Below are positions 1 through 64,000 of a DNA stretch of 64,000 bases, piece by piece. Both the position numbers and the translations under genes were made by a program. How positions within the stretch are numbered: the first letter of the stretch is position 1; the number at the start of each line of letters is the position of its first letter. Source of the stretch: Guptibacillus hwajinpoensis (GTDB lineage Bacteria > Bacillota > Bacilli > Bacillales > Guptibacillaceae). The stretch lies in NCBI RefSeq assembly GCF_001039475.1, contig NZ_LELK01000001.1:1452819-1516818 (forward strand). Direction: 5' to 3'. The notes under the pieces were generated by a model. It was not told where the DNA came from, did no database searches, and was given only the letters and a program-made list of their open reading frames with translations.

Positions 1-60
1 CAGAGCATCCCGGAAATCACCACCCCACATTTTATAACAACAATGTCTACGCAGAGTACC
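1..60 (-). repeat. R1 dispersed repeat, partial copy at window edge
   Basis: Read on the minus strand, this stretch carries the R1 left arm (GCGTAGACATTGTT, then ATTTCCG and GGATGCTC), as in the copy near 3320. The rest would lie left of the window. It separates the edge from the LysE-family gene. Confidence 0.6.
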
Positions 61-121
61 AATGCAAAACTCTTCTCTATATTCTAATAAAGCAGACGGG
101 TTGAAAAGGAGAATGCTCTTT

Positions 122-760
122 ATGTTCGAAATAGCGATAGCCCACATTGTTCTTGGATTATCAATTGCGGCACCGCTTGGTCCAATCAATATTGAAATTA
201 TGAAACGCGGCATCCATAAAGGCTTCTGGTCTTCCCTCTTTGTCGGTGCCGGCGGAATGAGCGCGGATCTCTTGCTTATGTATTTAATGTTCTTCGGATT
301 AGCTGCTTTTGTAAAGGTGTCATATGTTCAGGTTTCCCTATTAATTCTAGGTGCAATCATTTTAACACTTTCCGGAATTCAAGGATGTCTATCAAAGGTT
401 AGTCTAGATGAGGAAAAAGATAAAGAACAATCTGGCCTTTTTTCATCCTATGCTGCCGGATTTATGATTGCTGCTTTTAACCCTATGAATCTTCTGTTCT
501 GGATCGGCATTTATGGATCTGTTCTTAGCGTATCTCTTCAACAGCCTGATAAATGGCAGGCTTTCTTCTTGTCCGCTCTTGTCTTTATCGGAATCGGTCT
601 ATGGAATATAAACTTATGTATGACAGTCCATTTTGGTAAATCACTTATGAAACCCCGAACGCTCAGAGCTATAAGTGTAACTGCTAGTCTCGTATTGCTA
701 TTCTTCGGGTTACGGTTTGGATACCTAGCTGCTGAAATGATTTTCGTTGCATCTAAATAG
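122..760 (+). CDS. LysE-family amino-acid/threonine exporter
   Basis: Integral membrane protein of about 212 residues with five to six hydrophobic segments. The family exports amino acids such as lysine, threonine or homoserine lactone; the substrate here is unknown. The N-terminal membrane segment contains the family signature A-P-L-G-P-I-N near residue 20, and a second conserved N-P-M-N-L-L-F-W stretch sits mid-protein. The start was set at 122 because AAGGAG (106-111) lies 10 bases upstream; ATGs at 62 and 113 have no properly spaced site. It appears monocistronic, between the R1 fragment and a convergent small gene. Confidence 0.85.
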   Translation: MFEIAIAHIVLGLSIAAPLGPINIEIMKRGIHKGFWSSLFVGAGGMSADLLLMYLMFFGLAAFVKVSYVQVSLLILGAIILTLSGIQGCLSKVSLDEEKDKEQSGLFSSYAAGFMIAAFNPMNLLFWIGIYGSVLSVSLQQPDKWQAFFLSALVFIGIGLWNINLCMTVHFGKSLMKPRTLRAISVTASLVLLFFGLRFGYLAAEMIFVASK

Positions 761-798
761 CTAAAGTCCAAAAGAGCATCAACTAATAGCAGACGCTC

Positions 799-993
799 TC
801 AACTAAAATACACGTAAGCAGCAATCCCCGCAACAGCAAGTATTCCTACAGAAAGATAAATAACAGAAATCGTCAGGGTTGTATTCTTCGCTTTCTTCCC
901 ATAGCCCGGGTCACTTTTACCTGCAATCATTAATGTACCAAACAGTATCATAACAAGAAAAACAACAATAAGGATCGTTGCGATTTTTATCAT
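799..993 (-). CDS. Small two-helix membrane protein, function unknown
   Basis: A 64-residue protein with two hydrophobic segments separated by a short charged, glycine-containing loop (KSDPGYGKKAK). The start at 993 has a strong GGGGGGAG site directly upstream; earlier in-frame ATGs lack one. I do not recognise the family. It is divergent from the glycine-betaine binding protein and convergent with the exporter, so context gives no function. Confidence 0.65.
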   Translation of the reverse strand: MIKIATILIVVFLVMILFGTLMIAGKSDPGYGKKAKNTTLTISVIYLSVGILAVAGIAAYVYFS

Positions 994-1124
994 TTTCTCC
1001 CCCCTCACCTTCATCATACACTGTCTTCTAACCGTAAGGAACCTGCAAAAGTTCGTAACATTTGTTATGCTAGTAAACATGTGCTTTTTGCACTACAACA
1101 TAAATTAGAAAGAGGAATGTATTT

Positions 1125-1988
1125 ATGAGGAGAGGAATTCTATTACTATTTATTGCTGCACTATCCATTCTAGCTGCATGTGGTGGAGCTGGAGATAACT
1201 CAAGTGAAGAAGAATCAAAGGGAACGGTGACTTTCGGTTTAAACAACTGGGCTGAAAACATTGCTGTGTCAAATATGTGGAAAGTAATCCTTGAAGAAAA
1301 AGGATATGACATTGAATTAAAATCTATGGAGAAGGCCCCTGTTTGGGCTGGCATTTCCCAAGGCGACCTGGATGTTGCTGCTGAGGTTTGGTTACCTGCT
1401 ACAGACAAGCCCCTATATGAAGAATACAAAGATGACCTTAAACTACATAAAACTTGGTATGAAGGAACTGGCCTTGGACTAGTTGTACCTTCTTACATGG
1501 ATATTACGAGTATAGAAGAGCTAAATCAAAATAAAGAAGAACTTGGTTTAGAACAAATTGTTGGAATCGATCCCGGTGCTAGCTTAATGGAAATGAGTCG
1601 TACTGCACTTGAAGAGTACGATCTTAACTATGAGCTTGTTGACAGCTCTGGTCCTGCGATGATGAGTGAATTGAAGAAAGCGTACGAAAAAGAGGAACCC
1701 ATTATTGTAACGTTGTGGAATCCACACTGGGCCTTTGCTGAATATGACTTAAAGTATCTAGAAGATCCAAAGAAAGTATATGGTGAAGCAGACGATATTT
1801 ATTACATGACAAGAACAGACTTTGAAGAAGATCACCCTGAAATCGTAGAATGGATGAACAAATGGAAGATGGACGATGATTCTCTAGGCAGCCTGATGGC
1901 GACGATTAAAGAAGCTGACGATGCAGAATCCGGTGCGAAACAGTGGATTGAAGAGAATCAAGAGTTAGTTTCAGAATGGACAGAATAA
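1125..1988 (+). CDS. Glycine betaine/proline ABC transporter substrate-binding lipoprotein
   Basis: A 287-residue lipoprotein with lipobox L-A-A-C (acylated Cys19), then an OpuAC-type periplasmic-binding domain, for example FGLNNWAENIAVSNMWK near the N-terminus and tryptophans suited to binding quaternary amines. Members capture glycine betaine or related osmolytes for an ABC importer. No ATPase or permease gene is adjacent, so this is an orphan binding protein that must work with a transporter encoded elsewhere. A clear terminator follows at 2025-2064. Substrate specificity is inferred. Confidence 0.88.
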   Translation: MRRGILLLFIAALSILAACGGAGDNSSEEESKGTVTFGLNNWAENIAVSNMWKVILEEKGYDIELKSMEKAPVWAGISQGDLDVAAEVWLPATDKPLYEEYKDDLKLHKTWYEGTGLGLVVPSYMDITSIEELNQNKEELGLEQIVGIDPGASLMEMSRTALEEYDLNYELVDSSGPAMMSELKKAYEKEEPIIVTLWNPHWAFAEYDLKYLEDPKKVYGEADDIYYMTRTDFEEDHPEIVEWMNKWKMDDDSLGSLMATIKEADDAESGAKQWIEENQELVSEWTE

Positions 1989-2024
1989 CTCTACTCGTAT
2001 TATTTGAATTTTTTAGCTAATATT

Positions 2025-2064
2025 GAAGGAACCCTCGACTGTGTCGAAGGTTCCTTCTTTCCAT
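2025..2064 (+). terminator. Rho-independent terminator of the binding-protein gene
   Basis: Near-perfect stem GAAGGAACC-TCGAC / GTCGA-GGTTCCTTC with a short loop and T-rich tail, 36 bases after the stop codon. Confidence 0.85.
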
Positions 2065-2074
2065 CTATTTTCTT

Positions 2075-3076
2075 TTATAGTTTAGATAAATCATTCTCAG
2101 CTACTACTTTACCGATTGTTTTGCCAGACTCTAAGCGAGCGTGGGCATCACCAATTGTGCTGAACTTGAAGGTTTCTTCATCTAGTATTGGTTTAATGGC
2201 ACCATGATCAACCATATGGGTAACACGTGTTAGAATTTCTCCGTGATGCTCGCGACCTTCGTTTGTGAGCATAGGGATCAGCATCAATACGCCATGGTAA
2301 GTTGCGCTTTTCACGTAAAGTGGTGTAATGTCATGTTCGCCACTACCAACTATGCAAGCAACCTGTCCACCGTTTTTAACTGCTTGAAACGATTTCTCCA
2401 TGTTTTCTCCACCTACTGTATCAAAGACAACATCGAATCCTTTACCATTTGTGTATTGATTAACATACTCTTCAACAGACGTTTCCTTATAGTTAATAGC
2501 GTAATCTGCTCCAAGATCTTTTCCAATTTCCATTTTCTCAAGTGTCGATGCTGTCGTGTATACGATCGCACCGAGTGATTTTGCAAGTTGAATCGCAATA
2601 TGTCCAACTCCACCTGTTGCACCGTGAATGAGAACGTTCTGTCCAGGCTGGACATTGACCCGATCAACGAGAGCTTCCCATGCTGTAATCGATACAAGCG
2701 GTAGTGCAGCTGCTTCTTTCATAGAAAGGTTTGTTGGCTTTTTGGCTACTAGCTTTTGATCTACAATCATATGTTCACAAAGCGCTCCGCTTAATCCAAG
2801 AACGCCACCAGCACATGCATAAACCTCATCACCTACTTCAAAATGACTCCCTTCATATACTTCCTCTACAATCCCAGCCACATCTCCATGGAGCACAGCA
2901 GGAAATTCAGGAGCGAAAGCCTCTGCTACCCCTGATCGAATTTTAAGATCTACAGGGTTCACACTAGTTGCTTTCACATTAATTTTTATTTCACCGGATC
3001 TTAATTCCCTTACCTCAATATCTTCAATGCTAAATTGGCTAGCTGATCCAAACTCTCGAATTACTGCGGCTTTCAT
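2075..3076 (-). CDS. Medium-chain zinc-independent oxidoreductase (quinone-reductase-like)
   Basis: A 333-residue MDR-superfamily protein: an N-terminal GroES-like domain and a nucleotide-binding domain with the Rossmann motif HGATGGVGHIAIQLAK around residues 145-160. It lacks the cysteine ligands of zinc alcohol dehydrogenases and resembles NADPH:quinone reductases. It probably reduces quinones or reactive carbonyls using NADPH. AAGGAGGAAGTTTG precedes ATG 3076, which decides the start over an upstream in-frame codon. It stands alone, convergent with the osmolyte-binding gene. Confidence 0.85.
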   Translation of the reverse strand: MKAAVIREFGSASQFSIEDIEVRELRSGEIKINVKATSVNPVDLKIRSGVAEAFAPEFPAVLHGDVAGIVEEVYEGSHFEVGDEVYACAGGVLGLSGALCEHMIVDQKLVAKKPTNLSMKEAAALPLVSITAWEALVDRVNVQPGQNVLIHGATGGVGHIAIQLAKSLGAIVYTTASTLEKMEIGKDLGADYAINYKETSVEEYVNQYTNGKGFDVVFDTVGGENMEKSFQAVKNGGQVACIVGSGEHDITPLYVKSATYHGVLMLIPMLTNEGREHHGEILTRVTHMVDHGAIKPILDEETFKFSTIGDAHARLESGKTIGKVVAENDLSKL

Positions 3077-3197
3077 CAAACTTCCTCCTTCTATTGTTTT
3101 CACTCATCTATTTTTTAACTACTCTTAAATCTTCCCCTATATCTTTTTGCACAAACAGGTATTGCATTTCATTTTTATGACAACACTTCTTGATATA

Positions 3198-3243
3198 GCC
3201 GGTCATTATCTTTTCATTAAAAAGATGCTGTCAGGTGACCGGC
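3198..3243. other. Nested hairpin of unknown role
   Basis: Outer arms GCCGGTCA (3198-3205) and TGACCGGC (3236-3243) enclose inner arms ATCTTTT and AAAAGAT. It lies upstream of the MDR gene on the minus strand and is followed on plus by a terminator-like hairpin at 3264-3300. It could be a regulatory leader, a small RNA or a repeat relic. Confidence 0.4.
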
Positions 3244-3261
3244 TGTACCATGGCAAGTCAT

Positions 3262-3303
3262 AGCGAAAGCCCTTCTCATAATTGAGAGGGGCTTTCCCTT
3301 TTT
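3262..3303 (+). terminator. Terminator-like hairpin without an upstream plus-strand gene
   Basis: Stem AAAGCCCTTCTCA / TGAGAGGGGCTTT with a T-rich tail (CCCTTTTTT). No plus-strand coding region precedes it, so it may end a short non-coding transcript or be a relic. Confidence 0.5.
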
Positions 3304-3310
3304 TGCTTTT

Positions 3311-3449
3311 AGCGTAGACATTGTTCCTATAGCCGGTAATTTCCGCTCCAGGATGCTCGCTTTCCGCGGGGCGGGCGGTGAGCATCCTTCCGCTCCAATC
3401 AGCTAAAAGTGGTTTTTTCAAAACTCTTTCGGAGAGATTTAGTGCCAAT
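3311..3449 (+). repeat. R1 dispersed repeat, core shortened
   Basis: Contains the R1 left arm (GTAGACATTGTT), TTCCGCTCCAGGATGCTCG, the GC-rich block and the right arm (CATCCTTCCGCTCCAATCA, then GTGGTTTTTTCAAAA). The middle of the core is missing compared with the copy at 27970-28200. An open reading frame crossing it is spurious. Confidence 0.8.
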
Positions 3450-3475
3450 CAGAGACTTCCATAATTGAATAAAAA

Positions 3476-3994
3476 CTATAGAATGTCATCTAAATAACTT
3501 TCTAATTGATCTAACGTTCCATTGAATCCTTCTTCTATTTGTTCTTTGGCAGCTTCAAATGTTTGGTATTCCTCCGCAGTTGCATTGAGAGGGGTTCCTC
3601 GCATTATTAATTTAGTTGTACGATCTTGTTCTACAAACATTAGGGTATTCTGAATTTCGAGGGGCCAGGACGAACTAAACGGTGCTCGAACCGTTTCCCC
3701 TGCTGAATTGGAAAATGAACTTATATACATGAGCTTCCTTGGCGCATCGATTTCCTTAAACTCAAACTTGCCCCACATTTCCATTCCTTCGGGTGACTGT
3801 TGTTTATAGAGAAAGATGCCATCTGAGCGAAGATCGAATTGCGTAACATGCAGGTCATACCCTTTAGGTCCCCACCACTTCTCCAATTTCTCCCGGCTTG
3901 TCCATGCTGCATATAATAGCTCTCGTGGTACATCAAATGTTCTCTCAATAACTAACTCAGTTTGATCTTTTTGGAATTCACTCTTCATTGTCAT
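3476..3994 (-). CDS. SRPBCC / AHSA1-type START-like protein
   Basis: A 172-residue single-domain protein of the AHSA1-like SRPBCC (Bet v1 fold) group. Typical features are the opening strand ELVIERTFDVPRELLYAAWTS, the WWGPKGY segment and a C-terminal helix ending LDQLESYL. Bacterial members bind hydrophobic ligands or act in stress responses; the ligand is unknown. AGGAGG at 4001-4006 lies six bases before ATG 3994. Such genes often sit beside ArsR regulators, but none is present here. Confidence 0.82.
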   Translation of the reverse strand: MTMKSEFQKDQTELVIERTFDVPRELLYAAWTSREKLEKWWGPKGYDLHVTQFDLRSDGIFLYKQQSPEGMEMWGKFEFKEIDAPRKLMYISSFSNSAGETVRAPFSSSWPLEIQNTLMFVEQDRTTKLIMRGTPLNATAEEYQTFEAAKEQIEEGFNGTLDQLESYLDDIL

Positions 3995-4159
3995 CTTTAT
4001 CCTCCTAAAATTTAATGCTTCGTTCTTATCATTCATCTGCAGGCGTTCTATCTTTCAAAAGTTCTGCACAAGAGGTATATTTCCTTCACGTAAGAGCGCT
4101 ATATTCATAATACTTTTCGCATAGTTACCATTAAAATGAATGAATAATGAGAAAATTTG

Positions 4160-4188
4160 TTGAAGTTTGTCATAACTTTGTATATGAT
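4160..4188 (+). promoter_or_regulatory. SigA-type promoter of the SinI-like gene
   Basis: -35 TTGAAG (4160-4165), 17-base spacer, -10 TATGAT (4183-4188). Its position shows translation must start downstream, supporting the GTG start at 4253. Confidence 0.7.
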
Positions 4189-4252
4189 ACTATTAACCAC
4201 TCACCTAGATGGTTATCAATGTCATACATTCAGAAAAAAGGGGAAATGTTAT

Positions 4253-4387
4253 GTGAATAGCGAGAAAAGCTTACCCGAGGAATGGAGACGTCTTGTTGAG
4301 GAAGCTATGGAATCAACCATTACGAAAGAAGAATTTAAGGCTTTCTTAATAGAAGTAGGGGAACAAAAAGGGATCACTATTAGTTAA
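4253..4387 (+). CDS. SinI-like anti-repressor-type small protein
   Basis: A 44-residue protein starting with GTG 4253, nine bases after an AGGGG site. Longer in-frame starts would overlap the promoter. Residues LPEEWRRLVEEAMESTITKEEF, with a following short hydrophobic helix, match the SinI/SinR-interaction helix pattern (D/EEW..L...A......EE...FL), in which a helical hairpin dimerises with SinR-type repressors to relieve biofilm and sporulation gene repression. No sinR-like HTH gene is adjacent, so this is an orphan antagonist whose partner is elsewhere. Family assignment is by motif only. Confidence 0.65.
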   Translation: MNSEKSLPEEWRRLVEEAMESTITKEEFKAFLIEVGEQKGITIS

Positions 4388-4393
4388 ATGTAA

Positions 4394-4430
4394 ATGAGCC
4401 ACCAAGCTAATGCTTGGTGGCTCATTTTGC
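4394..4430. terminator. Bidirectional terminator between the SinI-like gene and treR
   Basis: Twelve-base-pair stem GAGCCACCAAGC / GCTTGGTGGCTC with a TAAT loop; ATTTT follows on plus and ATTTAC on minus. Confidence 0.85.
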
Positions 4431-4432
4431 TA

Positions 4433-5152
4433 CTACTGCTTCTCACGTCTTGCAAAATCAACAAATCTGAATTTATCCAACCGATGTCGAGATTCAGTAT
4501 ACTCGATTAGCGTTGTATCATTTAAATACACGTAGTTTCGTACTACTACAACATGCTTGTACTCGTTTAAATCAAGATAGAGAAGATCATCTTCATCAGC
4601 CTCTTCTACAACAATTTCCTTCTTCGCATAGCTAACCGTTAACCCCATATCATTTTCGAGATAATCATAGATGGAATTCTCACAAATTGATTTTGTTAAC
4701 TCTGGTACATAGTCTACAGGAAAATAATCGCGATCAAGAATGATTCTCTCTCCATCAATCTCACGGGCACGAACAACGTGCCATACAAGTGAGTCGTCAG
4801 ACAAATCTAACTGCTCCCTCACCCATTTACAAGGAATCTTTTTCTCCAATTGGTGGACAATCGTACGTGATGAGCGATTCATCTTTTCAGAAAGCTCTTT
4901 AAAACTTACAAGACCTGATACAGGAAACTCATATCGGTTAAGATCAAGCACCACAGATCCGCGCGCTTTAATTTTCTGTATCAAGCCATTCTGAGAAAGC
5001 AGATTGAGTGCTTTACGTATCGTCTCACGAGATGTACCGAACGCATCAGCAAGTTCATGCTCCGATGGTAACTTGCTATTAGGCTTATAGGTACCATCTT
5101 GAATGCTAGATGAGAGCTCATTATATATTTGCTGATACTTGGTTTGTTTCAT
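4433..5152 (-). CDS. treR: Trehalose operon repressor, GntR/HutC family
   Basis: A 239-residue GntR-family regulator: N-terminal winged helix (YQQIYNELSSSIQDGTYKPN and LPSEHELADAFGTSRETIRKAL) and a C-terminal UTRA effector domain ending DKFRFVDFARR. The N-terminal half closely follows Bacillus TreR, which binds trehalose-6-phosphate and represses treP-treA-treR. Here treP and treA are absent from the neighbourhood and the gene stands alone. Two TTGTNTANACAA palindromes upstream of the nearby EIIA gene suggest it controls that transporter component. Confidence 0.85.
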   Translation of the reverse strand: MKQTKYQQIYNELSSSIQDGTYKPNSKLPSEHELADAFGTSRETIRKALNLLSQNGLIQKIKARGSVVLDLNRYEFPVSGLVSFKELSEKMNRSSRTIVHQLEKKIPCKWVREQLDLSDDSLVWHVVRAREIDGERIILDRDYFPVDYVPELTKSICENSIYDYLENDMGLTVSYAKKEIVVEEADEDDLLYLDLNEYKHVVVVRNYVYLNDTTLIEYTESRHRLDKFRFVDFARREKQ

Positions 5153-5215
5153 AGAATCACCTTGCCTGTGTTAGATGATAAACAATAGACTCATATGGTC
5201 TTACTTTTTTTAATA

Positions 5216-5260
5216 CTCCTAATAATACTTTTAAAAAAGTTACAAAAGTATTATTAGGAG
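5216..5260. promoter_or_regulatory. Perfect 17-bp inverted repeat upstream of treR
   Basis: Arms 5216-5232 and 5244-5260 are exact reverse complements (CTCCTAATAATACTTTT / AAAAGTATTATTAGGAG) around an 11-base loop. No T-run follows on either strand, so it is not a simple terminator. It could be an operator or the remnant of an inserted element. Confidence 0.55.
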
Positions 5261-5335
5261 AGACATTCATTTTACTAGGAATTTACCACCATTACCAAAG
5301 TCACCAAAACTAGGTTCTATCCTTAATTTAATTGT

Positions 5336-5373
5336 GATAAATTACCTAATTTTTAATAATATGGTAATTTATC
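5336..5373. promoter_or_regulatory. 11-bp inverted repeat upstream of the secreted-protein gene
   Basis: GATAAATTACC (5336-5346) and GGTAATTTATC (5363-5373) are perfect reverse complements with 16 bases between. The dyad lies about 48 bases before the start of the small secreted protein and overlaps its likely promoter, which suggests an operator. Confidence 0.5.
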
Positions 5374-5420
5374 GATAATTATATGATATGGTTATCTTCG
5401 TAAATAAGGGAGGGAAAAAC

Positions 5421-5726
5421 ATGAAAAAAATTATTTTATTATGTGCAGTAGTTGGATTTCTTTTTGTTGGTATAAATCCTGCAAGTGCTAACCCAACTAC
5501 ATACGGACCATATTACACTACTTTTAGTGGTTCTCAATTGACATCATCTTCTTGGGGAACATTAGCAAGGAAATGTGAAAACGCAGTTAATGAGTATGGT
5601 AGTTACATTTCTAGCAGCTCAAACTATACCTGTAAATGGTCTCAACAAATTGAGTCAAGAGTTACAAGTACTAATGGAAGAGTAGTTAACGTATCTTATT
5701 CTCCATATTATATTTATTTTAACTAA
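5421..5726 (+). CDS. Small secreted protein, unknown family
   Basis: A 101-residue protein beginning MKKIILL with a typical Sec signal peptide and likely cleavage after A-S-A (ASANPTT). The mature part of about 78 residues is rich in Ser, Tyr, Thr and Asn and has two cysteines (RKCENA and YTCKW) that could form a disulphide; it ends in a tyrosine-rich strand YSPYYIYFN. GGGAGGG precedes the ATG. The small size, AT-rich surroundings, own dyad and strong terminator suggest an independently controlled, possibly acquired extracellular protein. I cannot assign a family; toxin, inhibitor or matrix protein are all possible. Confidence 0.7.
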   Translation: MKKIILLCAVVGFLFVGINPASANPTTYGPYYTTFSGSQLTSSSWGTLARKCENAVNEYGSYISSSSNYTCKWSQQIESRVTSTNGRVVNVSYSPYYIYFN

Positions 5727-5737
5727 TTGAATACAGC

Positions 5738-5776
5738 AAAGTGTAGAGAAAAATTTTTCTCTACACTTTTTTATTA
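5738..5776 (+). terminator. Terminator of the small secreted protein gene
   Basis: Long perfect stem AAAGTGTAGAGAAA / TTTCTCTACACTTT followed by T-rich sequence. Confidence 0.85.
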
Positions 5777-5882
5777 TAGAAGTTCCCTTTTTAATATTGG
5801 GTTTAGTAAAATATAACTCTCACATTTGTTCTAATTGGCTATATCTTTAAACTAGTTATTGTCCATATTTCTAGAGTCTATT

Positions 5883-6383
5883 TCAATTTCTTTTTACTTT
5901 TGTGGACATGATTTCTGTTTCATTTGTAGCGCCATCTGAATACTTTTTGTCTACAGTTTCTAGAACATCAGGATTCGTAATGATAACAGGTGTAATAGTA
6001 CTAGAAGCTTTTTCTTTAACAAGATCAAGGTCAACCGTAATTAATGGATCACCGACTTTGACCTTGTCGCCTTCTTTCACATGACCTTCAAAGCCTTCGC
6101 CACCCATGCCAACTGTTTCAAGTCCAACGTGAATGAGAATCTCAAGACCTGATTCAGATTCAATACCTACAGCATGCTTCGTATGGAAGAATTGAATGAT
6201 CTTACCATTTACAGGTGAAACAACTTTACCGTCAGTTGGTTCGATCGCAATGCCATCCCCCATCATTTTCTGAGAAAATGTTGGATCAGGTACCGTTTCA
6301 AGCTCTACAACTTTACCGTTTAGCGGGGAATAAATAACCTCATCTAGAGATTTTTCTTTTTTACCAAAAAGTTTTTTTAGCAT
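5883..6383 (-). CDS. PTS glucose-type EIIA component, stand-alone
   Basis: A 166-residue soluble EIIA-Glc-family protein. The catalytic pair is visible as His70 (HTKHAVGI) and His85 (ILIHVGL). It takes phosphate from HPr and passes it to an EIIB domain. Bacillus TreP permeases lack an EIIA domain, so a free EIIA can serve trehalose uptake. AAAGGAGA precedes ATG 6383. Two TreR-like palindromes and a cre-like sequence lie upstream, linking it to treR about 700 bases downstream. Which permease it serves is inference. YpqE is the nearest analogue I know. Confidence 0.88.
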
Positions 6384-6397
6384 GTAAACATTCTCCT

Positions 6398-6411
6398 TTC
6401 AACCGCTTTCA
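6398..6411 (-). promoter_or_regulatory. cre-like catabolite-control site in the EIIA leader
   Basis: On the minus strand TGAAAGCGGTTGAA matches the CcpA-site consensus at most positions, with two mismatches in the right half. It lies just upstream of the EIIA ribosome binding site. Confidence 0.4.
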
Positions 6412-6422
6412 TTTATATTTAT

Positions 6423-6436
6423 CTTGTCTATACAAG
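6423..6436. promoter_or_regulatory. TreR-type operator, proximal
   Basis: CTTGTCTATACAAG has arms TTGT/ACAA and a near-palindromic centre, resembling the TTGTATATACAA operator of Bacillus tre genes. It sits 40 bases upstream of the EIIA start, in the likely promoter. Confidence 0.6.
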
Positions 6437-6459
6437 TTTTGCTTACAAATGAAGTTTAT

Positions 6460-6473
6460 CTTGTATAGACAAG
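6460..6473. promoter_or_regulatory. TreR-type operator, distal
   Basis: CTTGTATAGACAAG, the mirror of the proximal site, with flanking ATC/GAT extending the dyad. The centres are 37 bases apart, which would allow cooperative binding. Confidence 0.6.
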
Positions 6474-6638
6474 ATAGTCAACTGGAGAGCTTACCTTATT
6501 TCTTTTTTCTAAGGGGTAAGGTAGGCTTTGACAGACAATTAGTGTTTTCCCGTATCGTCCATCGCTAAACTATGTAAGGTTTAATAAATTTTCGAAACGT
6601 GTATTAGTAAAAGACAAAAGGAGGGAGGGAATGAATAG

Positions 6639-7145
6639 ATGAACAAACTATATACAGAGACGTTTTACTTCTCAGATAACGGTCATATACCAAATAATTC
6701 TTTGCCTTTAGTTCTCTATCGGAGGAGCCTTGAGGGTCGAATCGATTCTTGTATAAAATTGTTTAAACAAAACAAGTGGTCAAATTCATGGGAAAATGGC
6801 GTATTTCCGTACCACCATTATCACAGCAATACACATGAAGTGCTTGGAGTGATCAGTGGGTCAGCTTCTATAACGTTCGGAGGCGAAAATGGCGAAAGCG
6901 TAAAAGTGGAGAAAGGTGATGTTGTTGTCATTCCTGCAGGAGTTGGCCATAAGAAAGAACAAAGTTCAGCAGATTTTAAAGTTGTCGGAGCATATCCAAA
7001 CGGCATGTCACACGATTTAAAAACAGGGGAAGCCGAAGAACGACCCGAAGTGATTGAGAACATTCAAAATGTCCCCCTACCTTCCACTGATCCCCTTCAA
7101 GGACAAAATGGTCACTTAGTTGTACTATGGTCGGATTTAAATTAA
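6639..7145 (+). CDS. Cupin-domain protein, YjlB type
   Basis: A 168-residue double-stranded beta-helix protein. The metal-binding cupin motif is seen as H-H-Y-H-S-N-T-H-E near residues 58-68 and the second motif as PAGVGHKK near residue 108. It resembles Bacillus YjlB (COG4297), a cupin of unknown substrate. GGAGGGAGG precedes ATG 6639; an ATG at 6631 closes after three codons. The gene is followed by an R1 insertion that separates it from its terminator. Confidence 0.8.
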   Translation: MNKLYTETFYFSDNGHIPNNSLPLVLYRRSLEGRIDSCIKLFKQNKWSNSWENGVFPYHHYHSNTHEVLGVISGSASITFGGENGESVKVEKGDVVVIPAGVGHKKEQSSADFKVVGAYPNGMSHDLKTGEAEERPEVIENIQNVPLPSTDPLQGQNGHLVVLWSDLN

Positions 7146-7154
7146 ACATAAAAA

Positions 7155-7320
7155 AGGCTCTTTTCGTATACATCGTTGCTATAGGAGTGGGTTAATTTCC
7201 GCTCCAGTGGGGTCTCACCTGTCCCGCTCATCCCGCAGGAGTCGAGCATCCTTCCGCTCCAATCACTAAGTATGTTTTTTTCAATATTTGTATCAACATC
7301 AATCTTTTAGAAAAGAGCCT
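7155..7320 (+). repeat. R1 repeat with intact termini and 6-bp target duplication
   Basis: Ends are AGGCTCTTTT (7155-7164) and AAAAGAGCCT (7311-7320), a perfect 10-bp terminal inverted repeat. TAAAAA occurs directly on both sides (7149-7154 and 7321-7326), as expected of a target-site duplication. The left half of the core is deleted compared with the longest copies. Confidence 0.85.
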
Positions 7321-7322
7321 TA

Positions 7323-7350
7323 AAAAAGACGCCTAAGCGGCGTCTTTTTC
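7323..7350. terminator. Terminator at the 3' end of the aldo/keto reductase gene
   Basis: AAAAAGACGCC / GGCGTCTTTTT stem with a four-base loop, usable in both directions. Confidence 0.8.
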
Positions 7351-8218
7351 ATGAGGAGTATTGAGATTTCTTAAATCCAGGAACCGTTTTCTCATAAAAA
7401 TCAAGGCTATCTGGATGATGGGCAATACGATTATCAGCATGCAAAGAATCAATCGAAACCATTTCTTCCTCTGTTAATTCAAAATCAAATAGATCGGCGT
7501 TTTCTTTAATGCGCTCTTCCTTGGAAGATTTCACATTAAGAACTATATCATGTTGTAGACACCAACGAAGTACTACCTGGGCTGGCGTCTTGCCATGTTG
7601 CTTACCAATCGTTTGAATTACAGGTTCATTCAGAACCTGACCACGCTTCAGCGGAGACCAAGCTTCTACTTGTATCCCTTTCGATAGGCAATAATCACGT
7701 ACTTCTCCCTGAAGCAACTCGGGATGAAACTCAATCTGATTAATAACGGGTTTGACACTAGAGATTTTGGAAATGGCTTCAAGGTGGTGCGGTTCGAAGT
7801 TACTTACTCCAACCGCACATACCTTACCCTCATGATAGAGCTTTTCAAGCGCCTGCCAAGTTTCAGTATACAACCCTGGCACCGGCCAGTGAATTAAATA
7901 CAAATCAAGGTAATCCGTTTGCAGTCGCTCAAGTGAACGCTCAAACGCTCTAAGAGTGGCATTGTATCCCTGTTCATCGTTCCACACTTTGGAAGTAATA
8001 AAGAGATCCTCTCTTTCAACCCCTGATTCCTTAATTGCACGTCCAACAGATTCTTCATTTCCATAATAAGAGGCTGTATCAATCCCTCGATAACCCGTTT
8101 CAAGCGCAATCTTCACAGCATTCGTCGTTTCCTCACCATCTCCAAGCTTAAAAACACCAAAACCAAGATATGGCATTTTTACACCATTCGAAAGAGTCAC
8201 ACGCTTATCAATGCCCAT
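7349..8218 (-). CDS. Aldo/keto reductase
   Basis: A 289-residue NADPH-dependent (alpha/beta)8-barrel reductase. Catalytic residues are visible: Asp and Tyr in DTASYYGNEESVG (about 48-60), Lys in ITSKVW and His in LIHWPVP. The phosphate-binding stretch is KSSKEERIKEN, where many members have KSVTPERI. Bacillus YtbE and YvgN are comparable; they reduce glyoxals and other aldehydes. AAGGAGG precedes ATG 8218. Likely role: carbonyl detoxification. Confidence 0.9.
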   Translation of the reverse strand: MGIDKRVTLSNGVKMPYLGFGVFKLGDGEETTNAVKIALETGYRGIDTASYYGNEESVGRAIKESGVEREDLFITSKVWNDEQGYNATLRAFERSLERLQTDYLDLYLIHWPVPGLYTETWQALEKLYHEGKVCAVGVSNFEPHHLEAISKISSVKPVINQIEFHPELLQGEVRDYCLSKGIQVEAWSPLKRGQVLNEPVIQTIGKQHGKTPAQVVLRWCLQHDIVLNVKSSKEERIKENADLFDFELTEEEMVSIDSLHADNRIAHHPDSLDFYEKTVPGFKKSQYSS

Positions 8219-8246
8219 GAACTAGCCTCCTTAAGATTGAATTTCA

Positions 8247-8528
8247 CTATTGAATCAACTTCTTATACTCCTCAATAAAAATACTTGGATCCTTCTTTAT
8301 AATATAAGAAACGACACCGCGGTTTGTATGAAGATACAAAAAACCGTAAAGGGCAGAAGTAAAGCGATAAGACACATCAAAAACATCCCCAAGCGCAAAA
8401 TCCTCCTGCCCAGCACGAATCCGATCCACATACAACTCTATCGTATGCTCCTCCTCAATCGTTCTCTGCCCAGTCCGTTCAATCTTACGTTCAACAACAA
8501 CAAAAGGCTGACTAAAAATAATATCCAA
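8247..8528 (-). CDS. Conserved-looking hypothetical protein with TTG start
   Basis: A 93-residue soluble protein beginning DIIFSQPFVVVERKIE and containing TIELYVDRIRAGQEDFALGDVFDVSYR. The frame stays open upstream into a palindromic repeat, but TTG 8528 has AAAGGA at good spacing and a sensible N-terminus. It lies 28 bases downstream of the aldo/keto reductase start on the same strand, so the two could be co-transcribed. I do not recognise the family; the beta-rich, pleckstrin-like look is only an impression. Confidence 0.6.
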   Translation of the reverse strand: MDIIFSQPFVVVERKIERTGQRTIEEEHTIELYVDRIRAGQEDFALGDVFDVSYRFTSALYGFLYLHTNRGVVSYIIKKDPSIFIEEYKKLIQ

Positions 8529-8559
8529 AAAAACAAATCCTTTCCTCAAAAGCGGAGCG

Positions 8560-8705
8560 GGCCCGTTTAAATCCGCAGGATGTTGGAGCACATGAGACTG
8601 AGACGCTTTTTGTCTCATTCTCATGGGCGAAACAGCCGGAGGATTTGGCCCGCGCAGCTAGATGTCTAAAGCGGAAGTGGCCGTTTAGACCCGTCAAGCA
8701 CTAAG
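8560..8705. repeat. GC-rich palindromic element (R3)
   Basis: GCGGGCC...AAATCC pairs with GGATTT..GGCCCGC, and TGAGAC..AGACG pairs with a TGTCTCATTCTCA segment, followed by GCGGAAGTGGCCGTTTAGAC. The base composition differs from the neighbouring genes. It is a single copy in this window and is distinct from R1. Confidence 0.5.
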
Positions 8706-8733
8706 AGACTCTCATCCACATCAACAATAGAAC

Positions 8734-9687
8734 CTATCTCACCATCGACTCCTCATATAAAACCCTTCTCAACTCTTCCCCAAGCTCTTCTACTGCAGTA
8801 TAAGCTTCTGGCACAACACCAGTCATACTAATAAATCCGTGTACCATTCTATCATAACGTTTGACAGATACTCTGCCTCCAGCTTGACTAATTTTTTCAG
8901 CATAGGCCTCTCCCTCATCTCGAAGAGGATCATAGTGAGCTGTAACAATATGAGTTAAAGGAAGATCAGCTAAATGTTCGGAATGAAGAGGAGACAAGTG
9001 AGGATTAAATGGATCAATTGTCTCCTCTACGTATTGTTCGTGAAACCATTTCATTTCTGCAGCAGTTAAAAAGTACCCTTCGCTGTTTTCTTTATAGGAG
9101 GGATAAATCTTCGCGCTATCTACTACGGGATAGATTAACAGCTGATAAGCAATAGATGGTGCTCCCCTCTCCAGAGCCTTAATCGCTGTTACGGCTGCAA
9201 GGTTTCCTCCTGCACTATCACCACCAACTGCTATACGAGTATCATTAATTCCTAATTCTTCTGCATGTTTATGTGCCCAAAGGAAAGCTTGGTAAGCATC
9301 TTCTGTAGCTTTCGGAAATTTATGCTCAGGTGCAAGTCGATAATCGACCGAGATGACAATACATTTGGAACGATTGGATAGCAATCTGCAAAACACATCA
9401 TGTGTTTCGATATTACCGTAGACAAAGCCACCACCATGATAGAAAACGAAGGCAGGTAAACGCTCTTCATGGGTTACAGATACGGGATAATAGCATCGAA
9501 CGTTTACTTCACCGTCTTCAACCTGAATGACGCGATCGACTACTTTGGCTACCTGTTCTCTTGTCCCGGCCATCAATGACGCTCCTTCGTTAAATTTCCT
9601 TCGCGCTTCATCAAGAGATAGGTTATAAAGAGGTGGGTTATTTTGTTGTGATCTCAAAAGCCATTGTATCGATTCGTATACCGGCAT
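8734..9687 (-). CDS. Alpha/beta hydrolase, hormone-sensitive-lipase-like esterase
   Basis: A 317-residue esterase of the HSL (family IV) group. The oxyanion motif HGGGF is near residue 84, the nucleophile elbow GDSAGG near residue 154, the acid in HYDPLRDEG and the catalytic His in MVHGF. It hydrolyses short-chain esters; the natural substrate is unknown. GGAGG lies eight bases upstream of ATG 9687. No close partner gene. Confidence 0.9.
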   Translation of the reverse strand: MPVYESIQWLLRSQQNNPPLYNLSLDEARRKFNEGASLMAGTREQVAKVVDRVIQVEDGEVNVRCYYPVSVTHEERLPAFVFYHGGGFVYGNIETHDVFCRLLSNRSKCIVISVDYRLAPEHKFPKATEDAYQAFLWAHKHAEELGINDTRIAVGGDSAGGNLAAVTAIKALERGAPSIAYQLLIYPVVDSAKIYPSYKENSEGYFLTAAEMKWFHEQYVEETIDPFNPHLSPLHSEHLADLPLTHIVTAHYDPLRDEGEAYAEKISQAGGRVSVKRYDRMVHGFISMTGVVPEAYTAVEELGEELRRVLYEESMVR

Positions 9688-9771
9688 TCATAAACCTCCT
9701 TCTACTCTAATACTCTACTTTCTTTCTACATATAGTATTCAAGTTCCTTGTTAATCATTAGATAGAAAAAA

Positions 9772-9800
9772 AAGCAGACCGCTTGGGTCTGCTACTTTTT
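9772..9800. terminator. Bidirectional terminator after the DJ-1/PfpI gene
   Basis: AGCAGACC / GGTCTGCT stem with T-runs on both strands. Confidence 0.8.
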
Positions 9801-9801
9801 C

Positions 9802-10464
9802 TTACTTACCTTCGATTGCTTCGATGATTTTGTTAGCGGCACTTTCACTTGATTGAGGGTTTTGTCCTGTAATCAAGTTACCGTCACGAACGGAGAATAC
9901 TGACCAGTTATCAGCTAATTCAAAGTTTGCACCTTTTTCACGAAGCTTCGATTCAAGTAAGAATGGCATTTGCTCTACTAGACCCATTTCGCGTTCTTCA
10001 GAGTCAGTGAATGCACTTACTGTCTTACCTTTTACTAGTGGTGTACCATCTTTGTACGTTACATTAACTAGTCCAGCTGGACCGTGACATACAGAACCGA
10101 TAATCTTATCAGCTTCTGCCTGCTCTTGTAGGATGTGTTGCAATACTTCGTTATCAGGGAAGTCAAACATTGTGCCGTGACCACCAGGTAGGAAGACAAC
10201 ATCAAAGTTGTTTGCATCTTCTTTTGTTACCTTCGTTGTATGCTTAAGCTGGTTCTGAGCATCTTCCCACTCTTTTGGATCTTCTTCAGGAATACTATTT
10301 GGATCAAGCTCCACTTCTCCACCTTGGATTGAAGTGACTTTAATATCATACCCTTTGTCTTTGAAGATGTTATAAGGAACAGCGAACTCTTCTAGCCAAA
10401 GTCCCGTTTTATGCTCTGAATCGATTTCTGTATGATTTGTTACGACCATTAATACTTTAGTCAA
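9802..10464 (-). CDS. DJ-1/PfpI family protein, Hsp31/glyoxalase-III-like
   Basis: A 220-residue type-1 glutamine-amidotransferase-like protein. The nucleophile is in SVCHGPAGL (Cys near 124, followed by His), preceded by LPGGHGTMFD. The length and insertion after the first strand fit Hsp31-like glyoxalase III or chaperone enzymes, which convert methylglyoxal to lactate or repair glycated proteins. It starts with TTG 10464 behind GGAGAGG. Its place near an aldo/keto reductase and an MDR enzyme fits a carbonyl-stress theme. Confidence 0.87.
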   Translation of the reverse strand: MTKVLMVVTNHTEIDSEHKTGLWLEEFAVPYNIFKDKGYDIKVTSIQGGEVELDPNSIPEEDPKEWEDAQNQLKHTTKVTKEDANNFDVVFLPGGHGTMFDFPDNEVLQHILQEQAEADKIIGSVCHGPAGLVNVTYKDGTPLVKGKTVSAFTDSEEREMGLVEQMPFLLESKLREKGANFELADNWSVFSVRDGNLITGQNPQSSESAANKIIEAIEGK

Positions 10465-10575
10465 TTGAATTCCTCTCCTTTAACTTCTTTTGCATTGTAG
10501 TTCTTCATGACCACTTTAGTACAATACCCGATATGAAAAAAAGTATTCATCAAATTCTACAAAACAGAAAGTTTT

Positions 10576-10839
10576 TCAATATAACAATTTCGGAATGATG
10601 AAAAAGATGTAGAAAATGTTAATAAATACTGCAATCATAACAAGAAGTGTTTTTTGCGTCTTTACTTGGACGATGTAAAATACGAACCATACCAATAGAA
10701 GGCCAATCGGAACGAGTGCATACAACTTGTTATCAGTTAATAGAAAGACACCGATCAGCTCTAGAATTGAGTAGGGAACTATAATGACTCCTAAAATGAT
10801 GTTGATAATATGAATCCATTTTCGATCTAGTTGTTTCAT
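10576..10839 (-). CDS. Small three-helix membrane protein, unknown
   Basis: An 87-residue hydrophobic protein with three predicted membrane segments and a basic N-terminus (MKQLDRKWIH). AGGAGAGGAG precedes ATG 10839. I do not recognise a family. It is upstream of the PfpI gene on the same strand with a gap of about 110 bases. Confidence 0.6.
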   Translation of the reverse strand: MKQLDRKWIHIINIILGVIIVPYSILELIGVFLLTDNKLYALVPIGLLLVWFVFYIVQVKTQKTLLVMIAVFINIFYIFFIIPKLLY

Positions 10840-11084
10840 ATATAAGAACTCCTCTCCTACAAATCCGTTTCTAAGCCACCTTCTATTTTCTGATTCAGCC
10901 GATTAAGAGTCAATCTTCTTTTTATGATTCGATTAGAAAACAACGAAATATGTCACTCACTCTCTACCATAATATGGGCAAATCATGAATATTTCGTAGT
11001 GATTTTTCGCATTAAAGACGGATAGTCTTTCTTCCTCCCGAAAGCTTTCACGTGTGTTAAGCATTAAAACGGGGAGGAAATAAC

Positions 11085-11882
11085 ATGATACGAAACGCAA
11101 GAAAGATAACAATGATCCTGTTGGCGAGTGTGATTTTTATAGCCACACCTACATTTGCTTCAGCTGCATTCGGAGATCGAACACTGCAAAAAGGTGCTCA
11201 AGGCTCAGATGTTTCTGAACTACAAGATTACCTTATGACAAAAGGTGATTTTCCATATCATACAGCTACAGGTTATTATGGAGAGATTACAGAGGAAGCA
11301 GTTAAAGACTTCCAACGTTCAAGAAATCTTAAAGATGATGGCATTGCAGGACCAGAAACGATTCAAAAAATAGAAGTATTGCGTAGAGGTAATATTGGAA
11401 AGCAAGTTATACATATCCAGAGCCAATTATCACAATTAAATTATAACGTTTCGATGGATGGTATTTATGGATCTGGAACAGTTCAGGCAGTTGAGCAATT
11501 TCAGCGCGACAACAACCTTGAAGTTGACGGGATTGCTGGACCAGGTACTCGAGAAACATTAGATCGCAAAGCTTCAAAGGGATCAGCAGCTGGAAAAGAA
11601 ATAACAGTTGAAAGCACCGCATATACAGCGAATTGCGAAGGGTGTTCAGGCGTCACAAAGATGGGCCTTGATTTAAAAACCTATTCAGACGCAAAAGTTG
11701 TTGCCGTCGACCCCGACGTTATCCCACTTGGCTCGATTGTTGATGTAGAAGGATATGGAGTTGCCATTGCTGCAGACATCGGTGGCGCTATTGATGGAGA
11801 TCGAATTGATGTATTCGTCCCAAATAAAGATGACGCGATGAACTGGGGAAGAAAAGACGTTACGATAAAAGTAATTGAGTAA
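11085..11882 (+). CDS. Exported peptidoglycan-binding 3D-domain protein
   Basis: A 265-residue secreted protein: signal peptide to A-S-A-A near residue 28, two PG_binding_1 repeats (about 33-95 and 100-155, each ending with the DGIAGP.T motif) and a C-terminal 3D domain named for its conserved aspartates (VVAVDPDVIPLGS and AADIGGAIDGDRIDVF). The 3D/MltA-like fold is found in muralytic enzymes such as YocH and in Sps/Rpf-like resuscitation factors. Probable role: cell-wall turnover. GGGGAGG precedes the ATG. Confidence 0.9.
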   Translation: MIRNARKITMILLASVIFIATPTFASAAFGDRTLQKGAQGSDVSELQDYLMTKGDFPYHTATGYYGEITEEAVKDFQRSRNLKDDGIAGPETIQKIEVLRRGNIGKQVIHIQSQLSQLNYNVSMDGIYGSGTVQAVEQFQRDNNLEVDGIAGPGTRETLDRKASKGSAAGKEITVESTAYTANCEGCSGVTKMGLDLKTYSDAKVVAVDPDVIPLGSIVDVEGYGVAIAADIGGAIDGDRIDVFVPNKDDAMNWGRKDVTIKVIE

Positions 11883-11898
11883 CCTCATAAAAAATTAA

Positions 11899-11935
11899 AT
11901 AAGGACAGGCCCTAAAAGGGCCTGTCCTTATTTGT
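11899..11935. terminator. Bidirectional terminator
   Basis: AAATAAGGACAGGCCC / GGGCCTGTCCTTATTT, a 16-bp stem shared by the convergent 3D-domain and AI-2E genes. Confidence 0.9.
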
Positions 11936-11939
11936 ATAG

Positions 11940-13043
11940 CTACGAGCTACGAGTGGCATGTTTTCCTCGCTGCTGCAATTTAATTAATCGATACGAATGT
12001 GTGAAAATTACTTTGAGAACCGCATATGTTGGAATCGCAAGGATCAATCCGAGGAAGCCCGCAAGACTACTTGCTACAAGAAGTAGTAAAATGATTGTAA
12101 GAGGATGGATATCAAGGCGTTTTCCCATCACAAGTGGTGAAACAAGATTACTTTCAATCTGTTGAATCACAATGACCCCGAGAACAACCCACAGTGCTGT
12201 AAGCGGTGATTGTATAAGACCAACAATCACACCTGGTGCGGTTCCGATAATAGGTCCAATAAATGGAACAACATTAAGAAACAACGCAATTAATGCCAGA
12301 ATTAACGCATATTCCAAATCGATAATGACATACCAGATATAGACGAACGTTCCGATAAACAAACTAACAATGAGCTGCCCCTGAATAAATCCACTAAGCG
12401 CATCATCCATATCCTCAAGTATTTTCGCGCCTTCTTTTCTATGCTCTTTAGGTACTACGCGTAATAAAGAAGGCATTAATTTCTTTCCATCTTTCAACAT
12501 AAAAAACAGTATAAATGGCAGTAAGACAATGCCGATAAGTACATTTGTTACTACATTTAGAATGGAGAAGATATAGTTTCCAAATGATGAGCTAATTTCA
12601 CCAATAGAACCTGAGATTCGCTCTGTAAGGCCTTTAATGTCCACCATATCACTTTGAAGAAGTCTGGCTATGTAAGGGTTTCGCTCCCAATCACTAATCG
12701 CTCTTTGTAAATCAGAAATGAGGTTTGGGGCTCCTTTAACAAGACTATTAAACTGATCAACGAGAACTGGACCAATACTGATAACAAGACCCGTCATACC
12801 ACCTGCAAGAGCCAGATAAACGATGAGGATCCCTAGCGGACGAGGAATCTTCCATTTCTCTAGTAGTGCAATAACAGGTCGTAGAATGTAGTAAAAGACA
12901 CCTGCCGCAATGATCGGAAACGCAAGCGTGGTTACTAAAATGACTAGCGGTCGAAAAATAAAGTCAATTCTGCTCCCCACCCAGATCACTGTAAAAATGA
13001 GAAGCAACCAAACGAAAAAGCGAAATAATCGAGATTGCTGCAT
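11940..13043 (-). CDS. AI-2E/PerM-family permease
   Basis: A 367-residue membrane protein with about eight hydrophobic segments and a large hydrophilic loop after the third. The family region NVVPFIGPIIGTAPG and the C-terminal PLVMGKRLDIHPLTII stretch are characteristic. Family members include quorum-signal exporter TqsA and Na+(Li+)/H+ antiporters of halophilic bacilli; substrate is uncertain. The start at 13043 has AAGGAAGTG; it lies four bases after the kinase gene stop, so the two form an operon. Confidence 0.85.
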   Translation of the reverse strand: MQQSRLFRFFVWLLLIFTVIWVGSRIDFIFRPLVILVTTLAFPIIAAGVFYYILRPVIALLEKWKIPRPLGILIVYLALAGGMTGLVISIGPVLVDQFNSLVKGAPNLISDLQRAISDWERNPYIARLLQSDMVDIKGLTERISGSIGEISSSFGNYIFSILNVVTNVLIGIVLLPFILFFMLKDGKKLMPSLLRVVPKEHRKEGAKILEDMDDALSGFIQGQLIVSLFIGTFVYIWYVIIDLEYALILALIALFLNVVPFIGPIIGTAPGVIVGLIQSPLTALWVVLGVIVIQQIESNLVSPLVMGKRLDIHPLTIILLLLVASSLAGFLGLILAIPTYAVLKVIFTHSYRLIKLQQRGKHATRSS

Positions 13044-13047
13044 ACTA

Positions 13048-13656
13048 TCACTTCCTTTTTTTGATTCGTATATAACCACGACGATAGAGACGAATAATTG
13101 TCTCAATAACCCACCTTGGATATTTTTTTGGAAAATAGCTGTGTTGATAATAGTTATAATAGACTGATTTCAAATCATCCCAGTGTGTACATACGGTAGC
13201 TTGACGGAAGCGAACAACATCAATAACCCTTACTTCCCCGTTCCAAAGAAGCATAACATTTTGTAGGTGAGTATCAGATGGATTTAAGTCTTTCTGTCTG
13301 GCATAGTCAAGAGCTTGATCCACTTGCTTTATGATCTCTTCCGTAATTATTTTTCCTTGTCTTAAACAATCGTAAAGAGTCATACCTTCTAAATATTCAA
13401 GAACAAGATAACCTGCTCCTTCTTCATAAAGGGTAGGATAATAGGTAGCATTATCAAGTTCGTGATAAATAGACGCCTCCTGTGCTGCTAGGTGAGTATA
13501 GGCTGGATAGAAAACCTTCAACACTTTATCTTCATGGGGTAGCTTGAATACAACTGCACTTCTTCCTCTTCCAACAATAACAAGCTCATCTGGTTTAGTT
13601 ATCACTGTTTCGTCTCTTATAATAATGCTATTAACCATATCAGCTATAACGTTCAC
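13048..13656 (-). CDS. Atypical serine/threonine protein kinase-like protein, YrzF type
   Basis: A 202-residue compact kinase-fold protein. The glycine loop GRGRSAVVF is at 29-37 and the ATP lysine is Lys47 (VLKVFYP). The catalytic loop reads PSDTHLQN, keeping Asp and the Asn five residues on but not the usual His-Arg; DFG is replaced by IDVV. It is close in size and motif to Bacillus YrzF. GTG 13656 starts the gene behind GAGGG. Operon with the downstream AI-2E permease. Whether it phosphorylates protein or a small molecule cannot be seen. Confidence 0.78.
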   Translation of the reverse strand: MNVIADMVNSIIIRDETVITKPDELVIVGRGRSAVVFKLPHEDKVLKVFYPAYTHLAAQEASIYHELDNATYYPTLYEEGAGYLVLEYLEGMTLYDCLRQGKIITEEIIKQVDQALDYARQKDLNPSDTHLQNVMLLWNGEVRVIDVVRFRQATVCTHWDDLKSVYYNYYQHSYFPKKYPRWVIETIIRLYRRGYIRIKKRK

Positions 13657-13772
13657 ATCCGTGCACCCTCTTCATAATCAATCCAACATATATTTAAGTT
13701 AAGTATACTTTACTCCTTCAAAGATAGGAAACGTTTAGAGAAAAATGCCTGTCCACCCTGCCTAAGTGTAAA

Positions 13773-13803
13773 AGAGGTCGAATTGGCTTTTTATTCGACC
13801 AGT
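13773..13803 (-). terminator. Terminator of the nucleoside hydrolase gene
   Basis: On minus, GGTCGAAT / ATTCGACC with TCTTTT following, about 50 bases past the stop codon. Confidence 0.7.
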
Positions 13804-13853
13804 AGATCAGTCATTCTACTATACGAAGAGAGCGCAATAAATGTTTCATCTCT

Positions 13854-14807
13854 TTAGAATACCTCTCCACTCATTGTTCCCATAAATGTTTTGTAAAATA
13901 ATAAGTAATCAAGTGAGATAGCGACAGACTGAATCGGTCTTCCATCGAAGTCATGAGGCTCATCTGTGTTTCTAAATTCACCAATGCTTAAACCACGCGC
14001 TGCACCCGTAATCTCTACAGCCACAGCCGTTCGATAGAATTCACACATTGTTCCTCCTTCTACTCCCATCATCGTTAATGCATCATGAACAGGAGCACCT
14101 TCAATGCCTGGAACCTTTTTCTTATAGAATTCTTCATAATAATAATCAAGTAACGGCTTTAACAACTGTGTCCTGTCTTTTCTATTAATATAGTTCACCA
14201 TGCCAGGAGTAACAATTGCATTTTGCGTTACATTCAATGGATAGAGAAATACATTTTCTGCATACTTCATTACAATGTTAGCCGCCACCGGATCAGCATA
14301 GAAATTGGCTTCAGCACTTGGTGTTACATTGCCTGGCACGTTAAACGCACCCCCCATAATGTAATAGGATTTAATTGATTTCATAGTATCAGGATAGAGT
14401 AGAAATAGTGTTGCGAGAGAAGTCATCCTCCCCACATTCACAATGATTAGATCTGAATATTTCTCAATAATTCCAATCACTTCGAAGAAATTCTCTAATG
14501 GTTGAGCATCGACAGGAGGTGGTGAGATCGGTCCTAGCCCCTGTGGTCCATGAACATCGGGGTAGAATACAGGAACTTCCCCAGTCATCGGCTTCTCGGC
14601 TCCGCCCATGACTGGAATATCTGACCTTCCAACCTTTTCTAATAAGTACCTGACGTTTCGGGTCGTCTGTTTTTTCGAAACATTACCGTAAGACGCCACG
14701 ATTCCGATCACATCGATATGATTTGAGAAATAGGCATACATAAGAGCGATCGTATCATCAATTCCTACATCACCAAAAAAGAGCACTTTCTTTCTCAAGT
14801 TCCACAC
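13854..14807 (-). CDS. Inosine-uridine-preferring nucleoside hydrolase family protein
   Basis: About 317 residues of the IUNH fold. The calcium motif is FFGDVGIDDTIAL, where the usual DxDxGxDD has lost its first Asp, and the C-terminal active-site stretch appears as PVHDALT. The protein would cleave N-ribosidic bonds of nucleosides, but the missing first aspartate casts doubt on full activity or signals a different substrate. GTG 14807 (AGGGG six bases upstream) or TTG 14798 (GAGGTG upstream) are both plausible starts. Separate transcription unit with its own terminator. Confidence 0.8.
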   Translation of the reverse strand: MWNLRKKVLFFGDVGIDDTIALMYAYFSNHIDVIGIVASYGNVSKKQTTRNVRYLLEKVGRSDIPVMGGAEKPMTGEVPVFYPDVHGPQGLGPISPPPVDAQPLENFFEVIGIIEKYSDLIIVNVGRMTSLATLFLLYPDTMKSIKSYYIMGGAFNVPGNVTPSAEANFYADPVAANIVMKYAENVFLYPLNVTQNAIVTPGMVNYINRKDRTQLLKPLLDYYYEEFYKKKVPGIEGAPVHDALTMMGVEGGTMCEFYRTAVAVEITGAARGLSIGEFRNTDEPHDFDGRPIQSVAISLDYLLFYKTFMGTMSGEVF

Positions 14808-14909
14808 CTCATTCCCCTTCCATTCTATACTGACTAAGATATTCAATCATTCGGAATTTAAGAAGGTTGAAAACTTAATCCTAAGAAGAGGAATAGCTGA
14901 AGATCATAA

Positions 14910-14937
14910 AAAAAGAGTAGGAAGCCCCTACTCTTCT
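14910..14937 (-). terminator. Terminator of the lipid kinase gene, overlapping its stop region
   Basis: On minus, AAGAGTAGG / CCTACTCTT followed by seven T residues. Confidence 0.85.
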
Positions 14938-15815
14938 GGAACAAATATATTGAGTTCGTTATGCATGACTTTTGCTTCGAAAGGAAGTTGTACCCCCTCA
15001 TCACCATCGATATTTACAACAAGATCAGATTTCGATTCAACTTTAAGGTTTGATGCTGCAAAGTACTCTACCTGTCCATTGTTCTGCAACTTACCACTAA
15101 ATAGGTCCGGAATAATTTTAAATACTTGTGGAAGTGAAAGCTCTCGTAGAATAAACACATGGAAATAACCATCATTTACTTCTGCATGCTCTGCGAACGA
15201 TTCGATTCCTCCTACGGAATTGGTTAACGCCACAAGCATAATATACGCTTTTCCATCCCACACCTTTCCATCATACGAAATAGTTAAATCAAATGGTGTT
15301 TTGTCTTTTAAAGCTTTTGCACCTTCAATTAAATAAGCGAGTGGTCCAAACCTTGATTTTTGTTCTGGACTAACGTCATACACAGCTTCTGCTATAGCTC
15401 CAACAGCAAGAACATTCATGAAATACCGCTCATTAATTTGACCAATATCGACCGGCTTAGTATGCTGCTGACCGAGAACTTGGAGCGCTTTTTTGGGTTG
15501 CATTGGAATGCCTAATGCTCTTGCAAAGTCGTTAACAGTCCCTAGTGGAATAAACCCAAAATCCGGTCGTTCTTTTTCCATCGCAAGGCCATTCACAGCC
15601 TCGTTAATTGTGCCGTCACCACCCATAGCTACAAGCGTATTAAAGTGATTTTCACAAGCAGCTCTAGCAAATCGAACAGCATCCCCTTCTTTTTCGGTAT
15701 ATTTTACAGTTACATCAACATGATTTTGTTCTAAAATCGCTACTGCTTGATCTTCAAAATCCTTAGCCTTTTCTTTACCAGAAGATGGGTTAATGATTAG
15801 CATCGCTCGCTTCAA
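14928..15815 (-). CDS. Diacylglycerol/lipid kinase, YegS-DagK family
   Basis: A 295-residue soluble lipid kinase. N-terminal INPSSGK is followed by the nucleotide motif GGDGTINEAVNG (about 66-77) and GFIPLGTVNDFARALGIP; the C-terminal beta-domain includes NIDGDEG. Members phosphorylate diacylglycerol or related lipids for phospholipid recycling and lipoteichoic-acid metabolism. It starts with TTG 15815 behind GGAGG. I cannot tell the essential DgkB type from paralogues such as YtlR or BmrU. Confidence 0.9.
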   Translation of the reverse strand: MKRAMLIINPSSGKEKAKDFEDQAVAILEQNHVDVTVKYTEKEGDAVRFARAACENHFNTLVAMGGDGTINEAVNGLAMEKERPDFGFIPLGTVNDFARALGIPMQPKKALQVLGQQHTKPVDIGQINERYFMNVLAVGAIAEAVYDVSPEQKSRFGPLAYLIEGAKALKDKTPFDLTISYDGKVWDGKAYIMLVALTNSVGGIESFAEHAEVNDGYFHVFILRELSLPQVFKIIPDLFSGKLQNNGQVEYFAASNLKVESKSDLVVNIDGDEGVQLPFEAKVMHNELNIFVPEE

Positions 15816-15969
15816 TGTAGAGCCCTCCTTAAGACCTTAATCGTTATGTATTCCGCTTCATTCATTCCCTTCTTTTAGTATCTCGAAACAGATTTGATCG
15901 TTTCACCAATTCACCCACCCGAGAAATGAAGAACAGGTACGAAGACATTTAGTTGGAACCAACACACGA

Positions 15970-16221
15970 ATGAATCGGAAAGGATTAGAAGAATTGAAGA
16001 AACAACTCTATTTCTCTATTAGTTTCATCGTACTATTTTTCATCTTACAATTTATCACGGGGCTCTCTTACACATTGTTCTTTGATAGAGAGTCTTATAC
16101 ACAGTTTGGCGACTATACTACTGCTGAGAATTCCGTTCTAACGACGATCGTCGTCATCGTTATCTCAGCTAGTCTTGCTTATGGTATTCAAAAATGGCTG
16201 GTAAAAAGAGTTTCTAGATGA
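15970..16221 (+). CDS. Small two-helix membrane protein, unknown
   Basis: An 83-residue protein with two hydrophobic helices around an acidic loop (FFDRESYTQFGDYTTAEN) and a basic C-terminus. ATG 15970 has no clear ribosome binding site; TTG 15994 has AAAGGA nine bases upstream and may be the true start (75 residues). No family recognised. Divergent from the lipid kinase. Confidence 0.55.
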   Translation: MNRKGLEELKKQLYFSISFIVLFFILQFITGLSYTLFFDRESYTQFGDYTTAENSVLTTIVVIVISASLAYGIQKWLVKRVSR

Positions 16222-16257
16222 TCTAGTAACCCTTCCGCTTTACATATCTATTGAATA

Positions 16258-16399
16258 GGCTATGTTAATTCATATTGTTGATTTCTCGATTATTGGCTCA
16301 TTCGAGTGAAACTGAAGTTTCACTCACCTTTCAGGTCTGCTGAAAGGTCACCACAGGGCGTAAATAAGCCAAAAATCAACACTGTTCATTAACATAGCT
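16258..16399. repeat. R2 MITE-like element, 142 bp, 8-bp target duplication
   Basis: Imperfect terminal inverted repeats: GGCTATGTTAAT...TGTTGATTT on the left, and the right end reads AGCTATGTTAATGAACAGTGTTGATTT in reverse. ATTGAATA lies on both sides (16250-16257, 16400-16407). The interior holds a GTGAAAC/GTTTCAC hairpin. No coding capacity. Confidence 0.85.
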
Positions 16400-16591
16400 A
16401 TTGAATAAAATCATCCTCCAAAGAGTTTCGCTATTGATATAAATTTACAGTTCATGCTATTATTTAGAAAAGTTCATAATTGTGTAACATTTTTCGACAC
16501 GAGATAGCGAACCTGTCATCGGTCCAAAGGGCTACACTTTTTTGTAAGCGATTAACTGTTGGTTTGATAGTAGCGTAACCTGCTAACAACT

Positions 16592-16658
16592 AACTGTCGA
16601 TCTCCTAATAGAGGATCTCTATTCTCTATACTGGTAGATAGACAGTTTTTTATTTTTT
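16592..16658 (+). terminator. Attenuator-like hairpin in the leader of the OFA transporter gene
   Basis: AACTGTCGATC (16592-16602) pairs with GATAGACAGTT (16637-16647), followed by TTTTTATTTTTT. It lies 43 bases before the transporter start with no coding gene upstream on this strand, so it may be a leader attenuator or end a short RNA. Confidence 0.6.
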
Positions 16659-16700
16659 CAGCTAAGTTAGCATGGTAAAGAACTAAAGGGGATGAAGTGG

Positions 16701-17963
16701 ATGAGTAAGGTGAAAAACAGATGGTTAATTGCAGCATCTGCAGTAGGAATACATATTTCGATTGGTTCCGTTTATGCATGGAGTAATTTTACCGACCCAT
16801 TAATCAATGAGTTTGGATGGTCTGCAAAACAGGTTCAGTTTACATTCAGTCTAGCTATTCTCTTCCTTGGATTATCAGCGGCTTTTATGGGACATTTCGT
16901 TGAGAAATATGGACCTAAGAAATCAGGGCTTCTAGCTGCAAGCTTTTTCGGAGTTGGAATCCTAGGTTCAGGACTTGCAGTAGCTATGGGATCATTACCA
17001 CTACTCTATCTATTCTACGGAGCCTTCGGTGGGATAGGACTTGGAGTAGGTTACATCGCTCCTGTATCGACACTTGTTAAGTGGTTTCCCGACCGTCGCG
17101 GCTTAGCAACTGGACTCGCAATTATGGGATTTGGATTTGCTGCAGCAATTGCAAGTCCTGTCATGGACAGTTTAATTAAATCTGTCGGAACAGCCAACAC
17201 GTTTTACATTCTAGGTGCAAGTTATTTCATCATCATGGTTGCCTCGTCCCTTTATTTAGAGAAACCACCCGAGGGATGGATGCCTGAAGGCTTTGAAGAA
17301 AAGCAGAAGAAATCAAAGAAGAAAGGTGACCTTTCTCAATTAACTGCAAATGAAGCAATTAAAACGTCACGATTCTACTTCTTATGGCTCATGCTCTTTA
17401 TTAACGTTACTTGCGGCATTGCTATTTTGTCAGCTGCTAAACCTCTTGCACAAGAAAGCATAGGACTATCTACTGCAGAGGCCGCTGCATTAGTTGGCGT
17501 TCTTGGTATTTTTAATGGACTTGGAAGAATTGGATGGGCTTCAGTCTCAGACTACATTGGTCGACCAAATACGTATACGACATTTTTCGTTCTACAAATT
17601 GGCCTGTTTGCTCTTCTACCACATACGTCGACGGCCATTCTTTTCCAGATCATGCTCGCAATCGTCTATACGTGCTACGGGGGTGGCTTCGCATCCATTC
17701 CAGCCTTTATCGGCGATCTATTTGGTACAAAACAACTCGGTGCAATTCACGGATATATTCTCACAGCATGGGCTGCTGCAGGATTAGTTGGTCCTATGTT
17801 TGCTGCATGGATGAAGGATACCACAGGAAGCTACGCGGCTAGTTTGACATTCTTCGCTGGAATGTTCGTCGTTGCTCTCATTATTTCAATTGTCATTCGG
17901 AAAGATATTCGCAGGCTGCGGAAACAAAATTCACTCCAACCTGCTGCGAATATGAATACTTAA
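16701..17963 (+). CDS. OFA-family major facilitator transporter (oxalate/formate or lactate type)
   Basis: About 420 residues with 12 membrane helices. The opening GIHISIGSVYAWSNFTDPL is characteristic of the OFA subgroup, with MFS loop motifs VEKYGPKKSG and SDYIGRPNTYT. OFA proteins exchange oxalate for formate or carry lactate or pyruvate. AAAGGGG at 16685-16691 fits ATG 16701 rather than ATG 16692. The FdhF-like enzyme downstream suggests a link to formate or oxalate metabolism, which is inference. Its leader carries an attenuator-like hairpin. Confidence 0.88.
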   Translation: MSKVKNRWLIAASAVGIHISIGSVYAWSNFTDPLINEFGWSAKQVQFTFSLAILFLGLSAAFMGHFVEKYGPKKSGLLAASFFGVGILGSGLAVAMGSLPLLYLFYGAFGGIGLGVGYIAPVSTLVKWFPDRRGLATGLAIMGFGFAAAIASPVMDSLIKSVGTANTFYILGASYFIIMVASSLYLEKPPEGWMPEGFEEKQKKSKKKGDLSQLTANEAIKTSRFYFLWLMLFINVTCGIAILSAAKPLAQESIGLSTAEAAALVGVLGIFNGLGRIGWASVSDYIGRPNTYTTFFVLQIGLFALLPHTSTAILFQIMLAIVYTCYGGGFASIPAFIGDLFGTKQLGAIHGYILTAWAAAGLVGPMFAAWMKDTTGSYAASLTFFAGMFVVALIISIVIRKDIRRLRKQNSLQPAANMNT

Positions 17964-18032
17964 GATCTTTATTAAGGTAAGACCCTATGGTAAAGTATGG
18001 ATAAGATTATCACGATAAGGAAGTAGGACACA

Positions 18033-18392
18033 ATGAATAAGCATGAAGCAGAATTCAGCAACCTTGTTCGGTCTTTTCGAAAAAAGCACATGGGCAAAGG
18101 ACCAAGTAAGATCACAACAACTTTTTGCAAAAATTGGGCTATCTGCGAAATGGAAGGCAACCTTTCACCTGTTGAGAAGTTCATTGCTAGCGCGAATGAA
18201 GGCAAACAAATGCTACGAGCTGCAAGAACTGAAATGGTGAAAGAAATGTATCGAAACAATCCTCCTGTACAAATGGAAGAGTTTCTAGAAAGTAAATTCG
18301 TAGATCTTTTCGTAGACATCGATATTGACCGCGATTTCGGCATGTCAATCTTTGTCTTTGCTGACAATATAGAAGAGAAATATTCGAAATAG
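18033..18392 (+). CDS. DUF2294-family protein
   Basis: A 119-residue soluble protein matching the DUF2294 pattern: an N-terminal helix with the GKGP turn, a strand segment (KNWAICEMEGNLSPVEK), a long helix and an acidic FVDIDIDRDFG strand. The biochemical role of DUF2294 is not established; these proteins are often encoded near anion transporters or formate dehydrogenase genes, as here. AGGAAGTAGG precedes the ATG. It lies between the OFA transporter and the molybdoenzyme and has its own terminator. Confidence 0.8.
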   Translation: MNKHEAEFSNLVRSFRKKHMGKGPSKITTTFCKNWAICEMEGNLSPVEKFIASANEGKQMLRAARTEMVKEMYRNNPPVQMEEFLESKFVDLFVDIDIDRDFGMSIFVFADNIEEKYSK

Positions 18393-18426
18393 GTTAGGCA
18401 CTTGGCAGCGACCCTGTTAAAGACTC

Positions 18427-18480
18427 AACCACCGTACTGTTCATTCATCTATCATGACATGAGCAGACGGTGGTTTTTTA
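18427..18480 (+). terminator. Terminator after the DUF2294 gene
   Basis: AACCACCGT / ACGGTGGTT outer stem with an inner CTG..TCAT/ATGA..CAG pairing and a T-run. Confidence 0.8.
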
Positions 18481-18510
18481 TTTATCACCACTAACTTAGG
18501 AGTGAGAGCA

Positions 18511-20871
18511 ATGGGTAACACAAAACACCATGGACCAATTAAAGCAACGAAGAAGCCTCAACCAAAACACTGGGTTAGCCCTATTCCATTTGGGTTAGGT
18601 AAAGTGAAACCCCAGCATTTCAGAGATACGATGAAGATTGCTTGGGAGAACAAAGATAACATTGGCTACGCAACCAAAATCCTCACACAGGGCGTTTGTG
18701 ATGGCTGTGCGCTTGGTGTTTCTGGACTATATGATCAAACATTGAAAGGACCGCACATTTGCACTACGAGGTTGAATGTTCTTCGATTGAACACAATGCC
18801 CGCAATTGACGAAGATATTCTTCATTCCGATATCGATGAGCTACGTCAATACAGTAGTACCGAATTACGTAAATTAGGTCGCATCCCGTACCCACTCATT
18901 CGTCGTAAAGGTGAGAGAAACTTCTCTCGACTCAAATGGGATGATGCGATGGATATGATTGCGAATAAAATGAAACAACTAGATCCGAAACAATTCGCCT
19001 TCTACCTTACTTCAAGAGGAATAACGAATGAATCGTACTATGTCGCTGGTAAAGTAGCGCGCTTTCTCGGAACGAATAACGTAGACAATGCATCACGAAT
19101 TTGCCACTCTCCAAGTAAAACAGCCCTAAAGCGTTCAATTGGAGTTGGTGCTTCAACCGTAAACTATCAGGATTGGTTTGGGACAGATGTTCTTATGTTC
19201 TGGGGTAGCGTAGCGTCAAATAGTTCACCTGTTTCAACTAAGTACATGCTTGAAGCGAAAAAAAGAGGAACTAAAATCATCATGGTTAACCCTTATAAAG
19301 AGCCTGCCATGGATCAGTACTGGATTCCATCTAACGCTGAATCTGCCCTCTTCGGTACAAAAGTAGCAGATGACTTCTATCAAGTTAATGTTGGTGGCGA
19401 TATTGCTTTCATGCATGGGATTATGAAACACTGGTTTGAAATGGAAGAGAATGAACACGGCTCTGCAATCAATCACCCATTCGTTTCTGAGCATGTTAAC
19501 GGCTATGAAGAGCTAAAAGCAAGCGTTCAGAATCAAAGCTGGGAAGACATTATCTCGTCATCAGGAATTTCAAAAGAGCGGATCATCGAGCTATCTGAAC
19601 TGCTTGCACGAAGCAAAAGTGCGGTATTTGCTTGGGCGCTTGGACTTACGATGCACTCTTTCGCGACAGATAACATCTCTCAAGTCGCAAACCTTGCTCT
19701 ACTACGAGGATTCCTTGGTAGTAAAAACAATGGACTCATGCCATTCCGCGGTCACTCATCGGTACAAGGCTCAGGTGAAATGGGAGCAGATCCATTCGTA
19801 TTACCTGGTGGAGGGTTTGATCCAGAAAACATTAAACGTATGGAGCAAATATGGGGATTTGAGCTTCCTAAATGGCAAGGAGACATTGTTGGTGTCACGT
19901 TAGAAAACATCGTGCTCCCAGAAGATCACGAGCGTAAGATTAAACTTTATTATCTCTCAGGTGGAAACTTCCTTGAAACTATGCCTGATCCAGATTTCAT
20001 TGAAAAAGCATTGTCAGAACTTGAAATCCGTGTTCACCAGGATATTATCTTAAATACCTCTACCCTTGTTGATGCAAAAGAAGCTGTTATTGTTTTACCA
20101 GCTAGAACACGGTATGAGCAGGAAGGTGGCGGCACATCGACTTCAACAGAGCGCATGGTTTACTTCTCTCCAGAAATTGAGGGAAACAATAACCAGGTTG
20201 CAGAAGCTCGCTCTGAATGGAAGATTTACATCGATCTTGCGAAGCGTGTGAACCCAAACACTGCACACTTTGTTGACTTCAAGTCCGGGCAGGAAATTCG
20301 AGACGAAATAGCGATTGCCAATAAAGACTATGATGGTGTGCAACACTTGACGAAAAAAGGTGATGTGTTCCAGTGGGGTGGCGCATGGCTATGTGAAGGA
20401 GGTATTTGTCCTACTCCTGATGGGAGAGGAAACCTTATTTCAGTCGATATTCCCGATCTCGGTAAAAAAGAAGGTCAGTTTATTGTAACGTCACGACGAG
20501 GAAAGCAATTCAATTCAATGGTTTATAAAGAGAAAGATCCCTTTAATAGTGCCGAACGCTATGATGTTCTTATGAATGCAGACGATGCTGGTAAATTGAG
20601 TATTGCTGAAGGAGAAGGTATCGTAGTTTATAATGGATTTGGCGTTTTCCAGGGTCGCGCGAAGTTTGTTGATATTGCTCCAGGAAATCTTGAAGTTCAT
20701 TTTCCAGAAGGGAACTTTCTTTTACCACGAGGGCGTTATGAGAAATACGCCGGTATCCCTGATTACAACATTACTGTAACCGTTGAAAAAGCTGATCGGT
20801 ATAATGCTCGAAAAGATGTGCAGTATCAAGAGAAAGTAATTGAAGATTTAGAAGTCGATGCACCCGTTTAA
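18511..20871 (+). CDS. FdhF/YdeP-family molybdopterin oxidoreductase
   Basis: A 786-residue molybdopterin-dependent oxidoreductase of the FdhF/YdeP type. Cysteines lie in VCDGCALGV near residue 60 and HICTTRL near 80, the molybdopterin region includes ASRICHSPSK and GSVASNSSP, and a C-terminal dinucleotide-binding domain contains VTSRRGKQFNSM. There is no ferredoxin-like or NADH-binding extension. Members are annotated as putative formate dehydrogenases, but YdeP is linked to acid resistance with no proven substrate. GGAG nine bases upstream sets the start at 18511. No in-frame UGA occurs. Confidence 0.88.
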   Translation: MGNTKHHGPIKATKKPQPKHWVSPIPFGLGKVKPQHFRDTMKIAWENKDNIGYATKILTQGVCDGCALGVSGLYDQTLKGPHICTTRLNVLRLNTMPAIDEDILHSDIDELRQYSSTELRKLGRIPYPLIRRKGERNFSRLKWDDAMDMIANKMKQLDPKQFAFYLTSRGITNESYYVAGKVARFLGTNNVDNASRICHSPSKTALKRSIGVGASTVNYQDWFGTDVLMFWGSVASNSSPVSTKYMLEAKKRGTKIIMVNPYKEPAMDQYWIPSNAESALFGTKVADDFYQVNVGGDIAFMHGIMKHWFEMEENEHGSAINHPFVSEHVNGYEELKASVQNQSWEDIISSSGISKERIIELSELLARSKSAVFAWALGLTMHSFATDNISQVANLALLRGFLGSKNNGLMPFRGHSSVQGSGEMGADPFVLPGGGFDPENIKRMEQIWGFELPKWQGDIVGVTLENIVLPEDHERKIKLYYLSGGNFLETMPDPDFIEKALSELEIRVHQDIILNTSTLVDAKEAVIVLPARTRYEQEGGGTSTSTERMVYFSPEIEGNNNQVAEARSEWKIYIDLAKRVNPNTAHFVDFKSGQEIRDEIAIANKDYDGVQHLTKKGDVFQWGGAWLCEGGICPTPDGRGNLISVDIPDLGKKEGQFIVTSRRGKQFNSMVYKEKDPFNSAERYDVLMNADDAGKLSIAEGEGIVVYNGFGVFQGRAKFVDIAPGNLEVHFPEGNFLLPRGRYEKYAGIPDYNITVTVEKADRYNARKDVQYQEKVIEDLEVDAPV

Positions 20872-20888
20872 AACGCTGAATTAACCTA

Positions 20889-20928
20889 CATGCCCCGCTA
20901 CATTAAGCTGGGGCATTTTCTTTTTGCA
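20889..20928 (+). terminator. Terminator after the molybdoenzyme gene
   Basis: ATGCCCC / GGGGCAT stem followed by TTTCTTTTT. Confidence 0.85.
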
Positions 20929-20969
20929 TGAATGTGCAATCTTGTTGGAAAAATTGTTTCTAATAAAGC

Positions 20970-20988
20970 GAAATAGGCTATGTTAACA
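20970..20988 (+). repeat. Possible R2 end relic
   Basis: AATAGGCTATGTTAACA matches the R2 left terminus for about 16 bases and then diverges. It may be a relic or chance. Confidence 0.3.
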
Positions 20989-21022
20989 CTTATACGTACT
21001 CTAAAAGAATCAGGTGAAAAAG

Positions 21023-22663
21023 ATGAAATTCAATTCTCTGTATCGCATTATTATTATTGTCTGGATGTCGGTCAAGTTCTTCATTCAGCTTGAAACATTC
21101 CGAAGAAAAAGCAAACATTCATGGGATCAAGAAAGATGGCAAAAGCTCTTGAAGAAACAAGCAATCGAGTATAAAGGAAAAGCCATTCGGCTTGAAGGTT
21201 TACTCGTTAAACTCGGTCAATTTCTCTCAACAAGAGCAGACATCCTTCCGAAAGTCTTTCTAGAAGAAATTGATGATCTCGTCGATCGAGTCCCCTCTTT
21301 TCCTTGGGATAAAGCAAAGCGAATCCTTGAAGAGGAATGGTCGTCTGATTACAACGACGTGATAAAGAATATTTCAGAACGCCCAATTGCTTCGGCTTCA
21401 ATCGGCCAAGTGTATCGAGCAAACCTTATAACAGGTGAAGATGTGGCGATTAAGATTCGCAGACCAGCTATTCGGAAGATTATTAAAGCAGATTTCAAAG
21501 CACTTCGCATCGTATTCTGGTTAATGGATAAATTCACATCGTATGGTAATCAGCTCGATTTATCAAGATTGTATGAAGAAGTGCGTAATGTAATTGAAGA
21601 TGAGCTCGATTTTAAAAAAGAATTAAAGAATGGTCTTCATTTTCAGGAACGGTATAAAGATAGCCCAGGTTACCGAATTCCAAACTATATCTCAGAGTGG
21701 TCAACAAAGAAAGTGCTCGTAATGGAATGGATAGAGGGTGCTCGCATCACCGACCTCTCCTATATAGAAGACAAGGGTATAAACCGAAATGATTTAGCAC
21801 GTAAGCTACTAAAAGGTTATTTAGAGCAACTACTCCAAGAAGGTCAATTCCATGCAGATCCTCATTCCGGAAATATTCTTATTCAAGAAGACGGTACGAT
21901 CGTATTCATCGACTTCGGAATGGTTGGACATATTGAAGCGCGTGACGCGCTTTCGATTCGTAAGCTAATAACAGGCGTAGTTCTAAGTCAATACAGAGAT
22001 GTGACAAACGCGCTAGAAGAACTCCGCTTTCTTCTTCCAAATTCTGATAAGCGTCAAATTGAGAAAGCAATTCAAACGTTAGTAACCCTTTTCGTTGAGC
22101 AGGATCTAACAATGATGGATGAAGACACAGCTGAACAAGTGCTAAGAGAAGTTCAGACACTCGTTAACAAACAACCGATCCAGCTGCCAAGTGAATTCGC
22201 CTTTCTTGGTCGCGCAATCTCGACAATTGTAGGTATTCTCTATTCTCTTGATCCTGAGATCAATTTAATCGAAGAAGGTAAACCAATTGTACAGGAATGG
22301 ATTAATCGAGAGGAATCAGCTGATAAGCGGTATGATCCAACGAAAGTTCTTAGGCAGCTATATGCACGCCTCACTTCAATTGAAAATCCACTGGACCGTT
22401 TGTCAAATGAACTCGATCAGCACCGAGAATGGGAAGAAACAGTTAGACGAAAAGAATCCTACTCAAGAAGCATGCTTTGGAACAAACATTATAGTTTCAC
22501 CTTACTACTGTTTAGTATGATCGGTTTCTTTATTAGCTTATCACTCAAGATGTCTGATCTCCTACTTGCAACATCGATATCAGGTGGGATTAGCATACTA
22601 GTCGTCATCATAACTAATGCATTTGAAAGAAGGATTTGGAAGAAAAAGGAGAGATCGAACTAA
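21023..22663 (+). CDS. ABC1/UbiB (AarF)-family kinase-like membrane protein
   Basis: About 546 residues with the family hallmarks: KxGQ motif VKLGQFLSTRADILP, the alanine-rich nucleotide loop ASIGQVYRA, lysine in VAIKIRRP, catalytic FHADPHSGNI and IDFGMVGH, and two C-terminal membrane helices. UbiB/Coq8 proteins are ATPases that support quinone biosynthesis or lipid trafficking. AGGTGA before ATG 21023 favours that start over GTG 21014. It overlaps the next gene by one base, indicating translational coupling. Confidence 0.9.
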   Translation: MKFNSLYRIIIIVWMSVKFFIQLETFRRKSKHSWDQERWQKLLKKQAIEYKGKAIRLEGLLVKLGQFLSTRADILPKVFLEEIDDLVDRVPSFPWDKAKRILEEEWSSDYNDVIKNISERPIASASIGQVYRANLITGEDVAIKIRRPAIRKIIKADFKALRIVFWLMDKFTSYGNQLDLSRLYEEVRNVIEDELDFKKELKNGLHFQERYKDSPGYRIPNYISEWSTKKVLVMEWIEGARITDLSYIEDKGINRNDLARKLLKGYLEQLLQEGQFHADPHSGNILIQEDGTIVFIDFGMVGHIEARDALSIRKLITGVVLSQYRDVTNALEELRFLLPNSDKRQIEKAIQTLVTLFVEQDLTMMDEDTAEQVLREVQTLVNKQPIQLPSEFAFLGRAISTIVGILYSLDPEINLIEEGKPIVQEWINREESADKRYDPTKVLRQLYARLTSIENPLDRLSNELDQHREWEETVRRKESYSRSMLWNKHYSFTLLLFSMIGFFISLSLKMSDLLLATSISGGISILVVIITNAFERRIWKKKERSN

Positions 22664-22902
22664 TGGAAGATAACGTCATGAAAGAAACCACAGAAAAGCT
22701 TGGTCAATCCGAAGTGAAAATAGAAGGTTTAACCGATGGGTATCGCATTACAGTGAAAGGAAATGAGGAAGAACTGAAACAAAAAAGGCGAGTCGGCGGT
22801 GCTTTTATTAATCTATTAAAGCAATTGGAAAAAGCAGGTTATCGCCTCCCCTTTCCTTTCTCATGGATTTTACGTTTCTGGAATAGGTATTCAAGACCTT
22901 AA
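22663..22902 (+). CDS. Small protein coupled to the UbiB-like kinase
   Basis: A 79-residue protein whose ATG overlaps the kinase stop codon (TAATG). The N-terminal part is acidic and beta-like (KIEGLTDGYRITVKGNEEEL); the C-terminal part is basic and aromatic (LPFPFSWILRFWNRYSRP) and may touch the membrane. GGAG lies upstream inside the kinase gene. The coupling suggests it works with the kinase, but no family is recognised. Confidence 0.65.
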   Translation: MEDNVMKETTEKLGQSEVKIEGLTDGYRITVKGNEEELKQKRRVGGAFINLLKQLEKAGYRLPFPFSWILRFWNRYSRP

Positions 22903-22909
22903 TGTGAAC

Positions 22910-22940
22910 GAAAAAGGGAGACGAAATCGTCTCCCTTTTC
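22910..22940. terminator. Bidirectional terminator
   Basis: AAAAGGGAGACG / CGTCTCCCTTTT stem between convergent genes. Confidence 0.9.
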
Positions 22941-22941
22941 T

Positions 22942-23982
22942 CTATTTGTTCTTTTCTGTTATATGCAAGCCTTCTTCAGCAAGAGCATAATGAATACCGT
23001 GCTGAAGAGTGCTTAAACACACCGTATTCTCCAGTTCTGCTTTAGACTGAACCATTAATATACTAAGCTTTGGAGACACACCAACAAAAATCGTATTGAC
23101 TCCTAAAAGTCGGCATGCACCAACAAGGTTATTCATTAATTCAATCGTATATTCATCAACACCATAAATACCCGTTAAATCAAGAATTAGCGTGTGCGCC
23201 TGATAGTTTGGCAACTGGGAAAGGGTTTTAGTCATTAACTCTTCCGACCGTTCCTCATTAAAGCGACCCACTAACGGAATCACAACAATATTATCGAGCA
23301 CCGGAATAATTGGCGATGATAGTTCCTTTATGAGATTTTGAAGATCTTCTGTTCGCTCAGAAACTTTATTCTCGAGCTTCACGATTTCATGACGATCCTT
23401 TTCATTAATCATAGAAAGAATATTTTTTTTGGGTGTAATGGATGATGGAGAGAACACATATTCAGAATACTCATCCCCTTCAATCTGACTTTTCACAACC
23501 CGATACCATACACTCTGGCCAAAAAGCCCACTAAAAACGCCGGCCCAATGCCCAGGGATAAACGTTCCTTCCGTTTTCTTGCCCTGCACGTTATGTATTT
23601 TATACTCCCAGCTGTTTCTCACTCTTACAACGGCTGTAGTCTCTGCTTCTGAAACAGATTGAATCGTTGTAACGCCCCATCCAGCCGTTAAATAGGTATT
23701 TGGAAGAAGCGATACAATCTCTTCTATGTTCCCCATCGATTCATGATAGAACTGACTAACATTTTCACCTGTTCGGTAACCGGCCGTTTCAAGGACAAGT
23801 CGTGCTTCCTCGCCTCCTGAAATATCTTCAATTGTATCCATAAACACTTTAAAAGCTGTATTAATCCAAAATAAAATAACATCATCACCTTGGTAAGTAA
23901 ACGTTCCTTCTTTCAAATCCCACTCAAATTGAGACCCATTCACTTCATTTGTATATCGTCCAGTAGTTATTTCATTATTCAT
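22942..23982 (-). CDS. V4R-like sensory domain plus STAS domain protein
   Basis: About 346 residues. The N-terminal 180 residues look like a V4R/haem-NO-like ligand-binding domain (TAGYRTGENVSQFYHESMG). A short coiled-coil linker follows (HEIVKLENKVSERTEDLQNL), then a C-terminal STAS domain (PVLDNIVVIPLVGRFN to the TLILDLTGIYGVDEYT loop). The architecture resembles RsbR-type stressosome proteins, but the STAS loop has T and Y where RsbR has phosphorylatable threonines. No rsbS or rsbT gene is nearby. GGAGG precedes two consecutive ATGs; the second gives better spacing. Confidence 0.75.
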   Translation of the reverse strand: MNNEITTGRYTNEVNGSQFEWDLKEGTFTYQGDDVILFWINTAFKVFMDTIEDISGGEEARLVLETAGYRTGENVSQFYHESMGNIEEIVSLLPNTYLTAGWGVTTIQSVSEAETTAVVRVRNSWEYKIHNVQGKKTEGTFIPGHWAGVFSGLFGQSVWYRVVKSQIEGDEYSEYVFSPSSITPKKNILSMINEKDRHEIVKLENKVSERTEDLQNLIKELSSPIIPVLDNIVVIPLVGRFNEERSEELMTKTLSQLPNYQAHTLILDLTGIYGVDEYTIELMNNLVGACRLLGVNTIFVGVSPKLSILMVQSKAELENTVCLSTLQHGIHYALAEEGLHITEKNK

Positions 23983-24093
23983 CATAGACCTCCAAATTGT
24001 GATATCTTTCAAAGCCTACCATTGTCATTACAAATATTTCCTTCGTGTTATTGTCTCAGATAATGTGCCTATTGTCAGTATATATTATTATTG

Positions 24094-24117
24094 GGGGTCA
24101 GACACGTGTCTGACCCC
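24094..24117. promoter_or_regulatory. Perfect 24-bp palindrome upstream of thiM
   Basis: GGGGTCAGACAC (24094-24105) is immediately followed by its exact reverse complement (24106-24117). It is followed by ATTTTCATTT and lies about 80 bases before thiM. It could be a terminator, an operator or a short repeat. Confidence 0.5.
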
Positions 24118-24196
24118 ATTTTCATTTAAACCTTCTAAGCTTATTGGTACAATTAATAGATTGTTACAGATTAAAAGCTAGGAAAGGATGTTAGCT

Positions 24197-24988
24197 ATGG
24201 ATAAAACTCAAGCGGCTTCCCTCATCTCAAATGTTCGCGAGGTATCTCCTCTCGTCCATAATATTACAAATACAGTTGTCACGAATTTCACTGCCAATGG
24301 CCTCCTTGCTGCAGGGGCAAGTCCTGTGATGGCATACGCCCATGAGGAAGTAGCGGATATGGCAAAAATAGCTGGAGCGCTCGTCCTAAATATTGGTACA
24401 CTCACAAATGAAGTGGTAGAAGCTATGTTACTTGCTGGTAAAGCTGCAAATGAGATGGAAATCCCGGTTATCCTAGACCCTGTAGGAGCTGGCGCAACTC
24501 CGTATCGAACTGCAACAGCAAGAAGAATACTGAAAGAAATTGATGTTCAATACCTTCGTGGAAATGCAGCTGAGATCGCAAACATTGCAGGTAAAAAGTG
24601 GGCAATAAAAGGTGTGGACGCTAGTGAGGGTCCTAGAAACCGTGATTCACTTGCTTCAAAAGCAGCCATGATGTTCGGCTGTACCGTTGTGGTAACTGGA
24701 GAAATTGACACGATTTCAGATGGGTCTACAACGATCCATCTTTCGAACGGCCATCCTATTCTAACAAAAGTAACGGGAACAGGCTGCTTACTTTCTTCTC
24801 TACTCGGCGCATTTGCAGCGGTTGAACCAGATTCTCTTCTAGCAGCATATGGGGCACTTGCATTCTATGGTGTAGCAAGCGAATTAGCAGCTGAACAAAC
24901 AGGAAACCGCCCAGGTAGCTTCCAAATTGAACTACTTAACCAACTATCACTTGTGACGCCAACACAAATTGAAGAAAATATTCGATAA
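24197..24988 (+). CDS. thiM: Hydroxyethylthiazole kinase
   Basis: A 263-residue ThiM ribokinase-fold enzyme that phosphorylates 4-methyl-5-(2-hydroxyethyl)thiazole in thiamine salvage. Conserved stretches are [19 protein letters not shown] near the N-terminus, [11 protein letters not shown] near 95, the [11 protein letters not shown] strand and the anion-hole motif [21 protein letters not shown] (24181-24187) fits ATG 24197. No thiE or thiD is adjacent and no TPP riboswitch signature is visible upstream, so it is a lone salvage gene. Confidence 0.95.
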
Positions 24989-24992
24989 AACG

Positions 24993-25032
24993 CCGAAAGG
25001 GAGCGCAGTCTTAAGACTGCGCTCCCTTTCGG
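24993..25032. terminator. Perfect 40-bp palindrome after thiM
   Basis: Twenty bases starting CCGAAAGGGAGCGCAGTCTT are followed directly by their exact reverse complement. The hairpin sits between convergent genes but lacks a strong T-run. Confidence 0.7.
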
Positions 25033-25047
25033 TAACAAATAAATAAA

Positions 25048-25263
25048 CTAACAGTAGTTATGAGCAATGAAAAAATGATCCTCTATCCCTTTAAACGTAT
25101 AGACAACTTTTTTAAGTAACGGATGAAAGTAGACGATCAAGTAGTCCCCGCTCTTGTCAACGATGCGTTTCCCCGATCGATATACAGGATAATTTTGTAA
25201 TGTATATGTTTTTGGTTCTAGTTCAGAAGTGATCCACTCTATCACTTTTTGTTCTTCATCCAT
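25048..25263 (-). CDS. Hypothetical 71-residue protein
   Basis: A small soluble protein with an acidic N-terminus (MDEEQKVIEWI) and beta-rich remainder (GDYLIVYFHPLLKKVVYTFKG). GGGGGAAG precedes ATG 25263. No family is recognised; it is convergent with thiM. Confidence 0.55.
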   Translation of the reverse strand: MDEEQKVIEWITSELEPKTYTLQNYPVYRSGKRIVDKSGDYLIVYFHPLLKKVVYTFKGIEDHFFIAHNYC

Positions 25264-25554
25264 TACTTCCCCCTTGATCCAACATATGGTAAGTTCAATA
25301 GCTTTTATCTACAAATTGAACCCCTTCACTTCCATATAGCTCTCGAACTCGATTTTGTAGTATGTAGTAGTCCATTCCTTTTTAGGTGGATACTCAAACC
25401 CCACCTTTTTAAATCGGTAAAAAAACAGCCTAAATTTAAATAATTAATTCAATATCCCCTTCCATAATATCCCTCAATTTTCCTCTACCTGTTTCACCCT
25501 ATCATCAGTTTACCTTTATGTCAGTATATTCATTGTTAAATTAGAAAATAAAAT
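25264..25554. other. Intergenic stretch with no recognisable feature
   Basis: AT-rich, short frames only without ribosome binding sites. It ends at an R2 element. Confidence 0.5.
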
Positions 25555-25696
25555 GGTTATGTTAGCTCATATTGTTGATTTCTCGATTTTTGGCTCATTC
25601 GAGTGAAACCTCAGTTTCACTCGCCTTTCAGCTCTGCTGATTGGTCACCAAAGGGCGTAAATGAGCCAAAAATCAACACTGTTCATTAACCTAACC
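25555..25696. repeat. R2 MITE-like element, second full copy, 142 bp
   Basis: The same length and layout as the copy at 16258-16399: GGTTATGTTAGCTCATATTG left end, GTGAAACCTCAGTTTCAC internal hairpin and a right end reading GGTTAGGTTAATGAACAGTG in reverse. A target duplication is not clear in the A/T-rich flanks. Confidence 0.8.
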
Positions 25697-25708
25697 AAAA
25701 AATTAAAA

Positions 25709-25736
25709 AACCTGAAGCCACAGCTTCAGGTTTTGT
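25709..25736 (-). terminator. Terminator after the small membrane protein gene
   Basis: AAAACCTGAAGC / GCTTCAGGTTTT stem ending at the stop codon of the gene at 25737. Confidence 0.8.
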
Positions 25737-25991
25737 TTATATAAAGAGTGCTAAAATAGCCGCAAGTATGCCAAACACTATCGCAATAATATACCATATA
25801 ATGGAAAGTATAACAATTGTCCATCCGATTCCTTTACGACCTGTTTGAATAAAGTAAATACCTAGAACGATCGGTCCAATAATTAATCCAATAATCGCCC
25901 AGAAAAATGCACTTTTATCACGCTTTCTTGCATCCATAAATAAATAAATGGCAATAGCAATATTAATAATAAAACCAAATGACAGCTCCAT
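25737..25991 (-). CDS. Small membrane protein, unknown
   Basis: An 84-residue protein with three hydrophobic segments; the first loop is DARKRDKSAF. GAGGTGAG lies before ATG 25991; longer starts lack a site. The composition resembles small phage-shock-like or transport-accessory proteins of bacilli, but no assignment is possible. Confidence 0.65.
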   Translation of the reverse strand: MELSFGFIINIAIAIYLFMDARKRDKSAFFWAIIGLIIGPIVLGIYFIQTGRKGIGWTIVILSIIWYIIAIVFGILAAILALFI

Positions 25992-26214
25992 AAGCTCACC
26001 TCGCTTCTCTTCAAAATGATTCCCTAACAAGTGTGCCATTAAACAGGTAAACAAGTACGCTAAATAATTTATTCGGCGCTTCTAGTTTATGTGTGTTATT
26101 CACTATTTACTGTTCTTATCATCCCTCCTTACGTCTATTTCTATATGAAGTTTATACAGGGAATTAAAGGAAAAAAAGAGTGTGGAATCTATAATTTTAA
26201 GAGTACTTTGGAAA

Positions 26215-26242
26215 TTGCACTTTGCTAGATTAGGATTATAAT
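26215..26242 (+). promoter_or_regulatory. SigA-type promoter of the Rex-like gene
   Basis: -35 TTGCAC (26215-26220), 16-base spacer, perfect -10 TATAAT (26237-26242). Confidence 0.75.
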
Positions 26243-26279
26243 AGAGTGGTAAGCGTACTAGCTAGACGGAGGTAATAGT

Positions 26280-26909
26280 ATGAACAAGGAAAAGAATAAA
26301 CTTCCAAATGCGACGATTAAACGTCTCCCACTCTATCTCTCTTATTTGAAAAGCGTTAAGAAGTCTGGACAGAAAGCCATTTCTTCTGTGGAGCTTGGGA
26401 ATGCTCTTAATCTTAAATCTGATCTTGTGAGAAGAGACTTCTCTAGAATTAAAGCACCCGGTCGGAAAGGGTCAGGATATGAAGTTAAAAAGCTCATCAA
26501 TCACCTTCATCATATCGTTAATGAGAATGCAGAAACAGAAGCTGTTTTAATTGGTGCCGGACATTTAGGAACAGCGTTACTTCATTACAATCATCTTAGG
26601 AAAGCATCTCCTAAAATAAAAATGGTTTTTGACAACAATCCTAACGTTGTAGGTAAAACCATTGCAGGGGTACCTGTCTATCATATTGATGAAATTCCAG
26701 AGCGTATAACACCAGGAATAACAGTTGCTATACTCGCAATTCCTGCAGCTTCGGCTCAACTCATATCAGAAACTCTAACAGAGTCTGGCATCTTGGGAAT
26801 TATGAACTTCTCATCTGCTTATCTTAAGCTACCATCAAACATCCATCTTCAACAGATTGATTTAGCGAAGGAACTTGATACTCTAGCTTTTCTAATCAAT
26901 TTCTTATAA
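26280..26909 (+). CDS. Divergent Rex-family redox-sensing repressor
   Basis: A 209-residue protein with the Rex layout: N-terminal winged helix (IKRLPLYLSYLKSV to SDLVRRDFSRI), Rossmann domain with GAGHLGTALLHYN near 92-104, FDNNP and a C-terminal swap helix. Rex proteins sense NADH/NAD+ and repress fermentation and respiration genes. The DNA-contact segment reads RIKAPGRKGSGYEV where canonical Bacillus Rex has YFGALGKRGYGY, so this is probably a paralogue with altered operator preference. It has a strong promoter of its own. The symbol is left blank because it may not be the main rex. Confidence 0.82.
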   Translation: MNKEKNKLPNATIKRLPLYLSYLKSVKKSGQKAISSVELGNALNLKSDLVRRDFSRIKAPGRKGSGYEVKKLINHLHHIVNENAETEAVLIGAGHLGTALLHYNHLRKASPKIKMVFDNNPNVVGKTIAGVPVYHIDEIPERITPGITVAILAIPAASAQLISETLTESGILGIMNFSSAYLKLPSNIHLQQIDLAKELDTLAFLINFL

Positions 26910-26981
26910 CTAAAAGACAAATGACGAGTGTTATAACTCGTCATAATTCACATAGAAAAACGCCCATCAATAGGATGAGCG

Positions 26982-27896
26982 CTACAGGTGCTTTAGAAAA
27001 TCAGACTCAGAAATAATTTCAATAGCATGTCCCTCTGCAAGCAACATTTCGGTTCGTTCTATCTGACTGTTTCTTTTACCATTCATATAATCACGAAATG
27101 TCGCATTTCCCACAATAAGGTAGTTCGTCGAAGCCTCTACATTACGCTGCAACTTTCCTCCCCTATCTACTATACGCTGAACAGCTTCCTCTCTTTTCAT
27201 CGCTTCTAGCTTACCTGTAAACACGATATGAGACTGGTAGAACAGGTGGGTTGTATCGACTTCAGAAGTAGCAGCTACATACGATTCTGACTGCTTCTTT
27301 GCTCGGCGTTTGTTGTTTAATTTAGCAGGTTCATAGCTTGTATCAAACATCATTCCGTTCATTGTGTTCGTTTTCTCAACAAGTTCTTTCACATTGTTTG
27401 CTTGTAATTCTTCTGCTGCCTTTAGTAGAATTTGTGCAGACGCTCGTGCATCATCTAATGCATGGTGATGCTCCAGTTCAATTCCTAGATAATCCGACAC
27501 TACATTTAATTTATATCGAGGCAACGTCCACGTCTTTTTCGATATATTCACTGAGCAATTGTAGGCAAGCATCGGGTAAGGAAGATTGTATTGATCAAGA
27601 ACCGCTCGCAATACGCTCATATCGAACTGAGCATTATGTGCTACAAGAAACTTCCCTTCTAGCAACTCACGAATTTCTCTTTCCCAAAGAACATCGAACT
27701 CCGGTGCATCAGCAACGTCCTCTTTCGTAATCCCGTGAATGCTGACATTGATACTAGCAAAATAGTTTTGCTTTGGTTTAACTAAACGATAGTACTCTCT
27801 TTTCAGCTTTCCCTTTTCATATTCAACAAGTCCAATTGAACACACACTACCTCTAGACGAATTAGCCGTTTCAAAATCTAGCGCTACAAAATCCAT
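26982..27896 (-). CDS. DEDDh 3'-5' exonuclease fused to a BRCT domain
   Basis: A 304-residue DnaQ-like protein. Exo motifs are DFETA (about 6-11), AHNAQFD near 85 and HHALDDA near 144, so all DEDDh acidic residues and the His are present. After a basic linker, residues 225-304 form a BRCT domain (HIVFTGKLEAMKREEA, GGKLQRNVEASTNYLIVG) like those of DNA ligase A. Likely role: DNA repair or RNA/DNA end trimming. AAAAGGAGTG precedes ATG 27896. Confidence 0.9.
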   Translation of the reverse strand: MDFVALDFETANSSRGSVCSIGLVEYEKGKLKREYYRLVKPKQNYFASINVSIHGITKEDVADAPEFDVLWEREIRELLEGKFLVAHNAQFDMSVLRAVLDQYNLPYPMLAYNCSVNISKKTWTLPRYKLNVVSDYLGIELEHHHALDDARASAQILLKAAEELQANNVKELVEKTNTMNGMMFDTSYEPAKLNNKRRAKKQSESYVAATSEVDTTHLFYQSHIVFTGKLEAMKREEAVQRIVDRGGKLQRNVEASTNYLIVGNATFRDYMNGKRNSQIERTEMLLAEGHAIEIISESDFLKHL

Positions 27897-27969
27897 CGCT
27901 TCACTCCTTTTTATACATCTATAAATCTATCTTAAAAGGTTCTGATTCGATCGTCCAACTTTTTGTTTT

Positions 27970-28200
27970 AGGCTCTTAGCTAAAAATTGTTCCTCCTGAA
28001 AGTATTTTTATTAAAACATTTTTAGCTTATATACGTGGTGATTTCCGCTCCAGGATGCTCGCTTTCCGCGGGGCGGGCGGTGAGCCTCCTCGTCGCTTAC
28101 GCTCCTGCGGGGTCTGTCCCGCTAATCCCGCAGGAGTCGAACATCCTTCCGCTCCAATCAGCGAAGTGTGGTTGTTTACACAAAACCTCTTTCAAAAACA
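27970..28200 (+). repeat. R1 repeat, long form with full GC-rich core
   Basis: Left end AGGCTCTTAG, then TTCCGCTCCAGGATGCTCG, the complete GC-rich core (CGCGGGGCGGGCGGTGAG ... TCCCGCTAATCCCGCAGG) and CATCCTTCCGCTCCAATCA. The core is bounded by a direct repeat of TTCCGCTCCA and an inverted repeat GGATGCTCG/CGA(G/A)CATCC. The rest of the gap to 28308 shows nothing further. Confidence 0.85.
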
Positions 28201-28308
28201 ACTATCTTAAGCTTAGAAGTCTAAGCGTGTGATAAGCCTCTGGCTAATACCGCTAAAGTCGAGCATCTTGGACTACGCTTATAACAACCATGTTTACGAA
28301 AGCTAAAA

Positions 28309-28333
28309 AGAGCAGCTGATATCATCAGCTACT
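28309..28333 (-). terminator. Terminator of the phospholipase-D-like gene
   Basis: On minus, AGCTGAT / ATCAGCT stem followed by GCTCTTTTTAGC. Confidence 0.65.
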
Positions 28334-28341
28334 CCTCAAAC

Positions 28342-30303
28342 CTATTGTACGGTGCCTCCAGCTTGCGTATAACGTGCGTTAAACTCCTGGACGAACTGGT
28401 TGGTAATGTTTGTGTCGTGAATAATAAGCATATTCTCATCATTTATGTCATTACCGTTTGTACTCCAGTTTGTTGACCCTACAATGACTGTAGGATCACT
28501 GTTCGTATCCGCATCGATTAGCATCGTTTTACTATGAAGCTTACGAGACTCTGCGTCCTTATAAACAGGTGCTGCATTTGCCCAGCGAGTATTCGGATTG
28601 TTCGTGCTTCCTGTTACCGTTTGACCTGTCATCTCAATACTTGCAGACCACCATTGGTTCCAGAAGCTACTGTCAAAAACCCCTTTTACATCAAAACCAG
28701 TTAGCGTTCCTTGCTGATCTGTGTATGAGCCTTCCCATTTATTCTTTAACTCATCAACAAGAGCCTGATCACTCCATGCAAAAATAGTGAAATACGTGTT
28801 AAGATCAGCTTCCAATTTCACGAGCTCAGCCATATAGTCTACTGCATTGTCGCCAGGTGAGAAATATACTTCCATTTTCTTACCACCAATTGTAAGCTCA
28901 TGCACTGTGTTATCTGTTTTACGTGAGCTAAAATCTGCATTCTCAATGTTGGGTGATAACGTATTGCTACCCCACATTTCATTGAATTCTGTTTCATAAA
29001 TACCAGCAAGTTCAGAAGAATTCACTTCAACAACATGCTGCTGGTTACCGTCCAAGATGCCATTCTGCATATTCTCATCCGTCCCATAAAGACCTGTCAC
29101 AGTAAAGTTCCAGCTACCAGTAAATACCCACTTATCATCCACAATGGCAAATTTATTGTGCATTTGCGTGCCAGGAGAATAATACGAACCATCGCTTTGC
29201 ACTTCTGCATCAACGAATAAGTAGCCTGTCATCTCTGTATTACCGACCATTATTGTTTTCTGTGGAAAATCATCAGGTGATGATGGTAGTCCGTGATCTG
29301 CTCGTTTTGCTTGATCTTCAACTGCAAGCATAGGGGAATCAGAAAGGATTGTAATGTCATCAGAAGTTCCAATCACCATATCTTTTCCTCGTACCATTTC
29401 TTCAACGTATAGTCTCATTATTTCAAATCGTTCTACATAATGAGGGTCTGACGCATCTTTTGCATCTGCAATAACTCGTACATCAACGCCCTCAGCAGCT
29501 TTAGTAACCAATGCATCTACTACTCTAGGTAAATTAATTTCATATGTAGCAAAATCAATACTAGTTGTCGCACCATTTATGCGATTTAGTAAACGATCTT
29601 CAAGATTCACATTATAATTCGCTTCATTTCCTGGAGAAGCGTATTGGTCGAGCGCGCATTTATTGAAATAGACATTGATGGCATCAGGAGCGTTTGAAAC
29701 CTGATTCAAATGTTCAGTTGTATCTGTACATGCGTTACTAGGAGAACCTGCCCCAGAGTTAGCCGCGCCAGGAGTTCCGATTCCTTCAGCGTAACTTCCT
29801 GTTGAAGTAACCCAGTTCGATGCATCTGTACCGCTTCCATTCGAATCAATCCGTGCCATTGTTGCTTTAGTATCATTATCACCACTATGCCAAGCATCAA
29901 CGTTGTCGATTAACGCGCCACCTGAATCTCTTAACTCAAGTACTTCTCCTGTATTCCCCATTGCTCCGCTATAAATCTCATTGGCAGAAACTTCAGTAAC
30001 TGTACGATCATCTGTTCTTTCAAGTAGATAGTATCCATTTGCAGGAATCGTACCGGTTAATGGAATAGCTGGACTACCATCTGTAGCAGCCAAGTTCCAC
30101 CCATCTAATGAAACAGCTGAGCTCGTATTGTTATACAGTTCAACCCACTCATCATTGTAATTCGCTGTCGTCCCCATCCATGCAATTTCGTTAATGACAA
30201 CTTCACCAGTGCTCGCTGCCTCAGCAGTTGGAGCTGGAAATGCAGGTGCAGTCATCGTCAGTGCTAGACTTGCAGTAGCAAGTAGTTTAACCAATTTCTT
30301 CAT
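28342..30303 (-). CDS. Secreted lamin-tail plus phospholipase-D-like nuclease/lipase
   Basis: A 653-residue exported protein. Signal peptide (to AEAA, about residue 30); lamin-tail domain about 33-175 (VVINEIAWMG, NDEWVELYNNT, LDGWNL); two PLD half-domains. The first HKD is MHNKFAIVDDKWVFTGSWNFT, the second KLHSKTMLID with GSTNWSTNGND, so both catalytic histidines are present. Members cleave phosphodiester bonds in DNA or phospholipids outside the cell; lamin-tail domains accompany secreted nucleases. It is a lone gene with its own terminator. Possible role: nucleic-acid scavenging. Confidence 0.88.
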   Translation of the reverse strand: MKKLVKLLATASLALTMTAPAFPAPTAEAASTGEVVINEIAWMGTTANYNDEWVELYNNTSSAVSLDGWNLAATDGSPAIPLTGTIPANGYYLLERTDDRTVTEVSANEIYSGAMGNTGEVLELRDSGGALIDNVDAWHSGDNDTKATMARIDSNGSGTDASNWVTSTGSYAEGIGTPGAANSGAGSPSNACTDTTEHLNQVSNAPDAINVYFNKCALDQYASPGNEANYNVNLEDRLLNRINGATTSIDFATYEINLPRVVDALVTKAAEGVDVRVIADAKDASDPHYVERFEIMRLYVEEMVRGKDMVIGTSDDITILSDSPMLAVEDQAKRADHGLPSSPDDFPQKTIMVGNTEMTGYLFVDAEVQSDGSYYSPGTQMHNKFAIVDDKWVFTGSWNFTVTGLYGTDENMQNGILDGNQQHVVEVNSSELAGIYETEFNEMWGSNTLSPNIENADFSSRKTDNTVHELTIGGKKMEVYFSPGDNAVDYMAELVKLEADLNTYFTIFAWSDQALVDELKNKWEGSYTDQQGTLTGFDVKGVFDSSFWNQWWSASIEMTGQTVTGSTNNPNTRWANAAPVYKDAESRKLHSKTMLIDADTNSDPTVIVGSTNWSTNGNDINDENMLIIHDTNITNQFVQEFNARYTQAGGTVQ

Positions 30304-30429
30304 GATGTGTCCTCCCCAGGAAATAAAATGCGTACTAATTCATCTTACATAATTCGACGAATTTTTTATATGATTTTCGTTTAAATAGTTTGTAAATTTT
30401 AAATTCACAAATAAAGGCAATCCATTTGT

Positions 30430-30459
30430 TTGAATATTTTTCTAATCATTGACAATAAT
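30430..30459 (+). promoter_or_regulatory. Likely promoter of the rhodopsin gene
   Basis: -35 TTGAAT (30430-30435), 18-base spacer, -10 AATAAT (30454-30459). It predicts a transcript start near 30466. Confidence 0.5.
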
Positions 30460-30489
30460 GGGTAACACGCTATGAAATCGGGGTGGACT

Positions 30490-31173
30490 ATGACTTCATT
30501 TGAAATTTCACTATACTATTTCTATTTTGTTGTAATGATCGGTGCCGCTATCTACTTTTTTATTTTGAGTCGACAACCAAAAAGTGTGCCGCTTTATGAG
30601 TACGTTATTGCGATGATGATCACTTCCTGGTCAGGTGTTGCTTACTTATCAATCTCACTAGGACAGGGATTCATAGAACTGCCAGAGAAAACCATCTTTT
30701 TTGCCCGATATCTGGATTGGGTTGTTTCTACACCTCTTCTATTGCTGTCTCTTGCCTTAACGGCCATGCACTACGAAGTAAAGAAAAACAAAGTTCTTAT
30801 TGCATCCATTGTCGCAGCAGATGTATTTATGATACTAACAGGCTTAATTGCAGATTTCTCTCCAGACTCTCTAAAATACATCTGGTATTCTCTTGGTATG
30901 ATTGCCTTAGTCATCATTCTGCTTATTACATGGATTCCATTAAAGAAAATCGCAGATCGTCACGAACATCTTTCTAAACATTACAAGCGCGTTGCCCTTT
31001 ATCTCACAATCTTCTGGGTCATGTATCCTACCGCATGGATACTCGGTGCTTCTGGTATCGGTGTGACCCAAGGACTCGTTGATACATTAGCTTTTGTTAT
31101 TCTGCCTATTTTCTCAAAAGTTGGCTTTGGATTACTAGATCTCCATGGTTTACGAAAACTTAAAACAAAATAA
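30490..31173 (+). CDS. Microbial (type I) rhodopsin, Anabaena sensory rhodopsin-like
   Basis: A 227-residue seven-helix retinal protein. Helix C reads ARYLDWVVSTPLLLLSLAL: Asp76 is the counterion position (BR Asp85), Ser80 replaces BR Thr89 and Ser87 replaces the proton donor Asp96. Helix F has WVMYPTAW; helix G has retinal Lys210 in FSKVGFGLLDLHGLRKL. BR Asp212 is Pro206 here, and Asp217 is present. Pro206, Lys210 and Asp217 coincide in residue and number with Anabaena sensory rhodopsin as I recall it, pointing to a photosensor rather than a pump. Start 30490 aligns with the ASR N-terminus; ATG 30472 is the alternative. No soluble transducer or retinal-synthesis gene is in the window. Confidence 0.93.
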   Translation: MTSFEISLYYFYFVVMIGAAIYFFILSRQPKSVPLYEYVIAMMITSWSGVAYLSISLGQGFIELPEKTIFFARYLDWVVSTPLLLLSLALTAMHYEVKKNKVLIASIVAADVFMILTGLIADFSPDSLKYIWYSLGMIALVIILLITWIPLKKIADRHEHLSKHYKRVALYLTIFWVMYPTAWILGASGIGVTQGLVDTLAFVILPIFSKVGFGLLDLHGLRKLKTK

Positions 31174-31179
31174 AACGCG

Positions 31180-31218
31180 AAAAGCACCTAAACTGAAAAT
31201 GTTTAGGTGCTTTTTGGT
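31180..31218 (+). terminator. Terminator of the rhodopsin gene
   Basis: AAAAGCACCTAAAC / GTTTAGGTGCTTTT stem with T-rich tail. Confidence 0.85.
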
Positions 31219-31251
31219 GCTTTCATTTTCTTTCAGAATCTAATTAACATA

Positions 31252-32004
31252 CTATTTCACGGCTTTAATGATCATCGTTGTAGGGAATTTCCTCGCTTTA
31301 TACAGAGAATAATATCGGTCAGAAATTGGAACCTCTCCTTCTTTATCAATCTCAGAAACGTCACTTTCAACCACTTCTTGGATCGTGAATCCCGCTTTTA
31401 TCAGTTCATTAATATATGTACTCATTTTTCGTTTCTGAATCACCATCGTCGCATCCTCACCTTTGAAATTCAAAAACGTATGAGGACCTTCTTCTTGATA
31501 AGAACCATCAAGTGTAATCTGACCGTTTTTGCTTTTTAAATGAACATAAAGTGGGTGATCCCAGCTGAAAATAAAGCTCCCACCTTTTTTTAAATACTGA
31601 TAGATCAGGTTAAACGTTGCTTCCAAATCAGTCGTCCACCCAATTGCAAAGATGGAATATACTACATCAAAGTATTCCACTGGCAACCCAATTTCTTCTT
31701 CCATTGGTGCACAGTAGAGATAAGTGGTGAGATCTGCTAGTGTTTGTTCCGCTGTATGTTTCTGATTCAGAGACAAATCAACACCCCACAGCTCACTCGC
31801 ACCTCTGTTCGCCATGTACCGTAACGAATGCCCACTGCCATAGCCAATTTCAAGCACTTTCTTATGTGTTAACTCTCCAAGCAAGTTAAGCTCATCCTCT
31901 GTTTGGGCTAATGGCCCGTAACTTGGTAGAGCATCAACACCATTGAAATGGTGTGCAACTGTATTCCAGCTTTCTTTATTTTGATTAAGCACTTCTTTTT
32001 TCAT
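31252..32004 (-). CDS. Class I SAM-dependent methyltransferase
   Basis: A 250-residue methyltransferase: SAM-binding motif VLEIGYGSGHSLRYMA near 56-72, acidic residue in LWGVDLS, then FDVVYSIFAIGW. The N-terminus NKESWNTVAHHFNGVDALPSYGP is typical of small-molecule methyltransferases of bacilli. Substrate unknown. GGAGGGAG precedes ATG 32004. Convergent with the rhodopsin gene. Confidence 0.85.
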   Translation of the reverse strand: MKKEVLNQNKESWNTVAHHFNGVDALPSYGPLAQTEDELNLLGELTHKKVLEIGYGSGHSLRYMANRGASELWGVDLSLNQKHTAEQTLADLTTYLYCAPMEEEIGLPVEYFDVVYSIFAIGWTTDLEATFNLIYQYLKKGGSFIFSWDHPLYVHLKSKNGQITLDGSYQEEGPHTFLNFKGEDATMVIQKRKMSTYINELIKAGFTIQEVVESDVSEIDKEGEVPISDRYYSLYKARKFPTTMIIKAVK

Positions 32005-32101
32005 TTTGATCTCTCCCTCCAACTGCTAGTTCGAGATTGGATTAGAAAGGTCCTTTATTTTTCTTTCAGTAATAGATTCTAGATTTAATAGAAAACGTTA
32101 T

Positions 32102-32220
32102 ATAAAAAGTCTCTTATCTAAAAGATTGTTGCATTTAAAACAATTGTTGAATAAAACACTACACTTCGCTGATTGGAGCGGAAATCACCCCATTCTTAGA
32201 GCAAAAACGTCTATGAAAAA
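32102..32220 (-). repeat. R1 repeat lacking the core (empty form)
   Basis: On minus it reads CATAGACG...GTGATTTCCGCTCCAATCAGCGAAGTGTAG...AATCTTTTAGATAAGAGAC. Only one TTCCGCTCCA is present and the whole core between the two direct-repeat copies is missing. Confidence 0.7.
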
Positions 32221-32229
32221 AACATAAAA

Positions 32230-32254
32230 AAAGAGAACAGGTTATCCTGTTCCC
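32230..32254 (-). terminator. Terminator of the symporter gene
   Basis: On minus, GAACAGG / CCTGTTC followed by TCTTTTTTT. Confidence 0.8.
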
Positions 32255-32262
32255 TTCAATCA

Positions 32263-33453
32263 CTAACTTATTTTTGCTACGTTTTTGGCGGATTTCTTTT
32301 CTGATGTTAGACGATCAACTAGCCCTGACAGTGCACCATCGCCTGTTACGTTAGTAGCCGTACCGAAGCTGTCCTGTGCAAGATAAAGAGCAATCATAAG
32401 AGATACCATCGTTGCATCAAAGCTAAGCATGCTTTCTAGTAAACCAATGGCAGCCATCACTGCCCCACCTGGCACACCAGGTGCTGCTATCATTGTAATA
32501 CCAAGCATCAATACAAACGGAATAATCGATGCGAAAGTTGGATCTTGTCCATTTAGCAGCATGACTGCCATTGCACACGACACAATTGTTATTGTGCTTC
32601 CTGAAAGATGAATCGTTGCGAGTAAAGGAACGCTGAAATCAGCGATCTTGTCACGAACACCATTCTTCTTTGTCTGTCTCAGCGTTACTGGAATAGTTGA
32701 AGCTGATGACTGCGTACCAAGCGCTGTGAAATACGCTGGCATCATACCTTTCAGAAGTTTCAATGGATTACGGGATGTCGCTGCACCCGTTACACTATAT
32801 TGAATCAAAAGCATAGTCAGATGAAGCAAAATAATCATAACGAATACTTTCGCAAAAACACTAAGAATCGTTTGAACTTGTCCTGCGCTTGTCATGTTCG
32901 CAAAAATCCCTAAGATGTGAAGCGGAAGAAGCGGGATAATAACAAAGCTAATCACTTTCTCAATAATGGTTCTAAATTCAACCATGACACCTTTCAGCTG
33001 GTTGCCTTTCATAGCAGCCATTCCAAGCCCAAGTGTAAAGGCGATAACAAGCGCCGTCATGACACCCATCACAGGCGGGATCTCAACTTCGAAGAATGGT
33101 TTTAATAACGATTCTTCAGGGTTCGCCATTTCAGACGCAACGCCACCTGTTTCTAGGAATAAAGGATAGAGATTCCTAGCGGCGAAGAATGCAAGTAAAC
33201 CTGCAAGAAATGTAGATAAATACGCTACGGTAGTCGTAATACCAATTAACTTTCCCGCTCCTTTTCCAATCTCACCAATACCAGGTGCAATGAAGCCAAT
33301 GATGATAAGCGGAATCGCGAATCCAAGAAAGTTACCGAAGATTCCGTTGAATGTTGCAAAAAATCGAACAACCCAATCGGGAAAGTACGCTCCAATCACA
33401 ATCCCAAGCGTAATGGCGATAAGTATACGTGGTAAAAGTCCAATTCTCTTCAT
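32263..33453 (-). CDS. Dicarboxylate/amino-acid:cation symporter (DAACS family)
   Basis: A 396-residue transporter of the GltP/DctA/SstT fold. The first re-entrant hairpin has GTQSSASTIPVTL (family serine-rich motif), and the binding helix has NVTGDGAL (NxxD-type). Family substrates are glutamate, aspartate, C4-dicarboxylates or serine/threonine with Na+ or H+. Sequence alone does not fix specificity. GGAGG precedes ATG 33453. Confidence 0.9.
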   Translation of the reverse strand: MKRIGLLPRILIAITLGIVIGAYFPDWVVRFFATFNGIFGNFLGFAIPLIIIGFIAPGIGEIGKGAGKLIGITTTVAYLSTFLAGLLAFFAARNLYPLFLETGGVASEMANPEESLLKPFFEVEIPPVMGVMTALVIAFTLGLGMAAMKGNQLKGVMVEFRTIIEKVISFVIIPLLPLHILGIFANMTSAGQVQTILSVFAKVFVMIILLHLTMLLIQYSVTGAATSRNPLKLLKGMMPAYFTALGTQSSASTIPVTLRQTKKNGVRDKIADFSVPLLATIHLSGSTITIVSCAMAVMLLNGQDPTFASIIPFVLMLGITMIAAPGVPGGAVMAAIGLLESMLSFDATMVSLMIALYLAQDSFGTATNVTGDGALSGLVDRLTSEKKSAKNVAKIS

Positions 33454-33602
33454 AGTGTCCTCCATACAAAAACATTTGTCCTTCTCAGATGTAATCTATT
33501 GTGTACTTTACTAAAAAAACCACACTCTAGCAAGGCATTTGTTTCAAAAAGTCCAAAATAGTTTTATTTCAAAACCTTTACCAAATTACCCCAATCACAA
33601 CA

Positions 33603-33645
33603 AAAGCGCAAGCTCACGGTCTCCCGTTAAAAGCTTGCGCTCGCT
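33603..33645 (-). terminator. Terminator of the lipoyl-like protein gene
   Basis: On minus, AGCGCAAGCT / AGCTTGCGCT with an inner ACGG/CCGT pairing and TTTTGTTG tail. Confidence 0.8.
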
Positions 33646-33681
33646 ATCCTTTATTTAATCAGACTAAGAGACTTGAATAGA

Positions 33682-33927
33682 TCAGTCACTTCCTGTTACA
33701 AAGTCATCTTCTTTCATTGATGCGAGAACAAAACCACCTGTTACACGATCGTTCTCTTTCACATGAAGTTCAGAAATTTCTCCGCTGACACCTAGCGTGA
33801 TCTTCTCTTGATTGCCCTGCCCGTTGCGAATAACAAACATTGGCTCCCACTCGTACACACGGGATGCATGATTGACAAATACTTTTTCAATTACTCCCTC
33901 ACATGGACAGACCACTGAACGATTCAT
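33682..33927 (-). CDS. Small barrel-sandwich (biotinyl/lipoyl-like) protein
   Basis: An 81-residue protein with two similar half-repeats: PCEGVIEKVFVNHASRVYEWEPMFVI and VSGEISELHVKENDRVTGGFVLASM. Each has the G-x-I-x4-V-x3-D/A-x-V-x3-G-x-V/L pattern of biotinyl/lipoyl or HlyD hybrid-motif domains. A lysine occurs in ASMKEDD but not at a canonical hairpin tip, so modification is doubtful. AAAGGGGAAA precedes ATG 33927. Function unknown. Confidence 0.65.
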   Translation of the reverse strand: MNRSVVCPCEGVIEKVFVNHASRVYEWEPMFVIRNGQGNQEKITLGVSGEISELHVKENDRVTGGFVLASMKEDDFVTGSD

Positions 33928-34177
33928 GAATTGTTTCCCCTTTCCAACTTGTAATCGTTCCTCATAGGAACAGTAGATTTCTATATATTCATGATATGTC
34001 TCACTTGCTTTTCTATGATGCGAAACATTTGAAACCTAAACCTTGCATCTATTTTACCTACTTTTTTGCATTTGACAACCCCAAATTTTTATTTAATTTA
34101 AGACGAATAAGACTTGTCCCAAAAGAAAACGCTTCCTCTATTCGGTTAATGAGGAAAGAACCCCTGATAAAGTGAAA

Positions 34178-34741
34178 TCAGGTATTCTCATCTATCCTTT
34201 TCTGCGTCTCTTTATCAATTTCTTCGCGTAATGATTTAAGAATGGGATGGTGATCGGCATATTCTCTTCCATAAGTAAGGTTAAACGTATAATCAAAACC
34301 TGGAGGATTTTTCCCTTGTGTATGTTGAATTATGGTCTCGATTTTGTCCAAAGCTTTAACAAATTTCGCTTCGTTTGTAATACCCTTATTGTATTCTTTG
34401 CATAGCGTTAGAATTGAATTTCTATTAGTAAGTGCCATAGTTGATGTAAGCCTCTTGACCGCTTCTTCTTCTTTTCTTATTTTTTCTTGTTGATTTACTT
34501 TAATTGTAGCTGAAACATCGCCATCATACGCCTCACCCAAATCGTGAACAAGACACATGGAGATCACACGTGACATGTTTAGTTCGGGGAAGTGGTCTTT
34601 AAGAACAAGCGCAAACATGGCTAGCCTCCATGAGTGCTCTGCCACACTTTCTCGTCGCCCACTTTTCATATATGCTGATCGAGTCGTCTCTTTCAATCGT
34701 TCAAGATCTTTGACGAAAGTAATCATTTGCATTGCATCCAT
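34178..34741 (-). CDS. HD-domain phosphohydrolase, YfbR/HDDC2-like
   Basis: A 187-residue metal-dependent HD protein. Metal ligands: His in VAEHSWRLAMFAL (near 36), the HD pair in CLVHDLGEAYDGD (near 66) and Asp in VKALDKIETI. The pattern is that of YfbR/HDDC2 5'-deoxynucleotidases, which remove phosphate from dNMPs. AAAAGGAG precedes ATG 34741. Likely nucleotide-pool maintenance. Confidence 0.85.
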   Translation of the reverse strand: MDAMQMITFVKDLERLKETTRSAYMKSGRRESVAEHSWRLAMFALVLKDHFPELNMSRVISMCLVHDLGEAYDGDVSATIKVNQQEKIRKEEEAVKRLTSTMALTNRNSILTLCKEYNKGITNEAKFVKALDKIETIIQHTQGKNPPGFDYTFNLTYGREYADHHPILKSLREEIDKETQKRIDENT

Positions 34742-34822
34742 AATCTACACTCCTTTTCAAAAGGTGGTTATGTTCTTTATATGTTTGCGAACATGGTTCC
34801 GTCCCTTTCAAAATGAAAAAAC

Positions 34823-34867
34823 CGAGTATTCACAGGCACTGCCCGAATTAACTCGATTTATGTCGAT
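34823..34867. repeat. R4 short repeat at the 3' end of gerB
   Basis: CACAGGCACTGCCCGAATTAACTCGATTTATGTCGA resembles the copy at 42710-42750 (CACCACCCGAATAAACTCGATCAATGTCGA). It runs into the gerB stop codon. Confidence 0.5.
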
Positions 34868-35952
34868 TATATTATTTTTCTTATCCTGGCTATTATTAGT
34901 AGGAATAACGGGAGTAGTATTCCATAAGTTGAAGCATAGAAAACCCATATTTTCGAAATGAACTCTTGCACGTAAACAATGTTGGGATAGCTTATTTGAG
35001 CTAGAACAATAGTCGTAATTCCCATAGGAAAAAGGAGAGGACGATACTCTTCCATTTTCATTACTTGAGATAATCCTAATGCAGAAACATAATACAAGAG
35101 AACTAATTTAAAATAAATTGACAACATCCAGATAATAGCAACAATTACTTCAATTCGTTGAATAAATTGTCCTATGTTCACTTTTTTGGCAAGCACATAG
35201 GTCGGATAGGCATTCCTTGCTGTGAAATCCACTCCAAGTACAAGAAGACATAGAACAATAATTGTGAACAGCATCATTCCACCAATTACAGTACCTTTCA
35301 GAAAATCATTTCTAATACTTTTCGTAGCCTTAACTGATGGATGAATCATTAAGAAAATGATTAGTTCTAAGAATGGGAGACCGATAAAAGGAAGAGTGGC
35401 TCGTAGTATAGGTTTGAAGCCTTCATCAAACACAGGTTGAATATTTGCAAATTTAATTTCTGGAAGAAGAAGGAGAGCAAGTATTAATAACAAACCGAAT
35501 ACCCACGGAAAGAAAATCTCACAGGCTCTAGCAATTGTTTCAAGCCCTAATTGAGCACCCATAATAATAACGACCAAAAAAACCGCTAGTATGACTTCCA
35601 GAGGAGTTTCGATAAGTATTTGAGTTGTAAAGAAATCACCAATGTTACGAAGAACAAGCGCAGCTAGCAAAAAAGTGAAACAAAAGAATGACAGTGAGAC
35701 AATTTTACCGATTGGCTTACCAAGAATCTTCTCATTAACTTCGACAATTGTAAGATGAGGAAATTTAGTAATAAACAGACTATAGAAAACAACTAGTAGA
35801 ATACCTACCATTCCAGCAAGAGTAGCTGCCAGCCAAGCATCTTGTTTCGCTTCCCCAGCAAGTGAAGAAGGTATAATCAAGATAGAACTTCCTATCGTAT
35901 AAAGTGAAATTAACCAGGTGAACTGACGCGAACTGATGACTTCTCGCTTCAT
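34867..35952 (-). CDS. Spore germination receptor B subunit (GerAB/GerBB family)
   Basis: A 361-residue integral membrane protein with about ten helices, of the APC-superfamily GerAB/ArcD/ProY group. The opening ISSRQFTWLISLYTIGSSILIIPSSLA is diagnostic. B subunits bind the nutrient germinant in the spore inner membrane. GGGAGGTG precedes ATG 35952. It is on the opposite strand from gerA, gerC and the D-like gene and separated from them by two genes, unlike the usual A-B-C or A-C-B operon. Confidence 0.9.
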   Translation of the reverse strand: MKREVISSRQFTWLISLYTIGSSILIIPSSLAGEAKQDAWLAATLAGMVGILLVVFYSLFITKFPHLTIVEVNEKILGKPIGKIVSLSFFCFTFLLAALVLRNIGDFFTTQILIETPLEVILAVFLVVIIMGAQLGLETIARACEIFFPWVFGLLLILALLLLPEIKFANIQPVFDEGFKPILRATLPFIGLPFLELIIFLMIHPSVKATKSIRNDFLKGTVIGGMMLFTIIVLCLLVLGVDFTARNAYPTYVLAKKVNIGQFIQRIEVIVAIIWMLSIYFKLVLLYYVSALGLSQVMKMEEYRPLLFPMGITTIVLAQISYPNIVYVQEFISKIWVFYASTYGILLPLFLLIIARIRKII

Positions 35953-36009
35953 TCTTTGCACCTCCCTTTTTTGCTCTAAAATTGGTTTATTCAATCCAAG
36001 AATATAGTC

Positions 36010-36507
36010 TTAGACGTAATCAAAAAGAAAGAGGAGCAATACTGTAAAAAAGACAGATAGTGGGAGAGCCAAGCGAACATTAGTATAATGCAGACGAACC
36101 ATTGGAAACATGATTGATAAAAAGGCTAACGACCAAACTAAATTCCAGCCATTGTGGTAAGTGATGATATTCATCCATGCAGCAACGCATTCAACTAACC
36201 AAAAAATAATAATCCATTTAGCGTTATAAGCAATTATCTTACTTAAGCCATTCGTAGGGTAATTTGATAAATAAACAAAAATAGCTAGTGGATTGATGAC
36301 TAAATTATGTACAAAGTGAGTATTCATATCACTTAGAAAGGCATCCCTATGAAGATCCCATAACTGATACTGCTCATGCGAAATAAATTCGTAAATAAAT
36401 GTTGCTAAAGCCATATAAAGCATGCTTGGATAATATTTTTCCCAATTCCGCCAATCTCCCTTCCAAATTGAAAGCAAGATGACAATCAATCCGAGGAATA
36501 CATTCAT
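36010..36507 (-). CDS. CBO0543-family membrane protein
   Basis: A 165-residue protein with five predicted helices and motifs GDWRNWEKYYPSMLYM and CVAAWMNIITYHNGWNLVWSL, typical of the CBO0543 family of spore-formers. Function is not established. It lies 57 bases upstream of gerB on the same strand, so the two are likely co-transcribed. AGAGGAG precedes ATG 36507. A second member is at 45211-45687. Confidence 0.75.
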   Translation of the reverse strand: MNVFLGLIVILLSIWKGDWRNWEKYYPSMLYMALATFIYEFISHEQYQLWDLHRDAFLSDMNTHFVHNLVINPLAIFVYLSNYPTNGLSKIIAYNAKWIIIFWLVECVAAWMNIITYHNGWNLVWSLAFLSIMFPMVRLHYTNVRLALPLSVFFTVLLLFLFDYV

Positions 36508-36562
36508 CGTTTTCTCCTCTTTCTAACCTTTGACTATTTAGGAGGTATGTTCTCTTTTACTT

Positions 36563-36720
36563 AGGCTCTTTTCGTAGACATTGTTGCTATTGCGATTATT
36601 TCTACTCCAGGATGCTCGCTTTCCCCGGGGGCGGGCGGTGAACATTCCTTCCGCTCCAATCACTAAGTGTGGTTTTTTCAATATTTGTTCCAAAAGCAAA
36701 AATCTTTTACAAAAGAGCCT
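36563..36720 (+). repeat. R1 repeat with intact termini and 6-bp target duplication
   Basis: AGGCTCTTTT (36563-36572) and AAAAGAGCCT (36711-36720) form the terminal inverted repeat. TTACTT is present directly on both sides (36557-36562 and 36721-36726). The right duplication contains the stop codon of the DUF3231 gene, so insertion occurred at the stop and preserved it. Confidence 0.85.
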
Positions 36721-37722
36721 TTACTTAAGAAGATCATCATGCTGATCCATATGAGGCGGCTCCTCCATCCAATTATTCGCAATCATTAATTCAACACCTT
36801 CACGCGCATAACCATATACATCTTTCGCAAACACTCCTGATTTCAAATTCAAATCGTGTCTCATGCTGAACGCAGCACCGAAGCCTTGGCCACCTAAACC
36901 AAAGTTACTCAACAGGTATGTACAGTACAACATTAACTTATCCGAAAACGGCGCCTCTTGTGAATTTGTTACGGTACCACCAGGTGTAGCTGGTACATGG
37001 ATATCATCTTTTTCAAGAAGTTTACTTGTCTCATTAATAATCTCTTTGGAAAGTTCTTTTCCTTTCTGGAAATACTTTCTCACCTTCTCATCGTGAGCCG
37101 TTTGTGCAAACCCAGTAATCATCTGCATTCCTGTGATATTTGTTTCAATACTATGATAGAGGTAGGCAAATTCAATTGTACTAAGCGTTCGCTTAGAACC
37201 AGACAAAATAGAAGACTTCATATAATTCTTGTCGGTAATAAATTCAACTGACTCTGGAACGGATATATATGTCGGACGTGGAAGAATACCACTTGTTAAG
37301 AGGTATTGAGTAAACTCGTTATAATAAGTTTGAGTAAGAGCTGTTAATTCTGAATATAGTGTCACAATGTCTTCTCTATAAGCCATGCTTAAGTGCAACG
37401 TATACATCCCCATGCTAATTTGTTTTAAGACACGCATGAACATAATATCAAAACCATGATCATACAGCTTAGCAGCCTCTGTAAACACATCATCACTTGA
37501 GAATCCTATTGGTATAGCCGCTCCCTCTTCCCGAAATAAGTCTTCTATTTTCTTTACTTTCGGTTTTAACTTCTTCCATAGACCTTCCATTAAGCTTTTC
37601 GCTTTCTTATCATCAGAATTTGCAATAAAGTATTCGAGCATTCTCAGAATGACTGTCTTCTTCTGGTAAGTCATCCACAATGCACCGATTTCAGTTGAAC
37701 ACAGCTTCGGCTTATTAGCCAT
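36721..37722 (-). CDS. DUF3231-family protein
   Basis: A 333-residue, helix-rich protein made of two similar halves, each starting with a long amphipathic helix (EIGALWMTYQKKTVILRMLEYF and RTLSTIEFAYLYHSIETNITG). This ferritin-like duplication is typical of DUF3231, common in sporulating bacilli and sometimes spore-associated. No metal-binding set is obvious. GGAGGG precedes ATG 37722. It is divergent from gerA; its upstream region has a CATACTA box about 19 bases after GTATA, resembling a forespore SigG promoter. Confidence 0.8.
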   Translation of the reverse strand: MANKPKLCSTEIGALWMTYQKKTVILRMLEYFIANSDDKKAKSLMEGLWKKLKPKVKKIEDLFREEGAAIPIGFSSDDVFTEAAKLYDHGFDIMFMRVLKQISMGMYTLHLSMAYREDIVTLYSELTALTQTYYNEFTQYLLTSGILPRPTYISVPESVEFITDKNYMKSSILSGSKRTLSTIEFAYLYHSIETNITGMQMITGFAQTAHDEKVRKYFQKGKELSKEIINETSKLLEKDDIHVPATPGGTVTNSQEAPFSDKLMLYCTYLLSNFGLGGQGFGAAFSMRHDLNLKSGVFAKDVYGYAREGVELMIANNWMEEPPHMDQHDDLLK

Positions 37723-37911
37723 ACATATCCCTCCTCGATCCGCCTTGACGTTCAGTTCCATATAAATATACAAAAGATAGTATGTGACACTCGCTTTAAC
37801 ATTTATACATGAAGAACATCCACTATGTGTAACACTTGCTTTTTCGTTTATAGGATAAAAAAGTCAATAGGTGAAAAGATAACTGATAGACCATGTTTGA
37901 GGAGTTTTGCT

Positions 37912-39498
37912 ATGAAACGTATCCGTCAATTAGGTGAACGAAGAAAGAAACGCACTTCAAATGAGCAAACAAGATATACCTCAGAGAGCTCTACTCCTTT
38001 TCATACTAGCCTTGAGCAAAACATAAACGAAATTAAGAAAACACTCGGAGACAGTTCAGATCTTGTTGTTAGAGAATTTAAAGCAGGTACGAACGAATCA
38101 ATGCACATTGCCGTTCTCTATACGGACGGTTTAGCAGACAAAACTCTAGTACAAGATTTTATCATTGAGCCGTTAATGCTTGATATACGAAACACCGACT
38201 TAACGAGTAAGGCTTTCACAAACCGAAGTAGTTTGGAGATTCTAAAAACGTTTTCGATCGCTTCTGGCGAAGTAACTCCAATTGGTGATTTTGATACATT
38301 CTATCAATATGTGCTATCAGGTGATACAGCTATCCTTATTGATGGAGACACTGAAGGCGTTGCCATTGATTCAAAAGGGTGGGAAGATCGTGGAGTTAAT
38401 GAGCCAACATCTCAAACCGTTATTCGAGGACCGAAAGATGGATTCACAGAAACGCTTCGAACTAACACAGCTCTTATCCGTCGTAAAATTAAAGACCCAA
38501 ACCTATGGATTGAAACGAAACAAATTGGAACAAAAACTCACACAGATGTGTCTATCATTTATTTGAATGGTGTAGTTGATCCGAAATTAGTTGTTGAAGT
38601 ACGAGAGCGACTTAGCCGTATTGATATTGATGGGATTCTAGAGAGCATGAATATCGAAGAACTGATTCAAGATGGGACCTATTCCCCCTTCCCAACGATT
38701 TTCAACTCTGAAAGACCTGATACGGTTGCTGCAGGTATTCTTGAAGGTAGGATTGCAATCGTTATCGACGGAACGCCATTCGCTTTACTCGTTCCTGCAT
38801 TATTTGTTCAGTTCTTTCAATCAAGCGAAGACTATTACCAACGCTTTGATGAAGGGATCCTGATTCGACTCCTTCGTTATCTATCGTTCTTTCTAGCTTT
38901 ACTTACACCATCTGCTTATATTGCGGTTACCACTTTTCATCAAGAGATGCTCCCAACACCTCTACTCATCAGTCTCGCAGCGCAACGAGAAGGAATTCCT
39001 TTTCCTGCATTAATTGAAGCGGTTCTAATGGAACTAACTTTTGAGATATTGCGTGAAGCAGGAGTCCGTATGCCGAGAGCTGTTGGTTCTGCTATATCAA
39101 TCGTTGGAGCTCTTGTTCTAGGACAGGCTGCAGTAGAAGCTGGTATTGTCTCTAACGCTATGGTTATTGTTGTTTCGATTACCGCTATCAGTAGTTTTGT
39201 TATGCCAGCCTTTAACATGTCAATCTCTGTACGTATCCTAAGGTTTCCATTTATGATTCTCGCAGCAACTTTCGGTTTATTTGGTATCATTCTAGGGCTT
39301 ATCGGAATGGTTCTACACCTTTGTAGTCTTCGCTCTTTTGGGGTGCCTTACATGTCGCCAATGGCTCCACTTATTATGAAGGATCAAAAAGATGGTATCT
39401 TTCGAGCTCCTCTATGGGCTTTACGATCACGTCCTACATTTTTGAGTGAAAATAGTACTCGAAATCAAACACCTTCTCCCAAACCTGATACGAAATGA
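37912..39498 (+). CDS. Spore germination receptor A subunit (GerA family)
   Basis: A 528-residue protein: a basic N-terminal tail, a cytoplasmic domain (LEQNINEIKKTLGDSSDLVVREF and ILEGRIAIVIDGTPFALLVP) and a C-terminal membrane domain of four to five helices (RLLRYLSFFLALLTPSAYIAVTTFHQEMLPTPLL). GerA subunits form the oligomeric channel-like core of nutrient receptors. GAGGAG before ATG 37912 sets the start. It overlaps or nearly abuts gerC, forming an operon gerA-gerC-D. Confidence 0.95.
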   Translation: MKRIRQLGERRKKRTSNEQTRYTSESSTPFHTSLEQNINEIKKTLGDSSDLVVREFKAGTNESMHIAVLYTDGLADKTLVQDFIIEPLMLDIRNTDLTSKAFTNRSSLEILKTFSIASGEVTPIGDFDTFYQYVLSGDTAILIDGDTEGVAIDSKGWEDRGVNEPTSQTVIRGPKDGFTETLRTNTALIRRKIKDPNLWIETKQIGTKTHTDVSIIYLNGVVDPKLVVEVRERLSRIDIDGILESMNIEELIQDGTYSPFPTIFNSERPDTVAAGILEGRIAIVIDGTPFALLVPALFVQFFQSSEDYYQRFDEGILIRLLRYLSFFLALLTPSAYIAVTTFHQEMLPTPLLISLAAQREGIPFPALIEAVLMELTFEILREAGVRMPRAVGSAISIVGALVLGQAAVEAGIVSNAMVIVVSITAISSFVMPAFNMSISVRILRFPFMILAATFGLFGIILGLIGMVLHLCSLRSFGVPYMSPMAPLIMKDQKDGIFRAPLWALRSRPTFLSENSTRNQTPSPKPDTK

Positions 39499-39524
39499 TC
39501 ACTAATGAAAAGGTGGATAAGATC

Positions 39525-40724
39525 ATGAAACGTTTTATTTGTCGACTCGCGCCCCTTGTTTTGTGCTTATTCTCACTTACAAGCTGCTGGAGTAGTAAAG
39601 AGTTAAATGAGGTTGCGATTGCTACTGCGATCGGTATTGATAAAAGCGATAGCGGTTATCACCTATCTGTTCAAGTATTAAATCCTGCCGAAATTGTTTC
39701 CTTTAATCCAACTAGTCGTACAGCAGTCACAACCTATCAAACAGATGGCGAAACGTTATTTCAAGCATTTCGAAGATTAACGGTAGAAGCACCTCGAAAA
39801 GTATATTTCTCCCACGTTCAAAGTGTCGTTTTTGGTGAGGAAATGGCAAAAAGCGGCATACTTAAAACGCTTGATTTTCTTTCCAGAGACCATGAAATGC
39901 GAACAGATTTCTTACTTGTTATCGCAAAAGAAACTACTGCAGAAGAACTTCTTACTGTTCTAACTCCAATGGATAAAATCCCTGCAAGCAAAATGGTTTC
40001 CTCCCTCGAAAATGCCGAGAAAAATTGGGCTCCAACGCATACTGTCAAATTAGATGAATTGATTAATACCCTTGTAGGTGATGGGGTTGAAGCTGTTCTA
40101 ACAGGAGTGCTTCTGAAAGGAGACCCTGAAATTGGAATGGATATGGGTAACGTAGAAAAAGTTCATCCACCTACTACAATCCAAATCTCAAATATTGGGG
40201 TATTCAAACGAGATAAGCTAGTTGGTTGGCTCACTGAAGATGAAAGCAAAGGGTTTAATTATTTACAAGATAATGTAAAAAGCACAATTATCAATGTTCC
40301 CTGTTCTGATAACTCTGCCGCATCTGTTTCAATTGAAGTGATTAGTACGAAAACCAAATTGACTAGTAAAATAAACAACCACATACCTACTATTACAGCA
40401 GCTATACAAATGGAAGGTAATGTAGGAGATGTTGAGTGTAAAACAAATCTTACTAATCCTCAAAATCTTAAAGAAGTTGAAGAAAGCGTTGAAAATGATG
40501 TTAAAGATAAAATGGTAAAATCGGTTAAAGCTGCGAAAGAATTGAAAAGTGATATATTTGGCTTCGGTACGTTACTTTATCGTAATCACCCAGGCGAGTG
40601 GAAAGTAATGAAACAAAACTGGGACGAAGCATTCCAAGAAGTTGAAGTGAAATATGAAGTTAACGTAACCATACCTCGTCTTGGAACGATTACAGAATCC
40701 TTCCAAAGAAAAGGGGATGACTAA
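39525..40724 (+). CDS. Spore germination receptor C subunit, lipoprotein (GerC family)
   Basis: A 399-residue Ger(x)C lipoprotein. Signal sequence with lipobox L-T-S-C (Cys21), then the family opening CWSSKELNEVAIATAIGIDK and TLFQAFRRLTVEAPRKVYFSH. It would sit on the outer face of the spore inner membrane. GGTGG precedes ATG 39525; an in-frame ATG at 39495 overlaps the gerA stop but lacks a ribosome site. It is co-transcribed with gerA. Confidence 0.92.
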   Translation: MKRFICRLAPLVLCLFSLTSCWSSKELNEVAIATAIGIDKSDSGYHLSVQVLNPAEIVSFNPTSRTAVTTYQTDGETLFQAFRRLTVEAPRKVYFSHVQSVVFGEEMAKSGILKTLDFLSRDHEMRTDFLLVIAKETTAEELLTVLTPMDKIPASKMVSSLENAEKNWAPTHTVKLDELINTLVGDGVEAVLTGVLLKGDPEIGMDMGNVEKVHPPTTIQISNIGVFKRDKLVGWLTEDESKGFNYLQDNVKSTIINVPCSDNSAASVSIEVISTKTKLTSKINNHIPTITAAIQMEGNVGDVECKTNLTNPQNLKEVEESVENDVKDKMVKSVKAAKELKSDIFGFGTLLYRNHPGEWKVMKQNWDEAFQEVEVKYEVNVTIPRLGTITESFQRKGDD

Positions 40725-40728
40725 AAAG

Positions 40729-40962
40729 ATGTGGTTTGTCTTACTAATTGGAATCATCATTCTCGCTTACAGTGTAATTGAAATTCCAAAATTCAAGAAA
40801 AGCAACCAGAAGAAAGAGCTATGGACATTCTCGAGTCTTCTCCTCGTTGGATACTCTCTCTTAATTGCTCAAACGATGAATGCGCCTATCCCTAATCCTT
40901 TGGACATGATCACATTCGTGTATAAACCCGTTAGTAAAGTTCTGTTTGCGTTAATGAGCTAG
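40729..40962 (+). CDS. Small two-helix membrane protein, candidate germination-receptor D subunit
   Basis: A 77-residue protein (ATG 40729; the alternative ATG 40717 overlaps gerC) with two membrane helices flanking a basic loop (IPKFKKSNQKKELW). It follows the gerC stop by four bases. Small two-helix D subunits that modulate receptor function are known in some Bacillus ger operons; size, topology and position fit. Family identity is inferred from context. Confidence 0.7.
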   Translation: MWFVLLIGIIILAYSVIEIPKFKKSNQKKELWTFSSLLLVGYSLLIAQTMNAPIPNPLDMITFVYKPVSKVLFALMS

Positions 40963-40964
40963 TA

Positions 40965-41008
40965 GGCGAGTGCCTGTCACCACCCGCTTTATGTCATATT
41001 ATGTCGTA
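40965..41008. repeat. R4 short repeat
   Basis: GCGAGTGCCTGTCACCACCCG followed by CTTTATGTC and TTATGTCG, shared in part with 42701-42750. It lies just after the ger operon. Confidence 0.5.
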
Positions 41009-41009
41009 A

Positions 41010-41047
41010 AAAAGCACAGAAGCTGAAGAGCTGCTGTGCTTTTGGCT
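41010..41047. terminator. Terminator after the ger operon
   Basis: AAAAGCACAG-AGC / GCT-CTGTGCTTTT stem, T-rich on plus and A-rich ahead of it, probably bidirectional. Confidence 0.8.
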
Positions 41048-41053
41048 ATTTCT

Positions 41054-41251
41054 TTAGTGAACCTCTCTCTTCCACACATAATATGCCTCAGAATTTATGA
41101 TCTCCCTAACCCATAAACTCCTTTTCGGCATAACGCGGTCTGACACTTTATACCAGACGCCACCCCTCATTCTCCTATAAACCTTAAAACGCGAAAACGT
41201 TCTGTCGCAAAAACTCAGTGAAGGCAAGAGTTTCATGAGATAGTTTAGCAC
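41054..41251 (-). CDS. Small basic hypothetical protein
   Basis: About 65 residues, basic and aromatic (LSFCDRTFSRFKVYRRMRGG, VWYKVSDRVMPKRSLWV). AAGGAGG lies 11 bases before GTG 41251; GTG 41263 would be too close to it. The sequence looks protein-like rather than a shadow frame, but I do not recognise a family. Divergent from splA. Confidence 0.6.
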   Translation of the reverse strand: MLNYLMKLLPSLSFCDRTFSRFKVYRRMRGGVWYKVSDRVMPKRSLWVREIINSEAYYVWKREVH

Positions 41252-41398
41252 ACCTTCACACACCTCCTTACTATGAAGTCAACGCAACATTATATGCAGG
41301 AAAGCACTCGATATGAAGAAAATAGGCGGAATTTACCAGCAAGGTATTCCACCTATTGTGGAACAATGAGGAAGAAGCGAATAAAGGAGTGATAATGC

Positions 41399-41656
41399 AT
41401 GGATATTTATGATTCTTCTCAACAGCCTCAAGGTTATCAAGCTGGTGATATTGTGTACGTGATGTACCGTAATCCACACACGTATAATGTAGCGAATATA
41501 CAAGAAGCAGCTGTGGTGAATGACCCAGACCAACCTGGTCAGCTCGCTCTATTTCTATATGAAACGTACTATCCGCTTGATTCAGATATTGCTATTTATC
41601 ATTCAGAGGCTGAAGCTGAACAAGCCTACGCCACATATTTCGGCTCTGCTGAATAA
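41399..41656 (+). CDS. splA: Spore photoproduct lyase operon regulator SplA
   Basis: An 85-residue SplA-family protein. The conserved GDIVYVMYRNPHTYNVANIQEAAVV core and LALFLYETYYPL are visible. SplA is a small TRAP-like negative regulator of the spl operon. GGAG precedes ATG 41399. It is followed 13 bases later by splB. Confidence 0.88.
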   Translation: MDIYDSSQQPQGYQAGDIVYVMYRNPHTYNVANIQEAAVVNDPDQPGQLALFLYETYYPLDSDIAIYHSEAEAEQAYATYFGSAE

Positions 41657-41669
41657 GGGGGTACTACAA

Positions 41670-42698
41670 TTGGTAAAACCATTCGTTCCACAACTTGTTT
41701 ATATGGAGCCTCGGGCTCTTGAGTATCCATTAGGCAAAGAGCTTCATGAGAAGTTCACTAAAATGGGGATTGAGATTCGTGAAACAACCTCACATAACCA
41801 GGTACGTAACCTTCCTGGTGACAATCACTTTCAGCAGTATCGCGTTGCCAAATCAACACTCGTGGTCGGCGTTCGTAAAACACTGAAATTCGATACGTCC
41901 AAACCATCTGCTGAATACGCCATTCCCTTCGCAACAGGCTGTATGGGTCACTGCCATTACTGTTATTTACAAACCACAATGGGAAGTAAGCCATACATAC
42001 GAACGTATGTAAACACAGAAGACATTTTTGATGCTGCAGAGAAATATATGCAAGAACGAGCACCTGAACCAACTCGATTTGAAGCGTCCTGTACATCTGA
42101 CATCGTAGGTATTGATCACTTAACACATACGCTTAAGCGTGCCATTGAGTATTTCGGTAAGTCTGATTTCGGTCGTCTACGCTTTGTAACGAAATTTGCC
42201 CATGTTGACCATCTTCTTGATGCAGATCATCAGGGCAGAACAAGATTCAGATTTAGTATGAATGCCGATTATGTTATTAAATTCCTTGAGCCTGGGACAT
42301 CAAGGCTAGATGAACGCATTGAAGCAGCAGCAAAAGTTGCCGAAGCAGGCTATCCTCTTGGCTTCATCGTTGCGCCGATCTATTTATATGATGACTGGAA
42401 ACAAGGATATCTTGAGTTATTTGAGAAACTTGAAGACAAACTCCCGAAAAGCGCAACAAAGGATCTTACCTTCGAGCTCATTCAACACCGCTTCACCAAG
42501 CCTGCGAAGCGCGTTATCCAGAAGAACTACCCTATGTCCAAATTAGAAATGGAAGAAGAAGATCGTATGTACAAATGGGGTAAATACGGTATCGGAAAAT
42601 ACGTCTACCAAAAAGACCAACAGCAGGATATGAAAGACACCCTCGGTGGCTACATCGATAAATTCTTCCCTAACGCTAAACTAGAATACTTTACGTAA
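41670..42698 (+). CDS. splB: Spore photoproduct lyase
   Basis: A 342-residue radical-SAM enzyme, the same length as Bacillus subtilis SplB. Cluster cysteines are Cys91, Cys95 and Cys98 in GCMGHCHYCYLQT, and the catalytic thiol Cys141 is in EASCTSD. It uses S-adenosylmethionine to reverse the thymine dimer 5-thyminyl-5,6-dihydrothymine at germination. The TTG start at 41670 has AAGGGGG eight bases upstream; longer frames have no site. Confidence 0.95.
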   Translation: MVKPFVPQLVYMEPRALEYPLGKELHEKFTKMGIEIRETTSHNQVRNLPGDNHFQQYRVAKSTLVVGVRKTLKFDTSKPSAEYAIPFATGCMGHCHYCYLQTTMGSKPYIRTYVNTEDIFDAAEKYMQERAPEPTRFEASCTSDIVGIDHLTHTLKRAIEYFGKSDFGRLRFVTKFAHVDHLLDADHQGRTRFRFSMNADYVIKFLEPGTSRLDERIEAAAKVAEAGYPLGFIVAPIYLYDDWKQGYLELFEKLEDKLPKSATKDLTFELIQHRFTKPAKRVIQKNYPMSKLEMEEEDRMYKWGKYGIGKYVYQKDQQQDMKDTLGGYIDKFFPNAKLEYFT

Positions 42699-42700
42699 TA

Positions 42701-42750
42701 GCGAGTAGCGGGTGCCTGTCACCACCCGAATAAACTCGATCAATGTCGAA
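42701..42750. repeat. R4 short repeat
   Basis: GCGGGTGCCTGTCACCACCCG forms a small hairpin and is followed by AATAAACTCGATCAATGTCGA, matching the copies at 34823 and 40965 in part. Confidence 0.5.
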
Positions 42751-42764
42751 TCTTTTAGAACGCA

Positions 42765-42802
42765 AAAAAGCACGTGAGGTTTAACACCCTCACGTGCTTT
42801 TA
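42765..42802 (+). terminator. Terminator of splAB
   Basis: AAAAGCACGTGAGG / CCTCACGTGCTTTT stem followed by T-rich sequence. Confidence 0.85.
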
Positions 42803-42845
42803 CATTTATGTATCGAACGCTATTCTAATCTTAGAAGATCAATAA

Positions 42846-43053
42846 ACAAAAAAATAAACCCAAACCCGCTTCGTCGTCACTATAAGTGTCTCAAAGCCCG
42901 CGTAAAAGCAGGTGGGTACCCGCACAACTACCTTTAACGTCCCGCTCAGAAGGCCGGCTTGCTATCAGTAGGTGGATGTAGAGTTCCCGGAAAACTAGCA
43001 TCGGTTTGAGACAACCGTTGTAAACGTGCGTTGCAGGAATGGGTATTGCTTAT
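42846..43053 (-). ncRNA. Candidate structured small RNA, about 205 nt
   Basis: On minus, a SigA-like promoter (TTGATT 43088-43083, 17-base spacer, TAAAGT 43065-43060) precedes a GC-richer block with no open frame. TGTCTCAAA near the 5' end pairs perfectly with TTTGAGACA near the 3' end (42887-42895), and the outermost ends (ACCCATTCCTGC... / ...GCGGGTTTGGGT) can close the molecule directly before a T-run (TTTATTTTTTTG). Internal helices include TGCTA/TAGCA. This rod-like, terminator-closed layout suits a stable regulatory RNA, perhaps 6S-like, but I cannot match it to a known family. Confidence 0.6.
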
Positions 43054-43082
43054 GACCATACTTTACACCTTTTTCATTAGAA

Positions 43083-43088
43083 AATCAA
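43083..43088 (-). promoter_or_regulatory. -35 element of the candidate small RNA
   Basis: TTGATT on minus; the matching -10 TAAAGT is at 43060-43065 after 17 bases, giving a start near 43053. Confidence 0.6.
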
Positions 43089-43155
43089 TGGATGACGTTA
43101 CCAATTTACTCTTAATTTTTAAAACGGTCTCTGACCCTCCTCCAACTTTCTTATC

Positions 43156-44070
43156 TTAGAACAAGAGCCTGCTAACTGAGATCACCACCGTCACCGTTAC
43201 CATACTAAACACAGTTGAAGCGAGCACAATTTGGGCAGCGAGCTCTGGCTCATTCTCATATTCTTGGGCAATGATTGCACTATTCACAGCTGTAGGCATT
43301 GCGGATGAGATGAGCAGCGCTTTAGCAATAACCCCATCAAGACTTAAGAGATAAATAATAGCAAGCGCAATAGCTGGACCCATAATTAATCTTAGAATGA
43401 GGCTAACATAAACCACAGAAAGGTTCTTCGCAAAGCGAAGCTGAGCAACTTGTGCACCAAGCGTCACAAGAGCTAGCGCCACCATGGCATCTGCTATGTA
43501 ATTCGCAGGAATGAGGACGAATTCCGGAACATCAACGTTCAGTAGGTTGAAGCCAATTCCTAAAATCATTGCATAAAGCACGGGCATCTTAAAATAACCA
43601 ACCACAGCACTTAATTTATTTCCCTCAACTGTCTTTAACGCGAAGATTCCCCACGAGAACGTTAAGATGTTTTGAAATGTAAGGATAATTACCTGAATCG
43701 ACATCGCAAAAGGATCGTGTTTAAAAACGAGATCGTTAACAGGTACACCATAATTTCCAGAGTTGTAGAATAAGATACTGTTTGTAAAAGTTGCACGCAC
43801 GCTTTTGCTATAACGGAATAAACGACTGATGCCTGCTGAAATAAAATAGAGAACAATAATTAGAATTAAGAAAAACCAAAGCACTGATAGAAATAGAGAC
43901 AAAGAAAAAGCTGTTTCATACAGCTTCAAAAAAATAAATCCAGGTACGACAAAGTAAATATTCACCTTAGCAAGTGTGTATAAATCGAAATGAAATATAC
44001 GATGAAGCACAACTCCAATGCCTATTAGGATAAAAACAGGCACAATAATATCTACAAATACACCAATCAC
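43156..44070 (-). CDS. AEC-family (auxin efflux carrier-type) transporter
   Basis: A 304-residue membrane protein with ten helices, starting with GTG 44070 (GAGGG six bases upstream). Family features: N-terminal half VFILIGIGVVLHRI and the SGNYGVPV crossover motif, and a C-terminal half with MALVTLGAQ-like VALALVTLGAQVAQL. Bacterial AEC proteins carry malonate, malate or other organic acids. Substrate not predictable. Confidence 0.87.
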   Translation of the reverse strand: MIGVFVDIIVPVFILIGIGVVLHRIFHFDLYTLAKVNIYFVVPGFIFLKLYETAFSLSLFLSVLWFFLILIIVLYFISAGISRLFRYSKSVRATFTNSILFYNSGNYGVPVNDLVFKHDPFAMSIQVIILTFQNILTFSWGIFALKTVEGNKLSAVVGYFKMPVLYAMILGIGFNLLNVDVPEFVLIPANYIADAMVALALVTLGAQVAQLRFAKNLSVVYVSLILRLIMGPAIALAIIYLLSLDGVIAKALLISSAMPTAVNSAIIAQEYENEPELAAQIVLASTVFSMVTVTVVISVSRLLF

Positions 44071-44187
44071 AAGCGTCCCTCAATTCTTAACTGAGTATGG
44101 TTACCTCTTCTAGTCTACATGAAATGATTCATCTATTCAGGCATTCCGCTTGTCATTGCTCAATATTACACATTTCATTTCATAAAA

Positions 44188-44222
44188 AATACAGCTGAAG
44201 CTCTTAGAGAACTCCGCTGTTT
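44188..44222 (-). terminator. Terminator displaced from its gene by an R1 insertion
   Basis: On minus, ACAGCGGAGTTCTC...GAGCTTCAGCTGT with an ATTTTTTATG tail. The nearest upstream minus gene ends at 44376, beyond the R1 copy. Confidence 0.6.
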
Positions 44223-44227
44223 CTTTT

Positions 44228-44374
44228 TGACTATGTTAATGAGCCGAAACCACATTTAGCTAATTGAAGCGGAAGGATGCTCGACTCGGGACAGGTGAGA
44301 CCCCGCAGGAGCGTTAGCGACGAGGAGGCTCATCGCCTCCCCGCGGAAAGCGAGCATCCTGGAGCGGAAATTCA
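44228..44374 (-). repeat. R1 repeat, long core, with an R2-like outer end
   Basis: On minus: AAGTGAATTTCCGCTCCAGGATGCTCG, the GC-rich core, CGAGCATCCTTCCGCTTCAATTAGC. Its distal end reads GGCTCATTAACATAG, as in R2 ends, suggesting a hybrid or nested insertion. Confidence 0.8.
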
Positions 44375-44375
44375 C

Positions 44376-44672
44376 TTAAGATACGCTCTCTTTCTGCACA
44401 CTTCTAAGTAACTGGTTCACTGCTTTTCTATGTTTCCATAAATAAGAAGCTAGTTCATCTTTTGATATAAACTGTTCATACTCGTCGCAATAACCTTCAC
44501 CTTTACCATGAATCGAAAAGGATGTATCATCATATTTCATAATTGTGCACTGTCCATTTCTCACAAAATCCTCAAAAACAATGTAATGTTTGTTTCCCTC
44601 TTTGTCGTAATGTGCAACAATTTCGAAATTCGAGAGCAATTCTTCTGCATCTCGTTTTCGTTTAATAATCAT
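44376..44672 (-). CDS. Hypothetical 98-residue protein
   Basis: Soluble protein with a basic N-terminus (MIIKRKRDAEELL), beta-strand middle (NKHYIVFEDFVRNGQCTIMKYDD) and a C-terminal helix (KHRKAVNQLLRSVQKE). AGGAG precedes ATG 44672. An R1 element begins two bases after the stop codon. No family recognised. Confidence 0.65.
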   Translation of the reverse strand: MIIKRKRDAEELLSNFEIVAHYDKEGNKHYIVFEDFVRNGQCTIMKYDDTSFSIHGKGEGYCDEYEQFISKDELASYLWKHRKAVNQLLRSVQKESVS

Positions 44673-44771
44673 TATGGTTCTCCTCTCCCTCTTACTAATC
44701 GGTCTTGCTTCTCTCTATAGTATAAATAAGTTCGATTTAATACGGTAAAATCCTTCTTTCCTTTTTACACA

Positions 44772-44804
44772 AAAAGAGAGTCAGCTCATTTGCTAACCCT
44801 CTAC
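44772..44804 (-). terminator. Terminator of the DUF3889 gene
   Basis: On minus, AGAGGGTTAGC / GAGCTGACTCTC imperfect stem with TTTTTG. Confidence 0.65.
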
Positions 44805-44815
44805 CTAAACAGTGT

Positions 44816-45142
44816 TTATTGGAATTCTTCAATCTCATCGTATTTAACATCAATAACTTGATCGGTCTTAGGGTTCACTAGAACATAAACTCTAATTTCT
44901 CTCGATTGACCATCTTCTTTTTTTAACGTAAATTCAAAGTCATATTGCTCACGAACATCCGATATGAAAACTTTACCATCATATCGATAATCCGTTACGT
45001 TTTGATCGGGATACTTTTTAGTGGTTTCTTCAATCGCTGTTTTCCCCCATTTTGCGTATGAAGGAATTTGTGCTGATGCAAACGATACCGGTACAAGTAA
45101 ACTGATAAACAAACACACGCTAATCATGATCGTTCTATTCAA
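44816..45142 (-). CDS. Exported DUF3889-family protein
   Basis: A 108-residue secreted protein. The TTG start at 45142 has GGAGG eight bases upstream; the signal peptide ends near A-S-A-Q. The mature part IPSYAKWGKTAIEETTKKYPDQNVTDYRYDGK, then an FEFTLKKEDG and VYVLVNPKTDQVI ladder, is the DUF3889 pattern found in bacilli. Function unknown. It follows the CBO0543-like gene closely on the same strand. Confidence 0.8.
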   Translation of the reverse strand: MNRTIMISVCLFISLLVPVSFASAQIPSYAKWGKTAIEETTKKYPDQNVTDYRYDGKVFISDVREQYDFEFTLKKEDGQSREIRVYVLVNPKTDQVIDVKYDEIEEFQ

Positions 45143-45210
45143 AAACACTACCTCCTTTTCAATTGTCTGAAGATAGTATTTATAGAATTCGCGCAAAACA
45201 TACATAATGC

Positions 45211-45687
45211 TTAATTCTGCTGCTGTCGATCTTTGTAGTTAATAATTTTCATTAAGTATCGAACAATAATTAAGAAACCAAAAGTGCTTGCTAACGTATA
45301 GGTCCACTTCCAATACTCATATTTAATAAATCCCGTATATTTCTCAAGGATTACTTCGATTATTGTGATTCCCACCGAATAAAGCACCGCCTGCCAAACG
45401 ATTCCTTTCCATGTTGAAGTGATGGTGGTTTGGTAATAGTAAATACCGATTAAAGGAAAAAGGATATATTCATACGTCAGGCTGGACTCAAATTGATTGT
45501 TAAATAAGTTCACTGGATAAGACAGCAATCCTTCTCCTACGACCAAAATGCCAAGAATGGATGAATAGTAACTCGATAAAAGGAAGACGATCAACCGATC
45601 TTTGAATGGACTTTTCCTCAGGTTAAATAGGAGTAAACAAATTCCACCCCCAGCCAAAATCCATAACACTGTTTTTTCATCTAACAA
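45211..45687 (-). CDS. CBO0543-family membrane protein, second copy
   Basis: A 158-residue protein with about five helices, TTG start at 45687 after AGGTG. It shares the helix layout and the EYILFPLIGIYYYQT and YEYWKWTYTLASTFGFL motifs of CBO0543-type proteins, though more distantly than the gene at 36010. Likely operon with the DUF3889 gene, 68 bases downstream. Function unknown. Confidence 0.65.
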   Translation of the reverse strand: MLDEKTVLWILAGGGICLLLFNLRKSPFKDRLIVFLLSSYYSSILGILVVGEGLLSYPVNLFNNQFESSLTYEYILFPLIGIYYYQTTITSTWKGIVWQAVLYSVGITIIEVILEKYTGFIKYEYWKWTYTLASTFGFLIIVRYLMKIINYKDRQQQN

Positions 45688-45904
45688 TTAGATCACCTAC
45701 TGCGATTAACAGTTTTTTTCTTTAATCACTATAAGTATGTGTCACAATCATACATTTCAAACAAGACTACTGTTTTATAAGCAACTTGATCTAATATTGG
45801 TTTTTATGAAACACTTTCTAAAAAATTAATTAATCACGGTTTAACTAAAAACCCTAAGGGTAATTCTAAAGTGTTATAGAGACACTTAGAAGGGAGCCCC
45901 TGCC

Positions 45905-47290
45905 ATGTTGAAGAAACTTCTGCCGTGGCAGCTACGAAAGTATTTTGAAATGCCAAGGCGGATCCGTAAGCATGAGCTTCAGTCTACGCTATGGTATATG
46001 CCTGGACTTTACATTATCGGATCATTCATTTTCGTAGCGATCACACTATATTTAGACACTGTGTTTGAACTTTCAAGTTATGTTCCTGAAATGTTCCATA
46101 CATCAGCACAGCCGACTCGCCTGTTAATTAGCGCTCTAATTGGCGGTATCTTAACACTCAGCGCCTTTACACTCAACTCCTTACTCGTTGTTCTTACAAC
46201 GTTTAGTGGTCAGTTCTCACCTCGAATGTTAATGAACTTCGTAGCAGATCGAACGACACAGCATTTTATCGGCATCTTTCATTTTAGCTTTGTTTATGTT
46301 CTTGTGGTTTTCTTATTTATCACAAGTGAAGAAAATGAATATTTCGTAGCAATCCCAGGCATGACCGTATTTCTTGCCTTTGTGACAGTCATCACCTTTA
46401 TTTTCTTCATGAATCACGCGACTAGTTGGATGCAAGTGCATAACATTACAACACATATGAAAGAACAATCGATTTCGATTGTTAGAAAAACACTACGAAA
46501 TGATCTCGAACAGTTTCGTTGTGAAGAGCCTAACGACCTGATGGAAGAGGAACAAAAGACGGAAACACTCATTACTGCTCGTGAATCTGGCTATCTGCAA
46601 CTGATCGATTTTAAGTCCATGATTAATGAAGCAAAAAAAGATCACGTAATCATTAAACTTCATAACAAAGTAGGAGATTATGTCCTGAAAGGTAATCGCT
46701 ACTTTTCTTATTGGGGCCCAGGTGCTGAGCGCGTTAATCCTGATAAATATACATCTTTTATTGAAGTTGGTTACAAAGAAACAGAAATTCAAGATATCAA
46801 AATGGGGATGACAAAACTATCGGAAATTGGTGTCAAATCGCTTGGAAACAATGATCCTCAGACTACGATCACCGTTATCCATCAGATGGCTGATCTTCTT
46901 CTTGAAGTTGAACGAGATATTACCTTTACACCCTACCTCGCTGATCAAAACAATCAAGTTCGCGTCATTATGGATGCCGAAGACTTCAGCTACTACTTAT
47001 ACAGGGGATTCGGCTACTTAAGGCATTATGCTGGAGATAACTACCCTATTATTACTGAGATTATTATTGCGCTTAGTATGGTCGCACAATCCATTAGTGA
47101 GGAAAGGCTAGATATGGTATGGGACTTTGCGAAAAACTCCACAGATCATATCCCGAAACAATTCATTTATGAACTTGATCGTGACTATCTATTAAAGAAA
47201 CTTTACGATCTAGCCGTCTTTACGAATCACCAACAAGACTATGAGCCAATTAAAAAACGCCTACTCAACATTGAAAAAAAGCATTCTTAA
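45905..47290 (+). CDS. DUF2254-family membrane protein
   Basis: A 461-residue protein with four N-terminal membrane helices (residues about 30-165) followed by a long soluble domain (SGYLQLIDFKSMINEAKK, YVLKGNRYFSYWGPG). Motifs STLWYMPGLYIIG and FSGQFSPRMLMNFVADRTTQHFIGIF are typical of DUF2254. Function is unproven; membrane sensor or channel roles have been suggested. AGAAGGGAG precedes the ATG. Confidence 0.85.
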   Translation: MLKKLLPWQLRKYFEMPRRIRKHELQSTLWYMPGLYIIGSFIFVAITLYLDTVFELSSYVPEMFHTSAQPTRLLISALIGGILTLSAFTLNSLLVVLTTFSGQFSPRMLMNFVADRTTQHFIGIFHFSFVYVLVVFLFITSEENEYFVAIPGMTVFLAFVTVITFIFFMNHATSWMQVHNITTHMKEQSISIVRKTLRNDLEQFRCEEPNDLMEEEQKTETLITARESGYLQLIDFKSMINEAKKDHVIIKLHNKVGDYVLKGNRYFSYWGPGAERVNPDKYTSFIEVGYKETEIQDIKMGMTKLSEIGVKSLGNNDPQTTITVIHQMADLLLEVERDITFTPYLADQNNQVRVIMDAEDFSYYLYRGFGYLRHYAGDNYPIITEIIIALSMVAQSISEERLDMVWDFAKNSTDHIPKQFIYELDRDYLLKKLYDLAVFTNHQQDYEPIKKRLLNIEKKHS

Positions 47291-47294
47291 ATCA

Positions 47295-47403
47295 AAGCTC
47301 TTTTCGTATACAATGATTCAATAAGAAATGGTTAATTTCCGCTGCAATTTGCTAAGTGTGGTTCTGTATACAAAAATCCTTTTAAAAGCTTTTAAAAGAA
47401 CCT
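47295..47403 (+). repeat. R1 repeat lacking the core (empty form)
   Basis: Ends AAGCTCTTTT and AAAAGAACCT (slightly degenerate termini). Only a single TTCCGCTGCAAT is present where filled copies have two TTCCGCTCCA blocks around the core. Confidence 0.75.
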
Positions 47404-47414
47404 ATATCAATAAC

Positions 47415-47442
47415 AAAAAGGTGACCATCGTGGTCACCTTTT
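47415..47442 (-). terminator. Terminator of the asparagine synthetase gene
   Basis: AAAAGGTGACC / GGTCACCTTTT stem, usable on both strands. Confidence 0.85.
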
Positions 47443-47445
47443 CTA

Positions 47446-49353
47446 TTAGCGATATGCAGCTACTTTGCTTACAATTTCATCTTCTAATCGCAGTTCTTCT
47501 GAAGAATAAATATTCTCTACGTAAATTTGATGCCAAAGCATAAAAATGAGCACAGTCCATATTTTACGAGAATAATCACCTTTTCCTGCTGCGTGTGCAT
47601 CTAATAAATTCTTCACATAAGTTTTGTTAATTAAGTAATCGGTTTCACTAACATGGATCAACTGATTAGCCCATTCGTATAGTTCGTTTTTCAACCAGAG
47701 ACGAATCGGCACTGGGAAGCCAAGCTTCTTCCGATCTAGAACGTGATCAGGAACGATTCCACGAACTGCTTTTCTAAGAATGGACTTTGTTGTCCCATCA
47801 TTGATCTTCTCACGTATCGGAATTTCGCGCGCTACACGAAATACTTCTTTATCAAGAAATGGAACACGAAGCTCAAGAGCATTCGCCATCGTCATCTTAT
47901 CCGCTTTTAATAGAATATCCCCACGTAACCACGTTTGAATATCAACGTACTGCATCTGATTTACAGGATCTTGACGCTTAACGTTTTGATAGAATGGCTT
48001 CGTGATTTTCTGATAATTCTCATTCTCAAAATAAGTAGTAAGCAACTGCTCTTTCTCTTTCTCTTCAAACATCTTTGCATTTCCAATGTAACGCTCGGAA
48101 AGTGGCGTTGATCCTCGTTCAAGGAAACTTTTCCCTCTCATGCCTTCTGGAAGGACGCTTGCAACTTGATTAAACACGCGTTTCATGATCGTAGGCATTG
48201 GGTTAAAGTAACGGAGAGAACTCGGCTCACGGTAGATGTTGTAACCACCGAAGAGTTCATCTGCTCCCTCCCCAGAAAGAACAACTGTCACGTGCTTACG
48301 TGCCTCTCTTGCAACGAAATAAAGTGGGACACAAGCAGGATCTGCAAGTGGATCGTCCATGTGCCACATGATTTTAGGAAGCTTCTGCACATATTCCTTT
48401 GCTGATATCATATAAGAATAATTCGGAACGTCTAACTTATCAGCTGTTTCTTTCGCCACATCCACTTCTGAATACCCTTCATGCTCGAATCCTACAGAGA
48501 ATGTTTTAATTTGTGGGTTCACCTTTTTCGCCATTGATACAATGATGGAAGAATCAATTCCTCCTGACAAGAAAGACCCTACAGGTACGTCGCTTCGCAT
48601 ATGAACGTTAACTGAATCATATAGAACATCGCGAATTGATTTAATCCAATTACGCTCGGTTGTGATTGGACTAAATGTAGCATGAAAATATCGTTTAAAA
48701 AGGATTGGTTCATTCTGTTTCTTAACAAAATAATAACCGGGTTCAACCTTCTTAATGCCTTCTGTCATCGTGAACGGCTCTGGTACATATTGAAAGCTTA
48801 AATAGTGCTGCAATGCCGCTGGGTTCACCTTCTCGAATTCTTCGACGAGTGAAATACTCTTTTTCTCAGAGGCAAAGATGATCTCATCTTCATCTTGCTT
48901 GTAGTATAGCGGTTTAATGCCGAATGGATCACGAGCTCCAACCAATTTTTTCTCAAGCTTGTCCCAAATTAGAATCGAAAACATGCCGCGTAAATCCGTA
49001 AACGCTTTCTCTCCTTTGTGAATAAAAAGACTAAGGACGACTTCCGTGTCAGATTCCGTCTGGAACGTAAAGCCTTCTTTCCTCAACTGTTCACGAAGTT
49101 CAACGTAATTGTACACTTCGCCATTAAATACCATCCAATATCGTTCATTTTCATAATGATAGGGCTGATGACCACTTTCAAGATCGATAATACTTAACCT
49201 TCGAAATCCAAGAGATATAGATTCATCTGTATAATACCCTTCATCATCAGGACCTCTATGTGTAATAACTTGATTTCTTCGTACGAAATCAGAGCAATCT
49301 TTGTGATCGTAATTCCCTAGTTCTGTACGTAACACTCCAACAAAACCACACAT
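47446..49353 (-). CDS. asnB: Glutamine-hydrolysing asparagine synthetase
   Basis: A 635-residue class-II amidotransferase. The start is placed at 49353 so that Cys2 (MCGFVG) becomes the N-terminal nucleophile after Met removal. Glutaminase motifs ITHRGPDDEGYY and FNGEVYNY; synthetase PP-loop SGGIDSSIIVSM; LSGEGADELFGGY. It makes asparagine from aspartate, glutamine and ATP. The symbol is chosen by length; asnO, the sporulation-linked paralogue, is possible. No strong Shine-Dalgarno is seen, but a good promoter lies upstream. Confidence 0.92.
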   Translation of the reverse strand: MCGFVGVLRTELGNYDHKDCSDFVRRNQVITHRGPDDEGYYTDESISLGFRRLSIIDLESGHQPYHYENERYWMVFNGEVYNYVELREQLRKEGFTFQTESDTEVVLSLFIHKGEKAFTDLRGMFSILIWDKLEKKLVGARDPFGIKPLYYKQDEDEIIFASEKKSISLVEEFEKVNPAALQHYLSFQYVPEPFTMTEGIKKVEPGYYFVKKQNEPILFKRYFHATFSPITTERNWIKSIRDVLYDSVNVHMRSDVPVGSFLSGGIDSSIIVSMAKKVNPQIKTFSVGFEHEGYSEVDVAKETADKLDVPNYSYMISAKEYVQKLPKIMWHMDDPLADPACVPLYFVAREARKHVTVVLSGEGADELFGGYNIYREPSSLRYFNPMPTIMKRVFNQVASVLPEGMRGKSFLERGSTPLSERYIGNAKMFEEKEKEQLLTTYFENENYQKITKPFYQNVKRQDPVNQMQYVDIQTWLRGDILLKADKMTMANALELRVPFLDKEVFRVAREIPIREKINDGTTKSILRKAVRGIVPDHVLDRKKLGFPVPIRLWLKNELYEWANQLIHVSETDYLINKTYVKNLLDAHAAGKGDYSRKIWTVLIFMLWHQIYVENIYSSEELRLEDEIVSKVAAYR

Positions 49354-49378
49354 AATAGCAGCCACACTTTCATTTGGA

Positions 49379-49407
49379 ATAATAAGTATATCGTAACACT
49401 TTTGTAA
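49379..49407 (-). promoter_or_regulatory. SigA-type promoter of asnB
   Basis: On minus, TTACAA (49407-49402), 17-base spacer, TATTAT (49384-49379). A small GTAAC/GTTAC dyad lies just upstream (plus 49415-49430). The remaining gap to 49739 shows no gene. Confidence 0.65.
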
Positions 49408-49739
49408 TAATAATGTAACTAAATTGTTACAATACTTATTGCCTTGATGGAAGTTATGTAGTCCAAATTTAGTTTACTAGAGAGAATTTATTTATTTTTG
49501 TAAATCCATTAATCTTGTTGTTATTTACTGTGTACCTTTAATATTTGATTCAGATAACTGTTCGTTGAATGCAGTATGTATAGACTGACATTTCTTTTCC
49601 ATCAATCACTTCTATTAAATCACATTAATTTCCTACTCGTAACACCTTTTCAGAATAAGACACCAATCGACTTAACTAGACATTTTTTTGCTGGATTCTT
49701 TTTACTCTAAATAAAAATATTCCATTAACTGATCCGCTT

Positions 49740-50345
49740 TTATTTGAATGGTGTTGCCCAAATGAGGTGGAAAATTCCCATCAGATGACTGTCTACTCTC
49801 GTTACTTCAAACCTTTCATTTACTTTTCCAATAATATCGCGATCAAGATGACAACCAATCTTTTGAGAAAACAATGGGTCTAGTTTTTCTTGCAAGCCTG
49901 CGGCTACTTTATTTGAACTAATACCGTGTTCGAATAAAAGGATCTATCCATCTGGTTTGCACCACTGTCCCATTTGCTCAAGAACAAAGTCCGGATGAGG
50001 GTACGAGCACATGGAAAGTGTTGAGACAATGGTATCGAACTGATTCTCTTGAAATACAACTTTCTCAACATCTTCTTGGATCACAGTGCAATCGAACGAA
50101 ACTTCTTTAGCTGCTTCTTTAGCATACCGGACCATTTCTGTACTGAAATCAACCGCAGTTAATGACGTTACGTTGCGATATAGTGGAAAATTTGTTCCTG
50201 TGCCAGCAGATACTTCAAGAATGTTGCCACTTGCACTTGCTAGTAATTTCTTACGGAACTTTGTATCAATCGTAGATTTATTTCTACGCTTCTCATACAA
50301 CCTTGCATGTTTATCGAATATTTTCGCTTGTTTAGAAGGGTTCAT
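49740..50345 (-). pseudogene. Class I SAM methyltransferase interrupted by one in-frame TAG
   Basis: Reading from ATG 50345 (AGGAAG upstream), the frame encodes a methyltransferase (NILEVSAGTGTNFPLY, VDFSTEM, FDTIVSTLSMC) to residue 133. It then meets TAG at 49944-49946 and continues in the same frame for 67 residues (ILLFEHGISSNKVAAG to LIWATPFK) to TAA 49740. Homologues have Lys at the stop (PGGKILLLEHG), so AAG to TAG explains it. The remainder shows no frameshift, so the lesion is recent, a sequencing error or a suppressed codon. Confidence 0.85.
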
Positions 50346-50436
50346 TGCGCACTTCCTTTCCTATTATCTATTCTCAGGTATTTGCCTTTACTATAACATC
50401 GCCAATTTAGAGAAGCTCTGTAAATATCTCTAACCT

Positions 50437-50468
50437 AAAGAAAGCTGCGGATATACTCCGCAGCTTTC
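50437..50468 (-). terminator. Terminator of the peroxiredoxin gene
   Basis: AAAGCTGCGG / CCGCAGCTTT stem overlapping the stop codon, followed on minus by TCTTT. Confidence 0.8.
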
Positions 50469-51072
50469 ATATCCTCCCAATATATAGCGTGTTTCGTATA
50501 ATTCCAGGCTGTCCTGGAACCCAATTAGCAGGAATTCCTTGACCTGTTTTTTCACTATATTGTAACCCTTGCATTAATCGTAAAATCTCATAAACATTCC
50601 GTCCCACTTCAACCGGGTAAACCATTTTTGTCACGATGATTCCTTCTGGATCGACAATGACTGTTCCACGATAAGTAGCACCTGAATGCTCATTAAGTAT
50701 TCGGTAAGCTCTACTGATATAGTGATTTCGATCACTCACAAGTGGATAGTTCACCTTTGACGCAGCAGGAGATACTTCCGTAAACACTTTATGAGCATAA
50801 ACACTATCGGTGCTAATTCCCAATACTTCTGTATTCATCGCCTTCAACTGAGGATAAATAGCAGCGACCGCTGCAAGTTCTGTCGGTCAAACAAATGTAA
50901 AGTCACTAGAGTAGAAAAAGAGAATTACCCATTTCCCTCGATAATCTTCAAGACTTACTTCTTTTATTTCTTTATCAATTGGATCATATGCCTGTGCTCG
51001 GAAGGAAGGGGCCAGATCGGTTGTTTGAGCACAGTTAGGTAGTTTGTCTGGTCTTTTCTGATCATTCTCCAC
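50467..51072 (-). CDS. Peroxiredoxin with UGA at the peroxidatic cysteine (candidate selenoprotein)
   Basis: A 201-residue AhpC/Prx-family protein when UGA at 50889-50887 is read through. The active-site stretch is [20 protein letters not shown], so UGA (codon 62) sits exactly where the catalytic Cys of TxxC belongs; the preceding Thr is kept. The frame continues without lesion through [15 protein letters not shown] to [13 protein letters not shown] 51072 has AGAGGTG five bases upstream; ATG 51117 is a weaker alternative. A GCAGC-GGTC-GCTGC hairpin follows the UGA at a SECIS-like distance. Alternative: a pseudogene with TGC or TGT mutated to TGA. Confidence 0.7.
50861..50874 (-). promoter_or_regulatory. 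SECIS-like hairpin downstream of the UGA codon
   Basis: On minus, stem GCAGC / GCTGC with loop GGTC, the loop starting after 17 bases from the UGA. Bacterial SECIS elements have a 4-16 bp stem, a 3-14 base loop with G in the first two positions and a 16-37 base distance; all are met. A competing GACCG/CGGTC pairing is also possible. Confidence 0.5.
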
Positions 51073-51214
51073 TGTCTCACCTCTTTTCAGAGCAGTATAT
51101 GAGCAATCAACCAGCATATTGCCTGTTTCCTTCTTTTTGTGGTGCGCTGTTTCTCTAATAGAATTGACTTATGAGCTACCTAATAAAATTTTCATAAAAC
51201 ACTTCCATAACAAA

Positions 51215-51240
51215 AAATCCCCTCAAGAAGAGGGGGGAGA
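51215..51240 (-). terminator. Terminator-like hairpin upstream of the peroxiredoxin gene
   Basis: On minus, CCCCTC / GAGGGG stem followed by ATTTTTTG. No minus-strand gene ends here, so it may act as a leader attenuator for the peroxiredoxin or end an unrecognised RNA. Confidence 0.55.
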
Positions 51241-51390
51241 GAATAGGCTATAATTCACATTATGTTCGTAAGCGCTTCATTATGACGAGATTTCACCTGA
51301 AAAATGTCAGCAAAATACCTCGGATTATTAGGAAACCGAAATAAATTATGTTATTATATAAATCAGTTTAAAGAGAAAAGAGGGATTTAC

Positions 51391-51567
51391 ATGGAGGAAG
51401 AACAGGAAATCATTCTCCCTGAAATCGGTAGTGTCGTTGAAATCGATGATCGCAAAGCTAAGGTCGTTAGTTTATTAAACAACACCATTGTTGCTGAATG
51501 GGAAGAATACGGAGAAGACGAAGAAAAGCGTGTGGTTGTCAGACACGAAGAATATAAAATGCTTTAG
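51391..51567 (+). CDS. DUF2187-like small protein (YkvS type)
   Basis: A 58-residue KOW-like small beta protein: LPEIGSVVEIDDRKAKVVSLLNNTIVAEW, ending VVVRHEEYKML, as in DUF2187/YkvS proteins. AGAGGGA precedes ATG 51391. Function unknown; nucleic-acid binding is conceivable from the fold. Confidence 0.75.
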   Translation: MEEEQEIILPEIGSVVEIDDRKAKVVSLLNNTIVAEWEEYGEDEEKRVVVRHEEYKML

Positions 51568-51568
51568 C

Positions 51569-51602
51569 TAAAAGGGCAGGTGCTTACCTGCCTTTTTTAT
51601 TT
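51569..51602 (+). terminator. Terminator of the DUF2187-like gene
   Basis: GGCAGGT / ACCTGCC stem followed by six T residues. Confidence 0.85.
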
Positions 51603-51690
51603 CTGCACCATTTATCAGATTAAAGAGTTAGACACAATGAATTCAAAAAAAAGAGACTATTTAAAGGCTCTCTTTCACCCTTCGCTACAT

Positions 51691-51906
51691 TTAATTCGAT
51701 AAATCTTGCTCAGCAACCATTTCCTCATAAGCCAGTTCAAATTGTTCGAAGGAGGCGGGTCCATTCGTTGTTTCATCATTTTGAAAAATCTCTGCAAAAG
51801 CATATGCTCTTGCTTCATCTAGGGAGAACTCTCTGGAACTCATCACTAGCTGCATATAAGACTTAAAATAAGTCTTACTCAGCTTACTACCGTTCTTCGT
51901 AACCAT
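51691..51906 (-). CDS. Hypothetical 71-residue protein
   Basis: Helical, mildly acidic protein (SREFSLDEARAYAFAEIFQNDET). GGAGGG precedes ATG 51906. It lies downstream of the sensor kinase region on the other side of a short gap. No family recognised. Confidence 0.6.
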   Translation of the reverse strand: MVTKNGSKLSKTYFKSYMQLVMSSREFSLDEARAYAFAEIFQNDETTNGPASFEQFELAYEEMVAEQDLSN

Positions 51907-51991
51907 CTCTTTCCCTCCACTCGCTTAATCCTTTATTAATTAAGTATGCTTATTATAATAGGATATCTTTAAGCAAAGCAACCCTGAAGGA

Positions 51992-53119
51992 TTATGCCTG
52001 TTCAATCGAAAGTTTTTCCGCTAGCGGTAGGCTCACTTTGAACGTTGTGTACTCATCATTCGAATGGCAACTAATCCTACCTTGATGATTCTGAATGATT
52101 TTTCTACATACGTATAAACCAATTCCTGTTCCAAGTTCCTTTGTTGTATAGAAAGGCTCAAAGATTGTTTTTAGTGTTTCAGCTGGAATTCTTGGACCAT
52201 TATTTGTAAGGTAGATATTCACCATTTCTTCATCTTGATCACAATGTAACTCGATTCGTCTTGGACCAGGCGTTTCTTTCAGGGCATCGATCGAGTTCAT
52301 CATAATGTTTAAGAAAACTTGCCTTAATTTATCTTGTTGACCAAAGACATTCAAATTAGCTGGAATATTATTATGTATTTCAACATCACAATCCACTATA
52401 CTCGGATAAATAAAGTCTATAATTCCCACTAGAATAGTTTTTACTTCCAACCATTCAAGGGACCCTACATCAATCTCCTTCTTTGAAACATGAAGAAATT
52501 GAGAAATACGAAAATTGAGTTGCTGTAATTCGTGATCAATAACATCAATGTATTCCAAGTCCGGATACTCTTTCTGTAGTAGCTTCACAAATCCCATAAT
52601 AGCCGTAAGCGGATTCCTGAACTCGTGTACAAAGCTCGAGGACATCTGACCTAGAATGGACAGCTTTTCCTGATGTGTTTCATCAATAAAAGAGATCTTC
52701 TCTTGTAGCTCATTATTCTTCATTCTCGTGTATTCAGAAACAGCATGATAAGAAAATTGATCAAACAACTCATTAATCGAGTCCAAAATACTTTGCAATT
52801 CGCTTACTTCAATCCCTGCATATGTCATATGCTTCATCAAAACGCTTCTTCCAGCATTAACGTTGTAGATAAAGTCTCCGATGTTAACGTTTGCTTCTAC
52901 TCGCTCAAGTGCTACTTTCTTAGCAAGAGCAATTATTCTATCCAAGCAAATAGGGGCTTCTATATTTTTTTGAACAAGGCGATACATCATGACACCGTTC
53001 TCTTCTACTTTATCCTGATGGACATCAGTATCTGATATTCGGATTTTAGACTTCCAATTTTCCAAATACCTTTCGAGGTTGTCATCTAAGTATTCAAGTA
53101 ATTGCTCGCGTACAGACAT
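51992..53119 (-). CDS. Soluble sensor histidine kinase, sporulation-kinase-like
   Basis: A 375-residue kinase without membrane helices. Residues 1-145 form an all-helical sensor (YLDDNLERYLENWKSKI, NVNAGRSVLMKHM) resembling the HisK_N domain of bacilli. HisKA follows with H-box SSFVHEFRNPLTAIMGF, then HATPase_c with N-box LNIMMNSIDAL, NNGPRIP and GTGIGLYVCRKII. There is no adjacent response regulator, as for orphan kinases feeding the Spo0F phosphorelay. Ligand unknown. Confidence 0.88.
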   Translation of the reverse strand: MSVREQLLEYLDDNLERYLENWKSKIRISDTDVHQDKVEENGVMMYRLVQKNIEAPICLDRIIALAKKVALERVEANVNIGDFIYNVNAGRSVLMKHMTYAGIEVSELQSILDSINELFDQFSYHAVSEYTRMKNNELQEKISFIDETHQEKLSILGQMSSSFVHEFRNPLTAIMGFVKLLQKEYPDLEYIDVIDHELQQLNFRISQFLHVSKKEIDVGSLEWLEVKTILVGIIDFIYPSIVDCDVEIHNNIPANLNVFGQQDKLRQVFLNIMMNSIDALKETPGPRRIELHCDQDEEMVNIYLTNNGPRIPAETLKTIFEPFYTTKELGTGIGLYVCRKIIQNHQGRISCHSNDEYTTFKVSLPLAEKLSIEQA

Positions 53120-53321
53120 AAGGTGTTCCCCCTTTCACAAGTGCTGTGAATGTATATGTAAGGTTTTACTATCTGTCACAAGTATAACAGGAAACCAAAT
53201 TAGGTTAATAGATATATCAAACTATAAATTTTGGAAACACCGCTTTCCTACTAGTCCTAAATACCTCTTTCTTCAAAACAAGCGATATTGTTGCTCTGAG
53301 ATCGATCTAATCACTACATCG

Positions 53322-53882
53322 TTATACGACTAGTTGCTTTATCACTCTTGCAGGATTTCCACCAATCACAACATTAGACTGTACGTTTTTTGTAACAACT
53401 GCTCCTGCCCCTACAACAACATTATCCCCGATCGTCACTCCAGGGTTAATAATTGCGCCTCCCCCTATCCAGACGTTGTCACCTATTGTGACAGGTTCAC
53501 CATATTCTTTACCTGAATTTCGTTCATCAGGATGCAATGGGTGTGTCGCTGAATAGATATGAACGCCTGGACCTAACATACAGTTGTCGCCAAATCGAAT
53601 CGGACAAATATCAAGCATGATACAGTCGAAATTCGCGAAGAAATTCTCGCCAACATGAATGTTGTATCCATAATCGCATTTGAAGTTTGGTTCAATGTAG
53701 ACATTATCTTTCGCTCCACCAAGCAGTTCTTTCAATAGATTGGTTCTCTTCTCTATATCTGTTTCAATCGTTTGATTGAATAACCGCGTTAATTTACGAG
53801 CGTGGAGACGGTCCTTCATCAATTCTTCATCAACTGGTTCATAAAGATCACCGTTTATCATTTTTTCTTTTTCTGTTCTCAC
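53322..53882 (-). CDS. maa: Maltose/galactoside O-acetyltransferase family protein
   Basis: A 186-residue left-handed beta-helix acetyltransferase. Maa opening [15 protein letters not shown], then hexapeptide repeats ([58 protein letters not shown]) and catalytic His in [12 protein letters not shown]. It transfers acetyl from acetyl-CoA to sugar hydroxyls. GGAG eight bases before GTG 53882 sets the start, matching the Maa N-terminus. It follows the hydrolase gene by 22 bases, so they are co-transcribed. Confidence 0.88.
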
Positions 53883-53904
53883 AAGTCCCACTCCTATCCA
53901 TACC

Positions 53905-54807
53905 TTATGTCAGTACTACACTTGCTTTCCAATCCTTTAAATACGCTAACATATCTATCCACAACTCTTCATTCTCCGTTAAAAAATGACCACCTTCTGG
54001 AATTAAAGAGACCTCACAAGACGGTAGCCGTTGCGCTAATTTCGTCACTTCCCCCACAGGTGAAAGCGTATCTTTTTCACCGTGCCAGATACGCACTGGA
54101 CCATTAATTTCGTTCACATCAAATCCCCAGTCTTTAGCTAATAGATTCGTTTCATATAGTACTCCTTCCACGCCTTGCCTATAAGCTTCCTTTGCGTGGT
54201 AGAGACTTAACTCGACAAGTTCTTTATCTTTAAGAAGCGTTCGATCCCACTCAGCAAGATGGGGATGATTACCTTTAAGTATAGATTTAATATACTTATC
54301 TGGATCTTTCTCAAGCACCTTCTTTTGAGCAAGATTCGCTCGTTTCATAAGCCAGGGAAAATATTTTGTAAGAAAAAAAGCCCTCCTGTTTTCTTTCGCC
54401 ATATCTTTAGGTGCTTTTCCTTCTGGAAATGGAGCCGCTGAGGAGACAAGTGCTGTTTTCTGAACACGTTCGGGCATCGCATAGGCACAAGCTGCGGCAA
54501 AAGCTCCTCCGCCTGATACACCTAGAACAGAAAAGCTAACTAAACCAAGATATGTCGTCAGCTCTTCAATATCTAATGCCCAGTCTAAAATGGTTCTGTT
54601 TTTCTGAAATTCTGACAATCCGTAACCAGGTCGATCGGTTGTGATTAAATAGATCCCCATAGCTTTTGCCTGTGAATCATCACTTTTAAACCATACCCGT
54701 GATCCCGGCGTTCCATGAAAAAGCAGAACCGGTATCCCAGTCGGATCACCATAAGTCCAATACCCTAGTTTCCGTCCATCCTCTAACGTTATCGACTTTT
54801 CTTGCAT
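53905..54807 (-). CDS. Alpha/beta hydrolase
   Basis: A 300-residue alpha/beta-hydrolase: oxyanion region [10 protein letters not shown] near 30, nucleophile elbow GVSGGG near 97, acid in [10 protein letters not shown] and catalytic His in EGGHFLTEN. Closest in layout to generic esterase or haloperoxidase-type hydrolases. GAGGAGGG precedes ATG 54807. First gene of a two-gene unit with the acetyltransferase. Confidence 0.87.
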
Positions 54808-54950
54808 ATTACCCTCCTCTAAATACTTGTTAGTGTTTCTTTTTCTTTTCTATACCCGCTTTATAATATAACTAGTGCGACATCTCTACTACTTTCTACG
54901 ATTAAGAACTCAATTAGTTCCCTAACACTAGCAATCTGTATTTTTGAGTA

Positions 54951-54981
54951 TTGACTCTTACGTTACGTGATCCATTATCGT
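54951..54981 (+). promoter_or_regulatory. MerR-type promoter with 19-bp spacer
   Basis: -35 TTGACT (54951-54956) and -10 TATCGT (54976-54981) are 19 bases apart, the long spacing that MerR-family activators untwist. The spacer CTTACGTTACGTGATC is similar to Mta/TipA-type operators, suggesting autoactivation. Confidence 0.65.
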
Positions 54982-55005
54982 TACTATTGAAAGGAGGCGC
55001 ACCCG

Positions 55006-55752
55006 ATGACTAAACAAGTGAAAGAAGTTGCAGAATTAACAGGTGTTAGCGTTCGCACTCTTCATTACTATGATGAAATTGATTTATTAACTCCGAAGAC
55101 GACAGAAGCTGGATATCGCCTGTATTCCGCAAGCGACCTTGAAAAACTTCAACAAATTCTTTTTTTAAAAGCGCTCGACATTCCACTTAAGAAAATCAAA
55201 GAGATTTTGGAGCATCCAGAATTCAATCGGATCGAAGCTTTGGAATACCAGAAAGCAATCCTACTTGAAAAACAACAGCGCATCATGTCGATGATCAATA
55301 CAATCGACAAATCCATTCAACATGCGAAAGGGGAAATTAATATGACAGACAAAGAGAAGTTTGAAGGCTTTGATTTCGCTCAAAATCCATTTGAAGAAGA
55401 AGCACGCAAACGATACGGCGATGAAGCAATCGACCGTTCAAGTAAAAAACTTGCTAAGCTGAATAAAGATGAAAGAAAAGAGCTCAGTCAGACCTTTGAT
55501 GAATTATACAAAAAGCTCGCCTCCTTACGCCACGGTCCCTCAACTTCGAAAGAAGCTCAAGAAGCAATTCATGAATGGTATGAGTACCTTAACGCGAATT
55601 TCGGCTATACCTATACGCTTGATGCCTTTAAAAATCTTGGGCAAATGTATGTAGATGATGAGCGCTTCACAAAAAACATTGATCGGTTTGGCGCCGGACT
55701 TGCAAAGTTCATGAAGCAAGCGATGGCGATTTATGCGGATTCAAGAAAATAG
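55006..55752 (+). CDS. MerR-family activator with TipAS ligand domain (Mta-like)
   Basis: A 248-residue regulator: N-terminal MerR HTH ([26 protein letters not shown]), coiled-coil dimer helix about 75-110, C-terminal TipAS-type helical domain ([33 protein letters not shown]). Mta and TipAL bind hydrophobic drugs or peptide antibiotics and activate efflux genes. GAAAGGAGG precedes the ATG. Its own promoter has the 19-bp spacer of MerR targets. No efflux gene adjoins it. Confidence 0.9.
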
Positions 55753-55774
55753 AGGGGCAAGATCAAATCCACAA

Positions 55775-55811
55775 AAAAACATCTCAACTTTAAAAAGGTT
55801 GAGATGTTTCA
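55775..55811 (+). terminator. Terminator of the MerR-type gene
   Basis: AAACATCTCAAC / GTTGAGATGTTT stem, shared with the convergent small gene. Confidence 0.85.
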
Positions 55812-55813
55812 CT

Positions 55814-55978
55814 TTATTCTTTCTTTCCTTTACCGTTATAAAATGATACGCCGAGCGCTATTCCAATGGCTATACCTAACGCAATACTGTCTAAAGCTAC
55901 ACCGACACCAGCACCGATCGCAACTCCGGTTCCAATCGCTACTCCGAACCCATTGTTTTTGGTCCGCTTCTTTTCCAA
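55814..55978 (-). CDS. Small glycine-zipper protein
   Basis: A 54-residue protein starting with TTG 55978 (GAGG six bases upstream). A basic head (EKKRTKNNGFG) is followed by a membrane-like run of GxxxG/A repeats (VAIGTGVAIGAGVGVALDSIALGIAIG). Glycine-zipper peptides insert in membranes; function unknown. A longer frame upstream lacks a ribosome site. Confidence 0.65.
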   Translation of the reverse strand: MEKKRTKNNGFGVAIGTGVAIGAGVGVALDSIALGIAIGIALGVSFYNGKGKKE

Positions 55979-56154
55979 CCTAAACCTCACTCCTTCAAAT
56001 AAGAATATGGTTCTATTAGTATGGGTTACGATAAAAGAAGCAAAATGTTTCACCAGAAACAATCATGTTACCGTTCACATAAATAGGAGCTAAAGCTATG
56101 ATGGTTGCTTTATTTACTTTTGTGGAAACATTCCTGAGGAAATAAATGGCTTGA

Positions 56155-56194
56155 AAAAAGAACCCCGATCGTATCGACGATCGGGGTTCTTTAC
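56155..56194. terminator. Terminator after the excisionase-like gene
   Basis: AAGAACCCCGATCGT / ACGATCGGGGTTCTT, a 15-bp stem with ATCG loop. Confidence 0.8.
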
Positions 56195-56216
56195 GTAAAC
56201 GCCTTTCCACTTTTCT

Positions 56217-56408
56217 TTAGATCCGTTCACCATTTTTAAGCTTTTGAATTAAGTCGGTAAGATCCGATTTCTGGATTCGCCAGTGACTACCAATTTTGAA
56301 AGCAGGAATTTTACCATCCTGAACGAGCTTATATGTGGTCATTTCACTTATTTGAAAGTATTTGGCTACTTGAGAGATCGTCATTATATCATGATGCTCA
56401 CTATCCAT
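56217..56408 (-). CDS. Excisionase-family (MerR-like) DNA-binding protein
   Basis: A 63-residue single HTH_17 domain: MTISQVAKYFQISEMTTYKLVQDGKIPAFKIGSHWRIQKSDLTDLI. Proteins of this kind are phage/ICE excisionases or stand-alone regulators in bacilli. No integrase or phage gene is nearby, so a regulatory role is more likely. AAGGGG precedes ATG 56408. The 56409-56707 stretch upstream is very AT-rich without a credible gene. Confidence 0.8.
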   Translation of the reverse strand: MDSEHHDIMTISQVAKYFQISEMTTYKLVQDGKIPAFKIGSHWRIQKSDLTDLIQKLKNGERI

Positions 56409-56707
56409 TGTATCGCCCCTTATCACTCTATCTTCTTAGTCTAACAAAATTTATTTCCTCGTGAAGATCACTCTAACAATAAGATAACTCATTATAACAG
56501 GTTATATCAAATAATAGTTAAATAGGTTAAAAATGAATATAAATGGTTGCATTGAATTCCAATCAAGCAAAATTATCAAAAAGAAAATTAAAGAATATAG
56601 GAGATAAAGAAAGCAAATTAAAGGAAAAACGCATTGATGTAGGCTTACATAAGAACTTTTATTTTCATAGATTCTATGCTAGAATTCATCTTGTTGTAAA
56701 CGGACCC

Positions 56708-56730
56708 GACTTCTATGAGAGTTAGAAGTC
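56708..56730. promoter_or_regulatory. Inverted repeat upstream of the SulP gene
   Basis: GACTTCTA (56708-56715) and TAGAAGTC (56723-56730) flank seven bases, 33 bases before the SulP start. Possible operator or leader hairpin. Confidence 0.45.
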
Positions 56731-56763
56731 ATCACAATACTAGAGTTAGAAAGAGGTGCCACA

Positions 56764-58212
56764 TTGAATTTAACTTCAATTAAAGAAAACTGGTTTGGGA
56801 ATGTGAAAAACGATACGCTCGCCGGAATCGTTGTCGCACTTGCCTTAATTCCAGAAGCAATCGCATTTTCCATTATCGCAGGTGTCGATCCAATGGTTGG
56901 TTTGTATGCGAGCTTCTGTATTGCTGTTGTCATAGCTTTTGTTGGTGGTAGACCAGGGATGATTTCCGCAGCTACCGGAGCGATGGCGCTCTTAATGGTT
57001 ACACTTGTCGCCGATCATGGTCTCCAGTATTTACTTGCTGCTACGATCCTAACCGGAATCATTCAATTCCTACTTGGCGTTTTTAAATTAGCGCGTTTTA
57101 TGAAATTCATACCACGCTCCGTTATGGTTGGTTTCGTAAATGCACTAGGTATTCTAATCTTCACATCTCAACTGCCTCACTTTGCTGGTGAATCATGGCC
57201 AATGTACGCAATGGTCGCAGGAGCGCTTGCTATCATTTACATTATTCCACGATTTACGAAAGCTTTGCCTTCACCATTAATTGCAATTGTCGTCATTACA
57301 ATCGTTGCAATTATGACAGGTAGTGGTGTAAGAACTGTAGGCGATATGGGTGAATTAACACAGGCTCTTCCATTATTCTTAATTCCAAGCATTCCGTTGA
57401 ATTTCGAAACGCTTGCAATTATTTTTCCATATTCAATGGCTTTAGCCATCGTTGGACTACTAGAGACATTCTTAACAGCTCAGATTGTAGATGATTTAAC
57501 AGATACAGATAGTGATAAAAATAGAGAAGCTAAAGGCCAGGGTACGGCCAACGTTGTTGCTGGATTTTTCGGCGGAATGGCCGGCTGTGCAATGATTGGA
57601 CAGTCTGTTATTAACGTGAAATCTGGTGGTCGTGGTCGTCTTTCTACACTTGTTGCAGGTGTATTTCTGATGTTCCTTATTCTCGTACTGAACGATCTTC
57701 TCGTTAAGATCCCAATGGCTGCACTTGTAGGCGTTATGATTATGGTATCAATCGGTACATTCGATTGGTCATCCGTTAGAAATCTTCACAAAATGCCGCG
57801 TTCTGATGCTGCCGTTATGGTTGTAACCGTCGTGACTGTTGTCACAACACACGATTTATCAAAAGGTGTGTTCGCAGGTGTTATCTTAAGTGCTCTCTTC
57901 TTCGCATCGAAGATTTCAAAAGTGCACATTGATGAAAAAGTAGATGAGTACACGCAAAAGAAAATCTACCATGTTCACGGTCAACTGTTTTTCGCTTCCG
58001 TTACTGAGTTAGTGAATGGCTTTGATTATAAAGACTCAGTTGAACGGGTAGAAATTGATCTATCAAACGCTCATGTTTGGGACGATTCAGGTGTTGGAGC
58101 AGTTGATAAGGTTGTTTCGAAGTTCAGGCAAAATGATATTGAAGTTGAAATAACTGGTGTGAATCAGGAAAGTTCTCAGTTAATAGACCGATTAGCGGTT
58201 TATAATAAATAA
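56764..58212 (+). CDS. SulP-family anion transporter with STAS domain
   Basis: A 482-residue SLC26/SulP protein: membrane domain about 1-380 ([42 protein letters not shown]) and a C-terminal STAS domain ([41 protein letters not shown]). Family substrates are sulfate, bicarbonate, or other anions; it is shorter than sulfate permeases and similar in plan to BicA-type Na+/bicarbonate carriers, but that is inference. TTG start with AGAGGTG. Confidence 0.9.
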
Positions 58213-58257
58213 GGTCAAAAAAGCAAGCTACAGATAGTTGTGGCTTGCTTTTTAGTT

Positions 58258-58450
58258 GGCTGTTTTCGTAAATGGTGGTAATTTCCGCTCCAGGATGCTC
58301 GCTTTCCGCGGGGCGGGCGGTGAGCCTCCTCGGCGCACTAAAAAATTGCGCCTGTGGGGTCTCACCTGTCCCGCTAGTCCCGCAGGAGTCGAGCATCCTT
58401 CCGCTCCAATCAGTTAGTCTCGTTTTTTACACAAAAACCTCTTTCAAAAA
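58258..58450 (+). repeat. R1 repeat, long core, abutting R2
   Basis: Left GGCTGTTTTCGTA, TTCCGCTCCAGGATGCTCG, GC-rich core with a variant middle (GGCGCACTAAAAAATTGCGCC hairpin), CGAGCATCCTTCCGCTCCAATCA, right arm to CTCTTTCAAAAA. The R2 fragment begins at the next base. Confidence 0.85.
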
Positions 58451-58522
58451 GGCTATGTTAGCTCATATTGTTGATTTCTCGATTTTTGGCTCATTCGAGT
58501 GAAACCTCAGTTTCACTCGCCT
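58451..58522 (+). repeat. R2 element, left half only
   Basis: Matches the first 70 bases of the copy at 25555 (GGCTATGTTAGCTCATATTG to TTTCACTCGCCTT) and then stops, so the right half has been lost. Confidence 0.8.
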
Positions 58523-58551
58523 TCAATAAGATTATCTTTTACTAAGATGAC

Positions 58552-59136
58552 TTAATATGTTGTCTTTGTATAAATCATAACAAAGTGTAGGGTTGCTGGT
58601 GTGGAACCGTAGTTGAGATATCCATGCTTTTGATTTGCATTAAATTTAATGGAGTCGTATGTTTGTAACTCATACATTTGATCTTGAACCTGAACCGTCA
58701 CGCTTCCCTCCATCACCGTTACATATTCAATTACTCCATCTTGGTGCGCATCAGCAACATATTCCCCGCCCGCTTTTAGGAATGCCCTATGCGTTTCAAT
58801 TGAACCATAGCCACTATTAGTAAACATTGGTTCAAGCGTAAGTGCTTCATTAGCACTCAATACTTTATTTCCTTCATTTTTTCTAGAAATAACAACTTCT
58901 TGTGTTTCAGCAAGTAACGTTGAAATAGGAATAGCAAGGCCATTTGCGATTTTCCATATGATTGTTAAGGAAGGATTCGCTTCTCCTCTTTCGATTTTAC
59001 CTAGTGTTAATTTACTTACCTCTGTTAAGTCAGCCAATTCCTGCAAACTAATACTCCGTTCTTTTCTGATTCCTCTTAAGGTTATCCCAACTTGTCTTGC
59101 GAGTTTTTCTGCTTCTTTCAATTCTTTATCACTCAT
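58552..59136 (-). CDS. XRE-family regulator with C-terminal cupin
   Basis: A 194-residue regulator: HTH_3 domain (GITLRGIRKERSISLQELADLTEVSKLTLGKIERGEANPS, about 17-56) and a cupin (GSIETHRAFLKAGGEYVADAHQDGVIEYVTVMEGSV; SIKFNANQKHGYLN). The layout is that of PuuR/MppR-like one-component regulators that sense a small ligand. Divergent from the transporter at 59249 across about 110 bases, so it probably controls it. Confidence 0.88.
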   Translation of the reverse strand: MSDKELKEAEKLARQVGITLRGIRKERSISLQELADLTEVSKLTLGKIERGEANPSLTIIWKIANGLAIPISTLLAETQEVVISRKNEGNKVLSANEALTLEPMFTNSGYGSIETHRAFLKAGGEYVADAHQDGVIEYVTVMEGSVTVQVQDQMYELQTYDSIKFNANQKHGYLNYGSTPATLHFVMIYTKTTY

Positions 59137-59248
59137 TTGATGATCCTCTCAATCATTTACTGTTGTACTTTTCTGCCTATTCGATTAGTATATTATATTA
59201 TATCTAAAGTTAATCATGATATACCAAATGCTAAGGATGTGTTTATGT

Positions 59249-60232
59249 ATGAAGGAACTTGCTATCGGAATTCTCGCTTCTATCTTTTTTTCTGTTACAT
59301 TCATACTGAATCGATCAATGGAGCTTGCTGGAGGAAGCTGGATGTGGAGCTCGTCTTTGCGATTTCTGTTCATGGTACCTTTTCTAATTCTTATTGTACT
59401 AGGTAGACATAATTTGAAACAAGTAATTGTTGAAATGAGAAAACATCCTTTTTTGTGGATGTGGTGGAGCTTCGTAGGATTTGTGTTGTTCTACGCTCCT
59501 TTAACTTATGCTGCTGCATACGGACCTGGTTGGCTCGTAGCTGGGACATGGCAAATCACGATTGTTGGAGGGATTTTCGTTGCGCCTCTCTTCTTCCAAA
59601 CCATTCAAACCGATCAAGGTCTGATCAAGAAACGACATCCTATACAAACAAAAGCACTTTACATCTCCGTCATCATTCTAATCGGTGTGATGCTCATCCA
59701 ACTCCCAAAAGCCAAAGATCTTACATTATTGGAAGTTACGGTTGGAATCCTTCCCGTCCTTCTTGCCGCCTTTGCATATCCACTTGGGAACCGCAAAATG
59801 ATGGAGCTTTGTGAAGGTAGACTCGATACGTTTCAACGTGTACTAGGTATGACGCTAGCTTCACTACCGTTCTGGATTATCATTAGTCTTATTGCAATTC
59901 AACAAGTAGGACCACCTACTACTGATCAACTAATTCAATCTTTCATTGTCGCCGTTTGTTCCGGCCTCATTGCGACAACTCTTTTCTTCATCGCAACTGA
60001 TCGGGTTAGACTTAACCAAGGAAAACTCGCTGCAGTTGAAGCCACCCAGTCTACACAAGTGTTGTTCGTCGTAGCTGGAGAATCTTTACTTCTTTCAAGT
60101 CCTCTACCAGGGAGTCTTGCATGGACTGGCATTAGTCTTATCATATTAGGTATTGTTCTACACAGTTTTAACGTGAAGAAAATAGGCGTAAAGAATAAGG
60201 AAGATGGTCGAAAGCTTAAGCAAAGTGTATAA
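59249..60232 (+). CDS. EmrE-like DMT-superfamily transporter
   Basis: About 327 residues with ten membrane helices of the multidrug-resistance efflux (PF13536-like) DMT group: IGILASIFFSVTFILNRSMELAGGSWMWSSSLRF at the start and AAFAYPLGNRKMMELCEG in the middle. Start uncertain among ATGs at 59216, 59237 and 59249; AAGGA lies 14 bases before the last. Probably exports or takes up small molecules under control of the divergent XRE-cupin gene. Confidence 0.85.
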   Translation: MKELAIGILASIFFSVTFILNRSMELAGGSWMWSSSLRFLFMVPFLILIVLGRHNLKQVIVEMRKHPFLWMWWSFVGFVLFYAPLTYAAAYGPGWLVAGTWQITIVGGIFVAPLFFQTIQTDQGLIKKRHPIQTKALYISVIILIGVMLIQLPKAKDLTLLEVTVGILPVLLAAFAYPLGNRKMMELCEGRLDTFQRVLGMTLASLPFWIIISLIAIQQVGPPTTDQLIQSFIVAVCSGLIATTLFFIATDRVRLNQGKLAAVEATQSTQVLFVVAGESLLLSSPLPGSLAWTGISLIILGIVLHSFNVKKIGVKNKEDGRKLKQSV

Positions 60233-60246
60233 GAAATGACATAGAA

Positions 60247-60280
60247 AAGGCGCGTTTGGTTGATACCCTTCGCGCCTTCT
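60247..60280. terminator. Bidirectional terminator
   Basis: AAGGCGCG / CGCGCCTT stem between the transporter and the alanyl-tRNA editing gene. Confidence 0.75.
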
Positions 60281-60282
60281 TC

Positions 60283-61476
60283 CTATTGTAAACTCACCTT
60301 CACTAGCTCAATCAAAATCTCTTCTGCAGACCTAATAGCATCTCCGCCACCTTGAGCAAACTCTTTCTTCCCTCCGCCTTTACCGTTGATAAGCGGTAGG
60401 ACTTCTTTCAAAGCGAGGTTCATATCCAAATGAAGCTCTGCTCCTCTGCCACACACAACCTGAAGTTTATTCTCCACCTCACTTATTAAGAAAACAATAA
60501 CAGATGGATCTTCATTCAAAATTGTTTTGCCAAGCTTTTGAATCTCCTTCATACCGTACTCGTAGGAGATCATTTGTACTACTCTTTGCCCATGTATCGT
60601 CTCTGCAGACTGCAACAGCTCTTTCGCTTTAAATGTGAGAAGACGATCGTTCAACTCCTCTATTATTTTCTCGTGCTCTTTCGTTTGCATGACGAGACGA
60701 TTAGCTGCATCAACAAGATCACCCTGTGGGACATTGAGACCATTTGTAAGTCCCTGCACTACCTTTTGTTTTTGATGTAGCTGATCCAACACGCGATTGC
60801 CACACACAAAATGAACACGCAATTGCTTCTTCAGTTTCTCCCATTTCAGAACGCTTATGGCACCTACCTCAGCTGTTGAAGAAGGATGTGTCCCACCACA
60901 GCCACTAGTATCAACATCTGAAATTAAAACAAGACGGATATGATGAGTTACTGAGACTTCTTTCCGAAGATTAAATTGAGTCACTTCTTCATTCGTAATC
61001 CATTTCGTTTCAATTGGATGGTTATTTTGAACAAATGAGTTAGCGAGAGCTTCCACATTTCTTACTTCTGCTTCATCTAATGATGAGATATCAAGATCAA
61101 TCGTACAAACTTCCTGTCCGAGATGAAAACTTACCGTTTTATATCCAAAACGGTCTTCGAATGCAGCAGATAGAATATGCTGTCCAGCATGTTGCTGCAT
61201 ATGATCAAACCGTCTCATCCAATTAATTTCACCTTGCACATCTTCTTCCACTTCTCTTTCAACAAAGTGTCGAACCTCACCGTTCACTTCTTCCACATCG
61301 GTAACAGCGACTCCATTTAACATTCCTTTGTCAAAAGGTTGTCCCCCGCCAGTCGGATAAAAGGCTGTTTGATTTAGGACAACATAACGGCGATCCGCAT
61401 CATCAGTCGTTTGCTTTACAATTTGTGCTGGAAAACTTGTTAGGTATGGATCTTCATAGAATAATTTCTGAGTCAT
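60283..61476 (-). CDS. Alanyl-tRNA editing protein (AlaX-L, DHHA1-containing)
   Basis: A 397-residue trans-editing protein. N-terminal TGGGQPFDKG fold, editing-site HMQQHAGQHILSAAF (HxxxH) and CGGTHPSSTAEVG (CxxxH), then a coiled coil and a C-terminal DHHA1 domain ending GKGGGKKEFAQGGG. It hydrolyses Ser- or Gly-tRNA(Ala) made in error. The start at 61476 lacks a strong ribosome site. Own transcription unit. Confidence 0.92.
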   Translation of the reverse strand: MTQKLFYEDPYLTSFPAQIVKQTTDDADRRYVVLNQTAFYPTGGGQPFDKGMLNGVAVTDVEEVNGEVRHFVEREVEEDVQGEINWMRRFDHMQQHAGQHILSAAFEDRFGYKTVSFHLGQEVCTIDLDISSLDEAEVRNVEALANSFVQNNHPIETKWITNEEVTQFNLRKEVSVTHHIRLVLISDVDTSGCGGTHPSSTAEVGAISVLKWEKLKKQLRVHFVCGNRVLDQLHQKQKVVQGLTNGLNVPQGDLVDAANRLVMQTKEHEKIIEELNDRLLTFKAKELLQSAETIHGQRVVQMISYEYGMKEIQKLGKTILNEDPSVIVFLISEVENKLQVVCGRGAELHLDMNLALKEVLPLINGKGGGKKEFAQGGGDAIRSAEEILIELVKVSLQ

Positions 61477-61551
61477 AAGAGTTCACTACTTTCTATTTGT
61501 ACTTGCTCCCATCCACAATCGTATCACGTTTCTTACATAAAAAAGAAATTC

Positions 61552-61582
61552 AAAAAGGCAGTTGAGAAATTCAACTGCCTTA
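61552..61582 (-). terminator. Terminator of the DUF1878 gene
   Basis: On minus, AAGGCAGTTGA / TCAACTGCCTT followed by TTTGAATTTC. Confidence 0.8.
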
Positions 61583-61597
61583 CACCTTACAACTTAT

Positions 61598-61954
61598 TTA
61601 AAGTGAGTATAGTTCCATTGCATAAAGCTCTTTAAAGACATTTTGACAGCAGTCATTTTCCCAGAACACCCTTGTTAAGTATTCTGCAAATTGATGGTTA
61701 CCTGCTTGCTCGGGGACAATGCCATAAATCGCTTCTTCAAATGCGTAATGATTGACTGATTTCTTCTCTACAATACTTTCTTCATAATCTGTCATCAAAA
61801 GGATAATACGATCATACTGCTCTCTTTTAATCCCATATTCGTATAGCACTCGATCGATTGATGTGTTTGAGAAAAGGAGCTCTTGCCTGAATAAAAGATA
61901 GTCGACCGTCTCTTCAAGCTCAGCAATTCGTTGTTCCATTGCACTTTGCTTCAT
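61598..61954 (-). CDS. DUF1878-family protein (YhaI-like)
   Basis: A 118-residue, mostly helical acidic protein: N-terminal coiled coil (MEQRIAELEETVDYLLFRQELLF) and EYLTRVFWENDCCQNVFKELYAMELY, as in Bacillus YhaI (DUF1878). GGAGGG precedes ATG 61954. Function unknown. Confidence 0.75.
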   Translation of the reverse strand: MKQSAMEQRIAELEETVDYLLFRQELLFSNTSIDRVLYEYGIKREQYDRIILLMTDYEESIVEKKSVNHYAFEEAIYGIVPEQAGNHQFAEYLTRVFWENDCCQNVFKELYAMELYSL

Positions 61955-62179
61955 CTCATATCCCTCCAATATCATCATTTTTCATAGAAAAGGAGTTACA
62001 CCTGCAGACCGACACGCTTCACTGAACAATTTGTCATATGACAGATTATCTTCACCTTTATTATAATCCGAAACCGCTTACATTACTAGGTTGTTCAACA
62101 CAATGACACAAAAATGAAACCTTCGTCATTTACCTACACAGAGGTTATGATGCAAGCTGCAACATAACCTCTGTTTACC

Positions 62180-62410
62180 TTATCGACCTGTCATATTTTC
62201 AATTTCTTGATTTCGCTTTTCTCTCTCTGAATCAGTTGCTAAATCATACTTTTTTAAGAGATGAAACAGCTCATTCAACGCTTCTTGAGAAATCGTTTGT
62301 TGAAGAAATTTATAGGTCTTTTGAACAAGCGCATCAGGCATAAAGTCTGATTGATCTTCAAGCTTTGCTAAAACATCCCCATATGAATGATCAATGGTAC
62401 ATTTCCCCAC
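62180..62410 (-). CDS. Small helical hypothetical protein
   Basis: A 76-residue protein with GTG start at 62410 (GGGGG upstream), containing MPDALVQKTYKFLQQTISQEALNELFHLLKKYDLA and a charged tail. The helical repeat resembles small group-specific proteins of bacilli; no function known. Confidence 0.65.
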   Translation of the reverse strand: MGKCTIDHSYGDVLAKLEDQSDFMPDALVQKTYKFLQQTISQEALNELFHLLKKYDLATDSEREKRNQEIENMTGR

Positions 62411-62497
62411 GGTGTCGAACCCCCTTTCTCTTATTAAATCTTTGTTTTTGGCTATTCTCGTACAAGTAGTTGGATAAGAGTAATAATTAAAAATGCC

Positions 62498-62587
62498 TTA
62501 CTTCTTCTTCGTGAATTTTGCTAACAATAGCGCGAATATAAGTAGAAACACGCCGATTAGCACAACATTATCAGATATCAATTCCAA
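62498..62587 (-). CDS. Very small single-helix membrane peptide
   Basis: A 29-residue frame starting with TTG 62587 (AAAGGTAG upstream), one membrane helix (VVLIGVFLLIFALLLAKF) and a lysine tail TKKK. It has the look of the short membrane peptides common in bacilli, but without comparison this is tentative. Confidence 0.45.
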   Translation of the reverse strand: MELISDNVVLIGVFLLIFALLLAKFTKKK

Positions 62588-62889
62588 TTAAGCCCATCTA
62601 CCTTTCAAACGAAATGACATTAATAGCAAAAGGATACCATAATCCACTTCAAGATTGCTTTTAATTCCAATTGAACTGATGAAATTCGATCTTTCTCAAC
62701 GTCGATTTAAGGAAAATATTGGTCTTTCGACTTCTTCCAATCATTTCCCCGGAAATTGACTATTAATTTACAGAGTCATTCTTTTAAACTAGACAAACCT
62801 AATTTTTCTTCCTCGACACCAATAGTCCATTCTTTCAAATAAGCTTGTGTATAATCATTATATAATCTATCAACAGTGGGAGGAATCAT
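62588..62889. other. Intergenic stretch before the right-edge lipoprotein gene
   Basis: AT-rich with no open frame or clear hairpin. A TATAAT and the ribosome site GGGAGG near the right end probably serve the next gene. Confidence 0.4.
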
Positions 62890-64000
62890 ATGAAAGCTCT
62901 TCGTTTGATCTTCTTATTCGCCCTATTATTTCTCGTAACGTCGTGCAGTTTTCTAACGTCTTCCAATTCGTCTGAAGAAGTCGACGCCAAGAAAGAAACA
63001 GAGGACAAGCAGTCAAAATCGTCTAGTGAAATGAGCTCTTTGTTTCAAGAAGGAACATACAAATGGGAAGAGGATAACATGATTTTAGGAGCAATGGACA
63101 TCATCGAGCCGCAAGAAGGCTCATTTTCGTTCATTCTTCAGGCATATGATGGCCTAAATGTTGGAGAGCTGTCAGGTACAGCGGAAGTAGATGGCGACAC
63201 AGCGACGTTCACTGATCCCACTAATGAGAAGTGTAAAGCCACATTCGGTTGGCAACAAAATCAACTTGCAGTTGATACGAGTGAAGCCTGTCAAACGGAA
63301 GAGAACACCGTATCGTTCACAGGCATTTATACATTCATACAAATTGGTAAACAGGAAATATCAAATCCATCTGAGGCTGAGGAAACCACAGAAAGTAACG
63401 GATCCGATTGGCAGGAAGCTCTCTACATCGATGCTAGCTATGACCGAGGGAATCTCAGTATTTCAAACGTTTCAGAGGATTCTTTTCAGTTCAATTTTGA
63501 TATAAGCCATGCTGGTCAGGATGGTGAACTAACAGGAACTGCCGAAATCACTGGGGATGAAGCAACATTTCAGGATAAAGATGATCCAGCTTGTAAAGGA
63601 ACGTTTGCTCTTCTGAATAACGTTGTTACATTTAAAGAAGACTCCTGTATCAATTACCATGGTGCAGGAATAGAGTTTACAGGTAGCTTTACAATGACTG
63701 ACCAGAAACCTTTAACAACTACAAAACCAGATCCATCATGTACTGCTGCTCCATTTCATACTGAACTTCTGAAATTTGCGGAACAAGGTCATTTAAAAGA
63801 CTCTTCTGTTTTCCTGGGGATGACAGAAGATGAGTTGAAACAAGAGAAACCTTCCATGACGTATAACGAGGACCTTTATGAAGGGCTTCCTGGTTTCTTT
63901 GACAATAAATATACGTACTTAACTGTCGATCAAGAGGTCTTCAACCTACGTTATAATGCATTGTCAGAAGGTGAAGCTATTCCTTATTCCGATCTCGTTT
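62890..64000 (+). CDS. Lipoprotein with duplicated beta-rich domain, incomplete at right edge
   Basis: The frame begins at ATG 62890 (GGGAGG upstream) and stays open to the window end, 370 codons. Lipobox V-T-S-C puts acylation at Cys19; a Ser/Glu/Lys-rich linker follows. Two similar domains of about 100 residues come next (SFSFILQAYDGLNVGELSGTAEV..TFTD and SFQFNFDISHAGQDGELTGTAEI..TFQD), each with a cysteine pair likely forming a disulphide. A third, different region starts near 63750 (AAPFHTELLKFAEQGHLKDS). Function unknown; cell-surface role likely. Confidence 0.8.
   Translation, partial: MKALRLIFLFALLFLVTSCSFLTSSNSSEEVDAKKETEDKQSKSSSEMSSLFQEGTYKWEEDNMILGAMDIIEPQEGSFSFILQAYDGLNVGELSGTAEVDGDTATFTDPTNEKCKATFGWQQNQLAVDTSEACQTEENTVSFTGIYTFIQIGKQEISNPSEAEETTESNGSDWQEALYIDASYDRGNLSISNVSEDSFQFNFDISHAGQDGELTGTAEITGDEATFQDKDDPACKGTFALLNNVVTFKEDSCINYHGAGIEFTGSFTMTDQKPLTTTKPDPSCTAAPFHTELLKFAEQGHLKDSSVFLGMTEDELKQEKPSMTYNEDLYEGLPGFFDNKYTYLTVDQEVFNLRYNALSEGEAIPYSDLV

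Follow-up and report, generated by a model that had tools for sequence, protein, structure and literature searches.

The gene described here looks like a pseudogene, but almost certainly encodes an antioxidant enzyme in which an active-site UGA stop is read as selenocysteine (Sec). It lies within the window, the 64,000-nt stretch of DNA that was analysed as a whole (C14:1452819-1516818 of the 4.26-Mb host genome, G000), and its features are listed in Table 1. The peroxiredoxin frame contains a single internal stop, the TGA of codon 62 (TFV-UGA-PTEL), which aligns with the Cys of FTFVCPTE in solved peroxiredoxins, and a profile search recovered the AhpC-TSA domain in the protein with 124.5 bits against a cut-off of 26. 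Translation and alignment thus bear out the initial annotation, which had described an otherwise intact frame with its only TGA on the peroxidatic Cys and had proposed a selenoprotein. The proposal is supported by the sel genes of the host, by conservation of the TGA and by covariation in a hairpin downstream of it, and the product is very probably a Sec-containing peroxiredoxin of the Prx1/AhpC fold, in which UGA 62 would be read as Sec by means of a SECIS element.

Table 1. Features of the selenocysteine peroxiredoxin gene, in window positions. Sec rows and Cys rows are the alignment rows with TGA (62) and with TGT or TGC (22) at the active-site codon.
Feature	Position	Strand	Evidence or comment
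Sec peroxiredoxin gene, 201 codons	50467..51072	minus	GTG start at 51072; final stop TGA 50469-50467; AhpC-TSA domain E 3e-36
In-frame UGA for peroxidatic selenocysteine (Sec62)	50887..50889	minus	84 rows: 62 TGA, 14 TGT, 8 TGC
Probable ribosome-binding site AAGAGGUGA upstream of the GTG	51077..51085	minus	suggested by reading of the sequence
Intrinsic-terminator-like hairpin directly 3' of the gene	50440..50468	minus	consensus match only
Ser55 in place of the active-site Pro (PxxxTxxC)	50908..50910	minus	Pro in 19/62 Sec rows
Ile180 at the resolving-Cys position of 2-Cys peroxiredoxins	50533..50535	minus	Cys in 0/62 Sec rows, 19/22 Cys rows
Cys14 codon, candidate replacement resolving residue	51031..51033	minus	Cys in 51/62 Sec rows, 2/22 Cys rows
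SECIS hairpin GCAGC-GGUC-GCUGC, 5 bp, 12 nt after the UGA	50861..50874	minus	98.1% of cells paired (79 distinct rows); shuffles 0/500
Apical loop xGUy, with x-y complementarity in each row read (GC, AU, CG)	50866..50869	minus	79/79 distinct rows

A contig scan for relatives of the gene yielded 181 candidate stretches, of which 157 were confirmed and the best 80 kept. The active-site codon was TGA in 59 of these best 80 of 157 loci and TGT or TGC in 21, frequencies that do not hold for peroxiredoxins at large since the loci kept are those with the highest similarity, and from L017 to L074 it was TGA without exception. The nearest named relatives, with 88-89% identity, were Bacillus sp. NTK071 and Pseudalkalibacillus (now Guptibacillus) hwajinpoensis. 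All 15 genomes of the host's family carried the TGA form, and selB was likewise found in 15/15. Across the order, the gene was detected in 41 of 299 genomes at E 1e-50 or better, 40 of them with one TGA and a single one (G190) without a stop, and in the phylum it was detected in 11 of 398 genomes at E 1e-48 or better, with TGA in all 11.

A stop in the frame would also be expected if an ordinary Cys peroxiredoxin had suffered a nonsense mutation or been misread in sequencing, and such a pseudogene would be in keeping with the nonsense TAG of the neighbouring methyltransferase, at which four of five matched relatives are open, and with the frameshifted copy of the peroxiredoxin in G006. We nevertheless consider this explanation vanishingly improbable and rejected it on the conservation of the TGA across genera: the alignment of homologues proposed in the initial annotation showed TGA at this same codon in 62 of the 84 rows read, from many genera, and TGT (14) or TGC (8) in the others, with the hairpin conserved in relatives. 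The same TGA is thus also present in DNA of relatives that other groups had sequenced. The covariation of that hairpin, the sel genes in the genome and the constraint on the frame 3' of the UGA also argue against it. Relative to the two closest relatives (L017 and L048), dN/dS was 0.03-0.06 before the UGA (45 codons) and 0.07-0.08 after it (99 codons), and in eight more distant pairs dS exceeded 1 or was not computable. Selection has acted on the frame 5' and 3' of the UGA with similar strength. The search for decaying frames among relatives gave a mixed picture, with the TGA frame in 15/15 family genomes and low dN/dS on both sides, but also a frameshift 3' of the UGA in the G006 copy (L113, G006:C1:941000-946000), whose genome retains tRNA-Sec and selB, and additional stops near the C-terminus in two of the best 80 loci (L049 and L070). 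Given these damaged copies in a few relatives, the gene is not indispensable.

The methyltransferase-like gene that follows the peroxiredoxin (49740-50345, minus strand) has its internal TAG at 49946-49944. Searches of six loci in relatives gave five matches; in four the frame stays open throughout the 195 residues that were compared, and the copy in L019 is decaying. The stop to which the initial annotation had drawn attention is thus present but unrelated to the UGA; a shared cause was rejected because the methyltransferase stop is TAG and four of the five matched relatives are open. A 6S RNA was also identified in the window (42859-43042, minus strand; Rfam RF00013, 73.6 bits).

The genome search for sel genes recommended at the outset found all four, selA, selB, selC (tRNA-Sec) and selD, in the host genome. 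The tRNA-Sec lies on the same contig as the window (C14 909320-909412; 59.4 bits against a cut-off of 47) and is adjoined by selB (352.5 bits, cut-off 242.25), with selA (SelA 572 bits) and selD (SelD 424 bits) close by. The selD frame itself carries an in-frame UGA (SSKGG-U-GCKIGPEDL) at what is presumably the active-site position of SelD. Divergent from selD is a SelW-like CxxU open reading frame (CMQ-UGA; L016:4083-4322, minus strand), which scored 69.9 bits against the SelT/W/H family model TIGR02174 (cut-off 34.2) and 72.7 bits against NF041051, under the cut-off of 88. A homologous frame in L140 has one stop after CMQ, and this open reading frame probably represents a further selenoprotein. 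With the peroxiredoxin, SelD and the SelW-like frame, the genome therefore has at least three frames in which a UGA occupies a probable redox position. A PhnC-PhnE-PhnD-like ABC transporter is encoded between selD and selB (L016:5510-7915, C14). Its binding protein fell below the cut-off of TIGR04553 ('putative selenate ABC transporter'; 188.6, cut-off 250) and below that of PhnD (206.7, cut-off 261.1). In G007, a congener of the host, the transporter likewise adjoins selB; it was not found in the five other loci fetched, and it is a candidate selenium uptake system.

The distribution of selB bears on how the UGA is decoded. A selB gene was found in 137 of the 299 genomes of the order, namely in 39 of the 40 with the TGA form versus 98 of the 259 without it (Fisher p 5e-14, with species treated as independent), and the lone TGA-form genome without a selB match (G211) has a tRNA-Sec and an assembly in 480 contigs. 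Ordinary near-cognate readthrough, or decoding of the UGA as Trp or Cys, would yield a full-length protein as well, and bacterial UGA readthrough without a SECIS is about 5-8% in an E. coli reporter according to the available part of PMC4513850. Such decoding is nonetheless very improbable in this gene and was rejected, given the association of the TGA form with selB, the use of TGA as the gene's own terminator, and the constraint on the hairpin at the RNA level; in addition, the lone TGT form stands in a genome with no match to selB or tRNA-Sec at the thresholds given below.

Decoding as Sec would depend on the hairpin that follows the UGA. The initial annotation was right about its five base pairs (GCAGC/GCTGC, loop GGTC) but not about the spacing, which is 12 nt after the UGA (15 nt from the T of the TGA) rather than 17 nt. 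The fold stability of the hairpin by itself is weak evidence and unremarkable: for a 40-nt stretch the folding energy was -8.1 kcal/mol, which 26 of 200 shuffles matched (z -1.03), and the 20-nt hairpin core reached a z of -2.43 (5/200 shuffles as good). That the arrangement of UGA and hairpin is more than chance follows from the comparison of relatives, with TGA in 59 of the best 80 loci. In a set of 84 sequences (the 62 Sec rows, 10 further rows from the phylum and 12 of the PrxU family; 79 distinct), many of them related so that the counts are not independent events, the stem and loop pair comprised 98.1% standard pairs with a covariation score of 0.371, compared with a shuffle mean of 0.129 and no shuffle of 500 as high, and slid versions of the hairpin scored at most 0.201. 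Double-change pairs and the number of pair types were not above shuffles in this set. Two of the five stem pairs are invariant, two have changed on both sides and one deviates solely by three unpaired cells. The loop x-y pair is GC in 49 distinct rows, AU in 22 and CG in 8, with no one-sided changes; x and y are the third bases of Ala and Val codons, so that each swap needs two silent changes. The SECIS of E. coli fdhF also has a GGUC loop, in which the G and U contact SelB.

Synonymous codon use in the 58 Bacillales Sec rows (the four more distant Sec rows being excluded) points in the same direction. Entropy at codons +5 to +9 was 0.89, 0.42, 0.42, 0.80 and 0.54 bits, versus pooled values of 1.93 for Ala and 1.98 for Val, and ten other mainly Ala or Val columns between -20 and +45 ranged from 1.41 to 1.88 bits. 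Low entropy also occurs elsewhere, at Ile +10, just beyond the stem (0.58 versus 1.54), and at Ser -6, +25 and +28, where the AGT/AGC pair alone is in use. The codons under the hairpin have lost their synonymous freedom, as expected of a hairpin conserved as RNA. A search of the host genome for a second site with the same stem pattern returned one match, the gene itself, and none in the control, and the SelD and SelW-like frames have stems unlike that of the peroxiredoxin. The synonymous covariation would provide a clean test of the SECIS needs of SelB in these bacteria.

Termination at the UGA could also be functional in its own right, with the gene acting as a selenium sensor that gives a 61-residue fragment if selenium is short and the enzyme if it is plentiful. 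SECIS-directed insertion is partial, at 30-40% in an E. coli reporter in the consulted part of PMC4513850, and some fragment should therefore be made. The fragment would end before the active-site helix, however, and no sign of a role for it was seen in the sequence, and we regard a sensor as highly unlikely. Production of the selenoenzyme is the preferred reading.

The sequence of the selenoenzyme suggests how it might work. An AlphaFold model built with 29 sequences (pLDDT 87.2, pTM 0.83) has Sec62 within the first turn of the helix formed by residues 61-78, with residues 1-12, at the N-terminus before Cys14, below pLDDT 50, and the first PDB matches in Foldseek were Prx3 and tryparedoxin peroxidase, with AhpC at rank 8. 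Arg135, which we take to be the active-site Arg of peroxiredoxins, was found in 62/62 Sec rows and in 84/84 rows overall, and position 59 was Thr in 61 and Ser in one of the 62 Sec rows and Thr or Ser in all 84. The active-site Pro is less constant, being present in 19/62 Sec rows, 1/10 further Sec rows of the phylum, 12/12 PrxU rows and 21/22 Cys rows (the exception being G190). The clade has therefore relaxed its active-site Pro, and since this residue is absent in 43/62 Sec rows and is Ser in the window, peroxidase activity should not be taken for granted.

At UGA 62, the stem-loop that begins 12 nt further on would recruit SelB with Sec-tRNA(Sec), and selenocysteine would be inserted in place of termination. 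The selenol, placed where helix 61-78 begins, could then attack the peroxide. Sec rows have no C-terminal resolving Cys, and the selenenic acid would therefore need an alternative route of resolution, which might involve either an external thiol or the N-terminal Cys14 that most Sec rows possess. The protein may thus be a 1-Sec peroxidase that depends for resolution on one of these two routes, and the relaxed Pro together with the missing resolving Cys raises the question of what Sec makes dispensable.

The single order genome with the gene but no TGA is informative in this respect. G190 has TGT at the active-site codon, and searches of its genome for selB (threshold E 1e-75) and tRNA-Sec (E 1e-8) found neither. 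Its hairpin stretch (GCAGC-AATG-GCCGC) could still form four of the five stem pairs, with the GU loop and closing pair lost and a different predicted fold, and its protein retains the N-terminal Cys and has neither the resolving Cys nor the active-site Pro, whose position is taken by Ser. In a phylogenetic tree it sits within the Sec clade, and a tree with the Sec rows excluding G190 was rejected (p 0.026, in a test chosen after the tree had been seen). On this comparative evidence, the most plausible reading of G190 is a Sec-to-Cys reversion accompanied by loss of the Sec trait. The 2006 table of PMC1794560, in the part available, gives no such event for peroxiredoxin. With no sel genes found, a TGT codon and a degraded hairpin, G190 would constitute a natural experiment within the clade.

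The occurrence of the TGA form in 40 of the 299 order genomes sampled makes this selenoperoxidase a recurrent trait of Bacillales. This order is not highlighted in the accessible sections of the selenoproteome reviews PMC9312934 and PMC13188914, the latter of which states there that selenoproteins are rarely retained by aerobic bacteria. The accessible parts of earlier surveys list Sec-peroxiredoxins for 78 organisms (table of PMC5029168) and count three selenoproteins, each of a different family, in Firmicutes/Bacillales (PMC1794560). Our literature searches, which covered main texts rather than supplementary tables, found no specific Bacillales Sec-peroxiredoxin.

Among known systems, PrxU (NF040737) is a close comparison. 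Of 398 genomes of the phylum, 49 gave a PrxU match, which was above the cut-off in 48 and had at least one in-frame TGA in every case. The 12 of these 49 loci that were read resemble the window clade in the TGA at the peroxidatic codon, the absence of the C-terminal resolving Cys, an N-terminal Cys, and a hairpin at the same position with an xGUy loop. PrxU differs, however, in having U-ATE where the window has U-PTE, in keeping the active-site Pro (12/12) and in its longer N-terminus; the window protein is 35-40% identical and failed the test of equivalog membership with 159.9 bits against the cut-off of 270. The type case of PrxU is reportedly the Sec peroxiredoxin of Eubacterium acidaminophilum (Soehling, 2001). 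A quick tree was built from 72 rows (28 Sec rows out of 62, 10 phylum Sec, 12 PrxU and 22 Cys, with the host's own AhpC left out). In it, PrxU grouped with the Cys forms and the window clade stood apart (SH-aLRT 91), and a joint grouping of PrxU with the window clade was not rejected (AU p 0.199). Two Desulfobacca Cys peroxiredoxins without a resolving Cys (L087 and L094) grouped beside PrxU with a support of 99 and are possibly its Cys sister.

A more ambitious, and in our judgement rather doubtful, proposal would be that Bacillales and some Clostridia share a separate Sec-peroxiredoxin lineage with a design unlike that of both Cys peroxiredoxins and PrxU. In this design, the more reactive Sec would have allowed the loss of the active-site Pro and the C-terminal resolving Cys, Cys14 and Sec62 would form a selenenylsulfide, and the SECIS would be recognised through a GU closed by a Watson-Crick pair, taken as obligatory because of the covariation in 79/79 distinct rows.

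The typical 2-Cys AhpC/Prx1 proteins, represented by the host's own copy (C14:1209632-1210150, L114), share the fold and active-site frame at 40% identity, whereas the window protein has Sec for the peroxidatic Cys, no C-terminal resolving Cys and Ser for the Pro; besides this ordinary 2-Cys AhpC, the host genome encodes a PrxQ-like protein, so named by motif. The Prx (TxxU) family, as described in the sections available of PMC9312934 and PMC13188914, has the AhpC-TSA domain, the TxxU motif and the downstream SECIS in common with the window gene, and no Bacillales member is named in those sections. Its example record in the accessible text of PMC9312934 belongs to COG1225 (Bcp), whereas the window protein is AhpC/Prx1-like, and the PxxxTxxU motif reported in that of PMC13188914 as highly conserved, Sec forms included, has Pro where the window has Ser. 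A further close case is a gene of Cytobacillus spongiae (WP_225003809.1, NZ_CP089998.1), 65% identical and with the TGA and an identical hairpin, located on a replicon of 690 kb that the deposited record describes as a plasmid. Its RefSeq coding sequence spans the UGA under a product name without selenium, and the NCBI pipeline would therefore seem to read the gene as a selenoprotein already. Sec-peroxiredoxins as such are thus already known, and the present one is distinguished, as judged from alignments and profile scores, by the lack of a resolving Cys, a relaxed active-site Pro and a position outside the PrxU model.
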